Shown here: piece by piece, positions 1 through 39,091 of the stretch
How positions within the stretch are numbered: position 1 is the first letter of the stretch
Layout of the letters: each line of letters opens with the position of its first letter
Source: an uncultured Candidatus Melainabacteria bacterium
Lineage (GTDB): Bacteria > Cyanobacteriota > Vampirovibrionia > Gastranaerophilales > Gastranaerophilaceae
Length of the DNA: 39,091 nucleotides
Reading direction: 5' to 3'
Assembly (NCBI GenBank): GCA_949915775.1
Contig: CATLEG010000007.1
Location: 1 to 39,091, forward strand
The notes under the pieces: model-generated
What the model saw: the letters and a program-made list of their open reading frames with translations, nothing else
Told to the model about the DNA's origin: nothing
The model's database searches: none
Translations under genes and position numbers: made by a program

Positions 1-9
1 ATAATAATA

Positions 10-1866
10 ATGATAGATATGATAAAGTTTATTAAAATATTTATAATATGTGTAATTTGTTTATTGACATTTGCCTGCAATACCAGAGCTGAAGAGCTTT
101 ATAAATTTACGGCAGCAAACTTTGATACTTCAAATTCTATAATTGTATTATCCGCACAAGATACACAAAACGGGTTTATTAATCAAGATATCAAACTTGT
201 TAAAATGGAGAATAAAGCATATTTTGATATTGATTCTTCTATTATAACTTTTCCTAAACAAGACTGGATATTCAACTCCGGGCCTGTTAAAGAAATAAAA
301 ATAAATCAATTTTCTGTAAATCCATGCAAAATAAGAGTTGTAATGTATTTTGAAAATAATTTTAACCCTGATTCAATTAAGTTTTTGAGAATTAAAAACA
401 ATATTATTATTAAACTTAAAAATGGAAAAATCTGTGATAATGAATATTTTCATAACACATATAGAGATGAGCATTCTTCTTCCGGTGATTTTTATGAATA
501 TTTAACTATCACCACACCTGTTGCACCCGTAAATGATAGTATTGTCGGACAAATTCAAGATGCATTCAATACACAAACTGAACAAATTCTTGCAAAGAAA
601 GAGCTTAAACTTAATACAAAATATTACCTTAACAATGTTTCTATAAGACAAAACGGTATTTTATTAAACGGTTTTGGAGCTGTAACCATTGAACGTCCTA
701 TGATTCTTCAAAATCCATCTAGAATTGTATACGATTTACCCAATACACTTGTTGATACTAAATTAAGAAACAAAGAATTCAGAATTAACGACAATGAAAC
801 TGTTAAAATCGGCCAATTTTCTGTAAATAAAGCAAGAATTGTTATCACAACCGATGCTGTAAGCGATTATATTCCAATATATTCAAATGATAATCAATCT
901 TTAATAATCGCAAATTACGCCAAAACTAACAATACAACTTTATACAACAGCACATCAAATGCGATTTTTTACCAAAAAGAAAAAAATGATTCTCAAACGG
1001 AATCAATGATTTTGAAATTCGATGCTCCAATAGTTCATGGTATTGACAGATACAATGACAAATTAATTGTATATTTTTATAATGTTTCAAAATATAATGA
1101 TGCAAATTTTAAAGAAGCTTTTAAAAATACTTTTTTTGAAAATGCCGTAATTGACTTAATGCCAAAAGTAGGACTTAAACTTACTATTCCAATTGAGCAG
1201 GATGCTATGGTAAGTTCCTATTTAGGTTCTGACGGCAGAGGTTTTAAAGTAAAAATTAAACAATCTAAAAAGAAAATAATAACACAACCTTCAATTATAC
1301 TTAATCCTGCAAATCCCAAAACTACAACTTCTAAAAAGCGTGTAGTAATTGATGCAGGTCATGGAGGGACAGATGCCGGTGCAATTGGCGGCGGCATTCA
1401 GGAAAAAGCGATAACACTTGATGTAGCGAAACGCGTTGAAACTCTTCTTAAGCAAAAAGGCTATGAAGTAAAAATGACACGAACAAATGATACATATGTA
1501 TCACTTCAAGACAGAGTAGAAATAAGTGAAGAATATGCTCCGGATATATTTGTAAGTATACATGTTAACTCAAGTGTTAAGCCGGAAATTACCGGAGTAG
1601 AAACTCATTATTATCATCAAGAAAGTATGGCACTTGCTCAAACTGTACACTCATCATTTGCAAGTGCAGTTCAATCTCCTAACAGAGGATTGTTTAAATC
1701 TAAATTTTATGTTATAAATCATACGACATCACCGGCAATTCTGGTTGAAATAGGATTTATTTCAAATTGTAATGAGAGAACACAGCTTGCCGGAGAAAAA
1801 AGGAAACAGGCAACAGCCAAATCAATAGCAGATGGAATACAAGAATACTTTAAACAATATAAATAA
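10..1866 (+). CDS. N-acetylmuramoyl-L-alanine amidase (Amidase_3) with long N-terminal region
   Basis: Periplasmic zinc amidase that cuts the bond between MurNAc and the stem peptide. Residues 1-28 are a signal peptide ending TRA-EE. About residues 30-440 form a long beta-rich region with two similar stretches around QFSVN, probably AMIN-like wall-targeting domains (inference). The catalytic domain starts near residue 444: IDAGHGG gives His451, Glu465 follows in IQEK, His518 lies in SIHVNS, and the catalytic Glu580 in LVEIGF, so all expected residues are present. The frame stays open to the window edge (three ATA codons precede the ATG), so the true start could lie upstream; a second ATG is three codons in. 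The 3' end overlaps murI by 35 bases. Confidence 0.9.
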   Translation: MIDMIKFIKIFIICVICLLTFACNTRAEELYKFTAANFDTSNSIIVLSAQDTQNGFINQDIKLVKMENKAYFDIDSSIITFPKQDWIFNSGPVKEIKINQFSVNPCKIRVVMYFENNFNPDSIKFLRIKNNIIIKLKNGKICDNEYFHNTYRDEHSSSGDFYEYLTITTPVAPVNDSIVGQIQDAFNTQTEQILAKKELKLNTKYYLNNVSIRQNGILLNGFGAVTIERPMILQNPSRIVYDLPNTLVDTKLRNKEFRINDNETVKIGQFSVNKARIVITTDAVSDYIPIYSNDNQSLIIANYAKTNNTTLYNSTSNAIFYQKEKNDSQTESMILKFDAPIVHGIDRYNDKLIVYFYNVSKYNDANFKEAFKNTFFENAVIDLMPKVGLKLTIPIEQDAMVSSYLGSDGRGFKVKIKQSKKKIITQPSIILNPANPKTTTSKKRVVIDAGHGGTDAGAIGGGIQEKAITLDVAKRVETLLKQKGYEVKMTRTNDTYVSLQDRVEISEEYAPDIFVSIHVNSSVKPEITGVETHYYHQESMALAQTVHSSFASAVQSPNRGLFKSKFYVINHTTSPAILVEIGFISNCNERTQLAGEKRKQATAKSIADGIQEYFKQYK

Positions 1867-2659
1867 TAACACAATAAATAAACAGCCAATTGCGTTTTTT
1901 GACTCCGGAGTTGGCGGTTTAACTGTCTTTGAAAAAGTTAAAAAACTTTTACCAGATGAAAATTATCTTTATTTCGGTGATACCAGAAACATGCCTTATG
2001 GAGAAAAAACCGAAGAACAATTAATAGAATTTGCTGATAAAATTTTAAAATTTTTTGAACAAAAAGATGCAAAAGCCGTAGTTATTGCTTGTAATACAAG
2101 TTCTGCAATAGCATATGAAAAATTAAAGAACAAATATAAATTTAAAATTTATCCGATAATACAAACAGTTTGTTCTAAAATATCAAAACTTGAAAATGCA
2201 AAACGACTTGGAATAATTGCTACACCTGCAACAATAAATTCACATGCATATTCAAAAGAAATACATAAATATAATAAAAACATCGAGATTTTTGAACTTG
2301 CAGCCCCAAATTGGGTTAGAATTGTAGAAGAACACAGGATAAATCAACCGCATAGCATTGAACAAGTAAAAGAAATTCTAAATATTATGATGGAAAACAT
2401 GCCTGATAAAATAGTTTTAGCTTGCACACATTATCCATACTTAATTAATATATTAAAGAAATTTTTACCTGAAGATAAATTTATTGATCCATCAATTTCT
2501 TTTGCACAGATTATAAAAGAAGATTTAACAAAATCAAACTTACTTAATAACAAATTTGAATATGAACAATTTTTTGTAAGCAGCGAACCTGCGAATTTCA
2601 AAACAGCAGCAGAACTGTTTTATAAGCTTGAAACACTACCGGAATTAGTTAAATTATAA
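1832..2659 (+). CDS. murI: Glutamate racemase
   Basis: Makes D-glutamate for peptidoglycan from L-glutamate. The family signatures are all visible: FDSGVGGLTV near residue 23, YFGDTRNMPYG near 47, the two catalytic cysteines Cys87 (ACNTSS) and Cys198 (LACTHYP). Length 275 aa is normal. The only ATG in frame lies 35 bases inside the amidase gene, with no clear Shine-Dalgarno, so translation probably depends on coupling with the upstream gene. About 17 residues precede the usual family start, an Asn-rich extension created by the overlap. Pairing with a wall amidase makes a peptidoglycan operon. Confidence 0.95.
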   Translation: MEYKNTLNNINNNTINKQPIAFFDSGVGGLTVFEKVKKLLPDENYLYFGDTRNMPYGEKTEEQLIEFADKILKFFEQKDAKAVVIACNTSSAIAYEKLKNKYKFKIYPIIQTVCSKISKLENAKRLGIIATPATINSHAYSKEIHKYNKNIEIFELAAPNWVRIVEEHRINQPHSIEQVKEILNIMMENMPDKIVLACTHYPYLINILKKFLPEDKFIDPSISFAQIIKEDLTKSNLLNNKFEYEQFFVSSEPANFKTAAELFYKLETLPELVKL

Positions 2660-2666
2660 TTCTTAT

Positions 2667-2698
2667 GTCATTCTGAGGGCTTTAGCCCGAAGAATCTC
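2667..2698. repeat. Interspersed palindromic repeat, partial copy
   Basis: Starts GTCATTCTGAGGGC and continues to CCCGAAGAATCTC, the left half of the element seen complete at 5724-5790. The right arm is not recognisable here. It lies just after murI. Confidence 0.75.
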
Positions 2699-2745
2699 TT
2701 TTATAAATTTTCGCAAAATCCCACCCTATGCGGTCACCACCTCTC

Positions 2746-2768
2746 GCAAACGATACTTAATCGTTTGC
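2746..2768. repeat. Perfect 9-bp hairpin between murI and the next gene
   Basis: GCAAACGAT and ATCGTTTGC flank a 5-base loop (ACTTA). No U-run follows, so it is not a standard terminator. It sits in a 200-base gap that also holds a repeat copy and a promoter for the next gene. Confidence 0.6.
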
Positions 2769-2826
2769 TCGGCAGAGTCTTTAAACAAGGAGGCTGCTCA
2801 CAGAATAACGCACTAAAAAAATTCAC

Positions 2827-2854
2827 TTGATTTTTTTTACTTAATAATTAAAAT
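2827..2854 (+). promoter_or_regulatory. Promoter placing transcription start at the ATG of the 2861 gene
   Basis: TTGATT at 2827-2832, a 16-base spacer and TAAAAT at 2849-2854. Exactly six bases separate the -10 from ATG 2861, and there is no Shine-Dalgarno, which fits a leaderless mRNA. Confidence 0.5.
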
Positions 2855-2860
2855 AGAAAT

Positions 2861-3421
2861 ATGAAGAAATTTTTGTTATTAATTTTGGTATTATTTTTGG
2901 CTGGAACAGTATTCGCAGAAACAAATTATGAACAGATATACAGAGAGTTAGAACCGGCAGATTTTTCTTATGTTCATAACATTGACCCCGGAGAAATGTA
3001 TGACGTAAAAGATACATCCTGGTCACCTTATCCGTTATTTAGACTTACGGCACCACTGTTTTTTAAAAATGTTGCAATTGAACCGGGTTATTATCTGTTA
3101 ACCCCAAGAGAACATAATGGAAACTGGTATATTTTGTTTAAAGAGCAGGGTAAAGTAAAATATATTATTCCTGCATACAACAGAGAAATCGTTCCTATGG
3201 GATTTTATGACGAGAATTTACCAAAAATAAAACTCACCCCAATACAAAAATTCCATCTCAAATTTCATGATTTTGTCGGAGAACACGTTAAATCATCTCA
3301 ACGCAAACCGGCACCTCAAACTTATCTTGAGGCTACTGATTTGGAAAACAATTATATTTCGATAATTATATACTGGGGCAGCCACAGATATTATATGATT
3401 TTAAGAACCATACAGCTTTAA
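2861..3421 (+). CDS. Secreted protein of unknown function
   Basis: A clear signal peptide (MKKFLLLILVLFLAGTVFA, cleavage before ET) leads a 167-residue mature protein rich in aromatic residues and proline, with no motif I recognise. The C-terminus alternates hydrophobic and aromatic residues (IIIYWGSHRYYMIL), suggesting beta strands. It is probably periplasmic or envelope-attached. The start is supported by the signal peptide and by the -10-like box six bases upstream. Its stop overlaps by four bases the stop of the convergent gene. No function is proposed. Confidence 0.75.
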   Translation: MKKFLLLILVLFLAGTVFAETNYEQIYRELEPADFSYVHNIDPGEMYDVKDTSWSPYPLFRLTAPLFFKNVAIEPGYYLLTPREHNGNWYILFKEQGKVKYIIPAYNREIVPMGFYDENLPKIKLTPIQKFHLKFHDFVGEHVKSSQRKPAPQTYLEATDLENNYISIIIYWGSHRYYMILRTIQL

Positions 3422-3780
3422 ACTTCTTCCTCTTTTTTAATTTCATCAACGACCATTTTTGCCATTTCTTTTGCGATTAAATGCTGGGTCGCTGCCGGAC
3501 AATTTTGAAGCATATTCATTGCTGTTCTTAGAGTTGTATCAATATCATACCAGCGGCCTTTACGGTTGTCATCCAGACCAGATCCTACTGCATTAATAAT
3601 ATCTTCTACTGCTTCAAATTTTTCATCTTCAATATTGTGTTCGATGATAATTTTTATCAAATTCAAAGCAATTTTAATCTGGGTTTCATCATCAGACTGT
3701 TCAAGAGTATTAACAGCTTGAGATAAAACTGGGTCTTTATCATACCATCTTCTATGTTGGTTTGTGTATTCTTCCTTCAT
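3418..3780 (-). CDS. Conserved small protein built of two RWYD repeats
   Basis: A 120-residue soluble, helical protein. It holds two related units of about 38 residues: RWYDKDPVLSQAVNTL at 11-26 and RWYDIDTTLRTAMNML at 76-91, each followed by a helix ending in IAxxLIK/IAKEMAK and then acidic residues. The 65-residue offset and shared W-Y-D, A, N and L positions show internal duplication. A strong Shine-Dalgarno (AAGGAGAGG) six bases before the ATG fixes the start. No function is known to me; the family looks cytosolic, possibly a small regulatory or scaffold protein (inference). Confidence 0.8.
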   Translation of the reverse strand: MKEEYTNQHRRWYDKDPVLSQAVNTLEQSDDETQIKIALNLIKIIIEHNIEDEKFEAVEDIINAVGSGLDDNRKGRWYDIDTTLRTAMNMLQNCPAATQHLIAKEMAKMVVDEIKKEEEV

Positions 3781-3847
3781 AATGCCTCTCCTTATAGTAA
3801 ATTTATTATGACGTTTTTAATGAAAAATGTCAAATATTTTTTAATAG

Positions 3848-3876
3848 TTTACATTAACAAAAATATAAGATATAAT
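3848..3876 (+). promoter_or_regulatory. Consensus sigma-70 promoter, leaderless for the 3883 gene
   Basis: TTTACA at 3848-3853, a 17-base spacer and a perfect TATAAT at 3871-3876. The ATG at 3883 follows after six bases, where transcription itself should begin. Confidence 0.75.
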
Positions 3877-3882
3877 ATTCCT

Positions 3883-4581
3883 ATGAATTTATTTCAAAAA
3901 ATAATTTATAATATTTTAGTTTTAAGAGAAAAAAGTTTAAATGCAAAGCTTGGCAAACATTTAAAACGCTCAAGCAAAAATTCTACATCTAAAACTATTC
4001 TTGCAACCGGAGTTACAATGACTCTTAACTCCGAAACCGAAAAGAATAAAAATCTTGTATTGAAAAATGTTTCAGATATAGTAAAAAATTGCAGCAATAA
4101 TCCTAAAAAATTAATTGATTATATAAAGGCAGCAGGCACAAAAGTTGTAATAATGGATAATGCTGATAAAATTTTAGGGTTTATTAAAGAAGAAGAAGGC
4201 TTGATTTGTGAATTGCAAGGACTTGAAGCATTTTTCTTAAATGTAATGACTGACAGCGGTTTAAATTTTAAATCAAAACCAATGTTTGTAATGCGTAATG
4301 GCGAAATCGATCCTTATTATATGGCTCATCAATTTTATAAATGGTATTCATTAAAAAATAATTTACCGGGATATGATTATTTTTCACAGAAACTATTTAA
4401 AATTTATTTAAATTCTGACGAAAGCGGAATGGAAAATTTAACACTTGATGAGATGACCGGTCTAAAAGAGGCAATTGATAGAGACAAAGAAGCCACTGAG
4501 TTTGCGCTTTCACTAGCAAAACATAAAGAAGGGTCTAAAAAAGTTCTTGAAAAAATGCAGGATGGCGGAGCAAATATATAG
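3883..4581 (+). CDS. Unknown 232-residue cytosolic protein
   Basis: The start at 3883 is chosen over upstream codons because a consensus promoter ends six bases before it and the sequence upstream reads as intergenic. The product is helical and charged and has no signal peptide. The middle (about residues 90-130) reads TKVVIMDNADKILGFIKEEEGL and continues into ELQGLEAFFL; the C-terminus is acidic and helical. No family is recognised. Next gene starts 13 bases later, so the two probably share a transcript. The protein may act with the small secreted product, but nothing in the sequence shows how. Confidence 0.7.
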   Translation: MNLFQKIIYNILVLREKSLNAKLGKHLKRSSKNSTSKTILATGVTMTLNSETEKNKNLVLKNVSDIVKNCSNNPKKLIDYIKAAGTKVVIMDNADKILGFIKEEEGLICELQGLEAFFLNVMTDSGLNFKSKPMFVMRNGEIDPYYMAHQFYKWYSLKNNLPGYDYFSQKLFKIYLNSDESGMENLTLDEMTGLKEAIDRDKEATEFALSLAKHKEGSKKVLEKMQDGGANI

Positions 4582-4594
4582 AAAGGAAGTTATT

Positions 4595-4924
4595 ATGATT
4601 AAAAGATTTATATTATTAATTGGGATTTTAAGTGTATTACCTGCTTACGCAGATGTAAATATGACACCCCAAACAACATTTTCCGGCTACTATAATAAAT
4701 CTTATAACAGTTCATTTTATAAACCGAATTATGAAAGAACAACAAATTCCAGAGAAGAAATTATGAAACGTAAATCCGTCACCGAAATGGAAAATACAAC
4801 TCCAAAACTTGACGGTAAAACTCCAATGACATATGGACAGTTCCCTCAACATTATGACAGCTCAAATATGCTTCATATGCAGGGAATACAAAATGGTATG
4901 CAAAATATGTTTATGGGCTTGTAA
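4595..4924 (+). CDS. Small secreted Met/Asn-rich protein
   Basis: 109 residues. GAAAGGAAG lies seven bases before ATG 4595 and the product starts with a signal peptide (MIKRFILLIGILSVLPAYA), which decides this start over codons inside the upstream gene. The mature part of about 90 residues is Asn, Tyr, Thr and Met rich, with motifs such as GYYNKSYNSSFYKPNY and a Met-rich C-terminus (NMLHMQGIQNGMQNMFMGL). It looks disordered and extracytoplasmic. No family is recognised. Confidence 0.7.
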   Translation: MIKRFILLIGILSVLPAYADVNMTPQTTFSGYYNKSYNSSFYKPNYERTTNSREEIMKRKSVTEMENTTPKLDGKTPMTYGQFPQHYDSSNMLHMQGIQNGMQNMFMGL

Positions 4925-4929
4925 AATTT

Positions 4930-5664
4930 TTACAACTTTATAACCGCACTATGTCTGTTTGTAGTCGCATTTTCTTTTCGATAAGAGAAAAACAAATCAT
5001 TATTACATACCGTACAGTAAGGACAAACATCAATATCTTTTACCCCTATTTCTTCAAGCTGGCGTTTGTTTATAGTTTTTAAATCAACAAATATTTCGCC
5101 TTTACGAATTTCAAAAAGCCCATCTTGAAGTTTTACGGTATCCATAAGTTTTTCATATACATCTTTTCCAACATTATAACAGCATAAAGATATTGCCGGT
5201 CCAATTGCACATTTTAATTCTTTCGGATTTGAACCAAATTCTTTCATCATTTTTTCAACAGTTTTAACAGCAATTTTACCGGCAGTGCCGCGCCAGCCGG
5301 CATGAGAAACTGCTGCAATATTATTTGATGAATCATAAATTATAACAGGTGTACAATCAGCAAAGTTCAAAAATACAGCTTGTTCTTTGTTTGTTAAAAT
5401 TAAACCGTCAGTATCAGGATAATTATTAATTCCGATTTTTGCGATATCGACATTCGATGTATGTGTTTGAGATGGATAAATAAGATTTTTTTCATCTATA
5501 TTTAAAAATTTACAAATATCTTTTTTATTTTCGCAAACAATAGCTTTAAAATCGGGTTCTTTTGTTTTTATAATACTTTCTCTTGTTGTAAAAAAATGAT
5601 TTAAACCCTCAAGTAATGAACTTTTTACAACTTTTTTCCCATTAATTTCATCAAAATAAAACAT
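4930..5664 (-). CDS. pgeF: Peptidoglycan editing factor / polyphenol oxidase family (YfiH)
   Basis: Family once called laccase-like; the E. coli member removes wrong muropeptide precursors and relatives act on purine nucleosides. Metal-site residues are visible: His68 (SQTHTSNV), Cys104 (FADCTPV) and His121 (SHAGWRGT), then AIGPAISLCCYNVG. Length 244 aa is typical. ATG 5664 matches the family start; an extended -10 (TGC-TATAAT at 5671-5676) lies exactly six bases before it and there is no Shine-Dalgarno, so the mRNA is probably leaderless. An upstream ATG at 5706 would add 14 unrelated residues and lies before that promoter. Confidence 0.9.
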   Translation of the reverse strand: MFYFDEINGKKVVKSSLLEGLNHFFTTRESIIKTKEPDFKAIVCENKKDICKFLNIDEKNLIYPSQTHTSNVDIAKIGINNYPDTDGLILTNKEQAVFLNFADCTPVIIYDSSNNIAAVSHAGWRGTAGKIAVKTVEKMMKEFGSNPKELKCAIGPAISLCCYNVGKDVYEKLMDTVKLQDGLFEIRKGEIFVDLKTINKRQLEEIGVKDIDVCPYCTVCNNDLFFSYRKENATTNRHSAVIKL

Positions 5665-5670
5665 AAAGAA

Positions 5671-5679
5671 ATTATAGCA
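5671..5679 (-). promoter_or_regulatory. Extended -10 promoter of pgeF
   Basis: On the minus strand TGC precedes TATAAT; six bases (TTCTTT) then lead to the pgeF ATG. No good -35 is seen at the usual distance, as expected for an extended -10 promoter. Confidence 0.6.
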
Positions 5680-5723
5680 TAAAAAAGTTTCGACATTTAT
5701 GTACAAAAAGATAGTTAAAGTTA

Positions 5724-5790
5724 GTCATTCTGAGGGCTTAAGCCCGAAGAATCTAATTTGTCGAGATTCTTCGCTTTCGCTCAGAATGAC
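5724..5790. repeat. Complete palindromic repeat, 67 bp
   Basis: Perfect 11-base inverted ends GTCATTCTGAG and CTCAGAATGAC, with internal GGGCTTAAGCCC and the pair GAAGAATCT / AGATTCTTC. It is the clearest copy of the family in the window and lies between the convergent or adjacent ends of tatD and pgeF. It has no coding content and resembles a REP/MITE-type element. Confidence 0.85.
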
Positions 5791-5824
5791 GAATCATTTA
5801 GCCTAAACTTGTATATACCAAAGT

Positions 5825-6580
5825 TTATATACCGAAAACTCTTTTTGTATTTTCCATAGTTGCGTTATCAATTTCTTCAAATGTTGTTTCTCGCAGTTTT
5901 GCCATCTCTTCAGCCACAAATTTTACATATGCCGGCTGATTTTCTTTCCCTCTATATGGAACAGGTGTTAAATAAGGCGCATCTGTTTCTAACAGCAATC
6001 TATCAAGCGGAACTTCAATTGCAACATCTTTCATTTTAACTGCATTTTTAAAAGTTACAACTCCGCCAATAGCAATGTACCAGCCTTCCTTTATACATTC
6101 TCTCATAAATTCAACACTGCCGGAAAAACAATGCATGACAATTTCGGAATTTTTATTATGCTCTTTTAAAATATCATATGTATCTTTATGCGCCTCTCTA
6201 TCATGGATTGAAATAGGAAGATTTAATTCATTTGCAAGCTTAATCTGTTTTATAAAAACTTCTTTTTGCAAATCATTAAAACTTTTATCCCAATAGTAAT
6301 CAAGCCCGATTTCGCCAATAGCTATGATTTTAGGATGTTTGGAATATTCCTTAATCTTATATATTAAATCATCAGACCAATCTTTTACCTCTGTCGGATG
6401 CACTCCAAGCATTCCATAAACAGGAGGATATTTTTCGACAAGACTCATAACTTCATCTATATCTTTTGGATAAGCTGAAGGAACAATCAGTTTGGTGACA
6501 CCGTCTTCAATTGCGTTTTTAACAACTTCATCAATAGAAATTTCTTCAATCATATTTATATGTGTATGTGTATCTATCAT
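5825..6580 (-). CDS. tatD: TatD family metal-dependent hydrolase (DNase)
   Basis: A TIM-barrel deoxyribonuclease of the TatD group, active on DNA ends. Metal ligands are in place: His5 and His7 (DTHTH), Glu90 (AIGEIGLDYYWD), His126 (SIHDR), His150 (MHCFSG) and Asp200 (LLETDAPYLTP). Length 251 aa is standard and the start is the usual family MIDTHTH. AGG lies eight bases upstream. It is transcribed divergently from gatD with only 34 bases between them, so their promoters overlap. Confidence 0.95.
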   Translation of the reverse strand: MIDTHTHINMIEEISIDEVVKNAIEDGVTKLIVPSAYPKDIDEVMSLVEKYPPVYGMLGVHPTEVKDWSDDLIYKIKEYSKHPKIIAIGEIGLDYYWDKSFNDLQKEVFIKQIKLANELNLPISIHDREAHKDTYDILKEHNKNSEIVMHCFSGSVEFMRECIKEGWYIAIGGVVTFKNAVKMKDVAIEVPLDRLLLETDAPYLTPVPYRGKENQPAYVKFVAEEMAKLRETTFEEIDNATMENTKRVFGI

Positions 6581-6602
6581 ATTGTAAACCTATATTATGT
6601 GA

Positions 6603-6608
6603 TATAAT
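6603..6608 (+). promoter_or_regulatory. -10 box placing transcription start at gatD ATG
   Basis: TATAAT with exactly six bases before ATG 6615 and no Shine-Dalgarno. A weak TTGTAA lies 15 bases upstream. This supports a leaderless gatD message. Confidence 0.5.
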
Positions 6609-6614
6609 CATAGC

Positions 6615-7349
6615 ATGGAAGAAAGAGATTTAAAAATATCAATAGCACATCTTTATCCAAAACTTTTGAATCTTTATGGTGATATGGGAAATATTATTAC
6701 TTTAAAGAAAAGATGTGAATGGCGCGGAATAACAGTTGAATACAACGAAATCGGAATAAATGATAAATTCGGAGAAAACGATTTATATTTTATCGGTGGA
6801 GGTCAGGACAAACAGCAAGAAGAAGTTGCATCAGAACTTTTAAAACACAAAGATTTCTTGACTCAAGAACGCGACAATGGGGCTGTATTTTTAGGAATAT
6901 GCGGGGGTTACCAACTTTTTGGACATTATTACCAGCCGTTTGATAAACCTAAATTAACAGGATTAAGCCTTTTAGATGCTTATACTGTTGCCGGTAAAAA
7001 AAGATTTATCGGAAATGTTACCGTTGAAACAGATTTTTTAAATCCGAAAACTCTTGTGGGATTTGAAAACCACAGCGGTTTAACATATCTTCAAGGTGAC
7101 ACAAAACCTCTTGGTATTGTAAAAGTCGGAAATGGAAATAATGGTGAAGATAAAACGGCTGGAGGACGCTATAAAAATGTTTTCGGAACATATTTACATG
7201 GTTCTCTTTTACCTAAAAACCCGCATTTTGCAGATTATTTAATAGAACTTGCACTTGAAAAACGTTACGGTGAAAAAATAAAACTATCAAAGCTTGATGA
7301 TGAAATTGAAACCAAAACACACAATTCACTCATCGGAAAGGCTTATTAA
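6615..7349 (+). CDS. gatD: Lipid II isoglutaminyl synthase, glutaminase subunit
   Basis: A CobB/CobQ-type class I glutamine amidotransferase. With MurT, GatD amidates the D-Glu of lipid II. The nucleophile Cys96 is in GICGGYQLFG and His195 in TYLHG; the N-terminus carries LYGDMGNIITL, typical of GatD rather than of cobyric acid synthase, and length 244 aa matches. MurT normally lies beside gatD but is not found in this window; the next gene is GtrA-like and starts on the last base of the stop (TAATG). It could serve another ligase, but the size and motifs favour GatD. Confidence 0.85.
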   Translation: MEERDLKISIAHLYPKLLNLYGDMGNIITLKKRCEWRGITVEYNEIGINDKFGENDLYFIGGGQDKQQEEVASELLKHKDFLTQERDNGAVFLGICGGYQLFGHYYQPFDKPKLTGLSLLDAYTVAGKKRFIGNVTVETDFLNPKTLVGFENHSGLTYLQGDTKPLGIVKVGNGNNGEDKTAGGRYKNVFGTYLHGSLLPKNPHFADYLIELALEKRYGEKIKLSKLDDEIETKTHNSLIGKAY

Positions 7350-7777
7350 TGAATATATTAAAAAAATGGTATGACTTACCGGATAAAATCAGATTTTTAC
7401 TTGTCGGCGGATTTAATGCAGCTTTTTCTTATATAATATTTGCTATAGCAATACATTTTATTGGTCAAGAACATTATCAAATCTGTGTAGCTTTGCAATG
7501 GATTATATCATCCGTATTTTCATTTGTTAATCAAAAAATATTCGTATTTTGTACAAAAGGTCACTGGATAAGTGAATATATTAAATGTTGTTCAACATGG
7601 GCTGTAAGTTACGCATGTAATGCATTGATTCTTGAATTTATAGTTAGGTTTATAAGTAAAAATGTATATATAGGACAATTTTTCTCAATATTATTGGCTT
7701 CTATTGTGACATATATTTTATTCAAATATTTTGCATTTAAACGATATGATTGCCCGAAAAGAAAAGGCATGGTATAA
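7349..7777 (+). CDS. GtrA-like four-helix membrane protein
   Basis: 142 residues with four membrane segments near 15-38, 44-66, 77-100 and 106-129, a basic N-terminus and C-terminus, and the GtrA features FLLVGGFNAAFSY and KYFAFKRY. GtrA proteins are thought to help move lipid-linked sugars across the inner membrane for surface glycan decoration. It is translationally coupled to gatD (one-base overlap), so here it may handle an envelope lipid intermediate (inference). Confidence 0.85.
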   Translation: MNILKKWYDLPDKIRFLLVGGFNAAFSYIIFAIAIHFIGQEHYQICVALQWIISSVFSFVNQKIFVFCTKGHWISEYIKCCSTWAVSYACNALILEFIVRFISKNVYIGQFFSILLASIVTYILFKYFAFKRYDCPKRKGMV

Positions 7778-7795
7778 TTAATCTGGAGGGGCTTG

Positions 7796-8464
7796 ATGAA
7801 AACAGTATTTAATTACAAGGATTTTGCAAAAGATCTGACAAAACAAGCAGAAAAAGTTATTCCAGAAGATATTGCATTACAGCATAAAAAAGAATTTTTA
7901 GAAAGAATTTATAATTTTACTTATATTGCCGGTGAAGCTTTTTCTAAAGAAGATGCAATTACTGATTCAAAAACGGCAAAATTTTTGACTCAAATAGTTT
8001 CAGAATGGATTTTTCATAAATATATAGATCTTCTCCGCTCTGATATTCCTGCAATGTATCATGAAAGTATTTTACAAAAACTTGGTTTTGTAGCTTATGA
8101 AATGGCAAGAGAGTCAGCATACAGTAATTTGAGTCAGGACGAACTTTTAAAACTCGTTGAAATACAGTTAAAAAAAGCTTATGAAAAAGCCTGCAAAACA
8201 TTATTAGATAATGGTAAAATTACAAATGTATCTTACATAAAAGCAATAAATTTATCTAATATTGATTCCATGAAAAATGCCATTTCACATAATTTTAAAA
8301 CATTTAATTATACAGTAACAGCTTTATTGCTGGCTTTATTAACTCTTGGAGCAAATGTTTTTTACTATGAATATCAGCATCTTGATATAATAAACACCTT
8401 TGCATTAATTATTTTATCAGGATATATCGGTTTTTATATTGGTGTAAAAAAATTCTCTAAATAG
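7796..8464 (+). CDS. Unknown protein with soluble helical domain and two C-terminal membrane helices
   Basis: 222 residues from ATG 7796, preceded by GGAGGGG five bases upstream; a TTG one codon earlier is possible but less likely. Residues 1-165 are helical and charged (starting MKTVFNYKDFAKDLTKQAEK), then two hydrophobic helices span about 168-190 and 195-216. It should be an inner-membrane protein with a large cytoplasmic domain. A TATAAT at 7773-7778, overlapping the end of the previous gene, can drive it. No family is recognised. Confidence 0.7.
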   Translation: MKTVFNYKDFAKDLTKQAEKVIPEDIALQHKKEFLERIYNFTYIAGEAFSKEDAITDSKTAKFLTQIVSEWIFHKYIDLLRSDIPAMYHESILQKLGFVAYEMARESAYSNLSQDELLKLVEIQLKKAYEKACKTLLDNGKITNVSYIKAINLSNIDSMKNAISHNFKTFNYTVTALLLALLTLGANVFYYEYQHLDIINTFALIILSGYIGFYIGVKKFSK

Positions 8465-8470
8465 GTAATA

Positions 8471-8499
8471 TTGCGAATTATAAATAAATATGTTATAAT
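8471..8499 (+). promoter_or_regulatory. Strong promoter of the structured RNA gene
   Basis: TTGCGA at 8471-8476, a 17-base spacer and an extended -10, TGT-TATAAT, ending 8499. Predicted start near 8506, just before the closing stem of the RNA. Confidence 0.75.
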
Positions 8500-8505
8500 A
8501 TAAAT

Positions 8506-8692
8506 AGTTCTGTATGGATGTTTATTTTGTTCCTACATTTTTATTAAACGGGAGAAAGGACTCCGACAGGATGTGAAGTATACCCGCCGATTAATAATCG
8601 CCAGCGGGAAACGGATAATCCGGGGCATTCACCCACCTGCGAGACTACGCAGGTAACAAAATCGCATCTGTACAGGGCTTTTTATTTGAAAA
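8506..8692 (+). ncRNA. Structured small RNA, 6S RNA-like candidate
   Basis: No reading frame fills this gap, yet it has its own strong promoter and higher GC than its surroundings. The ends pair as a long rod: CTGTATGGATG (8510-8520) with CATCTGTACAG, then ATTTTGTT with AACAAAAT inside it. Within lie a GGGAG/CTCC hairpin, a CCCGC...GCGGG hairpin enclosing CGATT/AATCG, and ACCTGCG/CGCAGGT. The closing stem runs into GGGCTTTTT, a terminator-like end. A rod of about 185 bases with a central bubble is the shape of 6S RNA, which binds RNA polymerase; that name is inference from shape only. It does not show RNase P, tmRNA or SRP signatures. Confidence 0.6.
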
Positions 8693-8794
8693 ATTTTACG
8701 GTTGTGTATTTATAATATTCCACAATAGAATTAATTTAAAAAGGTAATACTTTAGAACATATTTAGAAGATAAGTACCTACTTAAGAAAGCAGG

Positions 8795-9019
8795 CTAAAA
8801 CTTTAAAAGTTCATAAGGTTCAACATTGAGTGCTTTTGCAATTAGTCTAATACGTGAAAGCGGTATATCTCTATGGGCATTTTCGATATTTGCAATATAA
8901 GAATTATCAGCTTCAATTTCAAAGCTCAATTGTTCTTGCGTCATTCCACGTTCTTTGCGCAAAAACTTTACGCGCTGCCCGAATTTTTTATGAAAAACTT
9001 TATTCATTTTCTTGCCCAT
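8795..9019 (-). CDS. Small XRE-family helix-turn-helix regulator
   Basis: 74 residues, essentially one HTH_3 domain: GQRVKFLRKERGMTQEQLS, then EIEADNSYIANIENAHRDIP with the recognition helix, and SRIRLIAKALNVEPYELL. It should bind DNA as a dimer as a transcription regulator. Starts at 9019 or 9007 are both possible; TATATC lies seven bases before 9019. No clear partner gene is adjacent; it stands alone between the RNA gene and a divergent prepilin, which it could control (inference). Confidence 0.85.
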   Translation of the reverse strand: MGKKMNKVFHKKFGQRVKFLRKERGMTQEQLSFEIEADNSYIANIENAHRDIPLSRIRLIAKALNVEPYELLKF

Positions 9020-9054
9020 ATGTAAAGATATATCAAATAATCAAAATATAAATA

Positions 9055-9083
9055 TTGCTATTTGCAAGGTTTTATATCATAAT
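9055..9083 (+). promoter_or_regulatory. Promoter of the first prepilin gene
   Basis: TTGCTA at 9055-9060, a 17-base spacer and CATAAT at 9078-9083. Transcription would start near 9090, leaving a short leader that contains AAGGAGGGG. Confidence 0.55.
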
Positions 9084-9108
9084 GTATTGTAAGGAGGGGT
9101 TTTTAAGT

Positions 9109-9864
9109 ATGAGAAAATTCGGATTTACTTTAGCTGAAATATTGATAACTCTGGGAATAATAGGTGTAGTTGCAGCATTAACACTGCCTAGTTTAATAAC
9201 AAAACATCAAAAAAAAGTTGCAGCAACTCAACTTAAAGAAACATACTCAATTGTATATCAAGCCTTAGAAAGAGCAAAAGTTGAACATGGGGATTTTTCG
9301 ACTTGGGAGATGTACTATGGTCAGACATTAGGAAGTGATTATAAACAATACCTAAAAACAGTAGTTGATAAATATTTTATACCATACGTAAATACTAAAC
9401 AAAACATTGGATTTATATCATTAAAAAATCTAGGTTATGATAATATATACACTCTAGATGGTAAACCCTCCAGTTCTCGCTTAACAGAAACTTCTTATTA
9501 TGTTGTTCCTTTAAGTAACGGTTCTATTTTACGTTTTATTTTTGCTTCAGGTTGTCCTAGCGATGAATATATTACTGATGAAAACGGTAATAATATAGCC
9601 TGTAAAGGAGATGTAACAGCAGGTGATATTTTTGTATATATAGATATTAATGGTAGCAAAAAACCAAATACTGACGCTAAAGATATATTTGTAATGCGCT
9701 ATAATACTAATGGATTACAGTTTTGGGGATGTGAATTAAAAACACCTAACAGACGCCAGGAAATTTTAAACACACAATGTAAAAAAGGGGCTCATCGTAC
9801 AGGATACTGCGGATGTGTAATAATGCTTGACGGATGGGAAATTAAAGATGACTATCCTTGGTAA
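9109..9864 (+). CDS. Type IV prepilin-like protein (normal short leader)
   Basis: 252 residues beginning MRKFGFTLAEILITLGIIG. This is a class III signal peptide: Gly before Phe+1, Glu at +5, then a hydrophobic helix that anchors the protein until a prepilin peptidase cuts and methylates it. The rest has the usual long helix (AATQLKETYSIVYQALERAK) and a Cys-containing C-terminal head with DINGSKKPN and DIFVMRYNTNG, shared with the other prepilins here. AAGGAGGGG nine bases upstream fixes the start; upstream in-frame codons lack support. It is a pilin or pseudopilin; which machine it serves is not shown. Confidence 0.85.
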   Translation: MRKFGFTLAEILITLGIIGVVAALTLPSLITKHQKKVAATQLKETYSIVYQALERAKVEHGDFSTWEMYYGQTLGSDYKQYLKTVVDKYFIPYVNTKQNIGFISLKNLGYDNIYTLDGKPSSSRLTETSYYVVPLSNGSILRFIFASGCPSDEYITDENGNNIACKGDVTAGDIFVYIDINGSKKPNTDAKDIFVMRYNTNGLQFWGCELKTPNRRQEILNTQCKKGAHRTGYCGCVIMLDGWEIKDDYPW

Positions 9865-9992
9865 AAATAGCTATTGCATTTTTATTTTTAGCATTTTATA
9901 ATTATTTTGTCAGAAAAGTTACTCACGAATATTTTATCATAGGCTTTTATTAGTCTTTATTGGTATATTCGTTTTTATAAATAAAGCAAAAA

Positions 9993-10060
9993 AGAGATTC
10001 TTCGGCATCGTCATTCTGAGCCTGTAAGGCGAAGAATCTCACAAAAAGCCTCAGAATGAC
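9993..10060. repeat. Palindromic repeat copy before rpsE
   Basis: Contains GTCATTCTGAG and TCAGAATGAC ends (10010-10060) and the nested pair GAGATTCTTCG / CGAAGAATCTC. It lies 24 bases before the rpsE ATG, between a prepilin gene and a ribosomal operon, so it falls within the probable rpsE leader. Confidence 0.8.
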
Positions 10061-10084
10061 ACTTATAACGAAAGGTAAAAATCA

Positions 10085-10720
10085 ATGGATTTAGAAAACA
10101 AAGAAATTACTGTAGAAGAAACAACTACAGAAACTTCAACAGAAGTTGTTGAAGAAGTTGCGGCTGTTGAAGAAACTGAAAAACCTCGTAAACGCGGTCG
10201 CGGCAGAAAACAAAAAATCGAAACAACTGAAGAAAAACCTCAATCAGAATGGGTTGAACGTGTTGTTCAAATCAGTCGTGTAACTAAAGTTGTTAAAGGT
10301 GGTAAAAAATTAAGCTTCCGCGCTATCGTTATTGTTGGTAACAAAAAAGGCCAAGTTGGCGTAGGATGTGCTAAAGCTGCTGAAGTTATTATCGCTATTC
10401 AAAAAGCTATTGCTGATGGCAGAAAAAATCTTATTACAGTACCTATTTTCAAAACAACTATTCCTCATCCTATCACAGGACGTTCTGGGGCTGGTTCAGT
10501 TATGCTTAGACCAGCTTCTCAAGGTACAGGTATTATCGCCGGCGGTGCTGTAAGATTAGTTCTTGAACTTGCAGGTATTGAAAACATCCTTGCTAAATCT
10601 TTAGGTTCAAAAGCTCCTCTTAACGCAGCTAACGCAACTTTAGAAGCTTTAAAAGCTTTAACTCCATTCAAAGAAGTTGCTGAAAAACGCGGTTTGACTA
10701 TGGCTGAATTACTTAATTAA
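10085..10720 (+). CDS. rpsE: 30S ribosomal protein S5 (uS5)
   Basis: The core from about residue 55 is standard S5: [18 protein letters not shown], then [20 protein letters not shown] and a C-terminal domain with [21 protein letters not shown]5 sits in the 30S subunit near the mRNA entry and helps decoding accuracy. The first 54 residues are an acidic, Thr/Glu-rich tail followed by a basic RKRGRGRK patch, longer than in many bacteria. AAAGG lies ten bases upstream. rplR, the usual upstream neighbour, is absent; a prepilin and a repeat precede it. Confidence 0.97.
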
Positions 10721-10721
10721 T

Positions 10722-10829
10722 CAGTCGGGTTATTGTTTGCAAATATTTTAAGAATAATATTTAAAGCAAAACAGATGCGAGGGATAAGTTACAAGATTTT
10801 CAAATAAATCAAAGATAATAACCCGAGTG
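10722..10829 (+). promoter_or_regulatory. Structured gap between rpsE and rpmD (long-range stem)
   Basis: The 219-base gap holds no gene. CAGTCGGGTTATT (10722-10734) pairs with AATAACCCGAGTG (10817-10829) over 13 bases with one mismatch, enclosing about 82 bases. A small GCTTA/TAAGC hairpin follows near 10890-10915. It may be an RNA processing or regulatory structure in the ribosomal transcript (inference). Confidence 0.4.
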
Positions 10830-10939
10830 CATTAACAAAGTAAAGCCGCCAATAAAGATATTATAAAAATAATTACAAAATTTATAATAAAGGCGCTTAT
10901 ACAAAAGTCGTAAGCTATGTTAAAAAAAGGAAAATAAAA

Positions 10940-11131
10940 ATGGCAAAAACAGAATTAAAACAAATAAAAATTAAACTTGTAAGAAGCCTTATCGGTGCTT
11001 CTGAAAAACAACGCAAAGTTGTTGCAGGTTTAGGTTTATCTAAACAAAACCAAGTTGTAGAACACTACAACAGTGCTACTATCTTAGGTATGGTTAACAA
11101 AGTACCTCATTTAGTACAAATAGTTGAATAA
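10940..11131 (+). CDS. rpmD: 50S ribosomal protein L30 (uL30)
   Basis: 63 residues, the usual size: IKIKLVRSLIGASEKQRKVVAGLGL, cut short here, then NQVVEHYNSATILGMVNKVPHLV. AAAGGAAAA precedes the ATG. It lies in spc-operon order between rpsE and rplO. To my knowledge photosynthetic cyanobacteria lack L30, so its presence argues for a different branch or lineage. Confidence 0.93.
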   Translation: MAKTELKQIKIKLVRSLIGASEKQRKVVAGLGLSKQNQVVEHYNSATILGMVNKVPHLVQIVE

Positions 11132-11210
11132 GAAGACAAGAGGACAAGAAGACAAGATGGCAAGCTCTTTTCTAGCCTGACCTCCTGACATCTTGACCTC
11201 TGAACTTCTG
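11131..11210. repeat. Octamer-phased imperfect hairpin repeat, copy 1
   Basis: The left arm (11131-11166) is a run of GAAGACAAG-like units repeated every 8-9 bases; the right arm (11175-11210) holds the complementary CCTGAC, CTTGAC and CTGAAC units. The arms pair along about 36 bases with scattered mismatches. It fills the rpmD-rplO gap. A related copy lies at 23773-23892. Confidence 0.7.
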
Positions 11211-11257
11211 AAAATTGCGTAAGCGCAAGCGAGTAATATTAGAAAGGAAAAATAAAA

Positions 11258-11704
11258 ATGACAATCACATTAGAAGATTTAAGACCTGCAGAAGGTTCAA
11301 CACATAAATCAAAAAGAGTTGGTAGAGGACGTTCATCAGGACATGGTAAAACATCTTGCCGCGGTCATAATGGTGAAGGACAACGTTCAGGTAACTCTTC
11401 AAAAAGAGGTTTTGAAGGCGGTCAAATGCCTGGTTACAGACAAATGCCAAAACTTAAAGGCTTCAAAATTATCAACCAATTAAACTATGCTGAAATTAAT
11501 GTTGGCAGAATCGCACAATATGGTTTGAAAGAAGTTTCTTTAGAAATCTTGAAAGAAGCTGGCAGAGTTCATCCTTCTTGTGTTGGTTTAAGAGTTTTAG
11601 GCAACGGTGAATTAAAAGGTGCTGTAACTGTTAAAGCATCATATGTAACACCTTCAGCAAAAGAAAAGATCGAAAATGCAGGCGGAAAGGTTGAGTTAGT
11701 ATAA
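11258..11704 (+). CDS. rplO: 50S ribosomal protein L15 (uL15)
   Basis: 148 residues. N-terminal Gly/Arg/Lys-rich tail (RVGRGRSSGHGKTSCRGHNG) that threads into 23S rRNA, then GFEGGQMPGYRQMPKLKGF and the globular domain ending in AKEKIENAGGKVELV. AGAAAGGAAAA precedes the start. Its stop overlaps the secY start by one base (TAATG), so the two are translationally coupled. Confidence 0.97.
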   Translation: MTITLEDLRPAEGSTHKSKRVGRGRSSGHGKTSCRGHNGEGQRSGNSSKRGFEGGQMPGYRQMPKLKGFKIINQLNYAEINVGRIAQYGLKEVSLEILKEAGRVHPSCVGLRVLGNGELKGAVTVKASYVTPSAKEKIENAGGKVELV

Positions 11705-13041
11705 TGGCACCACAAATGAGAATGCCTACAACTGAAGATTTGATGTCAATGTGGAATGCATCAGGATTGAAACAGAAGATTATCTTCACATTCCTGATGA
11801 TTGCCGCATTTAGATTCGGTGTTCAAATGCCTTTATTTGGGATTAATAACCAAATATTCTCAAATATTGCACAGGGAAATAATATTATTGGATTTCTTGA
11901 TTTATTTTCGGGCGGTGCTTTAGGTAAAGTATCCATATTTGCACTTGGTATTGGACCTTACATCACATCTTCAATTATTATCCAGCTTGTTTCTGTCGTA
12001 ATTCCTTCACTGGAAAAACTTCAGAAAGAAGAAGGTGAAGCAGGCAGAAGAAAATTATCACAGTACACACGTATTTTTACTGTTGTGCTTGCTGTGTTCC
12101 AGTCACTGGTATTTATGTTATATTTACACCATTTACCGGGGGCTGTTTTGCCGAATGTTAATCCAATAATGTTCTTTATAAGTTCAGTTATTGTTTTAAC
12201 AACCGGTTCTGTACTTGTAATGTGGATTTCTGAACTTATTACTGAAAAAGGAATCGGTAACGGCGGTTCATTAATTATCTTTATAGGTATTTTATCAGGA
12301 ATTCCTGTTTATGCATCAAGGACAGCACAAATTGTCGCTAATAATTCTATGATGCAGCTGGGTTTAGCACTTTTACTATTCATCTTCTTTGCGGCAATGA
12401 TTTTTATTGTAATCATGCAAGAAGCGGTAAGAAAAGTAATTATTGTTAACCCTAAAAGACAAGTCGGAAACAAAGTTTACGGCGGTATGAATTCATTTAT
12501 TCCGTTTAAACTTAATCCGGGCGGTGTAATGCCGATTATCTTTGCAATTGCAATTCTTTTGTTCCCTTCAACTGTTTTAAGTCTTGTAGGACAAGCGAAT
12601 TTCAAAAGTGAAGCTGTAAAAAATATGGTAGTTCATATGACTCAAATTTTGAGTCCGGATGGTGCAACATATTATATTTTATATTTCTTATTAATTGTAG
12701 CATTGACATTTTTCTATGCATCAATTATGCCAAATATGCAGCCAAAAGATATTGCAGATAACTTAAAAAAATACGGTTCATCAATACCAGGTATTAAACC
12801 AGGAAAGCCTACAGCAGAAGCACTTGATAAAATATTAACTAAAACTACATTTATCGGTGCGATGGGACTTGGTATAATTGCACTTGTACCTTCACTTGCA
12901 ACTTATGTTACTAACATAAAAACAATTCAAGGTATTGGAGCAACTTCATTAATAATCATGGTTGGTGTTGCTCTTGATTTAATAAATCAAGTTCGAACAC
13001 ATCTGTTGGCCCGAAACTATGAATCGTTTTTAAAAGAATAA
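11704..13041 (+). CDS. secY: Protein translocase channel SecY
   Basis: 445 residues, ten membrane helices expected. Signatures: FTFLMIAAFRFGVQMPL at helix 1, GIGPYITSSIIIQL, EKGIGNGGSLIIFIGI, and the cytoplasmic loop NPKRQVGNKVYGG, followed by YGSSIPGIKPGKPT. It forms the SecYEG channel for protein export. It closes this operon: a strong terminator follows at once, so the adk, map and infA genes often found after secY are not here. Confidence 0.97.
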   Translation: MAPQMRMPTTEDLMSMWNASGLKQKIIFTFLMIAAFRFGVQMPLFGINNQIFSNIAQGNNIIGFLDLFSGGALGKVSIFALGIGPYITSSIIIQLVSVVIPSLEKLQKEEGEAGRRKLSQYTRIFTVVLAVFQSLVFMLYLHHLPGAVLPNVNPIMFFISSVIVLTTGSVLVMWISELITEKGIGNGGSLIIFIGILSGIPVYASRTAQIVANNSMMQLGLALLLFIFFAAMIFIVIMQEAVRKVIIVNPKRQVGNKVYGGMNSFIPFKLNPGGVMPIIFAIAILLFPSTVLSLVGQANFKSEAVKNMVVHMTQILSPDGATYYILYFLLIVALTFFYASIMPNMQPKDIADNLKKYGSSIPGIKPGKPTAEALDKILTKTTFIGAMGLGIIALVPSLATYVTNIKTIQGIGATSLIIMVGVALDLINQVRTHLLARNYESFLKE

Positions 13042-13067
13042 AAAAAGCTCCAATCGGAGCTTTTTTT
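13041..13067. terminator. Bidirectional intrinsic terminator after secY
   Basis: AAAAAAGCTCC-AATC-GGAGCTTTTTTT: six-base GC-containing stem extended by A/T pairs, working for secY and for the convergent prepilin gene. Confidence 0.9.
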
Positions 13068-13078
13068 ATAGGTAATTA

Positions 13079-14137
13079 TTATTTCATGTTAATGAAATCG
13101 TGCCAATAATCCATACCATCTTTTTTGGGGTGTTTGTTTAAAAGTGCATAACCAGAACAAGTCACTTGAGCATGAATAGTATCAGAGACATTACAATAGT
13201 TTTTTTGTGGAGAAAAAATTTTATACTGTAATTCTCCGCCAATATAATCATTGCCAGAGTGAGGCTGTCCATAAGGTATAACAGACCCATCAACAGTAAA
13301 TACAAATGTAAATATGTCAACTCCACATAAATTAGGTCCTTTTTTACCATTTATATCAACACAAATATAAGGTCCATTAAAATTAGAATTATAAGGAGTA
13401 GAAATAGCAAACAATCTACCTTTTGTATCAACAAAATATCCGCCATCATTACATAGTGGAAAAGTTGTTGTTCTAGGTTTACCGCCTAAAAAACCTATAA
13501 GATAAGGTACAGTAGTATTAACACTAAGATTAATTTTTAAAACCTTAAATTCTTTTGAAATAGCAGATAAAAGTTGACGAGAATTATGTTCATTTGCATA
13601 ATCATGGATTGACATATCATTATGAATTTGAAACATTTTCGCAGTATTACCCAAATCACTGTATGTCTGTTTAAGTTGATTTTTTAAGACTTCAGTTTTA
13701 TAGTTATTAATTAATACCGGCAAAGTCAACGCCGCCACAATACCTATAATACCGAGGGTGATTAAAACCTCCGCTAAGGTAAACGCAGCACATTTTTCCC
13801 TCGCCCCTTGCGGGAGAGCGGATTTGACTTTGTTCCCTCTCCTAGGGAGAGGGTTAGGGAGAGGGTTTTTATCAGTATCTAAGACGTTAAGACGATAGGT
13901 CGATAAGTTCTTATCGTGTGCTACGCACGTAGCCCTGCCGGTAGATGTTGGTACAACTTTTATAGATTTTGCTGTAGGTTTCGCACTCGAAACACTTTTC
14001 CCTCGCCCCTTGAGGGAGAGGGCTAGGGTGAGGGGTAAATTGAGATTCTTCGCTCCGCTCAGAATGACTGAATGAGATACTGAATCAAGTTCAGTATGAC
14101 GTGTGTGTTTCATTAAATTTTCAATTATCTGTTTCAT
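13079..14137 (-). CDS. Prepilin-like protein with a 118-residue repeat-encoded leader
   Basis: The conserved core AAFTLAEVLITLGIIG begins only at residue 119 from ATG 14137, which has a good Shine-Dalgarno (AGGAAAG, seven bases). The leader is translated repeat DNA: HTELDSVSHSVILSGAKNL, NLPLTLALSLKGRGKS, GRATCVAHDKNLSTYRLN and NPLPNPLPRRGN, all in one open frame. Other prepilins need only 5-25 leader residues. Position -1 is Ala rather than Gly. The mature part of 234 residues has the pilin head features PFSLGxx-type Cys residues, DINGKKGPNLCGVDIFTFVF and a C-terminal Cys region. It may be processed inefficiently or used as a surface protein (inference). Confidence 0.75.
   Translation of the reverse strand: MKQIIENLMKHTRHTELDSVSHSVILSGAKNLNLPLTLALSLKGRGKSVSSAKPTAKSIKVVPTSTGRATCVAHDKNLSTYRLNVLDTDKNPLPNPLPRRGNKVKSALPQGAREKCAAFTLAEVLITLGIIGIVAALTLPVLINNYKTEVLKNQLKQTYSDLGNTAKMFQIHNDMSIHDYANEHNSRQLLSAISKEFKVLKINLSVNTTVPYLIGFLGGKPRTTTFPLCNDGGYFVDTKGRLFAISTPYNSNFNGPYICVDINGKKGPNLCGVDIFTFVFTVDGSVIPYGQPHSGNDYIGGELQYKIFSPQKNYCNVSDTIHAQVTCSGYALLNKHPKKDGMDYWHDFINMK
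13795..14100. repeat. Repeat mosaic inside the prepilin leader, copy A
   Basis: On the minus strand it reads, in order: a GTCATACTGAAC unit, GTCATTCTGAGC...GAAGAATCTC, CCCTCACCCTAGCCCTCTCCC, CATCTACCGGCAGGGCTACG, CGATAAGAACTTATCGACC and a second CCCTCTCCC block. The same order occurs at about 24060-24610, also in front of a prepilin core. Confidence 0.8.
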
Positions 14138-14339
14138 AATTTCTTTCCTTTCTTTTATTACATTATATTTATAATTACATGTAGTACCCCTCACCTGAAA
14201 TTCTAACTTTCGCATAATAGCTCAAGTTGAATTTCTTCCCTCTCCCGCAAGGGGCGAGGGGATTTGGCATTGTCCCCTCTCCAGGGGGGAGGGAGAGGGA
14301 GGGGGTTTTATTTTGATTACTTAACCTATAAATTAATGG

Positions 14340-14405
14340 ATTGCCGCGTCGCTTCGCTCCTCGCAATGACGTTACCTGAGATTCTTCGCTACGCTCAGAA
14401 TGACG
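14340..14405. repeat. Two adjacent palindromic repeat types
   Basis: TTGCCGCGTCGCTTCGCTCC followed by TCGCAATGACG, then GAGATTCTTCGCTACGCTC and AGAATGACG. Together with GC-rich CCCTCTCC blocks (14235-14305) they fill the 14216-14460 stretch. Confidence 0.75.
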
Positions 14406-14496
14406 GAAATTGGTAGACCCTTGGCCTACGCCGCTAACTTCTTCCAACGCATTATAAACTTCACTAATACCTAGGTGGAAGGTGTCTTCGACACTG

Positions 14497-14505
14497 CCCC
14501 CCCCC
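14497..14505. repeat. C9/G9 homopolymer tract
   Basis: Nine C on the plus strand, G9 in the minus-strand reading frame, between codons for NPV and the downstream SVEDTF frame. Long G/C runs are rare in such AT-rich DNA. Confidence 0.9.
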
Positions 14506-14577
14506 GACGGGATTTTTTACCAACAATCCAAACTTTTTCAACTCTTTTAGCTCACTCGAAAATCTTTTCATACATTT

Positions 14578-14606
14578 AGTTTAACATTTTAAGCAGTATT
14601 TTTCAA
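14578..14606 (-). promoter_or_regulatory. Promoter of the G-tract reading frame
   Basis: On the minus strand TTGAAA (14606-14601), 17-base spacer, TAAACT (14583-14578), then six bases to ATG 14571. The stretch 14572-14710 otherwise holds no gene. Confidence 0.5.
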
Positions 14607-14710
14607 CCCCTTTAAATTGAGATTTGTTGTATGAACCCTGTTAAATTTAATAACAAAACTATTGCAAAATTTTTATACTTATGCAATCTTAAACACAAGG
14701 ACTTAATAAA

Positions 14711-15001
14711 ATGAAAATACAAAATAACGTAACATTCACAGCATCTAAAAGTTTTCTGGACAGATTGCATACTTATTCAAAGAATTCTGCTGACATGAAC
14801 GATACAATAATTGTTCCAAGAACAATATTCAAAGGTTACCTTGGCATAATGACAGGTACAACTCTTGTAACTTTAGGAGGATTAATTAATAAAACAAAAA
14901 ATCCAAAAACTTTTAAAGGAACAATGGCAGCAGGGCTTATAGCATCAATGTATGGCACCTGGGCATTTGTAAGACCATTCATAATTAGAGATTCTAAATA
15001 A
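14711..15001 (+). CDS. Small tagged membrane protein
   Basis: 96 residues, AAGGA nine bases before the ATG. The N-terminus MKIQNNVTFTAS matches the short N-x-F-x tag shared by other unknown proteins here. Two membrane helices are likely, about 43-60 (GYLGIMTGTTLVTLGGLI) and 72-90 (GTMAAGLIASMYGTWAFV), separated by a basic loop. No family is recognised. Its stop overlaps the convergent mtaB end by eight bases. Confidence 0.7.
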   Translation: MKIQNNVTFTASKSFLDRLHTYSKNSADMNDTIIVPRTIFKGYLGIMTGTTLVTLGGLINKTKNPKTFKGTMAAGLIASMYGTWAFVRPFIIRDSK

Positions 15002-16304
15002 GATTCCCGTATATTTTACCATCCTCATATTTTATAATTTTTACCTGTTGAATTGTATTCAAAAGTGTTTCATCTTTGCTGTCAAGAAGAACTGTTAAAT
15101 AGTTTCGTGTAACCCCTTTCAAAAATCCTGTTTTTTTATCAGGATGTTTTTCAATAAGGATTTCACGTGTAGTTCCTATATTTTTGTCTATAAAACCTCT
15201 TAATTTAAAAGAAGACAAAGCTTTTATAATCTCAGCTCTGTATTGTCTCAATTCTTCCGGAACTTGATTTTCAGCTTTCGCTCCAACTGTACCTTCTCTG
15301 ATCGAATACGGGAATGTATGTATTTGAGACAAACCGGACATTCTCAAATTATTAACCGTAACATCAAAATCTTCATAAGTTTCTCCCGCAAATCCTGTAA
15401 TAATATCACTTCCAAGAAACGGTAAATCAAACATAGAATTTATTTTTTCTATTTGCTCCAAATAATCTTCGACTTTATAAAATCTATTCATTGATTTCAA
15501 TGTATTATTGCAGGCAGATTGTAAAGAAAGATGAAAATGCGGACAAAATTTTTCAGATTTTGCCAAAAACTCCAAAAGTTCATCTGTTATTTCAAGCGGA
15601 TTCAATGAACCAAGTCTGAATCTTAGAATAGAAGTTTTTGTTTCGATTTCTTTCAATAAATCAAGAAGAGTAAGTCCAAAATCCTTACCCCACAATCCAA
15701 TATGAATCCCTGTTAAAACGACTTCTTTAAATCCATGTTTTGAGAAATTATTTATTTGTTCAATAATAAAATCTGAATCTGCACTACGGCTTTTGCCTCT
15801 TGCAAATGGAATTATACAATAAGAACATCTGTTATCACAACCATCTTGAATTTTTAAACTTACACGAGTTTTGGTCATATCTTCAAGAATAACTTTGTTG
15901 AAATTAGAAAGATTCATAATATCATCTACAAAACATTTGTCCTGTTCAGAGCCAGAAACGAGTTCAGTGTGACAAGAAATAATTGCAGACATATTAAGCT
16001 TTTCATTGTTGCCAACTACTAAGTCTACAAAATCATTTTTAAGTAATTTTTCTTTTTCTATTTGAGCGACACATCCAGTAATAACATTTATTATGTTTTG
16101 ATTTTTATGTTTTGCTTTTCGGAGAAGATATAAAGCTTCATTATCACTTTTATGCGTAACAGAACAAGAATTTAAAATATAAACATCTGCCTCTTCGATA
16201 CATTTAGATTCTTCATACCCGTTTTTATTTAAATTTTCTTTTATAACAGAGCCTTCAAATTGGTTAGATTTACAGCCCATTGAGTGAATGTAATATTTTT
16301 TCAT
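14994..16304 (-). CDS. mtaB: tRNA t6A37 methylthiotransferase
   Basis: A radical-SAM enzyme that converts t6A37 to ms2t6A in tRNAs reading ANN codons. The N-terminal UPF0004 domain has cluster cysteines Cys11 (MGCKSNQFE), Cys47 (NSCSVTHKSD) and Cys78 (TGCVAQ); the radical-SAM motif is Cys156/160/163 (CDNRCSYC) followed by IPFARGKSRS. The TRAM end is at 380-436. THKSD and ARGKSRS favour MtaB over MiaB. Residues 111-122 (CHTELVSGSEQD) are encoded by a palindromic repeat unit between the two domains. A TTTACA-17-TATTAT promoter ends six bases before the ATG with no Shine-Dalgarno. Confidence 0.92.
   Translation of the reverse strand: MKKYYIHSMGCKSNQFEGSVIKENLNKNGYEESKCIEEADVYILNSCSVTHKSDNEALYLLRKAKHKNQNIINVITGCVAQIEKEKLLKNDFVDLVVGNNEKLNMSAIISCHTELVSGSEQDKCFVDDIMNLSNFNKVILEDMTKTRVSLKIQDGCDNRCSYCIIPFARGKSRSADSDFIIEQINNFSKHGFKEVVLTGIHIGLWGKDFGLTLLDLLKEIETKTSILRFRLGSLNPLEITDELLEFLAKSEKFCPHFHLSLQSACNNTLKSMNRFYKVEDYLEQIEKINSMFDLPFLGSDIITGFAGETYEDFDVTVNNLRMSGLSQIHTFPYSIREGTVGAKAENQVPEELRQYRAEIIKALSSFKLRGFIDKNIGTTREILIEKHPDKKTGFLKGVTRNYLTVLLDSKDETLLNTIQQVKIIKYEDGKIYGNLI
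15941..15973. repeat. Palindromic repeat unit inside mtaB
   Basis: CCTGTTCAGAGCCAGAAACG followed by AGTTCAGTGTGAC matches the GTCATACTGAACTTGATTC-type unit near 14080-14100. It is read in frame as CHTELVSGSEQD, in the linker between the two catalytic domains. Confidence 0.7.
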
Positions 16305-16310
16305 AAATTT

Positions 16311-16339
16311 ATAATATAAAAAACATTAATAATTGTAAA
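16311..16339 (-). promoter_or_regulatory. mtaB promoter, leaderless arrangement
   Basis: On the minus strand TTTACA (16339-16334), exactly 17 bases, TATTAT (16316-16311), then AAATTT and the ATG at 16304. Confidence 0.7.
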
Positions 16340-16375
16340 TAAATTTAACAAAATTTCAGAAATATAGCAAAAAAA

Positions 16376-16404
16376 TTTACTTTTGGGTTTTGATAAGATA
16401 TAAT
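16376..16404 (+). promoter_or_regulatory. Promoter of the 16428 gene
   Basis: TTTACT at 16376-16381, 17-base spacer, TATAAT at 16399-16404. A GTG at 16410 lies five bases after it, so a leaderless start there is possible as an alternative to ATG 16428. Confidence 0.55.
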
Positions 16405-16427
16405 CAAATGTGAAAGGTGTGTGTATT

Positions 16428-17321
16428 ATGCAAATATCGGCAATTAGTCCTAATTTTAACGGCAGACGTGATAATGTTGATGCTGTAATAAAAATGAGTG
16501 ATAGAGATTTACAAAAAATAGCTTATCTTCAAACCGCAGAACATTTTGATAATAAAAAACAAAGACGTGTTACAAATGCATTATTTTATACAGCCCCATT
16601 AGCAGCAGGACTTTCGACAGCATTATTAAGTAAAGGATCGACAACAAAAATCTTTTCAAAAGAGATTTCAGGTATTGCTGGAAGACTTGCAAAAGGCGCC
16701 AAAGTTGCTGCCGTTTGGACAGCAGCACTTGCCTCAATCGATTTGTTAGGTGCAATTAAAAATAAAATTTCTGAAAATTCTTCAGAAGTAAGAAAATTTG
16801 ATAGAGAACATCCTTTCTTATCATTGGGAACAATGTTAGCACTCGGATTGGGCGCTATTACGCTTGTTAATAAAGGAGCTGTAAAATTAGGTACTCTTAA
16901 AGCACCTGACGTTATGAAAAAATATACCGGAAAAGCTGCAAAAGCTATAAATTCAAATGGCATAGTTAATAAAGCAAAAGACGGTTTATTAAAACTATCA
17001 GCAAAAACACCGTCTGCATTAAAAGATATTGGTGCTACAATGCTTGAATTATCACCGACAGCTTTCTTATTGGGCGGTTTATTCCATTCTATAAGTTCTA
17101 ACGGTGCACAAAACAGAGATTTTGCTAATAATTATCATGCATTAAGAAACAGACAGGAAAAATTAACAAAAGCAAGAATAGCAGAACTTTCTTTGCAAAA
17201 TGATATCTTAATGCAAGATGCTAAAAATAGAGAAGATATGCGTATTATGAAAGATAATTTGGCTGATCTTCCTGAAGAAGTAAAAGAAAAAGTTGCAGAA
17301 TTACAAGAAGAAATGGTATAA
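16428..17321 (+). CDS. Tagged membrane protein of unknown function
   Basis: 297 residues from ATG 16428 (AAAGG ten bases upstream); GTG 16410 would add six residues. The N-terminus MQISAISPNFNGRRDN carries the N-x-F-x-G tag. Hydrophobic segments lie near 47-70 (ALFYTAPLAAGLSTALL), 88-105, 130-150 and 213-230. The C-terminal 60 residues are a charged coiled-coil-like helix (NRQEKLTKARIAELSLQND onwards). Probably an inner-membrane protein with a cytoplasmic helical tail. No family is known to me. Confidence 0.75.
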   Translation: MQISAISPNFNGRRDNVDAVIKMSDRDLQKIAYLQTAEHFDNKKQRRVTNALFYTAPLAAGLSTALLSKGSTTKIFSKEISGIAGRLAKGAKVAAVWTAALASIDLLGAIKNKISENSSEVRKFDREHPFLSLGTMLALGLGAITLVNKGAVKLGTLKAPDVMKKYTGKAAKAINSNGIVNKAKDGLLKLSAKTPSALKDIGATMLELSPTAFLLGGLFHSISSNGAQNRDFANNYHALRNRQEKLTKARIAELSLQNDILMQDAKNREDMRIMKDNLADLPEEVKEKVAELQEEMV

Positions 17322-17340
17322 CATTAAATAAACTATTATA

Positions 17341-17367
17341 AAAACCGCTTATCAAGCGGTTTTTTTA
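17341..17367. terminator. Bidirectional intrinsic terminator
   Basis: AAAACCGCTT-ATC-AAGCGGTTTTTTT, an eight-base stem with U-run, between the convergent 16428 and GlcF-like genes. Confidence 0.9.
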
Positions 17368-18402
17368 TTTGCTAAATTTGCCAAAAGCTAAAAATTCTGA
17401 TAAACTTAAAACTTTAGGGGCATTTTTTATTCCAATAAGTCCTTTTTTAAGTCCGATAATACATGCAGGACAAACTGTTATTACATAATCGGCTTTTGTA
17501 TTTATAATATTTGCGGCTTTCTTTTTTGCAATCTCGTTTGAAATTTTTGAATTTTTTATGGCAAACTCACCCGCAAAACCACAGCAATCATCATAATTAT
17601 CCATTTTTATGTATTCAATATTTTCGCAGTTTTTTAATAACGGTTCTATAAAGTTATCATTTTCTAGATGACAAGGTTTGTGAAAAGTTACTTTTATAGG
17701 TTTATCAAATTTAAATTTCATATCTTTTTTAACAAGCAATTCTCCTAAATTTATAAATTTTGCATCAATATACTTTTTCAGTGTGCTTTCACAACTTGCA
17801 CAATTTGTTAAGATATAATCGAATTCACAATCCAACAAACTTAAATTTTTATTTTTTACCTCTTCAAATCTTTCAAGGTTACCGCTTGATAAAAAAGGTT
17901 GTCCGCAGCAATCAAAATCTCTTTCTATAATTTCTATATCTGGAATTTCATTCAAAATATTATTTTTTTGCGGGAAAATATTATTTACACAGCCTTTAAA
18001 ATATATTAATTTTAAACCTTGTCCTTTTTTAATATGTGATTTTCTTTTAAATATTTTCAAGAAATTACCAAAAACGAATTTAGATTCAATAAAAAATATT
18101 AATTTTCCTAATATAGTATTCTTTGCATATTCATACTTTGCTGTTTCAAAAATATTACAAACATCGATAGAACTAGGACAAAATCGTGAACATTTGCCGC
18201 ATTTCAGACACATATCAAGATATTTGTTTACATTTTCATTAAGTTTTAAATCCCCTTTTACAACTCCGTCAAGCATAACAAATTTACCGCGAGAAACAGC
18301 ACATTCGTTACCCGTAATTTTATATACAGGACAAACTGACTGACATAATCCGCATTTTGAACATTTATTTATTTCTTCTTTAAAATCACATAGCCTATTC
18401 AC
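17365..18402 (-). CDS. GlcF-like Fe-S protein with two CCG domains
   Basis: 345 residues. Two 4Fe-4S motifs: Cys14/17/20/24 (CSKCGLCQSVCP) and Cys65/68/71/75 (CLKCGKCSRFCP). Two CCG domains follow, with FDCCGQPF near 163 and DDCCGFAGEF near 273, plus TNCASCE and TVCPACI cysteines. This is the layout of glycolate oxidase subunit GlcF and of LutA/HdrD-type electron carriers, passing electrons from a flavoprotein to quinone or thiol-disulfide pairs. No FAD-subunit gene is nearby, so the substrate is open. The start is GTG; TATTAT lies exactly six bases upstream without a Shine-Dalgarno. Confidence 0.85.
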   Translation of the reverse strand: MNRLCDFKEEINKCSKCGLCQSVCPVYKITGNECAVSRGKFVMLDGVVKGDLKLNENVNKYLDMCLKCGKCSRFCPSSIDVCNIFETAKYEYAKNTILGKLIFFIESKFVFGNFLKIFKRKSHIKKGQGLKLIYFKGCVNNIFPQKNNILNEIPDIEIIERDFDCCGQPFLSSGNLERFEEVKNKNLSLLDCEFDYILTNCASCESTLKKYIDAKFINLGELLVKKDMKFKFDKPIKVTFHKPCHLENDNFIEPLLKNCENIEYIKMDNYDDCCGFAGEFAIKNSKISNEIAKKKAANIINTKADYVITVCPACIIGLKKGLIGIKNAPKVLSLSEFLAFGKFSK

Positions 18403-18418
18403 AAAATTATAATAGCAC

Positions 18419-19162
18419 TTACAAACTAAAATTGAAATTAAGAATTATTACTAACTCATTATTAAAAAAATCATCAGGAAAAGATTTGAAAGGAGCAGCG
18501 ACCTTTATTGCTTCACCTGCATTATTATCGAGTTCTTTTATTTTAGAAGATTTTAATATCTGACATTTTTTAACAGACCCATCTTTATTGATAGTTAAAG
18601 CTATTTGTACCAATAGATCTTTCTGACCCTTTGCAAGTATATCTATTTGTTTTCTCTGCGGAACTTTCCATGCCTTTTTTACTTTCTCACGTACTTCTTT
18701 AACATAAGGTCCATAATTAATATATTTTCCATCCGGCCCAAATACAAATGATTCATTTTCTGATACAAAAATTTGTACAGCATGAAGTTTGCCTGACGGG
18801 TAATCATATAGAATACGGCATTTTTGAAGTTCCGGACGTCTAAAGGCGACATATTTCAATTCGTTTGTATCAATAGTGTAAATAAGCTCAACACCGCCAT
18901 TTTTTACATAATGATAGGCTTTATTTTGAGTGCCGTCGTCAGGAATTAATGTAAAATCATGATAATATTTAGGATATTTATCTGTTCTTATGTATGATTT
19001 TATTCTATTAAAAACTATTTTTAATGTTTCATTTACAGTCTGATAGGACGTTGACTGTACTGGTGTTAATAATTGAGGTTCAATAGATGTGTAAGCTGTT
19101 GCCGCAAATGTGCAATTTACTGACATAAACACTATAAAACATAAAATTAAAAACTTTTTCAT
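18419..19162 (-). CDS. Secreted protein with a TonB-type C-terminal domain
   Basis: 247 residues. Signal peptide MKKFLILCFIVFMSVNCTFA, cleavage before ATAY. The C-terminal 90 residues have the TonB_C pattern: VKKAWKVPQRKQ, LLVQIALTINKDGSVKKCQI, NNAGEAIKVAAPFKSFP and a final beta strand. No N-terminal TonB membrane anchor or Pro-rich spacer is seen, so it is probably a periplasmic relative rather than an energy transducer. AAGGG lies seven bases before the ATG and an extended -10 (TGT-TATAAT) upstream. The next gene follows after 16 bases. Confidence 0.8.
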   Translation of the reverse strand: MKKFLILCFIVFMSVNCTFAATAYTSIEPQLLTPVQSTSYQTVNETLKIVFNRIKSYIRTDKYPKYYHDFTLIPDDGTQNKAYHYVKNGGVELIYTIDTNELKYVAFRRPELQKCRILYDYPSGKLHAVQIFVSENESFVFGPDGKYINYGPYVKEVREKVKKAWKVPQRKQIDILAKGQKDLLVQIALTINKDGSVKKCQILKSSKIKELDNNAGEAIKVAAPFKSFPDDFFNNELVIILNFNFSL

Positions 19163-19309
19163 AGTAAACCCTTATTTGATTATAACATAAATTTAAGAAT
19201 TGTAAATATATGCCTCAAAAGCCTAAAGTTTATTAAAAACTATGCCGATAAAAAATATATGATTGACATTTAAAAAATTTTTCTTAAATAGATTACAGAA
19301 AGGCGGGAT

Positions 19310-19792
19310 ATGTCGTCAATCAATTCACTAAATTATATTCAATCTATAGCAATATCAACGCATAAGGAATTAAGTACGACTACCAAAATGCGGTTAGAAG
19401 CACTTGGGATTGATCCCGCAACAGTTCAATCAGAAACACAGGCTCAAATACTTATAGCGCAGGCGGAGGCTGCGCAAAAACAAAACAATTCAGGACATCA
19501 ACAAGGAGGGAATTCATCACAACAAGAATTAATGTCAGAAGCTAAAACACTTGCCCAAAAAGTCGGTGCTGCTGTTTCAAGCCAGGATAAACTCGAAGAT
19601 ATCACAGACAAAATTTCAGAAAAGATTCAAGTGATGGCAAATGATCCGTCACAGCAAAAGAGGGCTGTAAAATATCAGGAAGAATTGACATTAATTGTTC
19701 AGAAAGCAAATATAATCACAGAAACACAAAATAACATTTTTAATACTTTAAATATGATATCTGTAAGCAATAAACTAATTTTAGGCTTATAG
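19310..19792 (+). CDS. Unknown Gln/Ala-rich helical protein
   Basis: 160 residues with no signal peptide or membrane segment. Residues 26-62 (TKMRLEALGIDPATVQSE and on, AQILIAQAEAAQ) are helical; a Gln/Gly/Ser linker (NNSGHQQGGNSSQQ) follows, then a long helical region. It looks like a helical, perhaps oligomeric cytosolic protein. GGCGGG precedes the ATG and TTGACA lies at 19263-19268. No family is recognised. Confidence 0.7.
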   Translation: MSSINSLNYIQSIAISTHKELSTTTKMRLEALGIDPATVQSETQAQILIAQAEAAQKQNNSGHQQGGNSSQQELMSEAKTLAQKVGAAVSSQDKLEDITDKISEKIQVMANDPSQQKRAVKYQEELTLIVQKANIITETQNNIFNTLNMISVSNKLILGL

Positions 19793-19813
19793 TACAGAAT
19801 TTATAAAAATTCG

Positions 19814-19841
19814 AAAGGCTTTCATTTTTGAAAGCCTTTTT
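19814..19841 (+). terminator. Intrinsic terminator after the 19310 gene
   Basis: AAAGGCTTTC-ATTTTT-GAAAGCCTTTTTT, ten-base stem and U-run. Confidence 0.9.
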
Positions 19842-19872
19842 TAGATTTGCGAAAATATTTACTTCCTGCTCA

Positions 19873-20625
19873 CTAAATATCACGTTCTCTCGGAGGAAAA
19901 ATAAAATTCCAGTTACGATACTCATTATCGGTTAATTTATACTTTTTTATTCTTTCGTAATAATTATTAAGCCATACATATTTTTCTTGTACATTTTTAT
20001 TGTCCTCGTATTCTTTAATTTTATTATCAATAAAATCTCCTAGAGGATATCTGCAATACATATCTTGAAATTTTTCTCGAATTAAATAATTAATATAATA
20101 TTTCGAATCTTCTAAATCATTTGTTATGAATATGTTATAAGGAGTTTGTATACTGTTAACAATGGTTTTATCTATTTCAATACGAGGAAACTTTGTAGCT
20201 TTTTCACCCAAAACAGCCTTTTGATATGCTTCTCCAACAATTAGATTTTTCTTTTGATTATGTACAAATTTACCTTTTGTCATATATCCTCTCATAACAA
20301 TTTTTGCATTAGCCGCATCATTATAAATCATATTACTTTGCAGAAAAAACAGAAATATTAGTAATGGTTCAAGCTTTCTAGATGATACTATTATGCAATC
20401 CGAAATTGTAGTAATTTCTAATTCGGATTTTTGTTCTAAAAGTAATTCACACAGCACTTTATGATAATATTGGTTAACAACATGAAAAGTATCATTTTGA
20501 GTACCATTAAATTTAATATCATAATATTTATTAAATTTAAAATTATTAACCATGTCAGAAAAGCCTAACACATCCACAAATGCAATATATTTTTCTTTCA
20601 AGTATTCATCACAATCAATTATCAT
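19873..20625 (-). CDS. Divergent class III nucleotidyl cyclase-like protein
   Basis: 250 residues from ATG 20625, with AAGGAG ten bases upstream. Residues 14-23 (IAFVDVLGFS) match the first metal-site motif of class III cyclases (F-x-D-I-x-G-F), with Asp18; a second Asp76 lies in TTISDCIIVSS, where these enzymes have their second metal Asp. Later RGYMTKGKF and EAYQKAVLGEKATKFPRI fit the R-G-x-x-x-G and A-x-x-x-E-x-x-A-x-x-P-R-I pattern of an uncharacterised cyclase-like family. Cyclase activity is not established. It stands alone beside a tRNA with a duplicated 3' end, suggesting acquisition (inference). Confidence 0.6.
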   Translation of the reverse strand: MIIDCDEYLKEKYIAFVDVLGFSDMVNNFKFNKYYDIKFNGTQNDTFHVVNQYYHKVLCELLLEQKSELEITTISDCIIVSSRKLEPLLIFLFFLQSNMIYNDAANAKIVMRGYMTKGKFVHNQKKNLIVGEAYQKAVLGEKATKFPRIEIDKTIVNSIQTPYNIFITNDLEDSKYYINYLIREKFQDMYCRYPLGDFIDNKIKEYEDNKNVQEKYVWLNNYYERIKKYKLTDNEYRNWNFIFPPRERDI

Positions 20626-20671
20626 TTTAAATCTACTCCTTAAAAATGGTTTCTTTTCCTTCTCACACAAT

Positions 20672-20725
20672 AAAAGACAGCTTGACTTTTGTAAAGACTG
20701 TCTTTTATACAGAGAGGATGGGATT
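20672..20725 (-). repeat. Copy of the tRNA-Ser 3' end with its terminator-like hairpin
   Basis: 20696-20725 repeats 20883-20912 (the last ~15 bases of tRNA-Ser and its flank) with few changes; TATACAGAGAGGATGGGATT differs from the tRNA copy at one position. AAAAGACAG/CTGTCTTTT forms a hairpin beside it. Confidence 0.75.
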
Positions 20726-20855
20726 TCTCTTACTCGCTCGCATTTAACGGCAATTCCGCGTTTTGCTTTTGTGACTTTGTCACAACCGCAAAAGCGCTCC
20801 AGCCTCAGCTCGTTCGCGCAACCCACAATAAAGAGGTTTCAAACCCTCATCCCAA
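20726..20855. repeat. tRNA-linked repeat, serine copy
   Basis: GC-richer stretch between the partial and the real tRNA-Ser 3' ends, with ACTCGCTCGCATTTAACGGC, GCTTTTGTGACTTTGTCACA and CAGCTCGTTCGCGCA. The last part (GGTTTCAAACC) resembles a T-arm. Open frames across it on both strands look accidental. Confidence 0.5.
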
Positions 20856-20895
20856 AATAAAGGACAGACCTGACAAAAGTCAGTCTGTCTTTTAT
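20856..20895 (-). terminator. Terminator of tRNA-Ser
   Basis: Hairpin of GACAGACTGAC and GTCAGGTCTGTC with a TTTT loop, followed on the minus strand by CCTTTATTTT. It directly follows the tRNA 3' end. Confidence 0.7.
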
Positions 20896-20896
20896 A

Positions 20897-20983
20897 CAGA
20901 GGGGATGGGATTCGAACCCACGGTGGGCTTGCGCTCACACAACCTTTCCAAGATTGCACCTTAAACCTCTCGGACACCCCTCT
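20897..20983 (-). tRNA. tRNA-Ser(GGA)
   Basis: Acceptor stem AGAGGGG/CCCCTCT pairs fully; discriminator G. The anticodon stem CAATC/GGTTG holds the loop TTGGAAA, so the anticodon is GGA (UCC and UCU). A long variable arm (about 16 bases) and GTTCGAAT T-loop are typical of serine tRNA. CCA is not encoded. A promoter may be TGACAC, 17 bases, TTATAC upstream on the minus strand. Confidence 0.95.
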
Positions 20984-21058
20984 TGGTCTTGTATAATTCT
21001 ATCATAAAAATTCGTGTCATGCTATTTTTATTAAAATCTAAATTAATTGTATACTTGT

Positions 21059-21245
21059 GAAGGCCGGACTTGTCTTGGATTTGCCTGTCACATCGCTCGC
21101 AAATACGAGTGCGCTTCCACTTTCACTCTTTGCTCGCTCTCCACGCTCACAGAGTTTCGTCTTTGTGGCTTTGCCATAGTGGACTCAATCAGTTCACTAT
21201 CTGGTTTCGCTCCATCCGTTCGCAAATCCGCCGAACCGGAATTTT
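21059..21245. repeat. tRNA-linked repeat, leucine copy
   Basis: Begins with GAAGGCCGGACT, a copy of the tRNA-Leu 3' end found again at 21310-21321, then TCTTGGATTTGC, CTCCACGCTCACAGAGTTTC, GTCTTTGTGGCTTTGCCATA and CCATCCGTTCGCAAAT. Several of these blocks recur inside the second prepilin leader at 24203-24318. No gene is seen in 20984-21305. Confidence 0.65.
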
Positions 21246-21268
21246 CGGTTCTTATCTTGACCTTTTAC

Positions 21269-21305
21269 AAATAAAGAGAGGTACTTATCAGTACCTCTCT
21301 TTATT
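21269..21305 (-). terminator. Perfect 17-bp hairpin at the tRNA-Leu 3' end
   Basis: AAATAAAGAGAGGTACT and its exact complement around a 4-base loop, starting at the discriminator base of the tRNA. The flanking T-rich end makes it the likely terminator. Confidence 0.75.
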
Positions 21306-21389
21306 TGCCGAAGGCCGGACTCGAACCGGCACGTGGTTGCCCACACAAGATTTTGAGTCTAGCACGTCTACCAATTTCATCACTTCGGC
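21306..21389 (-). tRNA. tRNA-Leu(CAA)
   Basis: Acceptor stem GCCGAAG/CTTCGGC, discriminator A, loop CTCAAAA with anticodon CAA (UUG codons), long variable arm TGTGGGCAACCACG and T-arm GCCGGTTCGAGTCCGGC. The anticodon stem CTAGA/TCTTG has one U-U mismatch at the second pair (28-42). CCA is not encoded. Confidence 0.92.
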
Positions 21390-21488
21390 GTGACTGTATT
21401 TATAATAACAGAAACATTTTAAATTTCAAATATTATTTTAAAAAATTTTTATAATTCTTTATTACTTACCGTAAAGCCTTATTGGTTT

Positions 21489-21516
21489 TTGCTTTCCATT
21501 AGTTAATCATTATATT
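21489..21516 (+). promoter_or_regulatory. Promoter of the 21537 gene
   Basis: TTGCTT at 21489-21494, 16-base spacer, TATATT at 21511-21516; a short leader with GAGG precedes ATG 21537. Confidence 0.45.
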
Positions 21517-21536
21517 AGAATTATGAGGATTTAAAT

Positions 21537-22313
21537 ATGAGAATATTTTTATTATTTATTTTACTGCTTATTTTACCTTGCCATGCGGCTGTTATGGAAG
21601 GCGGAGTTTCTAAAACCGGAACCGGTGATATAAATAGAGTAATTGATTCTCAAACAAATACTCCTATAGCCGGAGCTAAGGTGACTTTGCCTAAACAAAA
21701 TTTTTCTACATATACTGATAACAATGGAGCATTTGAATTAAAAAATATATTTATTAAAGATTCTTCTGTTCTGGCAATTGAAAAAGAAGGATATCGTCCC
21801 TTTTCGCTTACGATTAATGAAAAACTTGCAGCTCAACCACTTGTTTTAGGGATAGAAAAAAGCAATGTTCATGATATTGTAATTTCGTCAGAAATGTTTC
21901 ACTTAGGCGATGACAATTTTTCTGAAAGTTCAGCAAATTCCGGCGAATTTAAAGGAAAATCAATCGGTCCTTTTTATTCAAAAACTTTTATGCTTACTGC
22001 AAATGCACTTTCTAAAAAGAATTATTTGGTAATAGGTTCAATTATCGGGATTGACACTCTTTTAGCGCGTTCTTTAAAACAAAATACTATAATGAATTCT
22101 TTTTCGAGCCCGCCGGAAGTTTATTTTAATGGCAAAAAAATTGCAGAAATACAACTTAATGGAGATGGACAAAGAATTAAATTACCCAATAATCTTATAA
22201 AAGCCGGACAAGCAAATGAAATTACGATAAAAACCGGCAGAAACATGAGACAAACCGCATATATAGATTATGATGATATTGAATTAATGAATTTATCTAT
22301 ACAATCTGAATAA
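21537..22313 (+). CDS. Secreted protein with a carboxypeptidase-regulatory-like domain
   Basis: 258 residues. Signal peptide MRIFLLFILLLILPCHA. Residues 33-95 fit the CarboxypepD_reg-like beta-sandwich: VIDSQTNTPIAGAKVTLP, YTDNNGAFELKNI and LAIEKEGYRPFSLTI. The remaining C-terminal half (FNGKKIAEIQLNGDGQRIKL, IKTGRNMRQTAYIDYDDIEL) looks like a second beta domain, perhaps carbohydrate- or protein-binding. Probably a periplasmic or surface protein. The M48 protease gene follows after 56 bases but has its own promoter. Confidence 0.75.
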   Translation: MRIFLLFILLLILPCHAAVMEGGVSKTGTGDINRVIDSQTNTPIAGAKVTLPKQNFSTYTDNNGAFELKNIFIKDSSVLAIEKEGYRPFSLTINEKLAAQPLVLGIEKSNVHDIVISSEMFHLGDDNFSESSANSGEFKGKSIGPFYSKTFMLTANALSKKNYLVIGSIIGIDTLLARSLKQNTIMNSFSSPPEVYFNGKKIAEIQLNGDGQRIKLPNNLIKAGQANEITIKTGRNMRQTAYIDYDDIELMNLSIQSE

Positions 22314-22317
22314 ACTA

Positions 22318-22346
22318 TTGCAAAAAATATTTTTATGTAATAACAT
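22318..22346 (+). promoter_or_regulatory. Promoter of the M48 protease gene
   Basis: TTGCAA at 22318-22323, 17-base spacer, TAACAT at 22341-22346, followed by a short leader with AAGGAG. Confidence 0.45.
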
Positions 22347-22369
22347 TATTATATAAAAAAGGAGTTATT

Positions 22370-23677
22370 ATGAAAAAGATTTTAGTAGTTTTAGCACTTA
22401 TTATTTTTCAATCAGTATCATTTGCATCATCATATATGGACCGACAATTAAGAGAAGTTAAAAAGAATCAAGAATACAGTTCCAGTAAAATACATACAAC
22501 AGATTATCAAAATACAGATAACTTCGTAAAAACAATAAACAAAATTGATTTAAAAGACCCTAAATTAATTAAAATTTCAAACATAACTCCAGTCAATGAA
22601 ACTTCATATCAAAAAAAACTTGCTGCTGATGAAGAAATTTATAATAACAAAATTAAACGCGCAATTGGTAAAAATTCAAATTCGGTTAATATAGAGCCTT
22701 CAACAGTAGACTTTTATAATGTTTATAGAATCTCGGAAAAGCTGATAAGAGCTAACAAATTGGATTACGTTAACTGGAGAATAACTATTCGCAAAGCCCC
22801 TGATGATTTTAATGCAGATGCATCAGCAGGAAATCATATAAATATTAATACTGCGCTATATGATTCTTTATATAACAATGATGATGCTTTAGCCTTTTGT
22901 ATTGCACATGAAATGGCTCATTTATTGTTAGGTCACACTCAAAGACTTGCAGAAATCAGAACTATAATGCAAAATATCAAACGCGGTAATTCTAAAGATG
23001 AGTTGGCCGATGCAATTACTGATATGTATTTTTACAGTCAAATAAAAATATTTTCAAATGAAATTAAAGATATGGAATATATTGCTGATGCTGAAGCTTG
23101 TAATCTTTTAGTAAAAGCCGGTTATTCACCATCAAAAGCGATGGATGCATTAAGCTTTTTAAATACTTTGCAAGGTGCAAATATAAAATATTTATATGGA
23201 ACTCATCCAATAATGAGACATAGAATAAGCAATGTTTTAGAAACATTTGCCGTTGTTGATCCAGACTGGGTAGAAGAAGGCAAACAAAATATATATAACA
23301 GCAAAGTTCTGGATTGCAAAAAATCATCAGATAGAGTCTCTATTGTTTTATATACACAAAAAGACCCTTCTAAAAAATATTATGAACCTGAAAATATAGA
23401 AACAAAATTAACACGTATTGCATATATGAGCTATCTTAGAGGCAATTTTAGAGAAGCAAAAAAATATTTTTTAAGATTAACTGACATTGATAAATCTTAC
23501 ATACCGTACCTATATCTTTCTTATACAGAAGAAAATATATACAAACAGACAGGTAAAAGAAAACATTTAAAACAAGCTTTTCAGGCTATAGAAAAAGCAT
23601 CAGAACTAAATAAAAATGATAGTAATATAAGTGAACAAAAAGAAAATTTGCAAAAAATACAAATAAAAGATTTATGA
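22370..23677 (+). CDS. Secreted M48-family metalloprotease with C-terminal TPR-like repeats
   Basis: 435 residues. Signal peptide MKKILVVLALIIFQSVSFA. The zinc motif HEMAH is at 180-184 (CIAHEMAHLLLGHTQR), with the third ligand Glu236 in MEYIADAEACNLL and then GTHPIMRHRI, the M48 pattern of BepA and LoiP relatives. Residues about 345-435 are helical pairs (REAKKYFLRL, YIPYLYLSYTEEN, KQAFQAIEKASEL) like TPR units, as in BepA, which checks outer-membrane proteins and lipopolysaccharide assembly. A periplasmic envelope quality-control role is therefore likely. AAGGAG seven bases upstream fixes the start. Confidence 0.88.
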   Translation: MKKILVVLALIIFQSVSFASSYMDRQLREVKKNQEYSSSKIHTTDYQNTDNFVKTINKIDLKDPKLIKISNITPVNETSYQKKLAADEEIYNNKIKRAIGKNSNSVNIEPSTVDFYNVYRISEKLIRANKLDYVNWRITIRKAPDDFNADASAGNHININTALYDSLYNNDDALAFCIAHEMAHLLLGHTQRLAEIRTIMQNIKRGNSKDELADAITDMYFYSQIKIFSNEIKDMEYIADAEACNLLVKAGYSPSKAMDALSFLNTLQGANIKYLYGTHPIMRHRISNVLETFAVVDPDWVEEGKQNIYNSKVLDCKKSSDRVSIVLYTQKDPSKKYYEPENIETKLTRIAYMSYLRGNFREAKKYFLRLTDIDKSYIPYLYLSYTEENIYKQTGKRKHLKQAFQAIEKASELNKNDSNISEQKENLQKIQIKDL

Positions 23678-23738
23678 TAATATGCTTAAACTTATAAATT
23701 CATATTCTTATTTAAATGATATTAAATTGCATTACATC

Positions 23739-23767
23739 TTGACAAACTCTGAAAAATCGTAAATAAT
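23739..23767 (+). promoter_or_regulatory. Promoter upstream of the second prepilin locus
   Basis: A perfect TTGACA at 23739-23744, 17-base spacer and AATAAT at 23762-23767. The message would begin with the octamer-phased hairpin and reach ATG 23908. Confidence 0.55.
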
Positions 23768-23772
23768 GGGAT

Positions 23773-23892
23773 AGAAGAAGAACGGAAGTTCGGAAGAACG
23801 GAAGTCAAGAGGTCAGGCTATTAAAGGTGCTTCGCACAAAAATAAGTTTCTGGCTTGTCATCTTGTCTTCTTGCCCTCAGAGCTTCTGAACT
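23773..23892. repeat. Octamer-phased imperfect hairpin repeat, copy 2
   Basis: Left arm (23773-23818) is GAAGAACG/GAAGTTCG/GAAGTCAAG units; right arm (23850-23892) has GCTTGTCATCTTGTCTTC, then TTGCCC and TTCTGAAC. It is related to 11131-11210. It lies in the leader of the prepilin message. Confidence 0.65.
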
Positions 23893-23907
23893 ATGGAGGT
23901 ATAAATT

Positions 23908-23955
23908 ATGTTTAACAAAACTTCACATATCGCCCCCCCCCCATCGGCCGTTTAG
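23908..23955 (+). other. Strong start and short frame broken at a C10 tract
   Basis: GGAGG eight bases before ATG 23908 is the best ribosome site of the locus. The frame MFNKTSHIAPPPPSAV stops at 23953. The C10 run (23933-23942) lies inside it; with eleven or eight C the frame would instead run on into the prepilin core at 24621, giving a 238-residue leader. Confidence 0.6.
23933..23942. repeat. C10/G10 homopolymer tract
   Basis: Ten C in a row between an excellent start codon and the prepilin frame. On the minus strand the same spot reads ILAKRPMGGG, resembling LLVKNPVGGG at the G9 tract at 14497-14505. Confidence 0.9.
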
Positions 23956-23963
23956 CAAGGATT

Positions 23964-25370
23964 TTGGACTGGTTTAAATGTAAAGACTTCGTCATCCTGA
24001 GCAAAGCGAAGGATCTCAAACCCACCCCTACCCCTCCCTTACAAAAGGAGGGAACAAAAGAATTACGTCATGCTGAATTTATTTCAGCATCTCAATTCGT
24101 CATTCTGAGATGCCAAAGGCACTCTCCCATCAGGTGTTGGTATAATTTTAAATCGTCATTTCGAGTAGCGAAGAATCTCAATTTACCCCTCACCCTAACC
24201 CTGTCTTGGATTTGCTCCACGCTCACAGAGTTTCGCCAAAGTTGCTACGCAACAAAAGGCTCAATCTGTTCGCTATCCGGACTCGTTTTACTCCGTCCGT
24301 CCGCAAATTCGCTCTCCCTCAAGGGGCGAGGGGAAAGTGTTTTGTGTGCGATACCTACATCAAAATCTACAAAATCTTCACCAACATCTACCGGCAGGAC
24401 TACGTGCGTAAAACATATACCTGCACCTTTTAAGTCTTCACCAACATTTACCGGCAGGGCTACGTGCGTAGCACACGATAAGAACTTATCGACCTATCGT
24501 CTTAACGCCTTAGAGACTGATAAAAACCTTACCCATACCCTCTCCCGAATTTGTAAGTTCGCATTTAGCTCACTAACAAATTCTACCCTCTCACAAAGAG
24601 AGAGGGTAGAATGCCCAGCATTTACACTCGCAGAAACTCTAATCACCCTCGGTATAATCGGCGTTGTGGCGGCGTTGACGATTGCCCCGTTAGTTCAAAA
24701 ATACAGAATTAAACAGCTAGAAGTCGCTTTTAAACACTCTAGCTCTATGATTGAACAAGCTTTGCTTAAAACAGCTAATGAATTTGGTTATGGAAGTATT
24801 AAAGATTTAACAAAAATTTGCGGTTATCCTCATTTATTAGATAACAAAAATAATATAGATAATGAACATCCTAATACTATTTATTATAATAATTGTTTAA
24901 ACGAATACCAAACAAAAATCATTCCTGAAATGTACCAAGATTTTATTTCAAATTTTCATGTTATCAAAACTTATACATTTGAAGAGTGTATGAAACCTGA
25001 AAATTTTAGAAATAAATATACTTATACATACTATGGAAACAGACTTAGTGTTGTATGTGCGCTGCAGACTAATGATGGTTTTAATATATTAGAAAATGGA
25101 ATATCTATGACTCGTCGTTTCTATTTTTTATTCCATGGTTGGTATGATGGATTCACATTTGTTTTTGATACAAACGGACCCAACAAAGGGCCTAATAGAT
25201 TTGGTTATGATATTTTTATATACAATACAGGAAATTGGGGTGAAAGAAAATGTACCGCTAAAAATGTGGATACTTATGGACATAATAGTTATGCCTGTTA
25301 TGATTATGCATTGCAAGATAAAAATCCGGATGATGATACTAAAGGTTATTGGGAAAGTTTGAAATTATAA
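23964..25370 (+). CDS. Prepilin-like protein with repeat-encoded leader, frame probably set by the C10 tract
   Basis: As sequenced the longest frame starts at TTG 23964, which has no ribosome site; the likely true start, ATG 23908, is out of frame by one base. The prepilin core AFTLAETLITLGIIG begins at residue 220 of this frame (24621), again with Ala at -1. The leader translates repeat DNA: FVILSKAKDL, RHAEFISASQFVIL, NLPLTLTLS, GRATCVAHDKNLSTYRLN, the same blocks in the same order as in the 13079-14137 gene. The mature part has about 249 residues with DTNGPNKGPNRFGYDIFIYN and several Cys. It is either a switched-off gene, a decaying one, or initiates further in. Confidence 0.6.
   Translation: MDWFKCKDFVILSKAKDLKPTPTPPLQKEGTKELRHAEFISASQFVILRCQRHSPIRCWYNFKSSFRVAKNLNLPLTLTLSWICSTLTEFRQSCYATKGSICSLSGLVLLRPSANSLSLKGRGESVLCAIPTSKSTKSSPTSTGRTTCVKHIPAPFKSSPTFTGRATCVAHDKNLSTYRLNALETDKNLTHTLSRICKFAFSSLTNSTLSQRERVECPAFTLAETLITLGIIGVVAALTIAPLVQKYRIKQLEVAFKHSSSMIEQALLKTANEFGYGSIKDLTKICGYPHLLDNKNNIDNEHPNTIYYNNCLNEYQTKIIPEMYQDFISNFHVIKTYTFEECMKPENFRNKYTYTYYGNRLSVVCALQTNDGFNILENGISMTRRFYFLFHGWYDGFTFVFDTNGPNKGPNRFGYDIFIYNTGNWGERKCTAKNVDTYGHNSYACYDYALQDKNPDDDTKGYWESLKL
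24203..24318. repeat. tRNA-linked repeat blocks inside the prepilin leader
   Basis: GTCTTGGATTTGC, CTCCACGCTCACAGAGTTTC, CTCAATCTGTTCGCTATCCG and CCGTCCGCAAAT match the element beside tRNA-Leu (21059-21245). The insertion splits the CCCTAACCCT...CCCTCAAGGG block that is continuous in copy A. Confidence 0.65.
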
Positions 25371-25472
25371 TTACTTCCAAAAATTACAATTAACAAAACT
25401 TAACAATAAGACAATTTTTCAAAACGAAAATACTTTATATAATTGTAAGGTTAGTAATTTTGGAGAATCGTT

Positions 25473-25790
25473 ATGATAGGCGGTGATTTCGACACACCAA
25501 TAATGCATCAGGACTTAGCAAATTATACAATGAGCCCTATGAATTTTGCTGGTATGCCTATGATGGGTAATACTTCCTATCTTGGCGGTGTTCAAATGCG
25601 AAGACAACCTGAACAAGATGAACTTAGATTAATGAATAAAAAGAAAAATGAAGCAAAAAACACTTTCAAAAAAGCATTATTAGCTATAGGAGGAATTTTC
25701 TTATTAGGCTTTATTCCAAGAATCAGTAAAGGTATAAAAAAGAATGGTTGCTTTGGCTATATAAAAAATCTTTTCCATAAAAATCCTTAA
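25473..25790 (+). CDS. Small single-span membrane protein, unknown
   Basis: 105 residues, GGAG eight bases before the ATG. Residues 1-45 are Met, Pro and Gly rich with MSPMNFAGMP, close to the N-x-F-x-G tag of other proteins here. A charged helix follows and one membrane span lies near 67-84 (ALLAIGGIFLLGFIPRI); the C-terminus is basic. A TATAAT lies at 25438-25443. No family is recognised. Confidence 0.7.
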   Translation: MIGGDFDTPIMHQDLANYTMSPMNFAGMPMMGNTSYLGGVQMRRQPEQDELRLMNKKKNEAKNTFKKALLAIGGIFLLGFIPRISKGIKKNGCFGYIKNLFHKNP

Positions 25791-25802
25791 ATTTCCCTTA
25801 CT

Positions 25803-25831
25803 AAAAGTGTAAGTTTACAACTTACACTTTT
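25803..25831. terminator. Perfect 12-bp hairpin between the 25473 gene and yajQ
   Basis: AAAAGTGTAAGT-TTACA-ACTTACACTTTT. Works as terminator for the upstream gene. TTTACA in its loop plus TATAAT at 25836-25841 (16 bases apart) could also make the yajQ promoter. Confidence 0.75.
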
Positions 25832-25865
25832 CATGTATAATAGAATAAAAAAGAGAGGTAAAAAT

Positions 25866-26366
25866 ATGGCAAAAGATTGCAGTTTCGATGTGGTTTCTGA
25901 ATTTGACAGGCAAGAACTTGTTAACGCTATTGATCAGGTAAAAAGAGATATTTCATCAAGATTTGATTTAAAAGATACGGGTTCATCTATTGAACTTGAA
26001 GGTGACAAAGCAATAACTATAACAACAAGTGATGATATGAAATTGAGAAATATTTATGATATTTTACAATCTAAACTTGTTAAAAGAAATTTGAGTATAA
26101 AAATTCTTGATCCGCAGCCTGTAGAAAATGCTCTAGGCGGTAATGTTCGTCAGGTATACAATTTAAGAAAAGGGTTAAATCAAGAACTTGCAAAAAAAAT
26201 TGTTGCAGATATTAAAGATACAAAAAAGAAAGTTCAAGCATCTATACAAGGTGATCAAGTCAGAGTTTCCGGTAAAGATAAAGATGATTTGCAAGAAATA
26301 ATCAGACTACTTCGCAGTAATGAAGACAAATATGATTATCCATTGCAATTTACAAATTACAGATAA
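25866..26366 (+). CDS. yajQ: YajQ family nucleotide-binding protein
   Basis: 166 residues, the normal size. Start MAKDCSFDVVSEFDRQELVNA, cut to family start; then VKRDISSRFDLKDTGSSIEL, a second half with VRQVYNLRKGLNQELAKKIV and the end DYPLQFTNYR. Family members bind cyclic di-GMP in Xanthomonas and have two tandem RRM-like folds. GAGAGG eight bases upstream supports ATG 25866 over an upstream codon. The gene is single, with terminators on both sides. Confidence 0.93.
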   Translation: MAKDCSFDVVSEFDRQELVNAIDQVKRDISSRFDLKDTGSSIELEGDKAITITTSDDMKLRNIYDILQSKLVKRNLSIKILDPQPVENALGGNVRQVYNLRKGLNQELAKKIVADIKDTKKKVQASIQGDQVRVSGKDKDDLQEIIRLLRSNEDKYDYPLQFTNYR

Positions 26367-26367
26367 T

Positions 26368-26397
26368 AAAAAAAGCTCTAATTAAGAGCTTTTTTTA
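26368..26397. terminator. Bidirectional intrinsic terminator of yajQ and panD
   Basis: AAAAAAAGCTCT-AATTA-AGAGCTTTTTTT, placed exactly between the convergent stops. Confidence 0.9.
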
Positions 26398-26745
26398 TTT
26401 TATTACTTTATTATTTTCATCAACAATAACAATTGTAGGTTTGTAATTATCCATTTCATCCGGGTTATAAAGTCCATATGCAATAATAATAACTTTATCA
26501 CCGGGTTGTACTTTTCTTGCTGCTGCGCCATTCAAACAAATTTTTCCAGAATCCGGTTCACCTTTTATTACATATGTATGAAATCTTTCTCCATTATCAA
26601 TATCTAAAATATCAACTTTTTGCCATTCTCTAATTTTTGAAGCTTTCATTAAAGTTTCATCAATTGTAATAGAACCGACATAATTTAAATTTGCATCTGT
26701 AACTGTTGCTCTATGTATTTTTGAACTTATAAATTCCTGCTGCAT
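26395..26745 (-). CDS. panD: Aspartate 1-decarboxylase
   Basis: Makes beta-alanine for pantothenate and coenzyme A. 116 residues, with the self-cleavage pair Gly24-Ser25 in YVGSITID that yields the pyruvoyl group, and then [21 protein letters not shown] with the usual [17 protein letters not shown] precedes the ATG. No other pantothenate gene is in the window. The 26746-26878 gap holds only its probable promoter and a weak TCCCC/GGGGA hairpin. Confidence 0.95.
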
Positions 26746-26878
26746 TTTTTATCCTTCTTATTTTAGGAGTATTAACTCCGCCAATAAATTTTATATCAAA
26801 CAAAGCAAAAAATCAAACATTATGCATACTCAAAATCCCCAATAAAGGGGATAAGAGTTTTCGGTTTATTTAATGTGC

Positions 26879-28588
26879 CTATAAATTTTGTTTATATATT
26901 TTTTTTGAATAATTTTCTATTTTCGGAGTATCAATTTCAAAAACGTGAATTCTAGCCGGTCCTAAATTGACGGAAAGTTCACCATTTTTAGCTTGTAATT
27001 GACTTTCTTTACCATATGATGGCAATAAGTTTTTAAGTTCTTGATTAGCTTTAAGTGTTGGAACTTTTATATTACAAGTAACAGAACGATTTACATTTTT
27101 ATTTGCAACAACAAGAAGTGTTTTTCCATTATAATGTCTTGCATAGGAAATAATTTGATCATTTTTATCTCCTCGTTTTTCGAGAGGAATAAATGTACCC
27201 TTGTTAATAACATCTGAATAATCGTCTTTTAATTTAAAAGCTGCTGTCATAAATTTCCCGATTTCCGGATTATTACCGCCGGGTTTTCTTGATAAATTAA
27301 ATATATCAAGTTTACCCCTATGGACAGTCATTTCATGATTATCTGTAGAAGTTACAGGATTATACTTTCCTTCATAATCGTATAAATATTCATCTCCGGA
27401 TTGATATCCATCAACAATATAAGGATTTAGCATCGGTAATGTTACTTGTAAGCCCATTGTAAGATTACAATAATCAGTACCGCCATGATTCATTGGAGAA
27501 ATATCATCGTGGGTTGCAAATGAGCCGATTAAAGATTTTCCTTTCGGCAATTTATATGACATATTCAATTGCTCTTTTACGTAATCCATAAATGTAGATG
27601 CATCAGCCCATTCATGAAAAATGTGATATTGGCCGTAAATTGCATCAAATCCGGCACGTAAAGAATCTTGCGGCCTGTCATAAGGCATATTTGCTTGAGG
27701 AGACGCATCTTCATATGTATAGGTTTCAGCAAGCCATGCAAATTCAGGATCACGCATATGAGAATAAGGAATAATTATATCCCAAAACTCAACAGGTTTA
27801 GCACGTGCAACATCCGCTCTAATACCATCAATACCTAAATCAATACACATATCTACATATTGTTTATGCAGTTCTAAGAGTTTAGGATTAAGTGTTCTTT
27901 TCCCTTCATCCTGCCAGGGTTGGAACATTCTAATATCATTCCACCCTTGAGGAGTTTTTGCTAAACCGTCACGTTCTATTGCCATCCACTCAGGATGCTC
28001 TAAAAACATATCATATGAAGCACAGCTTGGCAAATCCAGCATTACTTTTATATCGCGTTTATGACATTCATCAATAAAAGCTTTAAATTGTTCTTCCGGA
28101 CTTCTAGGGTCATTTTTATCAATAAGTGTTGGATCGATAGCAAGCAAATCTTTTGGGGAATACAGAGAACCGGCCGTTCCCATAGCTTTCAATTTCCCGG
28201 CAGGATGTATAGGAAGAACATGAAAGGTATTAAACCCTTGAGCTTTTATTTCATCAAGTCTGTCAATTGCATTTAAAAAAGTGCCATGCTGTTCATTTTC
28301 GTCAATATATTCATTACCATTCAAATCTTTTGCGTTAAAAGTTCTTGGAATAATTGCTAGAATTTTTGCTTCATTATTCACAAACATAGATTTTAAATTA
28401 TTATGATAATCACTATTAACAACAGGCTGAGGTTTTTGAACAGCAGGAGTATTAATCATAGCTAAATTATTTAAATAATCGTTTAATAAACCTGATTTAA
28501 AAGTAATACTCTTCTTACGCTGCGGCAATTGGGCTGTCGGAGTAGAAGTAAATTGAATATTTGATATCGGATTTAATAAACTAATCAT
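26879..28588 (-). CDS. GH13 alpha-amylase-family enzyme with N-terminal tag
   Basis: 569 residues, no signal peptide. Residues 1-50 carry two tag-like pieces (NIQFTS and SITFKS). The barrel runs about 75-470: GFNTFHVLPIHPAGK, then GIDGIRADVARAKP with nucleophile Asp259, WLAETYTYE with acid Glu288, and ATHDDISP with His360-Asp361. A beta domain (residues 490-560) closes it. GH13 enzymes cut or move alpha-glucan bonds; the exact reaction is not clear. Its start overlaps the upstream gene stop by eight bases, so it is the last gene of a three-gene operon with two membrane proteins. Confidence 0.85.
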   Translation of the reverse strand: MISLLNPISNIQFTSTPTAQLPQRKKSITFKSGLLNDYLNNLAMINTPAVQKPQPVVNSDYHNNLKSMFVNNEAKILAIIPRTFNAKDLNGNEYIDENEQHGTFLNAIDRLDEIKAQGFNTFHVLPIHPAGKLKAMGTAGSLYSPKDLLAIDPTLIDKNDPRSPEEQFKAFIDECHKRDIKVMLDLPSCASYDMFLEHPEWMAIERDGLAKTPQGWNDIRMFQPWQDEGKRTLNPKLLELHKQYVDMCIDLGIDGIRADVARAKPVEFWDIIIPYSHMRDPEFAWLAETYTYEDASPQANMPYDRPQDSLRAGFDAIYGQYHIFHEWADASTFMDYVKEQLNMSYKLPKGKSLIGSFATHDDISPMNHGGTDYCNLTMGLQVTLPMLNPYIVDGYQSGDEYLYDYEGKYNPVTSTDNHEMTVHRGKLDIFNLSRKPGGNNPEIGKFMTAAFKLKDDYSDVINKGTFIPLEKRGDKNDQIISYARHYNGKTLLVVANKNVNRSVTCNIKVPTLKANQELKNLLPSYGKESQLQAKNGELSVNLGPARIHVFEIDTPKIENYSKKIYKQNL

Positions 28589-31088
28589 TTTTCACCTGCT
28601 TTGGATTTTTCATTTTTCCCAAAAAGAATTGTGCAAGAACAGTTACACCTAATAAACCAGCTCCAAATGTTCCGAAGATTTTAAACCATTTTCCGGTATT
28701 ATAAGCTTCCTGACCCGCTTTATAAAACAGCTCTGACGGTGAAATACCTGTTAATTGGAAAAGAAGATCAGAACCGGTTTTTTGCGGTGCACGTATCAAA
28801 TGACGAGGTCTTGCAAAATATCTGTCACCGCCAAGTTTTTCCATAACAAGACTTCTATACTTATTCATTTCATCACGAACACCAAGATATTTTGCAAAAA
28901 TTTCTTTGGTATCCTTATGCAATTCTCCGTCATACATAAATGTCATAGCATTTTGATAGAAATATTTATCACCTGGAATATTTACCATTTCGGAGGTTTT
29001 TCCAAAATATTTATTTTTAATTTTACCATTTTCAACTTCTAATGGAGATGTATCTTTAGAAGGATGTGGATTTCTTTTCATCCAGAACTTTGTTGCGAAA
29101 TCTGAAGAGTGACCGCTAAGTGAAATAATTTTACACATTTCAATTAATTCTTCTTTAATTTCTCGAGAAACAACCATATTATTTACAGTTTTTATACCAT
29201 TTGGATTTTCTGCAACACGTCTATAAAAGTCCAAAGTATTGACCATTCGGTAAAATGCGGATTTTATACCAAGAAGTCTGTCTTGAACATACATTTTTTG
29301 AATATGTTTATATGTTCCGGCTTCATCTTTGCCAATATGATAAGCCGTTTTTGTAAAACCTAAATCCTCTAATTCTTTAGCATATTTATCAAAGATTGTA
29401 TCTACCGCCTTATCATATTTAGTAATTGTTTTATTATCAGTAAGTATATAGGCAGTCATATCACTAGGCTTAATTTCATTATTAAGTTGTGCGATTTTTT
29501 CTACCAGTAAATTCATTACTTTTTTATATGAAGCGTCATTTGAAACTACTTTTTCAAAATTTTCTCTTAAAGTTTTAGCGAGTAATTGTTCATTGAATCT
29601 AACTTTTTCAATTTGTTTCGGTGTCATACCTAAAACTTTTAATAAATCATTTGAAACATTATGCCAATAGTTTGCAGCAACAGTTTCCTGCGAATCTGCA
29701 AGTTTTATAAATGCATATTCATCAAGAACGTAATTTCTTGCCCTGAACGCATCCAATGATTTTGCGAGTTTTGTCAAAGTATTTGAAATATTTTCATCTA
29801 AAATATTTGCTCTAACCTCTTTTAAAGGCATACTATATGCCCTTCCAACAATAGGAATAATACTGCCTGCATTTTCCATATTTTTAGGATGAGCGAGGTT
29901 ATAAGCTCCGAGCTTTTTCAAAATATCTTTATTTATTACATCTTTAATTCTTTGAAAACCTACAACTTCGGAAAATGTGCTTCGTGAAATATTATTTTCT
30001 TCAAATAATTTTGTAAGAACTTTCTCATCAGGAATAACCGTTTCTACAAATTCTTTGGTATAACTTTTATTTGCGAATTGTTTACGAATATTTTCGGCAA
30101 CATTATGAGCTGTAGAATCAGTTATAAGGTATTCACCATTTATTAGCAACCGGTTTAAATCAGCCTTGAAAATCTCTTCCGTAACAGGATCTAGTTTGTA
30201 AGTAAAAGCATCTGATATTTTTCTTACTATTTCATCATCAATGTTCTTACCTGAATATTTCTGTATAATTTTTGAAAGTTCTTTTTCCAAATCTTTATCA
30301 TCATATTTTTTAGAATGTTTGTTTATATCTTCAAGAAGTAAATCGGCCTTTTTATTTTGTTTTATATTATTATAATTTCTAAGATAATTTTCCGTACGAT
30401 TACAAATTAAAGCACTCATTATCGGTGTTGCAAAACCCGCCGTAAGCATCCATAATGTGTTATTTTGAACAGCAAGTTTTTTCATTTTTTCCTGAATAAA
30501 TTCTCGTCTGTTTGGAATATTTTTTGGCACACCTAATCTATTTCCTATTTTGTCGATTTCTTTATCTGAATATAAATCCCATGGTATAAATTGGGGATCT
30601 TGATAAAAAGGTTTCTTTCTTCCAAAACTGTCTTCATATTTTTTCTGCACATTTACACCATGTATTAAATATGCAGGAAGTTGAATTGCAAGTTTTGGCC
30701 AAATTGCCATAGATGCGAAAAATGAAGCCAATCCTACAAATTCCATCCCTTTAGTAGTTGATGTCGGTCTTTTTTGCATTAAGTATGCTGCAATAGCCAA
30801 ACCACCGGCAAACATTCCTAAATCATTAAGTTTCCCAAGTTCATGGTCATTAGCCTTGCCGCTTGCGGCATGCTTAAATGCTTTTAATGTATATGTAGAA
30901 TTTTTAAATGTATCAATAGGCGAATATAATATATTTCCACTAAGCAGTTTACCTTTACCTTTTAAAGGTTTAATAAAAGTTCTGTTATTAAGTTCATGTT
31001 GAATATCAAAATCAGGCACAGGTTTTGCCGGTGCTATTTGTGTCACCTGAGGTTTATTTTTGAAATTTTGAATTAAATTCGTACTCAA
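28581..31088 (-). CDS. Large membrane protein paralogous to the next-upstream gene
   Basis: 835 residues. Hydrophobic segments lie near 90-107, 115-145, 213-232 and 804-825. The first 240 residues match the 31085 product in layout: LPAYLIHGVNVQKKYED, FIPWDLYSDKEIDKIGNRLG, then a basic helix and a membrane segment. About residues 250-800 are a long helical region with no motif I know; they contain YSMPLKEVRANILDENISN. The last segment is a C-terminal anchor ending in KNPKQVKND. Overlaps of four bases with the upstream and eight with the downstream gene show tight coupling. Function unknown. Confidence 0.75.
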   Translation of the reverse strand: MSTNLIQNFKNKPQVTQIAPAKPVPDFDIQHELNNRTFIKPLKGKGKLLSGNILYSPIDTFKNSTYTLKAFKHAASGKANDHELGKLNDLGMFAGGLAIAAYLMQKRPTSTTKGMEFVGLASFFASMAIWPKLAIQLPAYLIHGVNVQKKYEDSFGRKKPFYQDPQFIPWDLYSDKEIDKIGNRLGVPKNIPNRREFIQEKMKKLAVQNNTLWMLTAGFATPIMSALICNRTENYLRNYNNIKQNKKADLLLEDINKHSKKYDDKDLEKELSKIIQKYSGKNIDDEIVRKISDAFTYKLDPVTEEIFKADLNRLLINGEYLITDSTAHNVAENIRKQFANKSYTKEFVETVIPDEKVLTKLFEENNISRSTFSEVVGFQRIKDVINKDILKKLGAYNLAHPKNMENAGSIIPIVGRAYSMPLKEVRANILDENISNTLTKLAKSLDAFRARNYVLDEYAFIKLADSQETVAANYWHNVSNDLLKVLGMTPKQIEKVRFNEQLLAKTLRENFEKVVSNDASYKKVMNLLVEKIAQLNNEIKPSDMTAYILTDNKTITKYDKAVDTIFDKYAKELEDLGFTKTAYHIGKDEAGTYKHIQKMYVQDRLLGIKSAFYRMVNTLDFYRRVAENPNGIKTVNNMVVSREIKEELIEMCKIISLSGHSSDFATKFWMKRNPHPSKDTSPLEVENGKIKNKYFGKTSEMVNIPGDKYFYQNAMTFMYDGELHKDTKEIFAKYLGVRDEMNKYRSLVMEKLGGDRYFARPRHLIRAPQKTGSDLLFQLTGISPSELFYKAGQEAYNTGKWFKIFGTFGAGLLGVTVLAQFFLGKMKNPKQVKND

Positions 31089-32095
31089 TTTACCACATAC
31101 CTATCTTGTTTATTAATTAAATCTTTAGTTTTAGCAGGAGTATGAGAACTGTACAAAGTATTTGCAAGTCCTAATATTGTTGAAGCTGCGGCAGAACCTA
31201 AAAGAATTTTACCTGAATGTTTAGCAGCACCGCTGCCTTCACCATGCCAGAATTCTTTTGCACTTTTTATAAAATTTTCACCAAAAGATTCTAGAGAATT
31301 TAAGAATTCTTTTCCTTTCCAGAATTTAAAAGTCATAACTCTGAAATAATTCTCCCATGGTTTTTGAAAAGCTAATCCAACACCTGTTGCAGCCCACAAA
31401 TATGATGAAATATTTTTTGCGAGATTTGCTTTTACAACAATCTCTTTTATTCTCGGTTTTACTTCCTGATCTGAATCTTTTAAATTTCGTCCCATACCGA
31501 GTTTTTTTGCAATTCTATCATATCTGAAATTTTTCTTTTGTCCCTTTTTCTCATCACCGTAATACAAATCCCAGCGAGGAAATTCTACACTTTCAAAAAC
31601 TTTATGATGCTCAATACTTGTAATATCTGTATCATTAATATCATCAGGAAGTTCATAAATAACCTTTGCATAAGGATGTTCTATATTAATTCCTGTTAAA
31701 GCATTAACAGGCAAACTAATCAATGATTTTGACACTCCTTTTAACAAGCCGTAGAACAAAACACCAAGAGCCATTTTCCGGCCAAAAGCTGAGGCTTTAT
31801 TTCTCGCAAATGGGGCGAAATGTTTATTTGCAGAATTAAAAACTGACATTAATGTCAAACTACCGACAATATAAGGAACTGTACCCATTGTCAAAAACTC
31901 ATAAAAATTGGCATTCTTACTTCCCTTCAAACCTTTCGCAGGATATATGGTAAAAGCATTAGTCAATCTATCCACTCCAATACGCAAACGCGTGAGCGGA
32001 CCGTCATTTAACAGTGTGTCATGGTTATACTCAAGTGACTTTTTGTTCTTATTATCCTTAAATGTTATTGGATTGTATTTTACCGGTAAAATCAT
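31085..32095 (-). CDS. Tagged membrane protein, first gene of the GH13 operon
   Basis: 336 residues. The N-terminus MILPVKYNPITFKDNKNKK has the N-x-F-type tag. Membrane segments are likely near 74-90 (TVPYIVGSLTLMSVF), 110-130, 229-245 and 292-310. LISLPVNALTGINIEHPY and FPRWDLYYGDE, then KKLGMGRN, correspond to parts of the 835-residue neighbour, so the two are paralogues. GGAG five bases before the ATG. The 83 bases before it hold an AAAATTTTT palindrome and no clear promoter. Function unknown. Confidence 0.75.
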   Translation of the reverse strand: MILPVKYNPITFKDNKNKKSLEYNHDTLLNDGPLTRLRIGVDRLTNAFTIYPAKGLKGSKNANFYEFLTMGTVPYIVGSLTLMSVFNSANKHFAPFARNKASAFGRKMALGVLFYGLLKGVSKSLISLPVNALTGINIEHPYAKVIYELPDDINDTDITSIEHHKVFESVEFPRWDLYYGDEKKGQKKNFRYDRIAKKLGMGRNLKDSDQEVKPRIKEIVVKANLAKNISSYLWAATGVGLAFQKPWENYFRVMTFKFWKGKEFLNSLESFGENFIKSAKEFWHGEGSGAAKHSGKILLGSAAASTILGLANTLYSSHTPAKTKDLINKQDRYVVN

Positions 32096-32178
32096 TTTTA
32101 CTCCACAAGATTTTAACGTACGTGAACAAAAATTTTTGTTAGCTATTAGTCTATATTTTTACATATTTTTACAATAAT

Positions 32179-33024
32179 TTAACCGTAAATTGCAAAAAAT
32201 ACAGCGGTAAAAAGTCCCGTAATTAAACAATAATATCCGAATACCGCAAGAGAAAATTTAGATATAAATTTCATAAAGTATTTTATACATAAATACCCGA
32301 CGATTGCTGAAACTAATGTTCCAGTTATAATTGCAGACCAATTATATCCAACGGCCTCTGCAACATCAATTTTTATTAAAGGATAAACCATTGATGCTCC
32401 AAGGATTATAGGAATACTTAATAAAAAAGAATATCTTGCCGCTGTAACTCTATCTAATCCGAAAAACAAACCGGTTGCAATTGTCCAGCCAGACCTTGAA
32501 AATCCCGGCAATGCCGCCAAACCTTGTGCAAGCCCGATAAATATTGAAGTTTTTAAATCAACTTCAGATTTTTTCTCTTCAAGTTTTTTAGATTTATATT
32601 CACTGTAAAGCAGCGTAAAACCTGTAATAAATAGTAAAACCCCTACGATTGAGGGAGTATACACAAGTTTTTCAGCAATTTCATTTATAGGGAGTGCCAA
32701 AATAACAGTAATAACTGTACCAGCAATAATATATAATCCTAATTTTGCTTCTTTATCAGACCAATCTTTTTTTACAAAAGCATTCCACATTGCGTTTAAA
32801 ATCCGCATAATATCTTTTCTAAAAAATATAATAACAGCTGCCAATGTCCCTAAATGCAGCATTATATCAAAAAATACTTCTTCATTTGAAGTTTGTACAA
32901 TTTCTATACCTTTAAAAACTTTATAGAAATTTGATGTAAACACAAGATGCGCAGAGCTTGATATTGGCAAAAATTCGCTTAATCCTTGTACTATTCCCAT
33001 TAATATTGCTTGTATAAAATTCAT
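32179..33024 (-). CDS. uppP: Undecaprenyl-diphosphatase (BacA type)
   Basis: Recycles the undecaprenyl lipid carrier for wall and envelope glycans at the inner membrane. 281 residues, about eight membrane helices. Catalytic motif GLSEFLPISSSAHL holds Glu17 and His26; the second motif ALPGFSRSGWT holds Arg177. AGGAT precedes the ATG. It follows the GH13 operon on the same strand but with an 83-base gap; it is not tightly coupled to queD (63 bases). Confidence 0.95.
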   Translation of the reverse strand: MNFIQAILMGIVQGLSEFLPISSSAHLVFTSNFYKVFKGIEIVQTSNEEVFFDIMLHLGTLAAVIIFFRKDIMRILNAMWNAFVKKDWSDKEAKLGLYIIAGTVITVILALPINEIAEKLVYTPSIVGVLLFITGFTLLYSEYKSKKLEEKKSEVDLKTSIFIGLAQGLAALPGFSRSGWTIATGLFFGLDRVTAARYSFLLSIPIILGASMVYPLIKIDVAEAVGYNWSAIITGTLVSAIVGYLCIKYFMKFISKFSLAVFGYYCLITGLFTAVFFAIYG

Positions 33025-33087
33025 TTTTAAATCCTACATGTTTTGTAAAAACCGCTTTTGGTTTGTTCTTAAAATAATTACTATATA

Positions 33088-33450
33088 TTACGCTTCTTCA
33101 TAATATGAACAGCATGATGTCTGAGTTTCCCAAACTGAGACCTTGCTCAATTGAACAACGCGCTCTTTTAATTTGTTATAAATAAAATATGCAATCATTT
33201 CGCTGGATGGACTTTCTCCTTTAAATTCAGGAAGTACATTTATATCTTTATGATCAAGCATATCTAAAACAGCATTTAGCTCTTTTTTCAATATCTTATA
33301 ATCAATTAAGATATTACTTTTATCAAGAGAATCACCTTTTACATAAGCTTCTACCATCCAATTGTGCCCATGTTGGTTTTCACACTCTCCGTCATAGTTT
33401 AATAAATGATGAGCTGCTGCAAAAAATGCCTGTGTCTTAATTTCAAACAT
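33088..33450 (-). CDS. queD: 6-carboxytetrahydropterin synthase
   Basis: Second step of queuosine precursor (preQ0) synthesis from dihydroneopterin triphosphate. 120 residues. Zinc histidines His14 (AAAHHLL), His27 and His29 (NQHGHNW) and catalytic Cys23 (GECENQ) are present; VSVWETQTSCCSYY ends the T-fold. No queC or queE is in the window. Start overlaps the kdsC stop by eight bases, so the two genes are coupled. Confidence 0.92.
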   Translation of the reverse strand: MFEIKTQAFFAAAHHLLNYDGECENQHGHNWMVEAYVKGDSLDKSNILIDYKILKKELNAVLDMLDHKDINVLPEFKGESPSSEMIAYFIYNKLKERVVQLSKVSVWETQTSCCSYYEEA

Positions 33451-33913
33451 TATTTAATCTCCTTATATAATCACAAAATTCTCTAACTGCACCGCGGCCG
33501 CCATTTTTTGAAGATATGAAATTAGCAATTGCTTTAACTTCATCAACAGCATCAGCGGGGCATCCTTTTAAATTGACTTTTTCTAATATACAAATATCAG
33601 GCAAATCATCACCCATATATGCCACATCTTCAAAAGTTAAATTATATTTTTCAAGTATTTCTTCAAGTGTTGCAATTTTATTTTTTGAACCTTGATGAAG
33701 TTCTTTAATATTCAAATTTTTAGCACGATGTTCGACAGTTCCGTTGTTACGAGCAGTAATAATTGCTGTAATTACTCCAGAATTGTTTAAATTAACAATT
33801 CCCTGTCCGTCTTTAGCATTGAATGTTTTGTATTCATGCCCGAACTCGTCAAATGTAAGACTGCCGTCAGTTAAAACCCCATCAACATCAAACGCTGCAA
33901 GTTTAATCTTCAT
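33443..33913 (-). CDS. kdsC: KdsC-like HAD phosphatase
   Basis: 156 residues from ATG 33913, preceded by GGGAG six bases upstream; an earlier start would add nine residues. HAD motif I is AAFDVDGVLTDG with Asp9 and Asp11, motif II IITAR near 51-55, Lys79 region and motif III YMGDDLPD near 99-106. The small capless KdsC type removes phosphate from KDO 8-phosphate in lipopolysaccharide synthesis; other sugar acid phosphatases share the fold. It implies an outer membrane with KDO or a related sugar (inference). A TTGAAA-16-TATGAT promoter lies upstream. Confidence 0.85.
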   Translation of the reverse strand: MKIKLAAFDVDGVLTDGSLTFDEFGHEYKTFNAKDGQGIVNLNNSGVITAIITARNNGTVEHRAKNLNIKELHQGSKNKIATLEEILEKYNLTFEDVAYMGDDLPDICILEKVNLKGCPADAVDEVKAIANFISSKNGGRGAVREFCDYIRRLNNV

Positions 33914-33935
33914 TTTATCTCCCTTTCCTATAATT

Positions 33936-33963
33936 ATCATACAAAAAGATTAAATTATTTCAA
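33936..33963 (-). promoter_or_regulatory. Promoter of kdsC-queD
   Basis: On the minus strand TTGAAA (33963-33958), 16 bases, TATGAT (33941-33936), then the leader with GGGAG. Confidence 0.5.
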
Positions 33964-34003
33964 ATTATTTAATTTTTGTAAAATATTTTTCGATATAAAA
34001 TGT

Positions 34004-34243
34004 ATGAAAGATTTACAAATAAAAAATATAGATTGTTATAAAGAATATATTGATAAATATGGCGAAAATTTTTTAGCTGATTTATCATCTATGAATATTT
34101 TTGACAGTTTAAAATTTGCAATTCTGTCTTCTGCATATTTTTATCAAAAATTTCCGGAAAGTAAGTTTAAATGCAAAGTTAATTCTGAAGATTTAAAAAA
34201 TATCGTAACATCTTTTAAAGTTCAAAACCTTGAATTTGTGTAA
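34004..34243 (+). CDS. Small unknown helical protein
   Basis: 79 residues, charged and helical, no signal peptide: MKDLQIKNIDCYKEYIDKYG at the start and a Phe/Tyr/Ser middle. TATAAA lies four bases before the ATG without a Shine-Dalgarno, so it may be read from a nearly leaderless message. It lies between divergent kdsC and the transporter. No family is recognised. Confidence 0.5.
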   Translation: MKDLQIKNIDCYKEYIDKYGENFLADLSSMNIFDSLKFAILSSAYFYQKFPESKFKCKVNSEDLKNIVTSFKVQNLEFV

Positions 34244-34264
34244 AAAGTTTTTTTATTGTAAGAT
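34236..34264 (+). promoter_or_regulatory. Promoter of the ion transporter
   Basis: TTGTGT at 34236-34241, 17-base spacer, TAAGAT at 34259-34264, then AAGGAG before ATG 34292. Confidence 0.45.
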
Positions 34265-34291
34265 TGATTTAAGGGATAAGGAGAAAGAACT

Positions 34292-35620
34292 ATGGAACAT
34301 TTACACACACTTGTGCAATCACATGCGGTAGTAATTTCTGCGGCAATTCTTTTGATTGCATATGTTTTCATTGCTTTAGAAAAAATACCTAAAGTAACCA
34401 TTGCATTACTTGGTGCTGCTGTCACTATTTTGTTAGGCTTAGTAAGCCAGACTAAACTCGCTGACGGCGGTATTAATGCTCATTATTTTATAAATTTCGT
34501 TGATTTTAACGTAATATTTTTACTTGTATCAATGATGATTATAGTAAGTATTGCAACAAGAAGCGGAATGTTCAACTGGATTGCTAATGAATTGTTAAGA
34601 CTTACAAAAGGTCATCCAAAGCTAGTTTTGCTTACACTTGGCGTGTTTACAGCGGTCACTTCAGCTTTTTTGGATAACGTTACGACAGTTATATTAATCA
34701 TGCCTGTAACATTTTTCATTGCGAAACAATTAGACATTAACCCGCTGCCATTTTTGATTACAGAAATATTCGCCTCAAATATCGGCGGGACAGCTACTCT
34801 TATTGGAGACCCGCCAAACATTATTATAGGAAGTGCTGCCGGTTTATCATTTATGGCATTTTTAAAAGAATTAACCGGTGTTGTCCTTATTATTTTAGCT
34901 GTAATCATTGCATTAATGATGTTTATTTTTAGAAAACAGTTAAAAGCAGCGCCAGAAAAAATGGCTGCTATTGCAAATTTAGACAATTCAAAAACTATTA
35001 CAGATATACCTTTAATGATTAGAAGTGCGATTGTTCTTGCTCTTGTAATCTTAGGTTTCGTATTACATGATGTTACACATATCGAAACTTGCGTAACCGC
35101 AATGTTAGGAGCCAGCTTTTTACTTTTATTTGAAAAGCCGAAAGATATTCTATGTGATGTAGAATGGAATACGATATTCTTCTTTATCGGGTTATTTATC
35201 ATAATCGGAGGATTAGAAGCATCAGGCGGTATTGCATTAATGGCAAAATGGATTTTAGCCGTTACAAAAGGCTCTCAAGAAGCTACTGCTATGATAATTC
35301 TATGGGCCTCAGGTTTCATATCAGGTATAATTGATAATATTCCATATACTGCAACAATGACACCAATGTTATTAGAAATTCAAAAAACAATGGGAACAGC
35401 TTACACTTATCCTATCTGGTGGTGTTTATCACTTGGTGCATGTTTAGGCGGAAACATGACAATTATCGGAGCTGCGGCAAATGTTATAGTTTCAGAAACT
35501 TCAGCACACAATGGACATCCTATTCCATTTATAAGGTTTTTGAAATATGGTATGATTACAATGATAATTTCACTTGCTATAAGCTCTGCTTATATCTGGT
35601 TTAGATTTTTATTACATTAA
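34292..35620 (+). CDS. Ion transporter of the ArsB/NhaD (IT) superfamily
   Basis: 442 residues with about eleven membrane helices. The family halves each carry an Asn/Gly re-entrant motif: AFLDNVTTVILIMPV near 126-140 and NIGGTATLIGDPPNI near 163-177, then GIIDNIPYTATMTPM and GACLGGNMTIIGAAANV in the second half. This is the inner-membrane ArsB/NhaD/P-protein type, moving arsenite, Na+/H+ or other anions; the substrate cannot be read here. AAGGAG nine bases upstream. A terminator follows. Confidence 0.88.
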   Translation: MEHLHTLVQSHAVVISAAILLIAYVFIALEKIPKVTIALLGAAVTILLGLVSQTKLADGGINAHYFINFVDFNVIFLLVSMMIIVSIATRSGMFNWIANELLRLTKGHPKLVLLTLGVFTAVTSAFLDNVTTVILIMPVTFFIAKQLDINPLPFLITEIFASNIGGTATLIGDPPNIIIGSAAGLSFMAFLKELTGVVLIILAVIIALMMFIFRKQLKAAPEKMAAIANLDNSKTITDIPLMIRSAIVLALVILGFVLHDVTHIETCVTAMLGASFLLLFEKPKDILCDVEWNTIFFFIGLFIIIGGLEASGGIALMAKWILAVTKGSQEATAMIILWASGFISGIIDNIPYTATMTPMLLEIQKTMGTAYTYPIWWCLSLGACLGGNMTIIGAAANVIVSETSAHNGHPIPFIRFLKYGMITMIISLAISSAYIWFRFLLH

Positions 35621-35644
35621 AAAGAGCCTTAGGGCTCTTTTTTT
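35619..35644 (+). terminator. Terminator after the transporter
   Basis: AAAAAGAGCC-TTAG-GGCTCTTTTTTT. folC starts 11 bases later. Confidence 0.85.
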
Positions 35645-35654
35645 ATGAGGGATT

Positions 35655-36815
35655 ATGGATTATAAAGATACAATTAAACTTTTAACTTCAAGCGGTAAAT
35701 TTTATATAAACTTAGGATTAGAAAGAATAGCAGCAATTTTAAACTTATTAGATAATCCGCAGGACAAATTAAAATGTATACATGTAGCAGGGACTAACGG
35801 TAAAGGTTCTGTCTGTTCAATTATTTCGACAGTTCTTTTAAATTATGGTCTGAAAGTCGGGCTTTATACTAGTCCTCATATTTATGAATATACAGAAAGA
35901 ATAAGAATTAATGATTGCCAAATTTCACAAGAAGATTTTACAAAATATGTTTCTAAAATATGTAAAATGGCAGATGATAACAATATACATTTAACAGAAT
36001 TTGAAATTTTAACTGTTGTCATGTTTAAATATTTTGCAGATAAAAATGTTGAAATAGTTGTATTAGAGACTGGACTTGGCGGAAGATTTGATGCTACAAA
36101 TGTTATAAAGCAAAATCTGTGTGCAATTATCACACACATAGATTTAGACCATACAGAAAGGCTTGGAAATACAAAATCAAAAATTGCTTATGAAAAAGCC
36201 GGTATTATAAAACCGGATTGCCCGGTATTTACCTGTGAAGGTTATGAAGAAATTAAGGATAAAGCAGATGAGTGTAACTCTTTGTTTCAACTGGTAGTAC
36301 CACTTGAAGATACCCAAAATTTATCTTTAAAAGGAATTTGTCAGCAAGAAAACTTATCTCTGGCATTAACAGCTATACGATTTTTATTTCCACAAATTTC
36401 AGAAAGTGTTATTCAAGAAAGCTTAAAAAAGGTTCAACACCCATGTAGATTCCAACTGTTAAAAGAGGATTTAATTATTGACGGTTCACACAATCCCAAC
36501 GGAATAACGGCACTTTGTGAAAGTCTGGATTTTTATTATCCAAACAAAAAACGTTGTTTTATTTTTGGCTGTCTTAAAAACAAAGATTATGTAAAAATGA
36601 TGAAAATTTTATTCTCTAAAGGAGATGAAATTTACTTTTATCATTTTAATAATCCAAATTCTTGCACAATTGAAGAACTACAAAAAGATTGTGAATATCC
36701 AGCCAAAGAGTTCAAATCATTTAACGACTTACCTCAAGACGCTCTAAAAATAGTTTGCGGCTCTTTTTATATGTTAAATGAGATTATTCCGAAATCTCTT
36801 CAAGAATATTTGTAA
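35655..36815 (+). CDS. folC: Folylpolyglutamate / dihydrofolate synthase
   Basis: Adds glutamate to folates, ATP dependent. 386 residues, slightly short for the family (about 420). The P-loop is G46-T-N-G-K-G-S52 (HVAGTNGKGSV); TSPHIYEYTERIRIN and VVLETGLGGRFDATN follow, and LIIDGSHNPNGI starts the C-terminal Rossmann domain. GAGGG precedes the ATG closely. The C-terminus overlaps convergently with the next gene by 32 bases. Confidence 0.94.
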   Translation: MDYKDTIKLLTSSGKFYINLGLERIAAILNLLDNPQDKLKCIHVAGTNGKGSVCSIISTVLLNYGLKVGLYTSPHIYEYTERIRINDCQISQEDFTKYVSKICKMADDNNIHLTEFEILTVVMFKYFADKNVEIVVLETGLGGRFDATNVIKQNLCAIITHIDLDHTERLGNTKSKIAYEKAGIIKPDCPVFTCEGYEEIKDKADECNSLFQLVVPLEDTQNLSLKGICQQENLSLALTAIRFLFPQISESVIQESLKKVQHPCRFQLLKEDLIIDGSHNPNGITALCESLDFYYPNKKRCFIFGCLKNKDYVKMMKILFSKGDEIYFYHFNNPNSCTIEELQKDCEYPAKEFKSFNDLPQDALKIVCGSFYMLNEIIPKSLQEYL

Positions 36816-38331
36816 CTTCAGCTGGTTCAAATTCTGTACAAGAATTCCAAATTAATGTCGGACGGTTTTCTTTAATAGAAGGACTTGGATAGTCACTGTT
36901 ACAGAAACCTTTTAACATATTCGTAGAACCATCTGCTTCAGATGTAAAATATTTACAGCAACTGCATATTTTTAAGATTAATCCATAATCGGCAAGTTTT
37001 TGTCGAATTTCATGAAGTGCATCAATCATTCTCAAGTGTCTGCCGGTAACAAACTTTTTATTTTTATAAATAAATTTAATTTTAGCAAGTCCGGATTCAG
37101 AAATAAATTCTAACTGGCATGGCAATTCTCTGCCGGCATTATTCATTACAAATACATCTATTGCTAGCTTTTCTGTTCCTTCAGGCAACTCTTCTCTTTT
37201 AGCTATTTTATTTCTTGCAAATCTAACAGGCGGAAGGTTTTTAATAATATGACAAAGAGAATATACTGGATACAAGCATAAAAGTATAATTTCTCTAAAC
37301 CTTAATTTAGAATTGATTAAACTGATACCAAACCCTCCAACAAGAATTAAAAATGTCAAAAGTACAATTCTGAAATCAACAAAGAAGTAATATCTATATG
37401 AATGTTTCATTATAACCGCATAGATTAATGCTACAGTCCAAATATTAGGATTTAATAATGAAAAAGTATGTTCTGCAAAAGTAAAATTACCTGCTCTAAT
37501 TTGAGTAAAACAGTTTTTAAACAATTCTAATCTTGCTGATAATCTTGGCTTTCTGAATTCATAATTAGCCGTATCAACATATGTTTGGATATTAGGATTG
37601 TATGTACAAGGAACTTTTATTTTCGAAAGCAGCATACTGTATTTAAGTTCAGAATTAATATCTTTAAAATCAACAGACCCTACTTCATCTACTATGCTTT
37701 TTTTTATTACAAAAACTCCGGAATCAGCAGTAGCAGCCAAGCCGAACAAAGAGCGCGCCTTTCGCATAAAATTCATATGATATTTTTGATAAGCTGCTTT
37801 AATTTTATCAACCGGCCCTAAATTATCCGTCAAAATAAGAGTTTCACCAGATAAAACGCTGTTATGGACGAGAGCCGAATTAACAGTTGTCAAGAAATTA
37901 CCCGGTATACTTCTATCGGCATCTACAAATACATAGGCATTTATGGTATTATCTTTAGACAACCTTTCAATAAGCATTGAAATAGCTTGATCCTTACCAA
38001 CAGTCCCTACGTTTTTTATATTAATAAGATTTACAAATGGCTCATTCACAAATAATTGTTCTGAATTATCCGAACAGTTATCTAAAATAACAAAAACTCT
38101 AAAATTATCAACAGGATAATCCTGCATTTTCAATTCTTTAATAAGATTTTCTAAAGTAAGTTTATTATTTCTTGCATATATAATAACCGCAAGATTATCT
38201 TTTTCAGCATATTGTGCATATCTTTTTTCTATCTTAAATGGCTTATCGTTAAGGTTTCGAATAGCTAATGCCAAAAAGTAAAGTGAATATACTGTTACAT
38301 AAATATATAAAATATCTAAAATTAATTCCAT
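36784..38331 (-). CDS. Membrane GT2 glycosyltransferase with C-terminal Cys-bearing extension
   Basis: 515 residues. An N-terminal membrane helix (residues 5-23), then a GT-A domain: LAVIIYARNNKLTLENLI, FVILDNCSDNS and VFVDADRSIPG with Asp137 and Asp139 as the D-x-D metal site. Further helices (about 295-320, 325-345, 350-370) place it in the inner membrane. After these lies an unusual 130-residue cytosolic tail containing Cys456-x-Cys458-Cys459 and Cys477 (KICSCCKYF and GFCNS), possibly a metal or redox site. AAAGGATTATT precedes the ATG. Substrate unknown; an envelope polysaccharide enzyme is likely. Confidence 0.82.
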   Translation of the reverse strand: MELILDILYIYVTVYSLYFLALAIRNLNDKPFKIEKRYAQYAEKDNLAVIIYARNNKLTLENLIKELKMQDYPVDNFRVFVILDNCSDNSEQLFVNEPFVNLINIKNVGTVGKDQAISMLIERLSKDNTINAYVFVDADRSIPGNFLTTVNSALVHNSVLSGETLILTDNLGPVDKIKAAYQKYHMNFMRKARSLFGLAATADSGVFVIKKSIVDEVGSVDFKDINSELKYSMLLSKIKVPCTYNPNIQTYVDTANYEFRKPRLSARLELFKNCFTQIRAGNFTFAEHTFSLLNPNIWTVALIYAVIMKHSYRYYFFVDFRIVLLTFLILVGGFGISLINSKLRFREIILLCLYPVYSLCHIIKNLPPVRFARNKIAKREELPEGTEKLAIDVFVMNNAGRELPCQLEFISESGLAKIKFIYKNKKFVTGRHLRMIDALHEIRQKLADYGLILKICSCCKYFTSEADGSTNMLKGFCNSDYPSPSIKENRPTLIWNSCTEFEPAEVTNILEEISE

Positions 38332-38455
38332 AATAATCCTTTCACACCAACATTTTAGTCAAAAAAACTTTTAAAATCCATTACATGTTAATAATTGTAA
38401 TATTTTCAAAAATTATTTTAAGCCGTATAATGGTGTTAAATTCGTTATTTTATAT

Positions 38456-39091
38456 TTAAACCTCTTGTTTTTTAAATTGCATCTCATAAAGTGATTTATA
38501 TGCACCGTTTTCGATTTGCATTAATTCATTATGAGTACCGCTTTCGACAATTTCGCCTTGATTAATTACTACAATTTTATTCGCATTTTGTATAGTTGAC
38601 AGTCTGTGAGCAATTACAAATACTGTTTTGTCTTGCATTAAGTTGTCAATTGCTTTTTGAACAACAGCTTCAGCTTTATTGTCAAGAGCGGATGTCGCTT
38701 CGTCTAAAATAATAATAGGTGCATCTTTTAAGAATGCTCTTGCGATTGCAACACGTTGTTTTTGTCCGCCGGATAATAATATTCCGCGTTCTCCAATTTG
38801 TGTATTAAATCCATCTTTTAAAGTTGAAACAAAATCGTCTAAATATGCCATTTTAATAGCTTGATTTATTTGTTCATCTGTAGCATTTTCATTTCCCAGT
38901 AAAATATTTTCTCTTATAGTACCTGAGAACAAAAAATTATCCTGAAAAACAACAGCAATATTTTGTCTTAATGATTCCAGTGTATAATCTCGAATATCTA
39001 TTCCATCAATAGTTATTGAACCAGATTTAATATCATAAAATCTTGGTAAAATATTTAATATTGTATATTTACAGACGCCGGAATTACATAC
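38456..39091 (-). CDS. C-terminal part of an ABC exporter ATPase (MsbA/ABCB type), partial at the window edge
   Basis: The frame runs off the window. Visible motifs: Q-loop VVFQDNFLFSGTIREN, signature LLSGGQKQRVAIARA, Walker B PIIILDEATSALD and H-loop VFVIAHRLST, ending GAYKSLYEMQFKKQEV. This nucleotide-binding domain is that of an exporter with a fused membrane domain (lipid, drug or peptide). The last 31 bases at the edge encode V-C-N-S-G-V-C-K-Y-T where a Walker A such as V-G-x-S-G-A-G-K-S-T is expected; four positions differ. Confidence 0.85.
   Translation of the reverse strand, partial: VCNSGVCKYTILNILPRFYDIKSGSITIDGIDIRDYTLESLRQNIAVVFQDNFLFSGTIRENILLGNENATDEQINQAIKMAYLDDFVSTLKDGFNTQIGERGILLSGGQKQRVAIARAFLKDAPIIILDEATSALDNKAEAVVQKAIDNLMQDKTVFVIAHRLSTIQNANKIVVINQGEIVESGTHNELMQIENGAYKSLYEMQFKKQEV

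Follow-up and report, generated by a model that had tools for sequence, protein, structure and literature searches.

How can a prepilin gene carry, in front of its conserved core, 118 codons of repeat DNA that are all held in one open frame? The question is raised by a gene on the minus strand of the window, the whole stretch of 39,091 nucleotides analysed here, which comes from an uncultured Candidatus Melainabacteria bacterium of the Gastranaerophilales. Published lengths of prepilin leaders range from 6 to 26 (PMC4471445) or from 6 to 51 residues (PMC6916266), and the leader of type IV prepilins ends in Gly or Ala (PMC10191384). An earlier note on this DNA had described a repeat-derived leader of 118 residues, read in a single open frame from a good ribosome site, and had placed it beyond the known lengths of class III leaders. 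Both statements hold. From ATG 14137, which is preceded by an AAGGA motif, 118 codons (354 nt) run free of stops to FTLAEVLITLGIIG, the first base of which is position 13783, and the leader is composed of repeat families that have further copies nearby in the region. A BLAST comparison of this leader with the genome it belongs to returned 102 pieces, mostly upstream of other prepilins. At the base composition of the leaders one stop is expected per approximately 18 codons, and the probability that 118 codons are open by chance in a single gene is p ~0.001.

The encoded protein exceeds the cut-offs of PF07963 (N_methyl; 22.8 bits versus 21.2, Pfam) and TIGR02532 (18.3 bits versus 16.3, NCBIfam). 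It has the N-methylation/cleavage motif of type IV prepilins, including FTLAE with Glu5, followed by a hydrophobic stretch, and the residue before the predicted cut is Ala, the permitted alternative to Gly. With 118 aa its leader lies outside the short range of 6–51 aa, but leader length is a descriptive trait, and an unusual length makes the gene less typical and not less of a prepilin. In-frame ATG, GTG or TTG codons are absent from the last 109 codons of the leader. A start just before the core, the alternative that the earlier note had raised against its own claim, is therefore excluded, the nearest in-frame start codon being 110 codons away. Upstream of 14137 the pilin frame stays open as far as ATG 14215, and 14137 is the better supported of these two starts. 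A structure prediction of the whole 352-aa precursor without an alignment was unusable (mean pLDDT 34), and no known structured RNA reached its family cut-off in the leader repeats.

Table. Positions of the prepilin genes of the window and of the elements associated with them.
Feature	Position	Strand	Evidence
Prepilin gene; 352-aa precursor composed of a 118-aa leader and a 234-aa mature pilin	13079..14137	-	PF07963 and TIGR02532 above cut-off
Translated leader of repeat modules; predicted cut Ala118/Phe119	13784..14137	-	
Ribosome site AAGGA, 8 nt from ATG 14137	14145..14149	-	sequence
Contingency-type ORF, MKRFSSELKELKKFGLLVKNPV and G tract; 131–132 codons at G8/G11, stop at 14175	14175..14571	-	
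G9 tract (C9 on the plus strand)	14497..14505	-	
Promoter-like TTGAAA-17-TAAACT just before ATG 14571	14578..14606	-	consensus match only
Second long-leader prepilin; GGAGG, ATG 23908 (MFNKTSHI), C10 tract, 238-aa leader, core at 24621	23908..25370	+	
C10 tract of the 23908–25370 gene	23933..23942	+	
Third prepilin, ordinary short leader MRKFG	9109..9864	+	

The earlier note had regarded the locus as one gene with one insert, and this part of it has to be abandoned: the long leader is no single-gene property but is found genome-wide across the prepilin family, as a block spread among diverged pilin genes. The genome (2.04 Mb in 143 contigs, 98% complete) contains about 77 prepilin cores that are followed in frame by 60 or more codons. 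In 50 of these 77 the leader has at least 60 residues and is built from shared modules, the longest reaching 298 residues; for this count, leaders cut by a contig end were taken at their visible length (22 of the 77 run off contig ends in this draft assembly). Ordinary leaders, MKKFG and MKKA among them, are found in a minority of the prepilins. The predicted cut follows Gly in 43 cases and Ala in 34, and the median of the highest ectodomain identity shared with a paralogue is 37%; since the paralogues share ancestry, such family counts are not independent observations. A plain ATG preceded by a Shine-Dalgarno (SD) sequence is the start of 38 prepilins, and 15, with leaders of up to 298 residues, have a homopolymeric tract in the pilin frame. 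Leader frames that are all broken, the other outcome that the earlier note would have counted against its claim, are not what we see, only one of the 77 being without a start codon, a tract-linked start or a contig end. The three prepilins of the window represent three states, namely a short leader, a long leader without an in-frame tract, and a leader of 238 residues that carries a C10 switch. Long leaders also occur in related genomes, where many are made of other modules, and in a sample of eight prepilins from other families of the order the leaders measure 5–17 residues. The named relatives are Gastranaerophilales MAGs from animal guts.

Many contigs of this genome break off within the leader or the N terminus of a prepilin (e.g. 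L139, L145 and L148; 22 prepilin loci), and the fragmentation of the assembly is probably caused by the shared leader blocks. Such contig ends in a draft genome might instead suggest that the leaders themselves are misjoined repeats. We consider such an artefact extremely unlikely, because the reported leader lies in mid-contig, long open leaders of other modules occur in other genomes, and misjoins would not hold the frame open in 52 genes. Two repeat ORFs that resemble leaders, L140 (C5:38600-41000) with 226 codons and L144 (C41:12600-15500) with 251, have no pilin core and are possibly relics of lost prepilin genes. Despite the 77 prepilins, two different searches of all contigs found no prepilin peptidase (PF01478) in this draft genome, which reflects either an assembly gap or a loss; the peptidase is over its cut-off in 22 of 24 members of the genus, and a PilC-type protein is present in the genome itself.

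Fifty-two leaders of this genome have at least 50 residues, and their pilin frame contains no stop in 6,662 codons. The other two frames contain 442 and 490 stops, and neither of them is open in any of the 52 leaders. The zero is partly a matter of construction, as each leader is delimited by its own open frame, but the lengths far exceed the ~18 codons expected from base composition, and over the 52 long leaders a chance open frame is excluded. The dN/dS of aligned repeat copies is 0.77 when they are read in the pilin frame, compared to 0.85 and 0.50 when they are read in the other two. The gaps between aligned copies are mostly not multiples of three (298 of 1,477 are), which means that the frame is kept overall and not gap by gap. 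Intergenic repeat copies, some of which are open over more than 200 codons, are too few and too mixed to serve as a control for openness. These data suggest that selection acts on the openness of the frame while peptide changes are nearly neutral. Of the earlier proposal of 'selection or recent insertion', the first half thus stands for the frame, with a near-neutral peptide, and the second is better described as spread between genes. A conserved functional leader peptide is not supported, because dN/dS is near 1 and copies align in different frames. A function of the leader in its own right, for example in the control of export or assembly or in the binding of a partner, would fit with the frequency of long leaders in this genome and their recurrence with other modules in several relatives; we regard it as very unlikely, since in addition to the near-neutral and frame-shifted copies, functional-looking neighbours have leaders of only 4–6 residues. 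Averaged over the long leaders, the net charge is +9.8 per 100 residues, and a membrane-like segment is absent from all 50 of them, as would be fitting for a leader in the cytoplasm; 48 of 50 lack an ATG in their last 40 codons.

The relationship between leaders and mature parts was examined in 191 pairs of genes (36 genes), chosen because the last 120 bases of their leaders are at least 85% alike. In these pairs the mean identity is 93.8% over the last 120 leader bases; at the start of the mature part it is 85.6% for the first 60 bases and 62% for the next 60, and beyond +180 the ectodomains show about 55%, which is the level of shuffled sequences. As near-identical leaders are joined to ectodomains that are alike only at random level, we conclude that leader blocks have moved between old pilin genes. 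The conserved core would be the natural edge of the moved blocks, with gene conversion or another form of recombination presumably as the route. The leaders also hold copies of the core, FTLAEVFSPCRKVKLNFG, as well as what appear to be translated former UTRs, ribosome sites and starts, for example NVIKERKEI-MKQIIKNLM (L048) and KGINERIKI-MKK (L002), and the simplest reading is that leaders may grow by in-frame fusion of upstream cassettes. At positions 15974-15927 (minus strand), within the ORF 16304-14994 of a tRNA methylthiotransferase-like gene, the peptide CHTELVSGSEQDKC, which resembles the HAELVSAS leader module, is encoded in frame, and such repeats therefore also enter conserved proteins.

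It could be argued that nothing more than passive, selfish repeats is involved, tolerated in frame because the leader is cleaved, with no exchange of cassettes and no link to switching. Intergenic copies, the in-frame copy in the tRNA-modification gene and the nearly neutral leader peptide agree with this, and Rickettsia palindromic elements (RPEs) provide a precedent (PMC10969869). We nevertheless find this explanation unlikely, since the identity profile edged at the core points to an exchange of whole 5' blocks, the leaders contain translated former UTRs, starts and core copies, and 15 genes of this genome read tract and leader as one frame.

Upstream of the reported gene lies a contingency-type ORF with a G9 tract, preceded by a promoter-like sequence (Table). 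At G8 or G11 this ORF ends 37 nt before ATG 14137. It joins the pilin frame at no run length, and the reported gene is thus not phase-variable in the sense that a run between start and core sets its frame. Because the tract cassette (14571-14497) is out of the pilin frame at every length, the reported gene most likely starts independently at 14137, and a translational coupling of the MKRFSSELKELKKFGLLVKNPV ORF with the pilin ORF is possible. The same arrangement recurs in the family: among eight genes of this genome with an upstream tract and a separate pilin start, which share sequence and are not independent, seven have an upstream ORF ending 18–95 nt before the pilin start. In L002, unlike in the reported gene, tract and pilin are in one frame. 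That the upstream ORF never joins the pilin frame would also be expected of a decayed or silent copy whose switch cassette has gone out of frame and whose downstream ATG is unused. We doubt this, because the frame of 352 codons is intact and has a ribosome site, the fresh SD-ATG layout is seen again in several paralogues, and plain ATGs with an SD serve 38 prepilins of the genome.

A connection of the leader region with a poly-G/C ON/OFF switch, present in paralogues and congeners, is absent from the earlier note. The clearest case in the window is the 23908–25370 gene, in which a run between start and core does set the frame: it is OFF at C10 and open to 487 aa at C11. In two congeners the association is evident across the genome. 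In G007, 74 of 77 genomic G/C runs of at least 9 are located 25–135 nt before a prepilin core, where 1.65 would be expected, and in G018, 35 of 37 such runs are just upstream of prepilin cores (0.42 expected). In all 54 tract genes examined from these two genomes, an ORF starting with ATG enters the run, and there is a run length, most often 8 or 11, at which it continues into the core with no intervening stop; 49 of the 54 have a ribosome-site match of at least 5 nt. Since one in three lengths always restores the phase, what is informative here is that no stops intervene, that ribosome sites are present and that the tracts are concentrated just before the cores. The run length is exactly 10 in 46 of these 54 genes, and only 4 are ON as assembled; over 98 tract genes 6 are ON, compared to an expected third (p=2e-10), and flanks that would give ON at length 10 mostly carry another length. 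The geometry of tract, start and core can be read directly from the assemblies, and from it we infer slippage and switching in cells. Across 24 members of the genus the number of tracts follows that of prepilins (rho 0.73). The exception is G021, in which about 131 prepilin matches are accompanied by just 4 G/C tracts of at least 9, a species that may have lost the switch or may use another. Other families of the order have 0–6 tracts. In the one open-access library searched, no paper connects phase variation with the Gastranaerophilales or phase-variable loci with Melainabacteria.

The uniformity of the runs raises the alternative of slippage during transcription, or of frameshifting by the ribosome, programmed to occur at a run length fixed at 10, which would not be heritable phase variation; apart from the 46 of 54 runs of exactly 10, it could account for the fact that 78 of the 98 genes need +1. 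This is distinctly unlikely in our opinion, as run lengths from 7 to 15 occur, and outside the commonest class of flank and length the phase is mixed, with 6 genes ON, 10 needing +1 and 14 needing −1.

On balance we think it probable that this genome encodes a large phase-variable prepilin repertoire, the cleaved leaders of which tolerate, accumulate and exchange repeats. Translation of the reported gene would start at 14137 and proceed through the 118 repeat-derived residues, and the positively charged leader would stay in the cytoplasm until the prepilin peptidase cuts between Ala and Phe. Because everything before the cut would be discarded, the sequence of the leader would be nearly free, but its frame would not, as a shift abolishes the pilin. 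With a free sequence and a fixed frame, the leader region would gather repeats, former 5' UTRs, former starts and partial copies of the core. Leader blocks would be exchanged between pilin genes, probably by recombination edged at the conserved core, to give modular 5' cassettes on diverse ectodomains. In this genus the leader region would also be a point of control, where slippage in a poly-G/C run between start and core decides whether the pilin is in frame; the assembled consensus shows most genes OFF. More tentatively, at slightly less than even odds, members of the genus may possess repertoires of some 20–130 prepilins, mostly OFF and switched singly by slippage, in which recombination within the cleaved leaders carries promoter, switch and start cassettes from one ectodomain to another that is unrelated; this would amount to a pilus diversification system built on the part of the protein that is discarded. 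If so, a major lineage of gut relatives of the Cyanobacteria has tied switching almost wholly to one protein family, and to our knowledge its pilin sets would be among the largest phase-variable ones. The prepilin leader, regarded as a short tag, would be a zone that is free to evolve and able to grow past 200 residues while the frame survives, and this would help to explain why these genomes fragment at pilin genes and why many pilins are missed or given wrong starts in standard gene calling.

Each of these mechanisms has precedents, and as far as we have checked it is their combination, the scale and the leader length that are new. The Campylobacter fetus sap and Mycoplasma vlhA genes are surface-antigen families in which a shared 5' block is found on variable downstream domains. 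The prepilins described here likewise have conserved 5' DNA common to diverse downstream coding parts, but most of them keep their own start, and neither a single expression site nor a rearrangement has been observed. RPEs resemble the leader repeats in that repeat DNA is translated in frame within protein genes. They are set apart by their description as single elements of ~150 bp with a conserved encoded peptide, inserted in unrelated genes, whereas the leader repeats form mosaics of many modules from several repeat families, are largely restricted to the leaders of one gene family, and encode a near-neutral peptide. Compared to class III prepilins (IPR012902 / PF07963), the proteins share the hydrophilic, positively charged leader ending in Gly or Ala, the F-T-L-A-E motif and the hydrophobic helix, and differ in leader length, which is 118 residues in the reported gene, at least 60 in 50 of 77 prepilins of the genome and up to 298, against the published 6–26 or 6–51. 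The poly-G phasome of Campylobacter (PMC6321876) is similar in that G/C runs of about 8–12 lie in the 5' coding region and one length in three restores the frame. Unlike in Campylobacter, nearly all tracts here serve one family (74 of 77 in G007), the assembled states are strongly biased to OFF, and the host is an uncultured gut relative of the Cyanobacteria.

Follow-up and report, generated by a model that had tools for sequence, protein, structure and literature searches.

The question raised by this locus is whether a homopolymeric G tract that closes a reading frame beside a prepilin gene acts as a genetic switch. The window, meaning the whole stretch of 39,091 nucleotides that was analysed, has G/C runs of at least nine at just two places, with 0 expected in 100 shuffles. 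The best-supported reading of the sequence comparisons, to which we assign a probability of roughly 0.7, is that such tracts subject a very large family of prepilins, OFF by default, to slipped-strand phase variation. The mechanism is a known one; what is unusual is its scale, its register and its strand polarity. The features of the first locus (locus 1) are the following.

14571 to stop 14464–14466, minus strand: short frame from ATG 14571, OFF as assembled, 35 aa, MKRFSSELKELKKFGLLVKNPVGGGQCRRHLPPRY
14497–14505, minus strand: G9 tract, inside a type IV prepilin leader
14175–14571, minus strand: longer frame, obtained with a tract of 8 or 11, 131 or 132 aa
13079–14137, minus strand: prepilin with its own SD-like AAGGAAAG and ATG 14137; PF07963 match
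13082–13783, minus strand: mature part of this prepilin, FTLAEVLITLGIIG...
14578–14606, minus strand: promoter-like site, TTGAAA 14606–14601, 17-base spacer, TAAACT 14583–14578

The earlier note had described a frame that starts at ATG 14571, meets the G9 tract and stops soon after, and had claimed that one G fewer would add 96 residues. Both statements are borne out: the frame is closed as listed, and in silico removal of one G gives 131 aa, the added 96 residues starting SVEDTFHLGISEVYNALEEV. The opened frame ends at 14175, short of the prepilin start at 14137, and there is thus no fusion in this copy. Because of this early end, and because the prepilin comes with a separate SD-like site and start codon, the copy may be decayed or may act by translational coupling. 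The match of the 13079–14137 protein to Pfam N_methyl (PF07963, the N-terminal cleavage/methylation motif) has an E value of 6.2e-05. A prepilin structure model (mean pLDDT 85.7) has a helix at residues 3–55 followed by strands; its best PDB match with Foldseek is gonococcal pilin 1ay2 (E 0.19), and no match was significant. The TAAACT of the promoter-like site sits six bases before ATG 14571, so near that a leaderless mRNA is predicted.

The second tract of the window belongs to another prepilin (locus 2), and a third prepilin provides an ordinary comparison.

23908–23942, plus strand: start and tract of locus 2, OFF as assembled, GGAGG 23895–23899, ATG 23908, 15 aa
23933–23942, plus strand (G's on minus): C10 tract in the sense strand of the prepilin leader MFNKTSHIAPPP, read as MFNKTSHIAPPPIGRLARILDWF...
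23964–25370, plus strand: prepilin ORF, in frame with ATG 23908 when the tract has 11 C's (487 aa) or 8
24621–25367, plus strand: mature part of the locus 2 prepilin
9055–9864, plus strand: third prepilin, short leader MRKFGFTLAE without a tract

PF07963 also matches the 9055–9864 protein; the 23964–25370 protein has no Pfam match at 0.001, despite reading FTLAETLITLGIIG. The leaders of loci 1 and 2 (13790–14450 and 23964–24620) are enlarged by dispersed repeats of the HSERSEES, HAELVSAS and LSLKGRGES types, and such repeats preserve the frame in several copies in this genome.

It had been proposed that LLVKNPVGGG at locus 1 and ILAKRPMGGG on the minus strand at the C10 tract are matching peptides. 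The second peptide is literally present, but it is antisense to the leader of locus 2, whose sense strand, the plus strand, has the tract as C10 (MFNKTSHIAPPPIGRLARILDWF...); the likeness is therefore probably a coincidence, and homology between the two peptides was rejected. The loci share a G/C tract inside a prepilin leader, and no peptide. The matching peptide contexts thus drop out of the earlier argument that two homopolymers beside prepilins are unlikely by chance, but its conclusion is upheld by about 25 ATG-to-tract units and by the occurrence of tracts of at least nine G in 32 of 33 genus genomes. The idea that a frame beside a prepilin depends on tract length and has homologues elsewhere is likewise supported: a search of relatives for length variants found leaders ending in NPVGGG in other species (L071 with G9, L073 with G10), and the in-frame versions that had been sought are present as G11 copies.

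A DNA search with 14250–14600 gave 75 matches, from which 25 distinct ATG-to-tract units (family 1) were obtained after duplicates were removed. Their tract length is 9 in six units, 10 in 15, 11 in three and 12 in one, and the longest frame is that of length 11 (equal to 8) in 22/25, across leaders of differing repeat modules. The three exceptions are L022, with one base extra before the tract, L023, to which the script assigned another ATG, and L007, which runs off the contig end. A plain mobile repeat was considered as the origin of the tract and was rejected, since tract and register are constant while the flanks differ. In L025 (548 aa) and L028 (419 aa) the opened frame reads straight into the prepilin; the proposal that the tract-driven frame always fuses with the prepilin was rejected on the early stops at locus 1, L021 and L037. 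A −35-like element (TTGA..), 16–18 bases, a −10-like element and 5–7 bases to the ATG are found in 19/25 copies, and for units with this promoter-like arrangement a leaderless message is predicted. Pairwise single-base codon differences among the leaders are 30/268 and 54/75 (synonymous/nonsynonymous, two length classes); they reveal no clear protein constraint and fit a leader that is kept open yet not conserved. The C-tract family of locus 2 (MFNKTSHIAPPP) has eight copies, six of them at C10; a C9 copy, L297, is in frame with its prepilin.

The scale of the system is clearest in a near-complete relative of 1.9 Mb (G007), which has 77 tracts of at least nine G, 73 of them exactly 10. A tract lies at most 250 nt upstream of 74 of its 98 prepilin-motif sites, the message carrying G in 53 and C in 21, and once the motif is widened to admit YTLAE, each of the 77 tracts has a prepilin downstream, three of these prepilins being large (617–766 aa). 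The leaders begin at an SD-preceded ATG, for example MKRF...GGGGNLELAPQG... or MFIQEALRVPPPPRN.... The tract-poor genus genomes G023, G012 and G027 have 15, 10 and four prepilin sites, whose leaders are short and ordinary (MKKGFTLAE is an example), and no tract was found in the leaders examined in these three. Across the family, C-G10-C occurs in 39/146 genomes sampled, with high counts in this genus, in g24 and in a few others. Contrary to a universal length of exactly 10, G002 has 329 nine-G words but one C-G10-C. In L165 (Candidatus Gastranaerophilus phascolarctosicola) the tracts at 5054, 8567 and 11606 on the minus strand are G12–G13, longer than elsewhere, and are preceded by a near-identical context, ACATGCA (one partly masked). 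G062, of another genus, carries a distinct tract family, AC-G10-CACAGGCNTAGTCTC (L338, L339), in the same register; four of its tracts share it, out of five seen, the fifth being without a prepilin in reach.

The register of these tracts was counted for 132 prepilin tracts with an SD-preceded ATG, taken from G007, G025 and the first-listed one or two tracts of each other genus genome; the last set may repeat one G007 and one G025 tract (L193, L191). Left out were three G007 rows and one G025 row without an SD-ATG, one ambiguous G025 row, and 21 tracts without a prepilin in reach. In the pooled set 117/132 tracts are G10 or C10 and one base short of the frame, six are in frame, and for 125 the frame is open at lengths of 2 mod 3. 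The in-frame counts are 0/71 in G007, 4/40 in G025 and 2/21 in the other genus genomes (binomial p against 1/3 of 3e-13, 6e-4 and 0.013); because the rows are related by descent, these p values overstate independence. G015 is closely related to G007, as a sister (95% at one locus); of its 23 fetched tracts, 21 have ten G's and lack one base, another has nine, and the single tract in frame has eleven. At the usual assembled length of 10 the prepilin frames are therefore closed.

A uniform length of 10 could arise if sequencing or assembly undercalled tracts that are truly 11, in which case all genes would simply be in frame. Poly-G of 8 or more does lead to errors and broken contigs in short-read data, as PMC4235727 states. 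We consider an undercall very improbable, as calls of G9, G11 and G12 occur too, copies with G11 do read in frame and the pattern repeats in many genomes. Further, four non-prepilin genes of other genus genomes, assigned to surface polysaccharide by Pfam, carry C-G10-C in frame as assembled, which speaks against a systematic undercall.

L070, 459–1721: polysaccharide pyruvyl transferase with in-frame G10
L185, 1102–2061: glycosyltransferase with in-frame G10
L078, 1402–2124: glycosyltransferase with in-frame G10
L328, 1765–2886: acyltransferase with in-frame G10

The same counts bear on programmed frameshifting, the chief competing reading, in which the tract would be fixed at 10 and slippage of the ribosome (−1) or of RNA polymerase (+1) would yield a little of every pilin. 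That most tracts, whether in G-mRNA or in C-mRNA, are exactly 10 and one base short is what such a site would give, as is the retention of 10 in most orthologue pairs (below). Length and offset are nearly fixed in G007, where 67/71 tracts are G10 needing one more, as against lengths of 9–12 in family 1. The register persists, however, at tract lengths 9, 11 or 12, a similar G10 is in frame in the four polysaccharide genes, G10 and C10 messages would need equal slippage, and the confinement of the G's to one replication strand is left unexplained. Frameshifting is accordingly judged unlikely.

An in-frame ATG follows the tract in 16/44 long leaders of G007 and in 28/42 of G025, some of them behind TATAAT, and a tract-independent start is therefore possible for these leaders. 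Leaders of G025 (for example L307, L305 and L306) contain TGCTATAATAGTGATATGAAACATCA, an extended −10-like site that is partly palindromic and lies just before the in-frame ATG; TATAAT is present in 22/36 sense long leaders of this genome. The extended site is perhaps a second, leaderless start.

Comparison of homologues indicates that tract length toggles the frame. In each of three G025 pairs (L318/L315, L322/L313 and L325/L307) the flanks are near-identical, and the G11 member is in frame while the G10 member is not. Nine G007/G015 orthologue pairs with long flanking matches were hand-picked from 24 listed; G10 is kept in eight of them and one changes from 10 to 11 (L278 G10, L410 G11). The toggling follows from these near-identical paralogues and this orthologue pair, which differ by one G without compensation. 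As in contingency loci, the tracts are homopolymers of about eight or more bases in the 5' part of a coding frame, and uncompensated, frame-changing length differences are found among homologues (the G025 pairs, L278/L410 and family 1). The four polysaccharide genes, which are of classical contingency kinds, carry the same type of tract. In L252/L402 and L257/L386, two of the nine orthologue pairs, the sequences match at about 94%, but the match is lost some 100 bases into the prepilin and picks up again past its end. Leader, tract and flanks are retained at about 93–95%, while the body beyond the N-terminal helix is replaced. Since homology breaks off inside the prepilin and resumes after it, the pilin body either has been exchanged or has diverged beyond recognition, as far as the alignments indicate; antigenic exchange between the sister species is possible.

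The tracts are also ordered along the chromosome. Neighbouring tracts change strand in 2/71 cases in G007, 4/47 in G025 and 2/28 in G019, and in each genome 0/10,000 shuffles gave a value as low. Unlike the G's of the tracts, the prepilin genes of G007 change strand in 46/92 neighbours. Both tracts of the window obey this polarity, with G on the minus strand and oppositely directed prepilins. The polarity is a DNA-level property. GC skew over 4 kb on each side of the tract is positive on the G strand for 67/77 tracts in G007, 40/50 in G025 and 22/31 in the others; leading strands are GC-skew-positive, and we infer from the skew that the G strand is the leading strand. The G007 tracts are flanked by C (76/77 before, 73/77 after). 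RGCTY follows about 8–11 bases past the G's on the G strand, in 51/56 and 33/37 tracts whose gene reads G (2.6 and 1.6 in shuffles) and in 13/21 and 6/6 whose gene reads C (0.9 and 0.2 in shuffles).

These observations could reflect a replication-polar DNA element (C-G10-CR-N5to7-RGCTY) for recombination or strand-specific repair, with a secondary effect on the frame. Such an element would account for the replichore-like polarity, for RGCTY lying on the G strand in both gene orientations far above shuffles, and for the replaced prepilin bodies. It would leave the uniform register unexplained, and the tracts are restricted to prepilins and a few surface genes. A chromosome-polar motif of the KOPS or Chi type, spread regardless of gene type, was likewise not seen in G007, where every tract precedes a prepilin. 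The extended motif is partly due to shared descent of the paralogous leaders, and RGCTY is weaker in other genomes (8/17 and 3/7). A primary role as a DNA element is thus also unlikely; for the extended motif we propose a role in strand-dependent slippage or repair.

Phase variation therefore remains our preferred reading. The tract in the cleavable leader would be a switch, one of a genome-wide set. Replication slippage would turn 10 into 11 (or 9 into 8) in rare cells, which would then make that pilin, so that each pilin gene would be OFF in most cells while the population displayed many pilin combinations. Prepilin peptidase cleaves off the leader, and the leader may tolerate the tract and inserted repeats because it is removed in this way. 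That the OFF register is fixed suggests selection for rare, combinatorial pilin display. Because the G's stay on the GC-skew-positive strand whatever the gene direction, slippage or its repair may depend on replication direction.

Counting against this reading, tract length is sharper than simple slippage gives: 73/77 tracts are G10 in G007, and stationary lengths computed from the C. jejuni rates of PMC8224891 place 24% at 10; eight of the nine orthologue pairs, moreover, retain G10. The possible tract-independent starts of some long leaders, and the opened frame of locus 1 that falls short of its prepilin, also weigh against it. The near-constant 'one short' over 'one too many' is a bias that phase variation does not demand. 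Ordinary slippage alone does not account for the strand polarity, for lengths so sharply set at 10 or for a register so uniform. We tentatively suggest, as a possible though doubtful extension, that C-G10-CR with RGCTY is a dedicated strand-dependent switch, in which replication direction would set slippage and about 75 pilin genes per genome would be held one base short and opened singly, a tract-length-encoded choice of pilin.

The hosts of these putative switches are uncultured gut commensals related to cyanobacteria. A literature search lying mostly outside subscription journals turned up no account of Gastranaerophilales phase variation and none of tracts with replichore polarity. With its strand polarity the system lends itself naturally to testing whether the mutability of contingency loci is set by the direction of replication.

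Three known systems invite comparison. The poly-G/C contingency loci of Campylobacter jejuni are alike in having G/C runs near 10 inside the coding frames of surface-structure genes; PMC8224891 gives 12–29 genes with G7 to G13 tracts per genome, whereas here one 1.9-Mb genome (G007) has 77 tracts, almost all on prepilins, nearly all OFF as assembled and strand-polar. Phase-variable pilC of Neisseria likewise has a frame-switching poly-G/C tract in a pilus gene. For N. meningitidis, N. gonorrhoeae and N. lactamica, PMC5953494 gives 15.4–19.4 poly-G tracts per genome; the carriers there are pilC and glycosyltransferases, in contrast to the large prepilin family here. If the present reading is true, few sets of homopolymer switches on a single protein family would be larger, as judged against the Campylobacter and Neisseria figures alone. 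Antigenic variation of gonococcal pilE resembles the present case in pilin diversity, pilin bodies being replaced here in 2/9 orthologues. It differs in that pilE is one expressed gene with silent pilS copies (PMC5953494), whereas here the genes are numerous and separate, and each has a start and a tract of its own.
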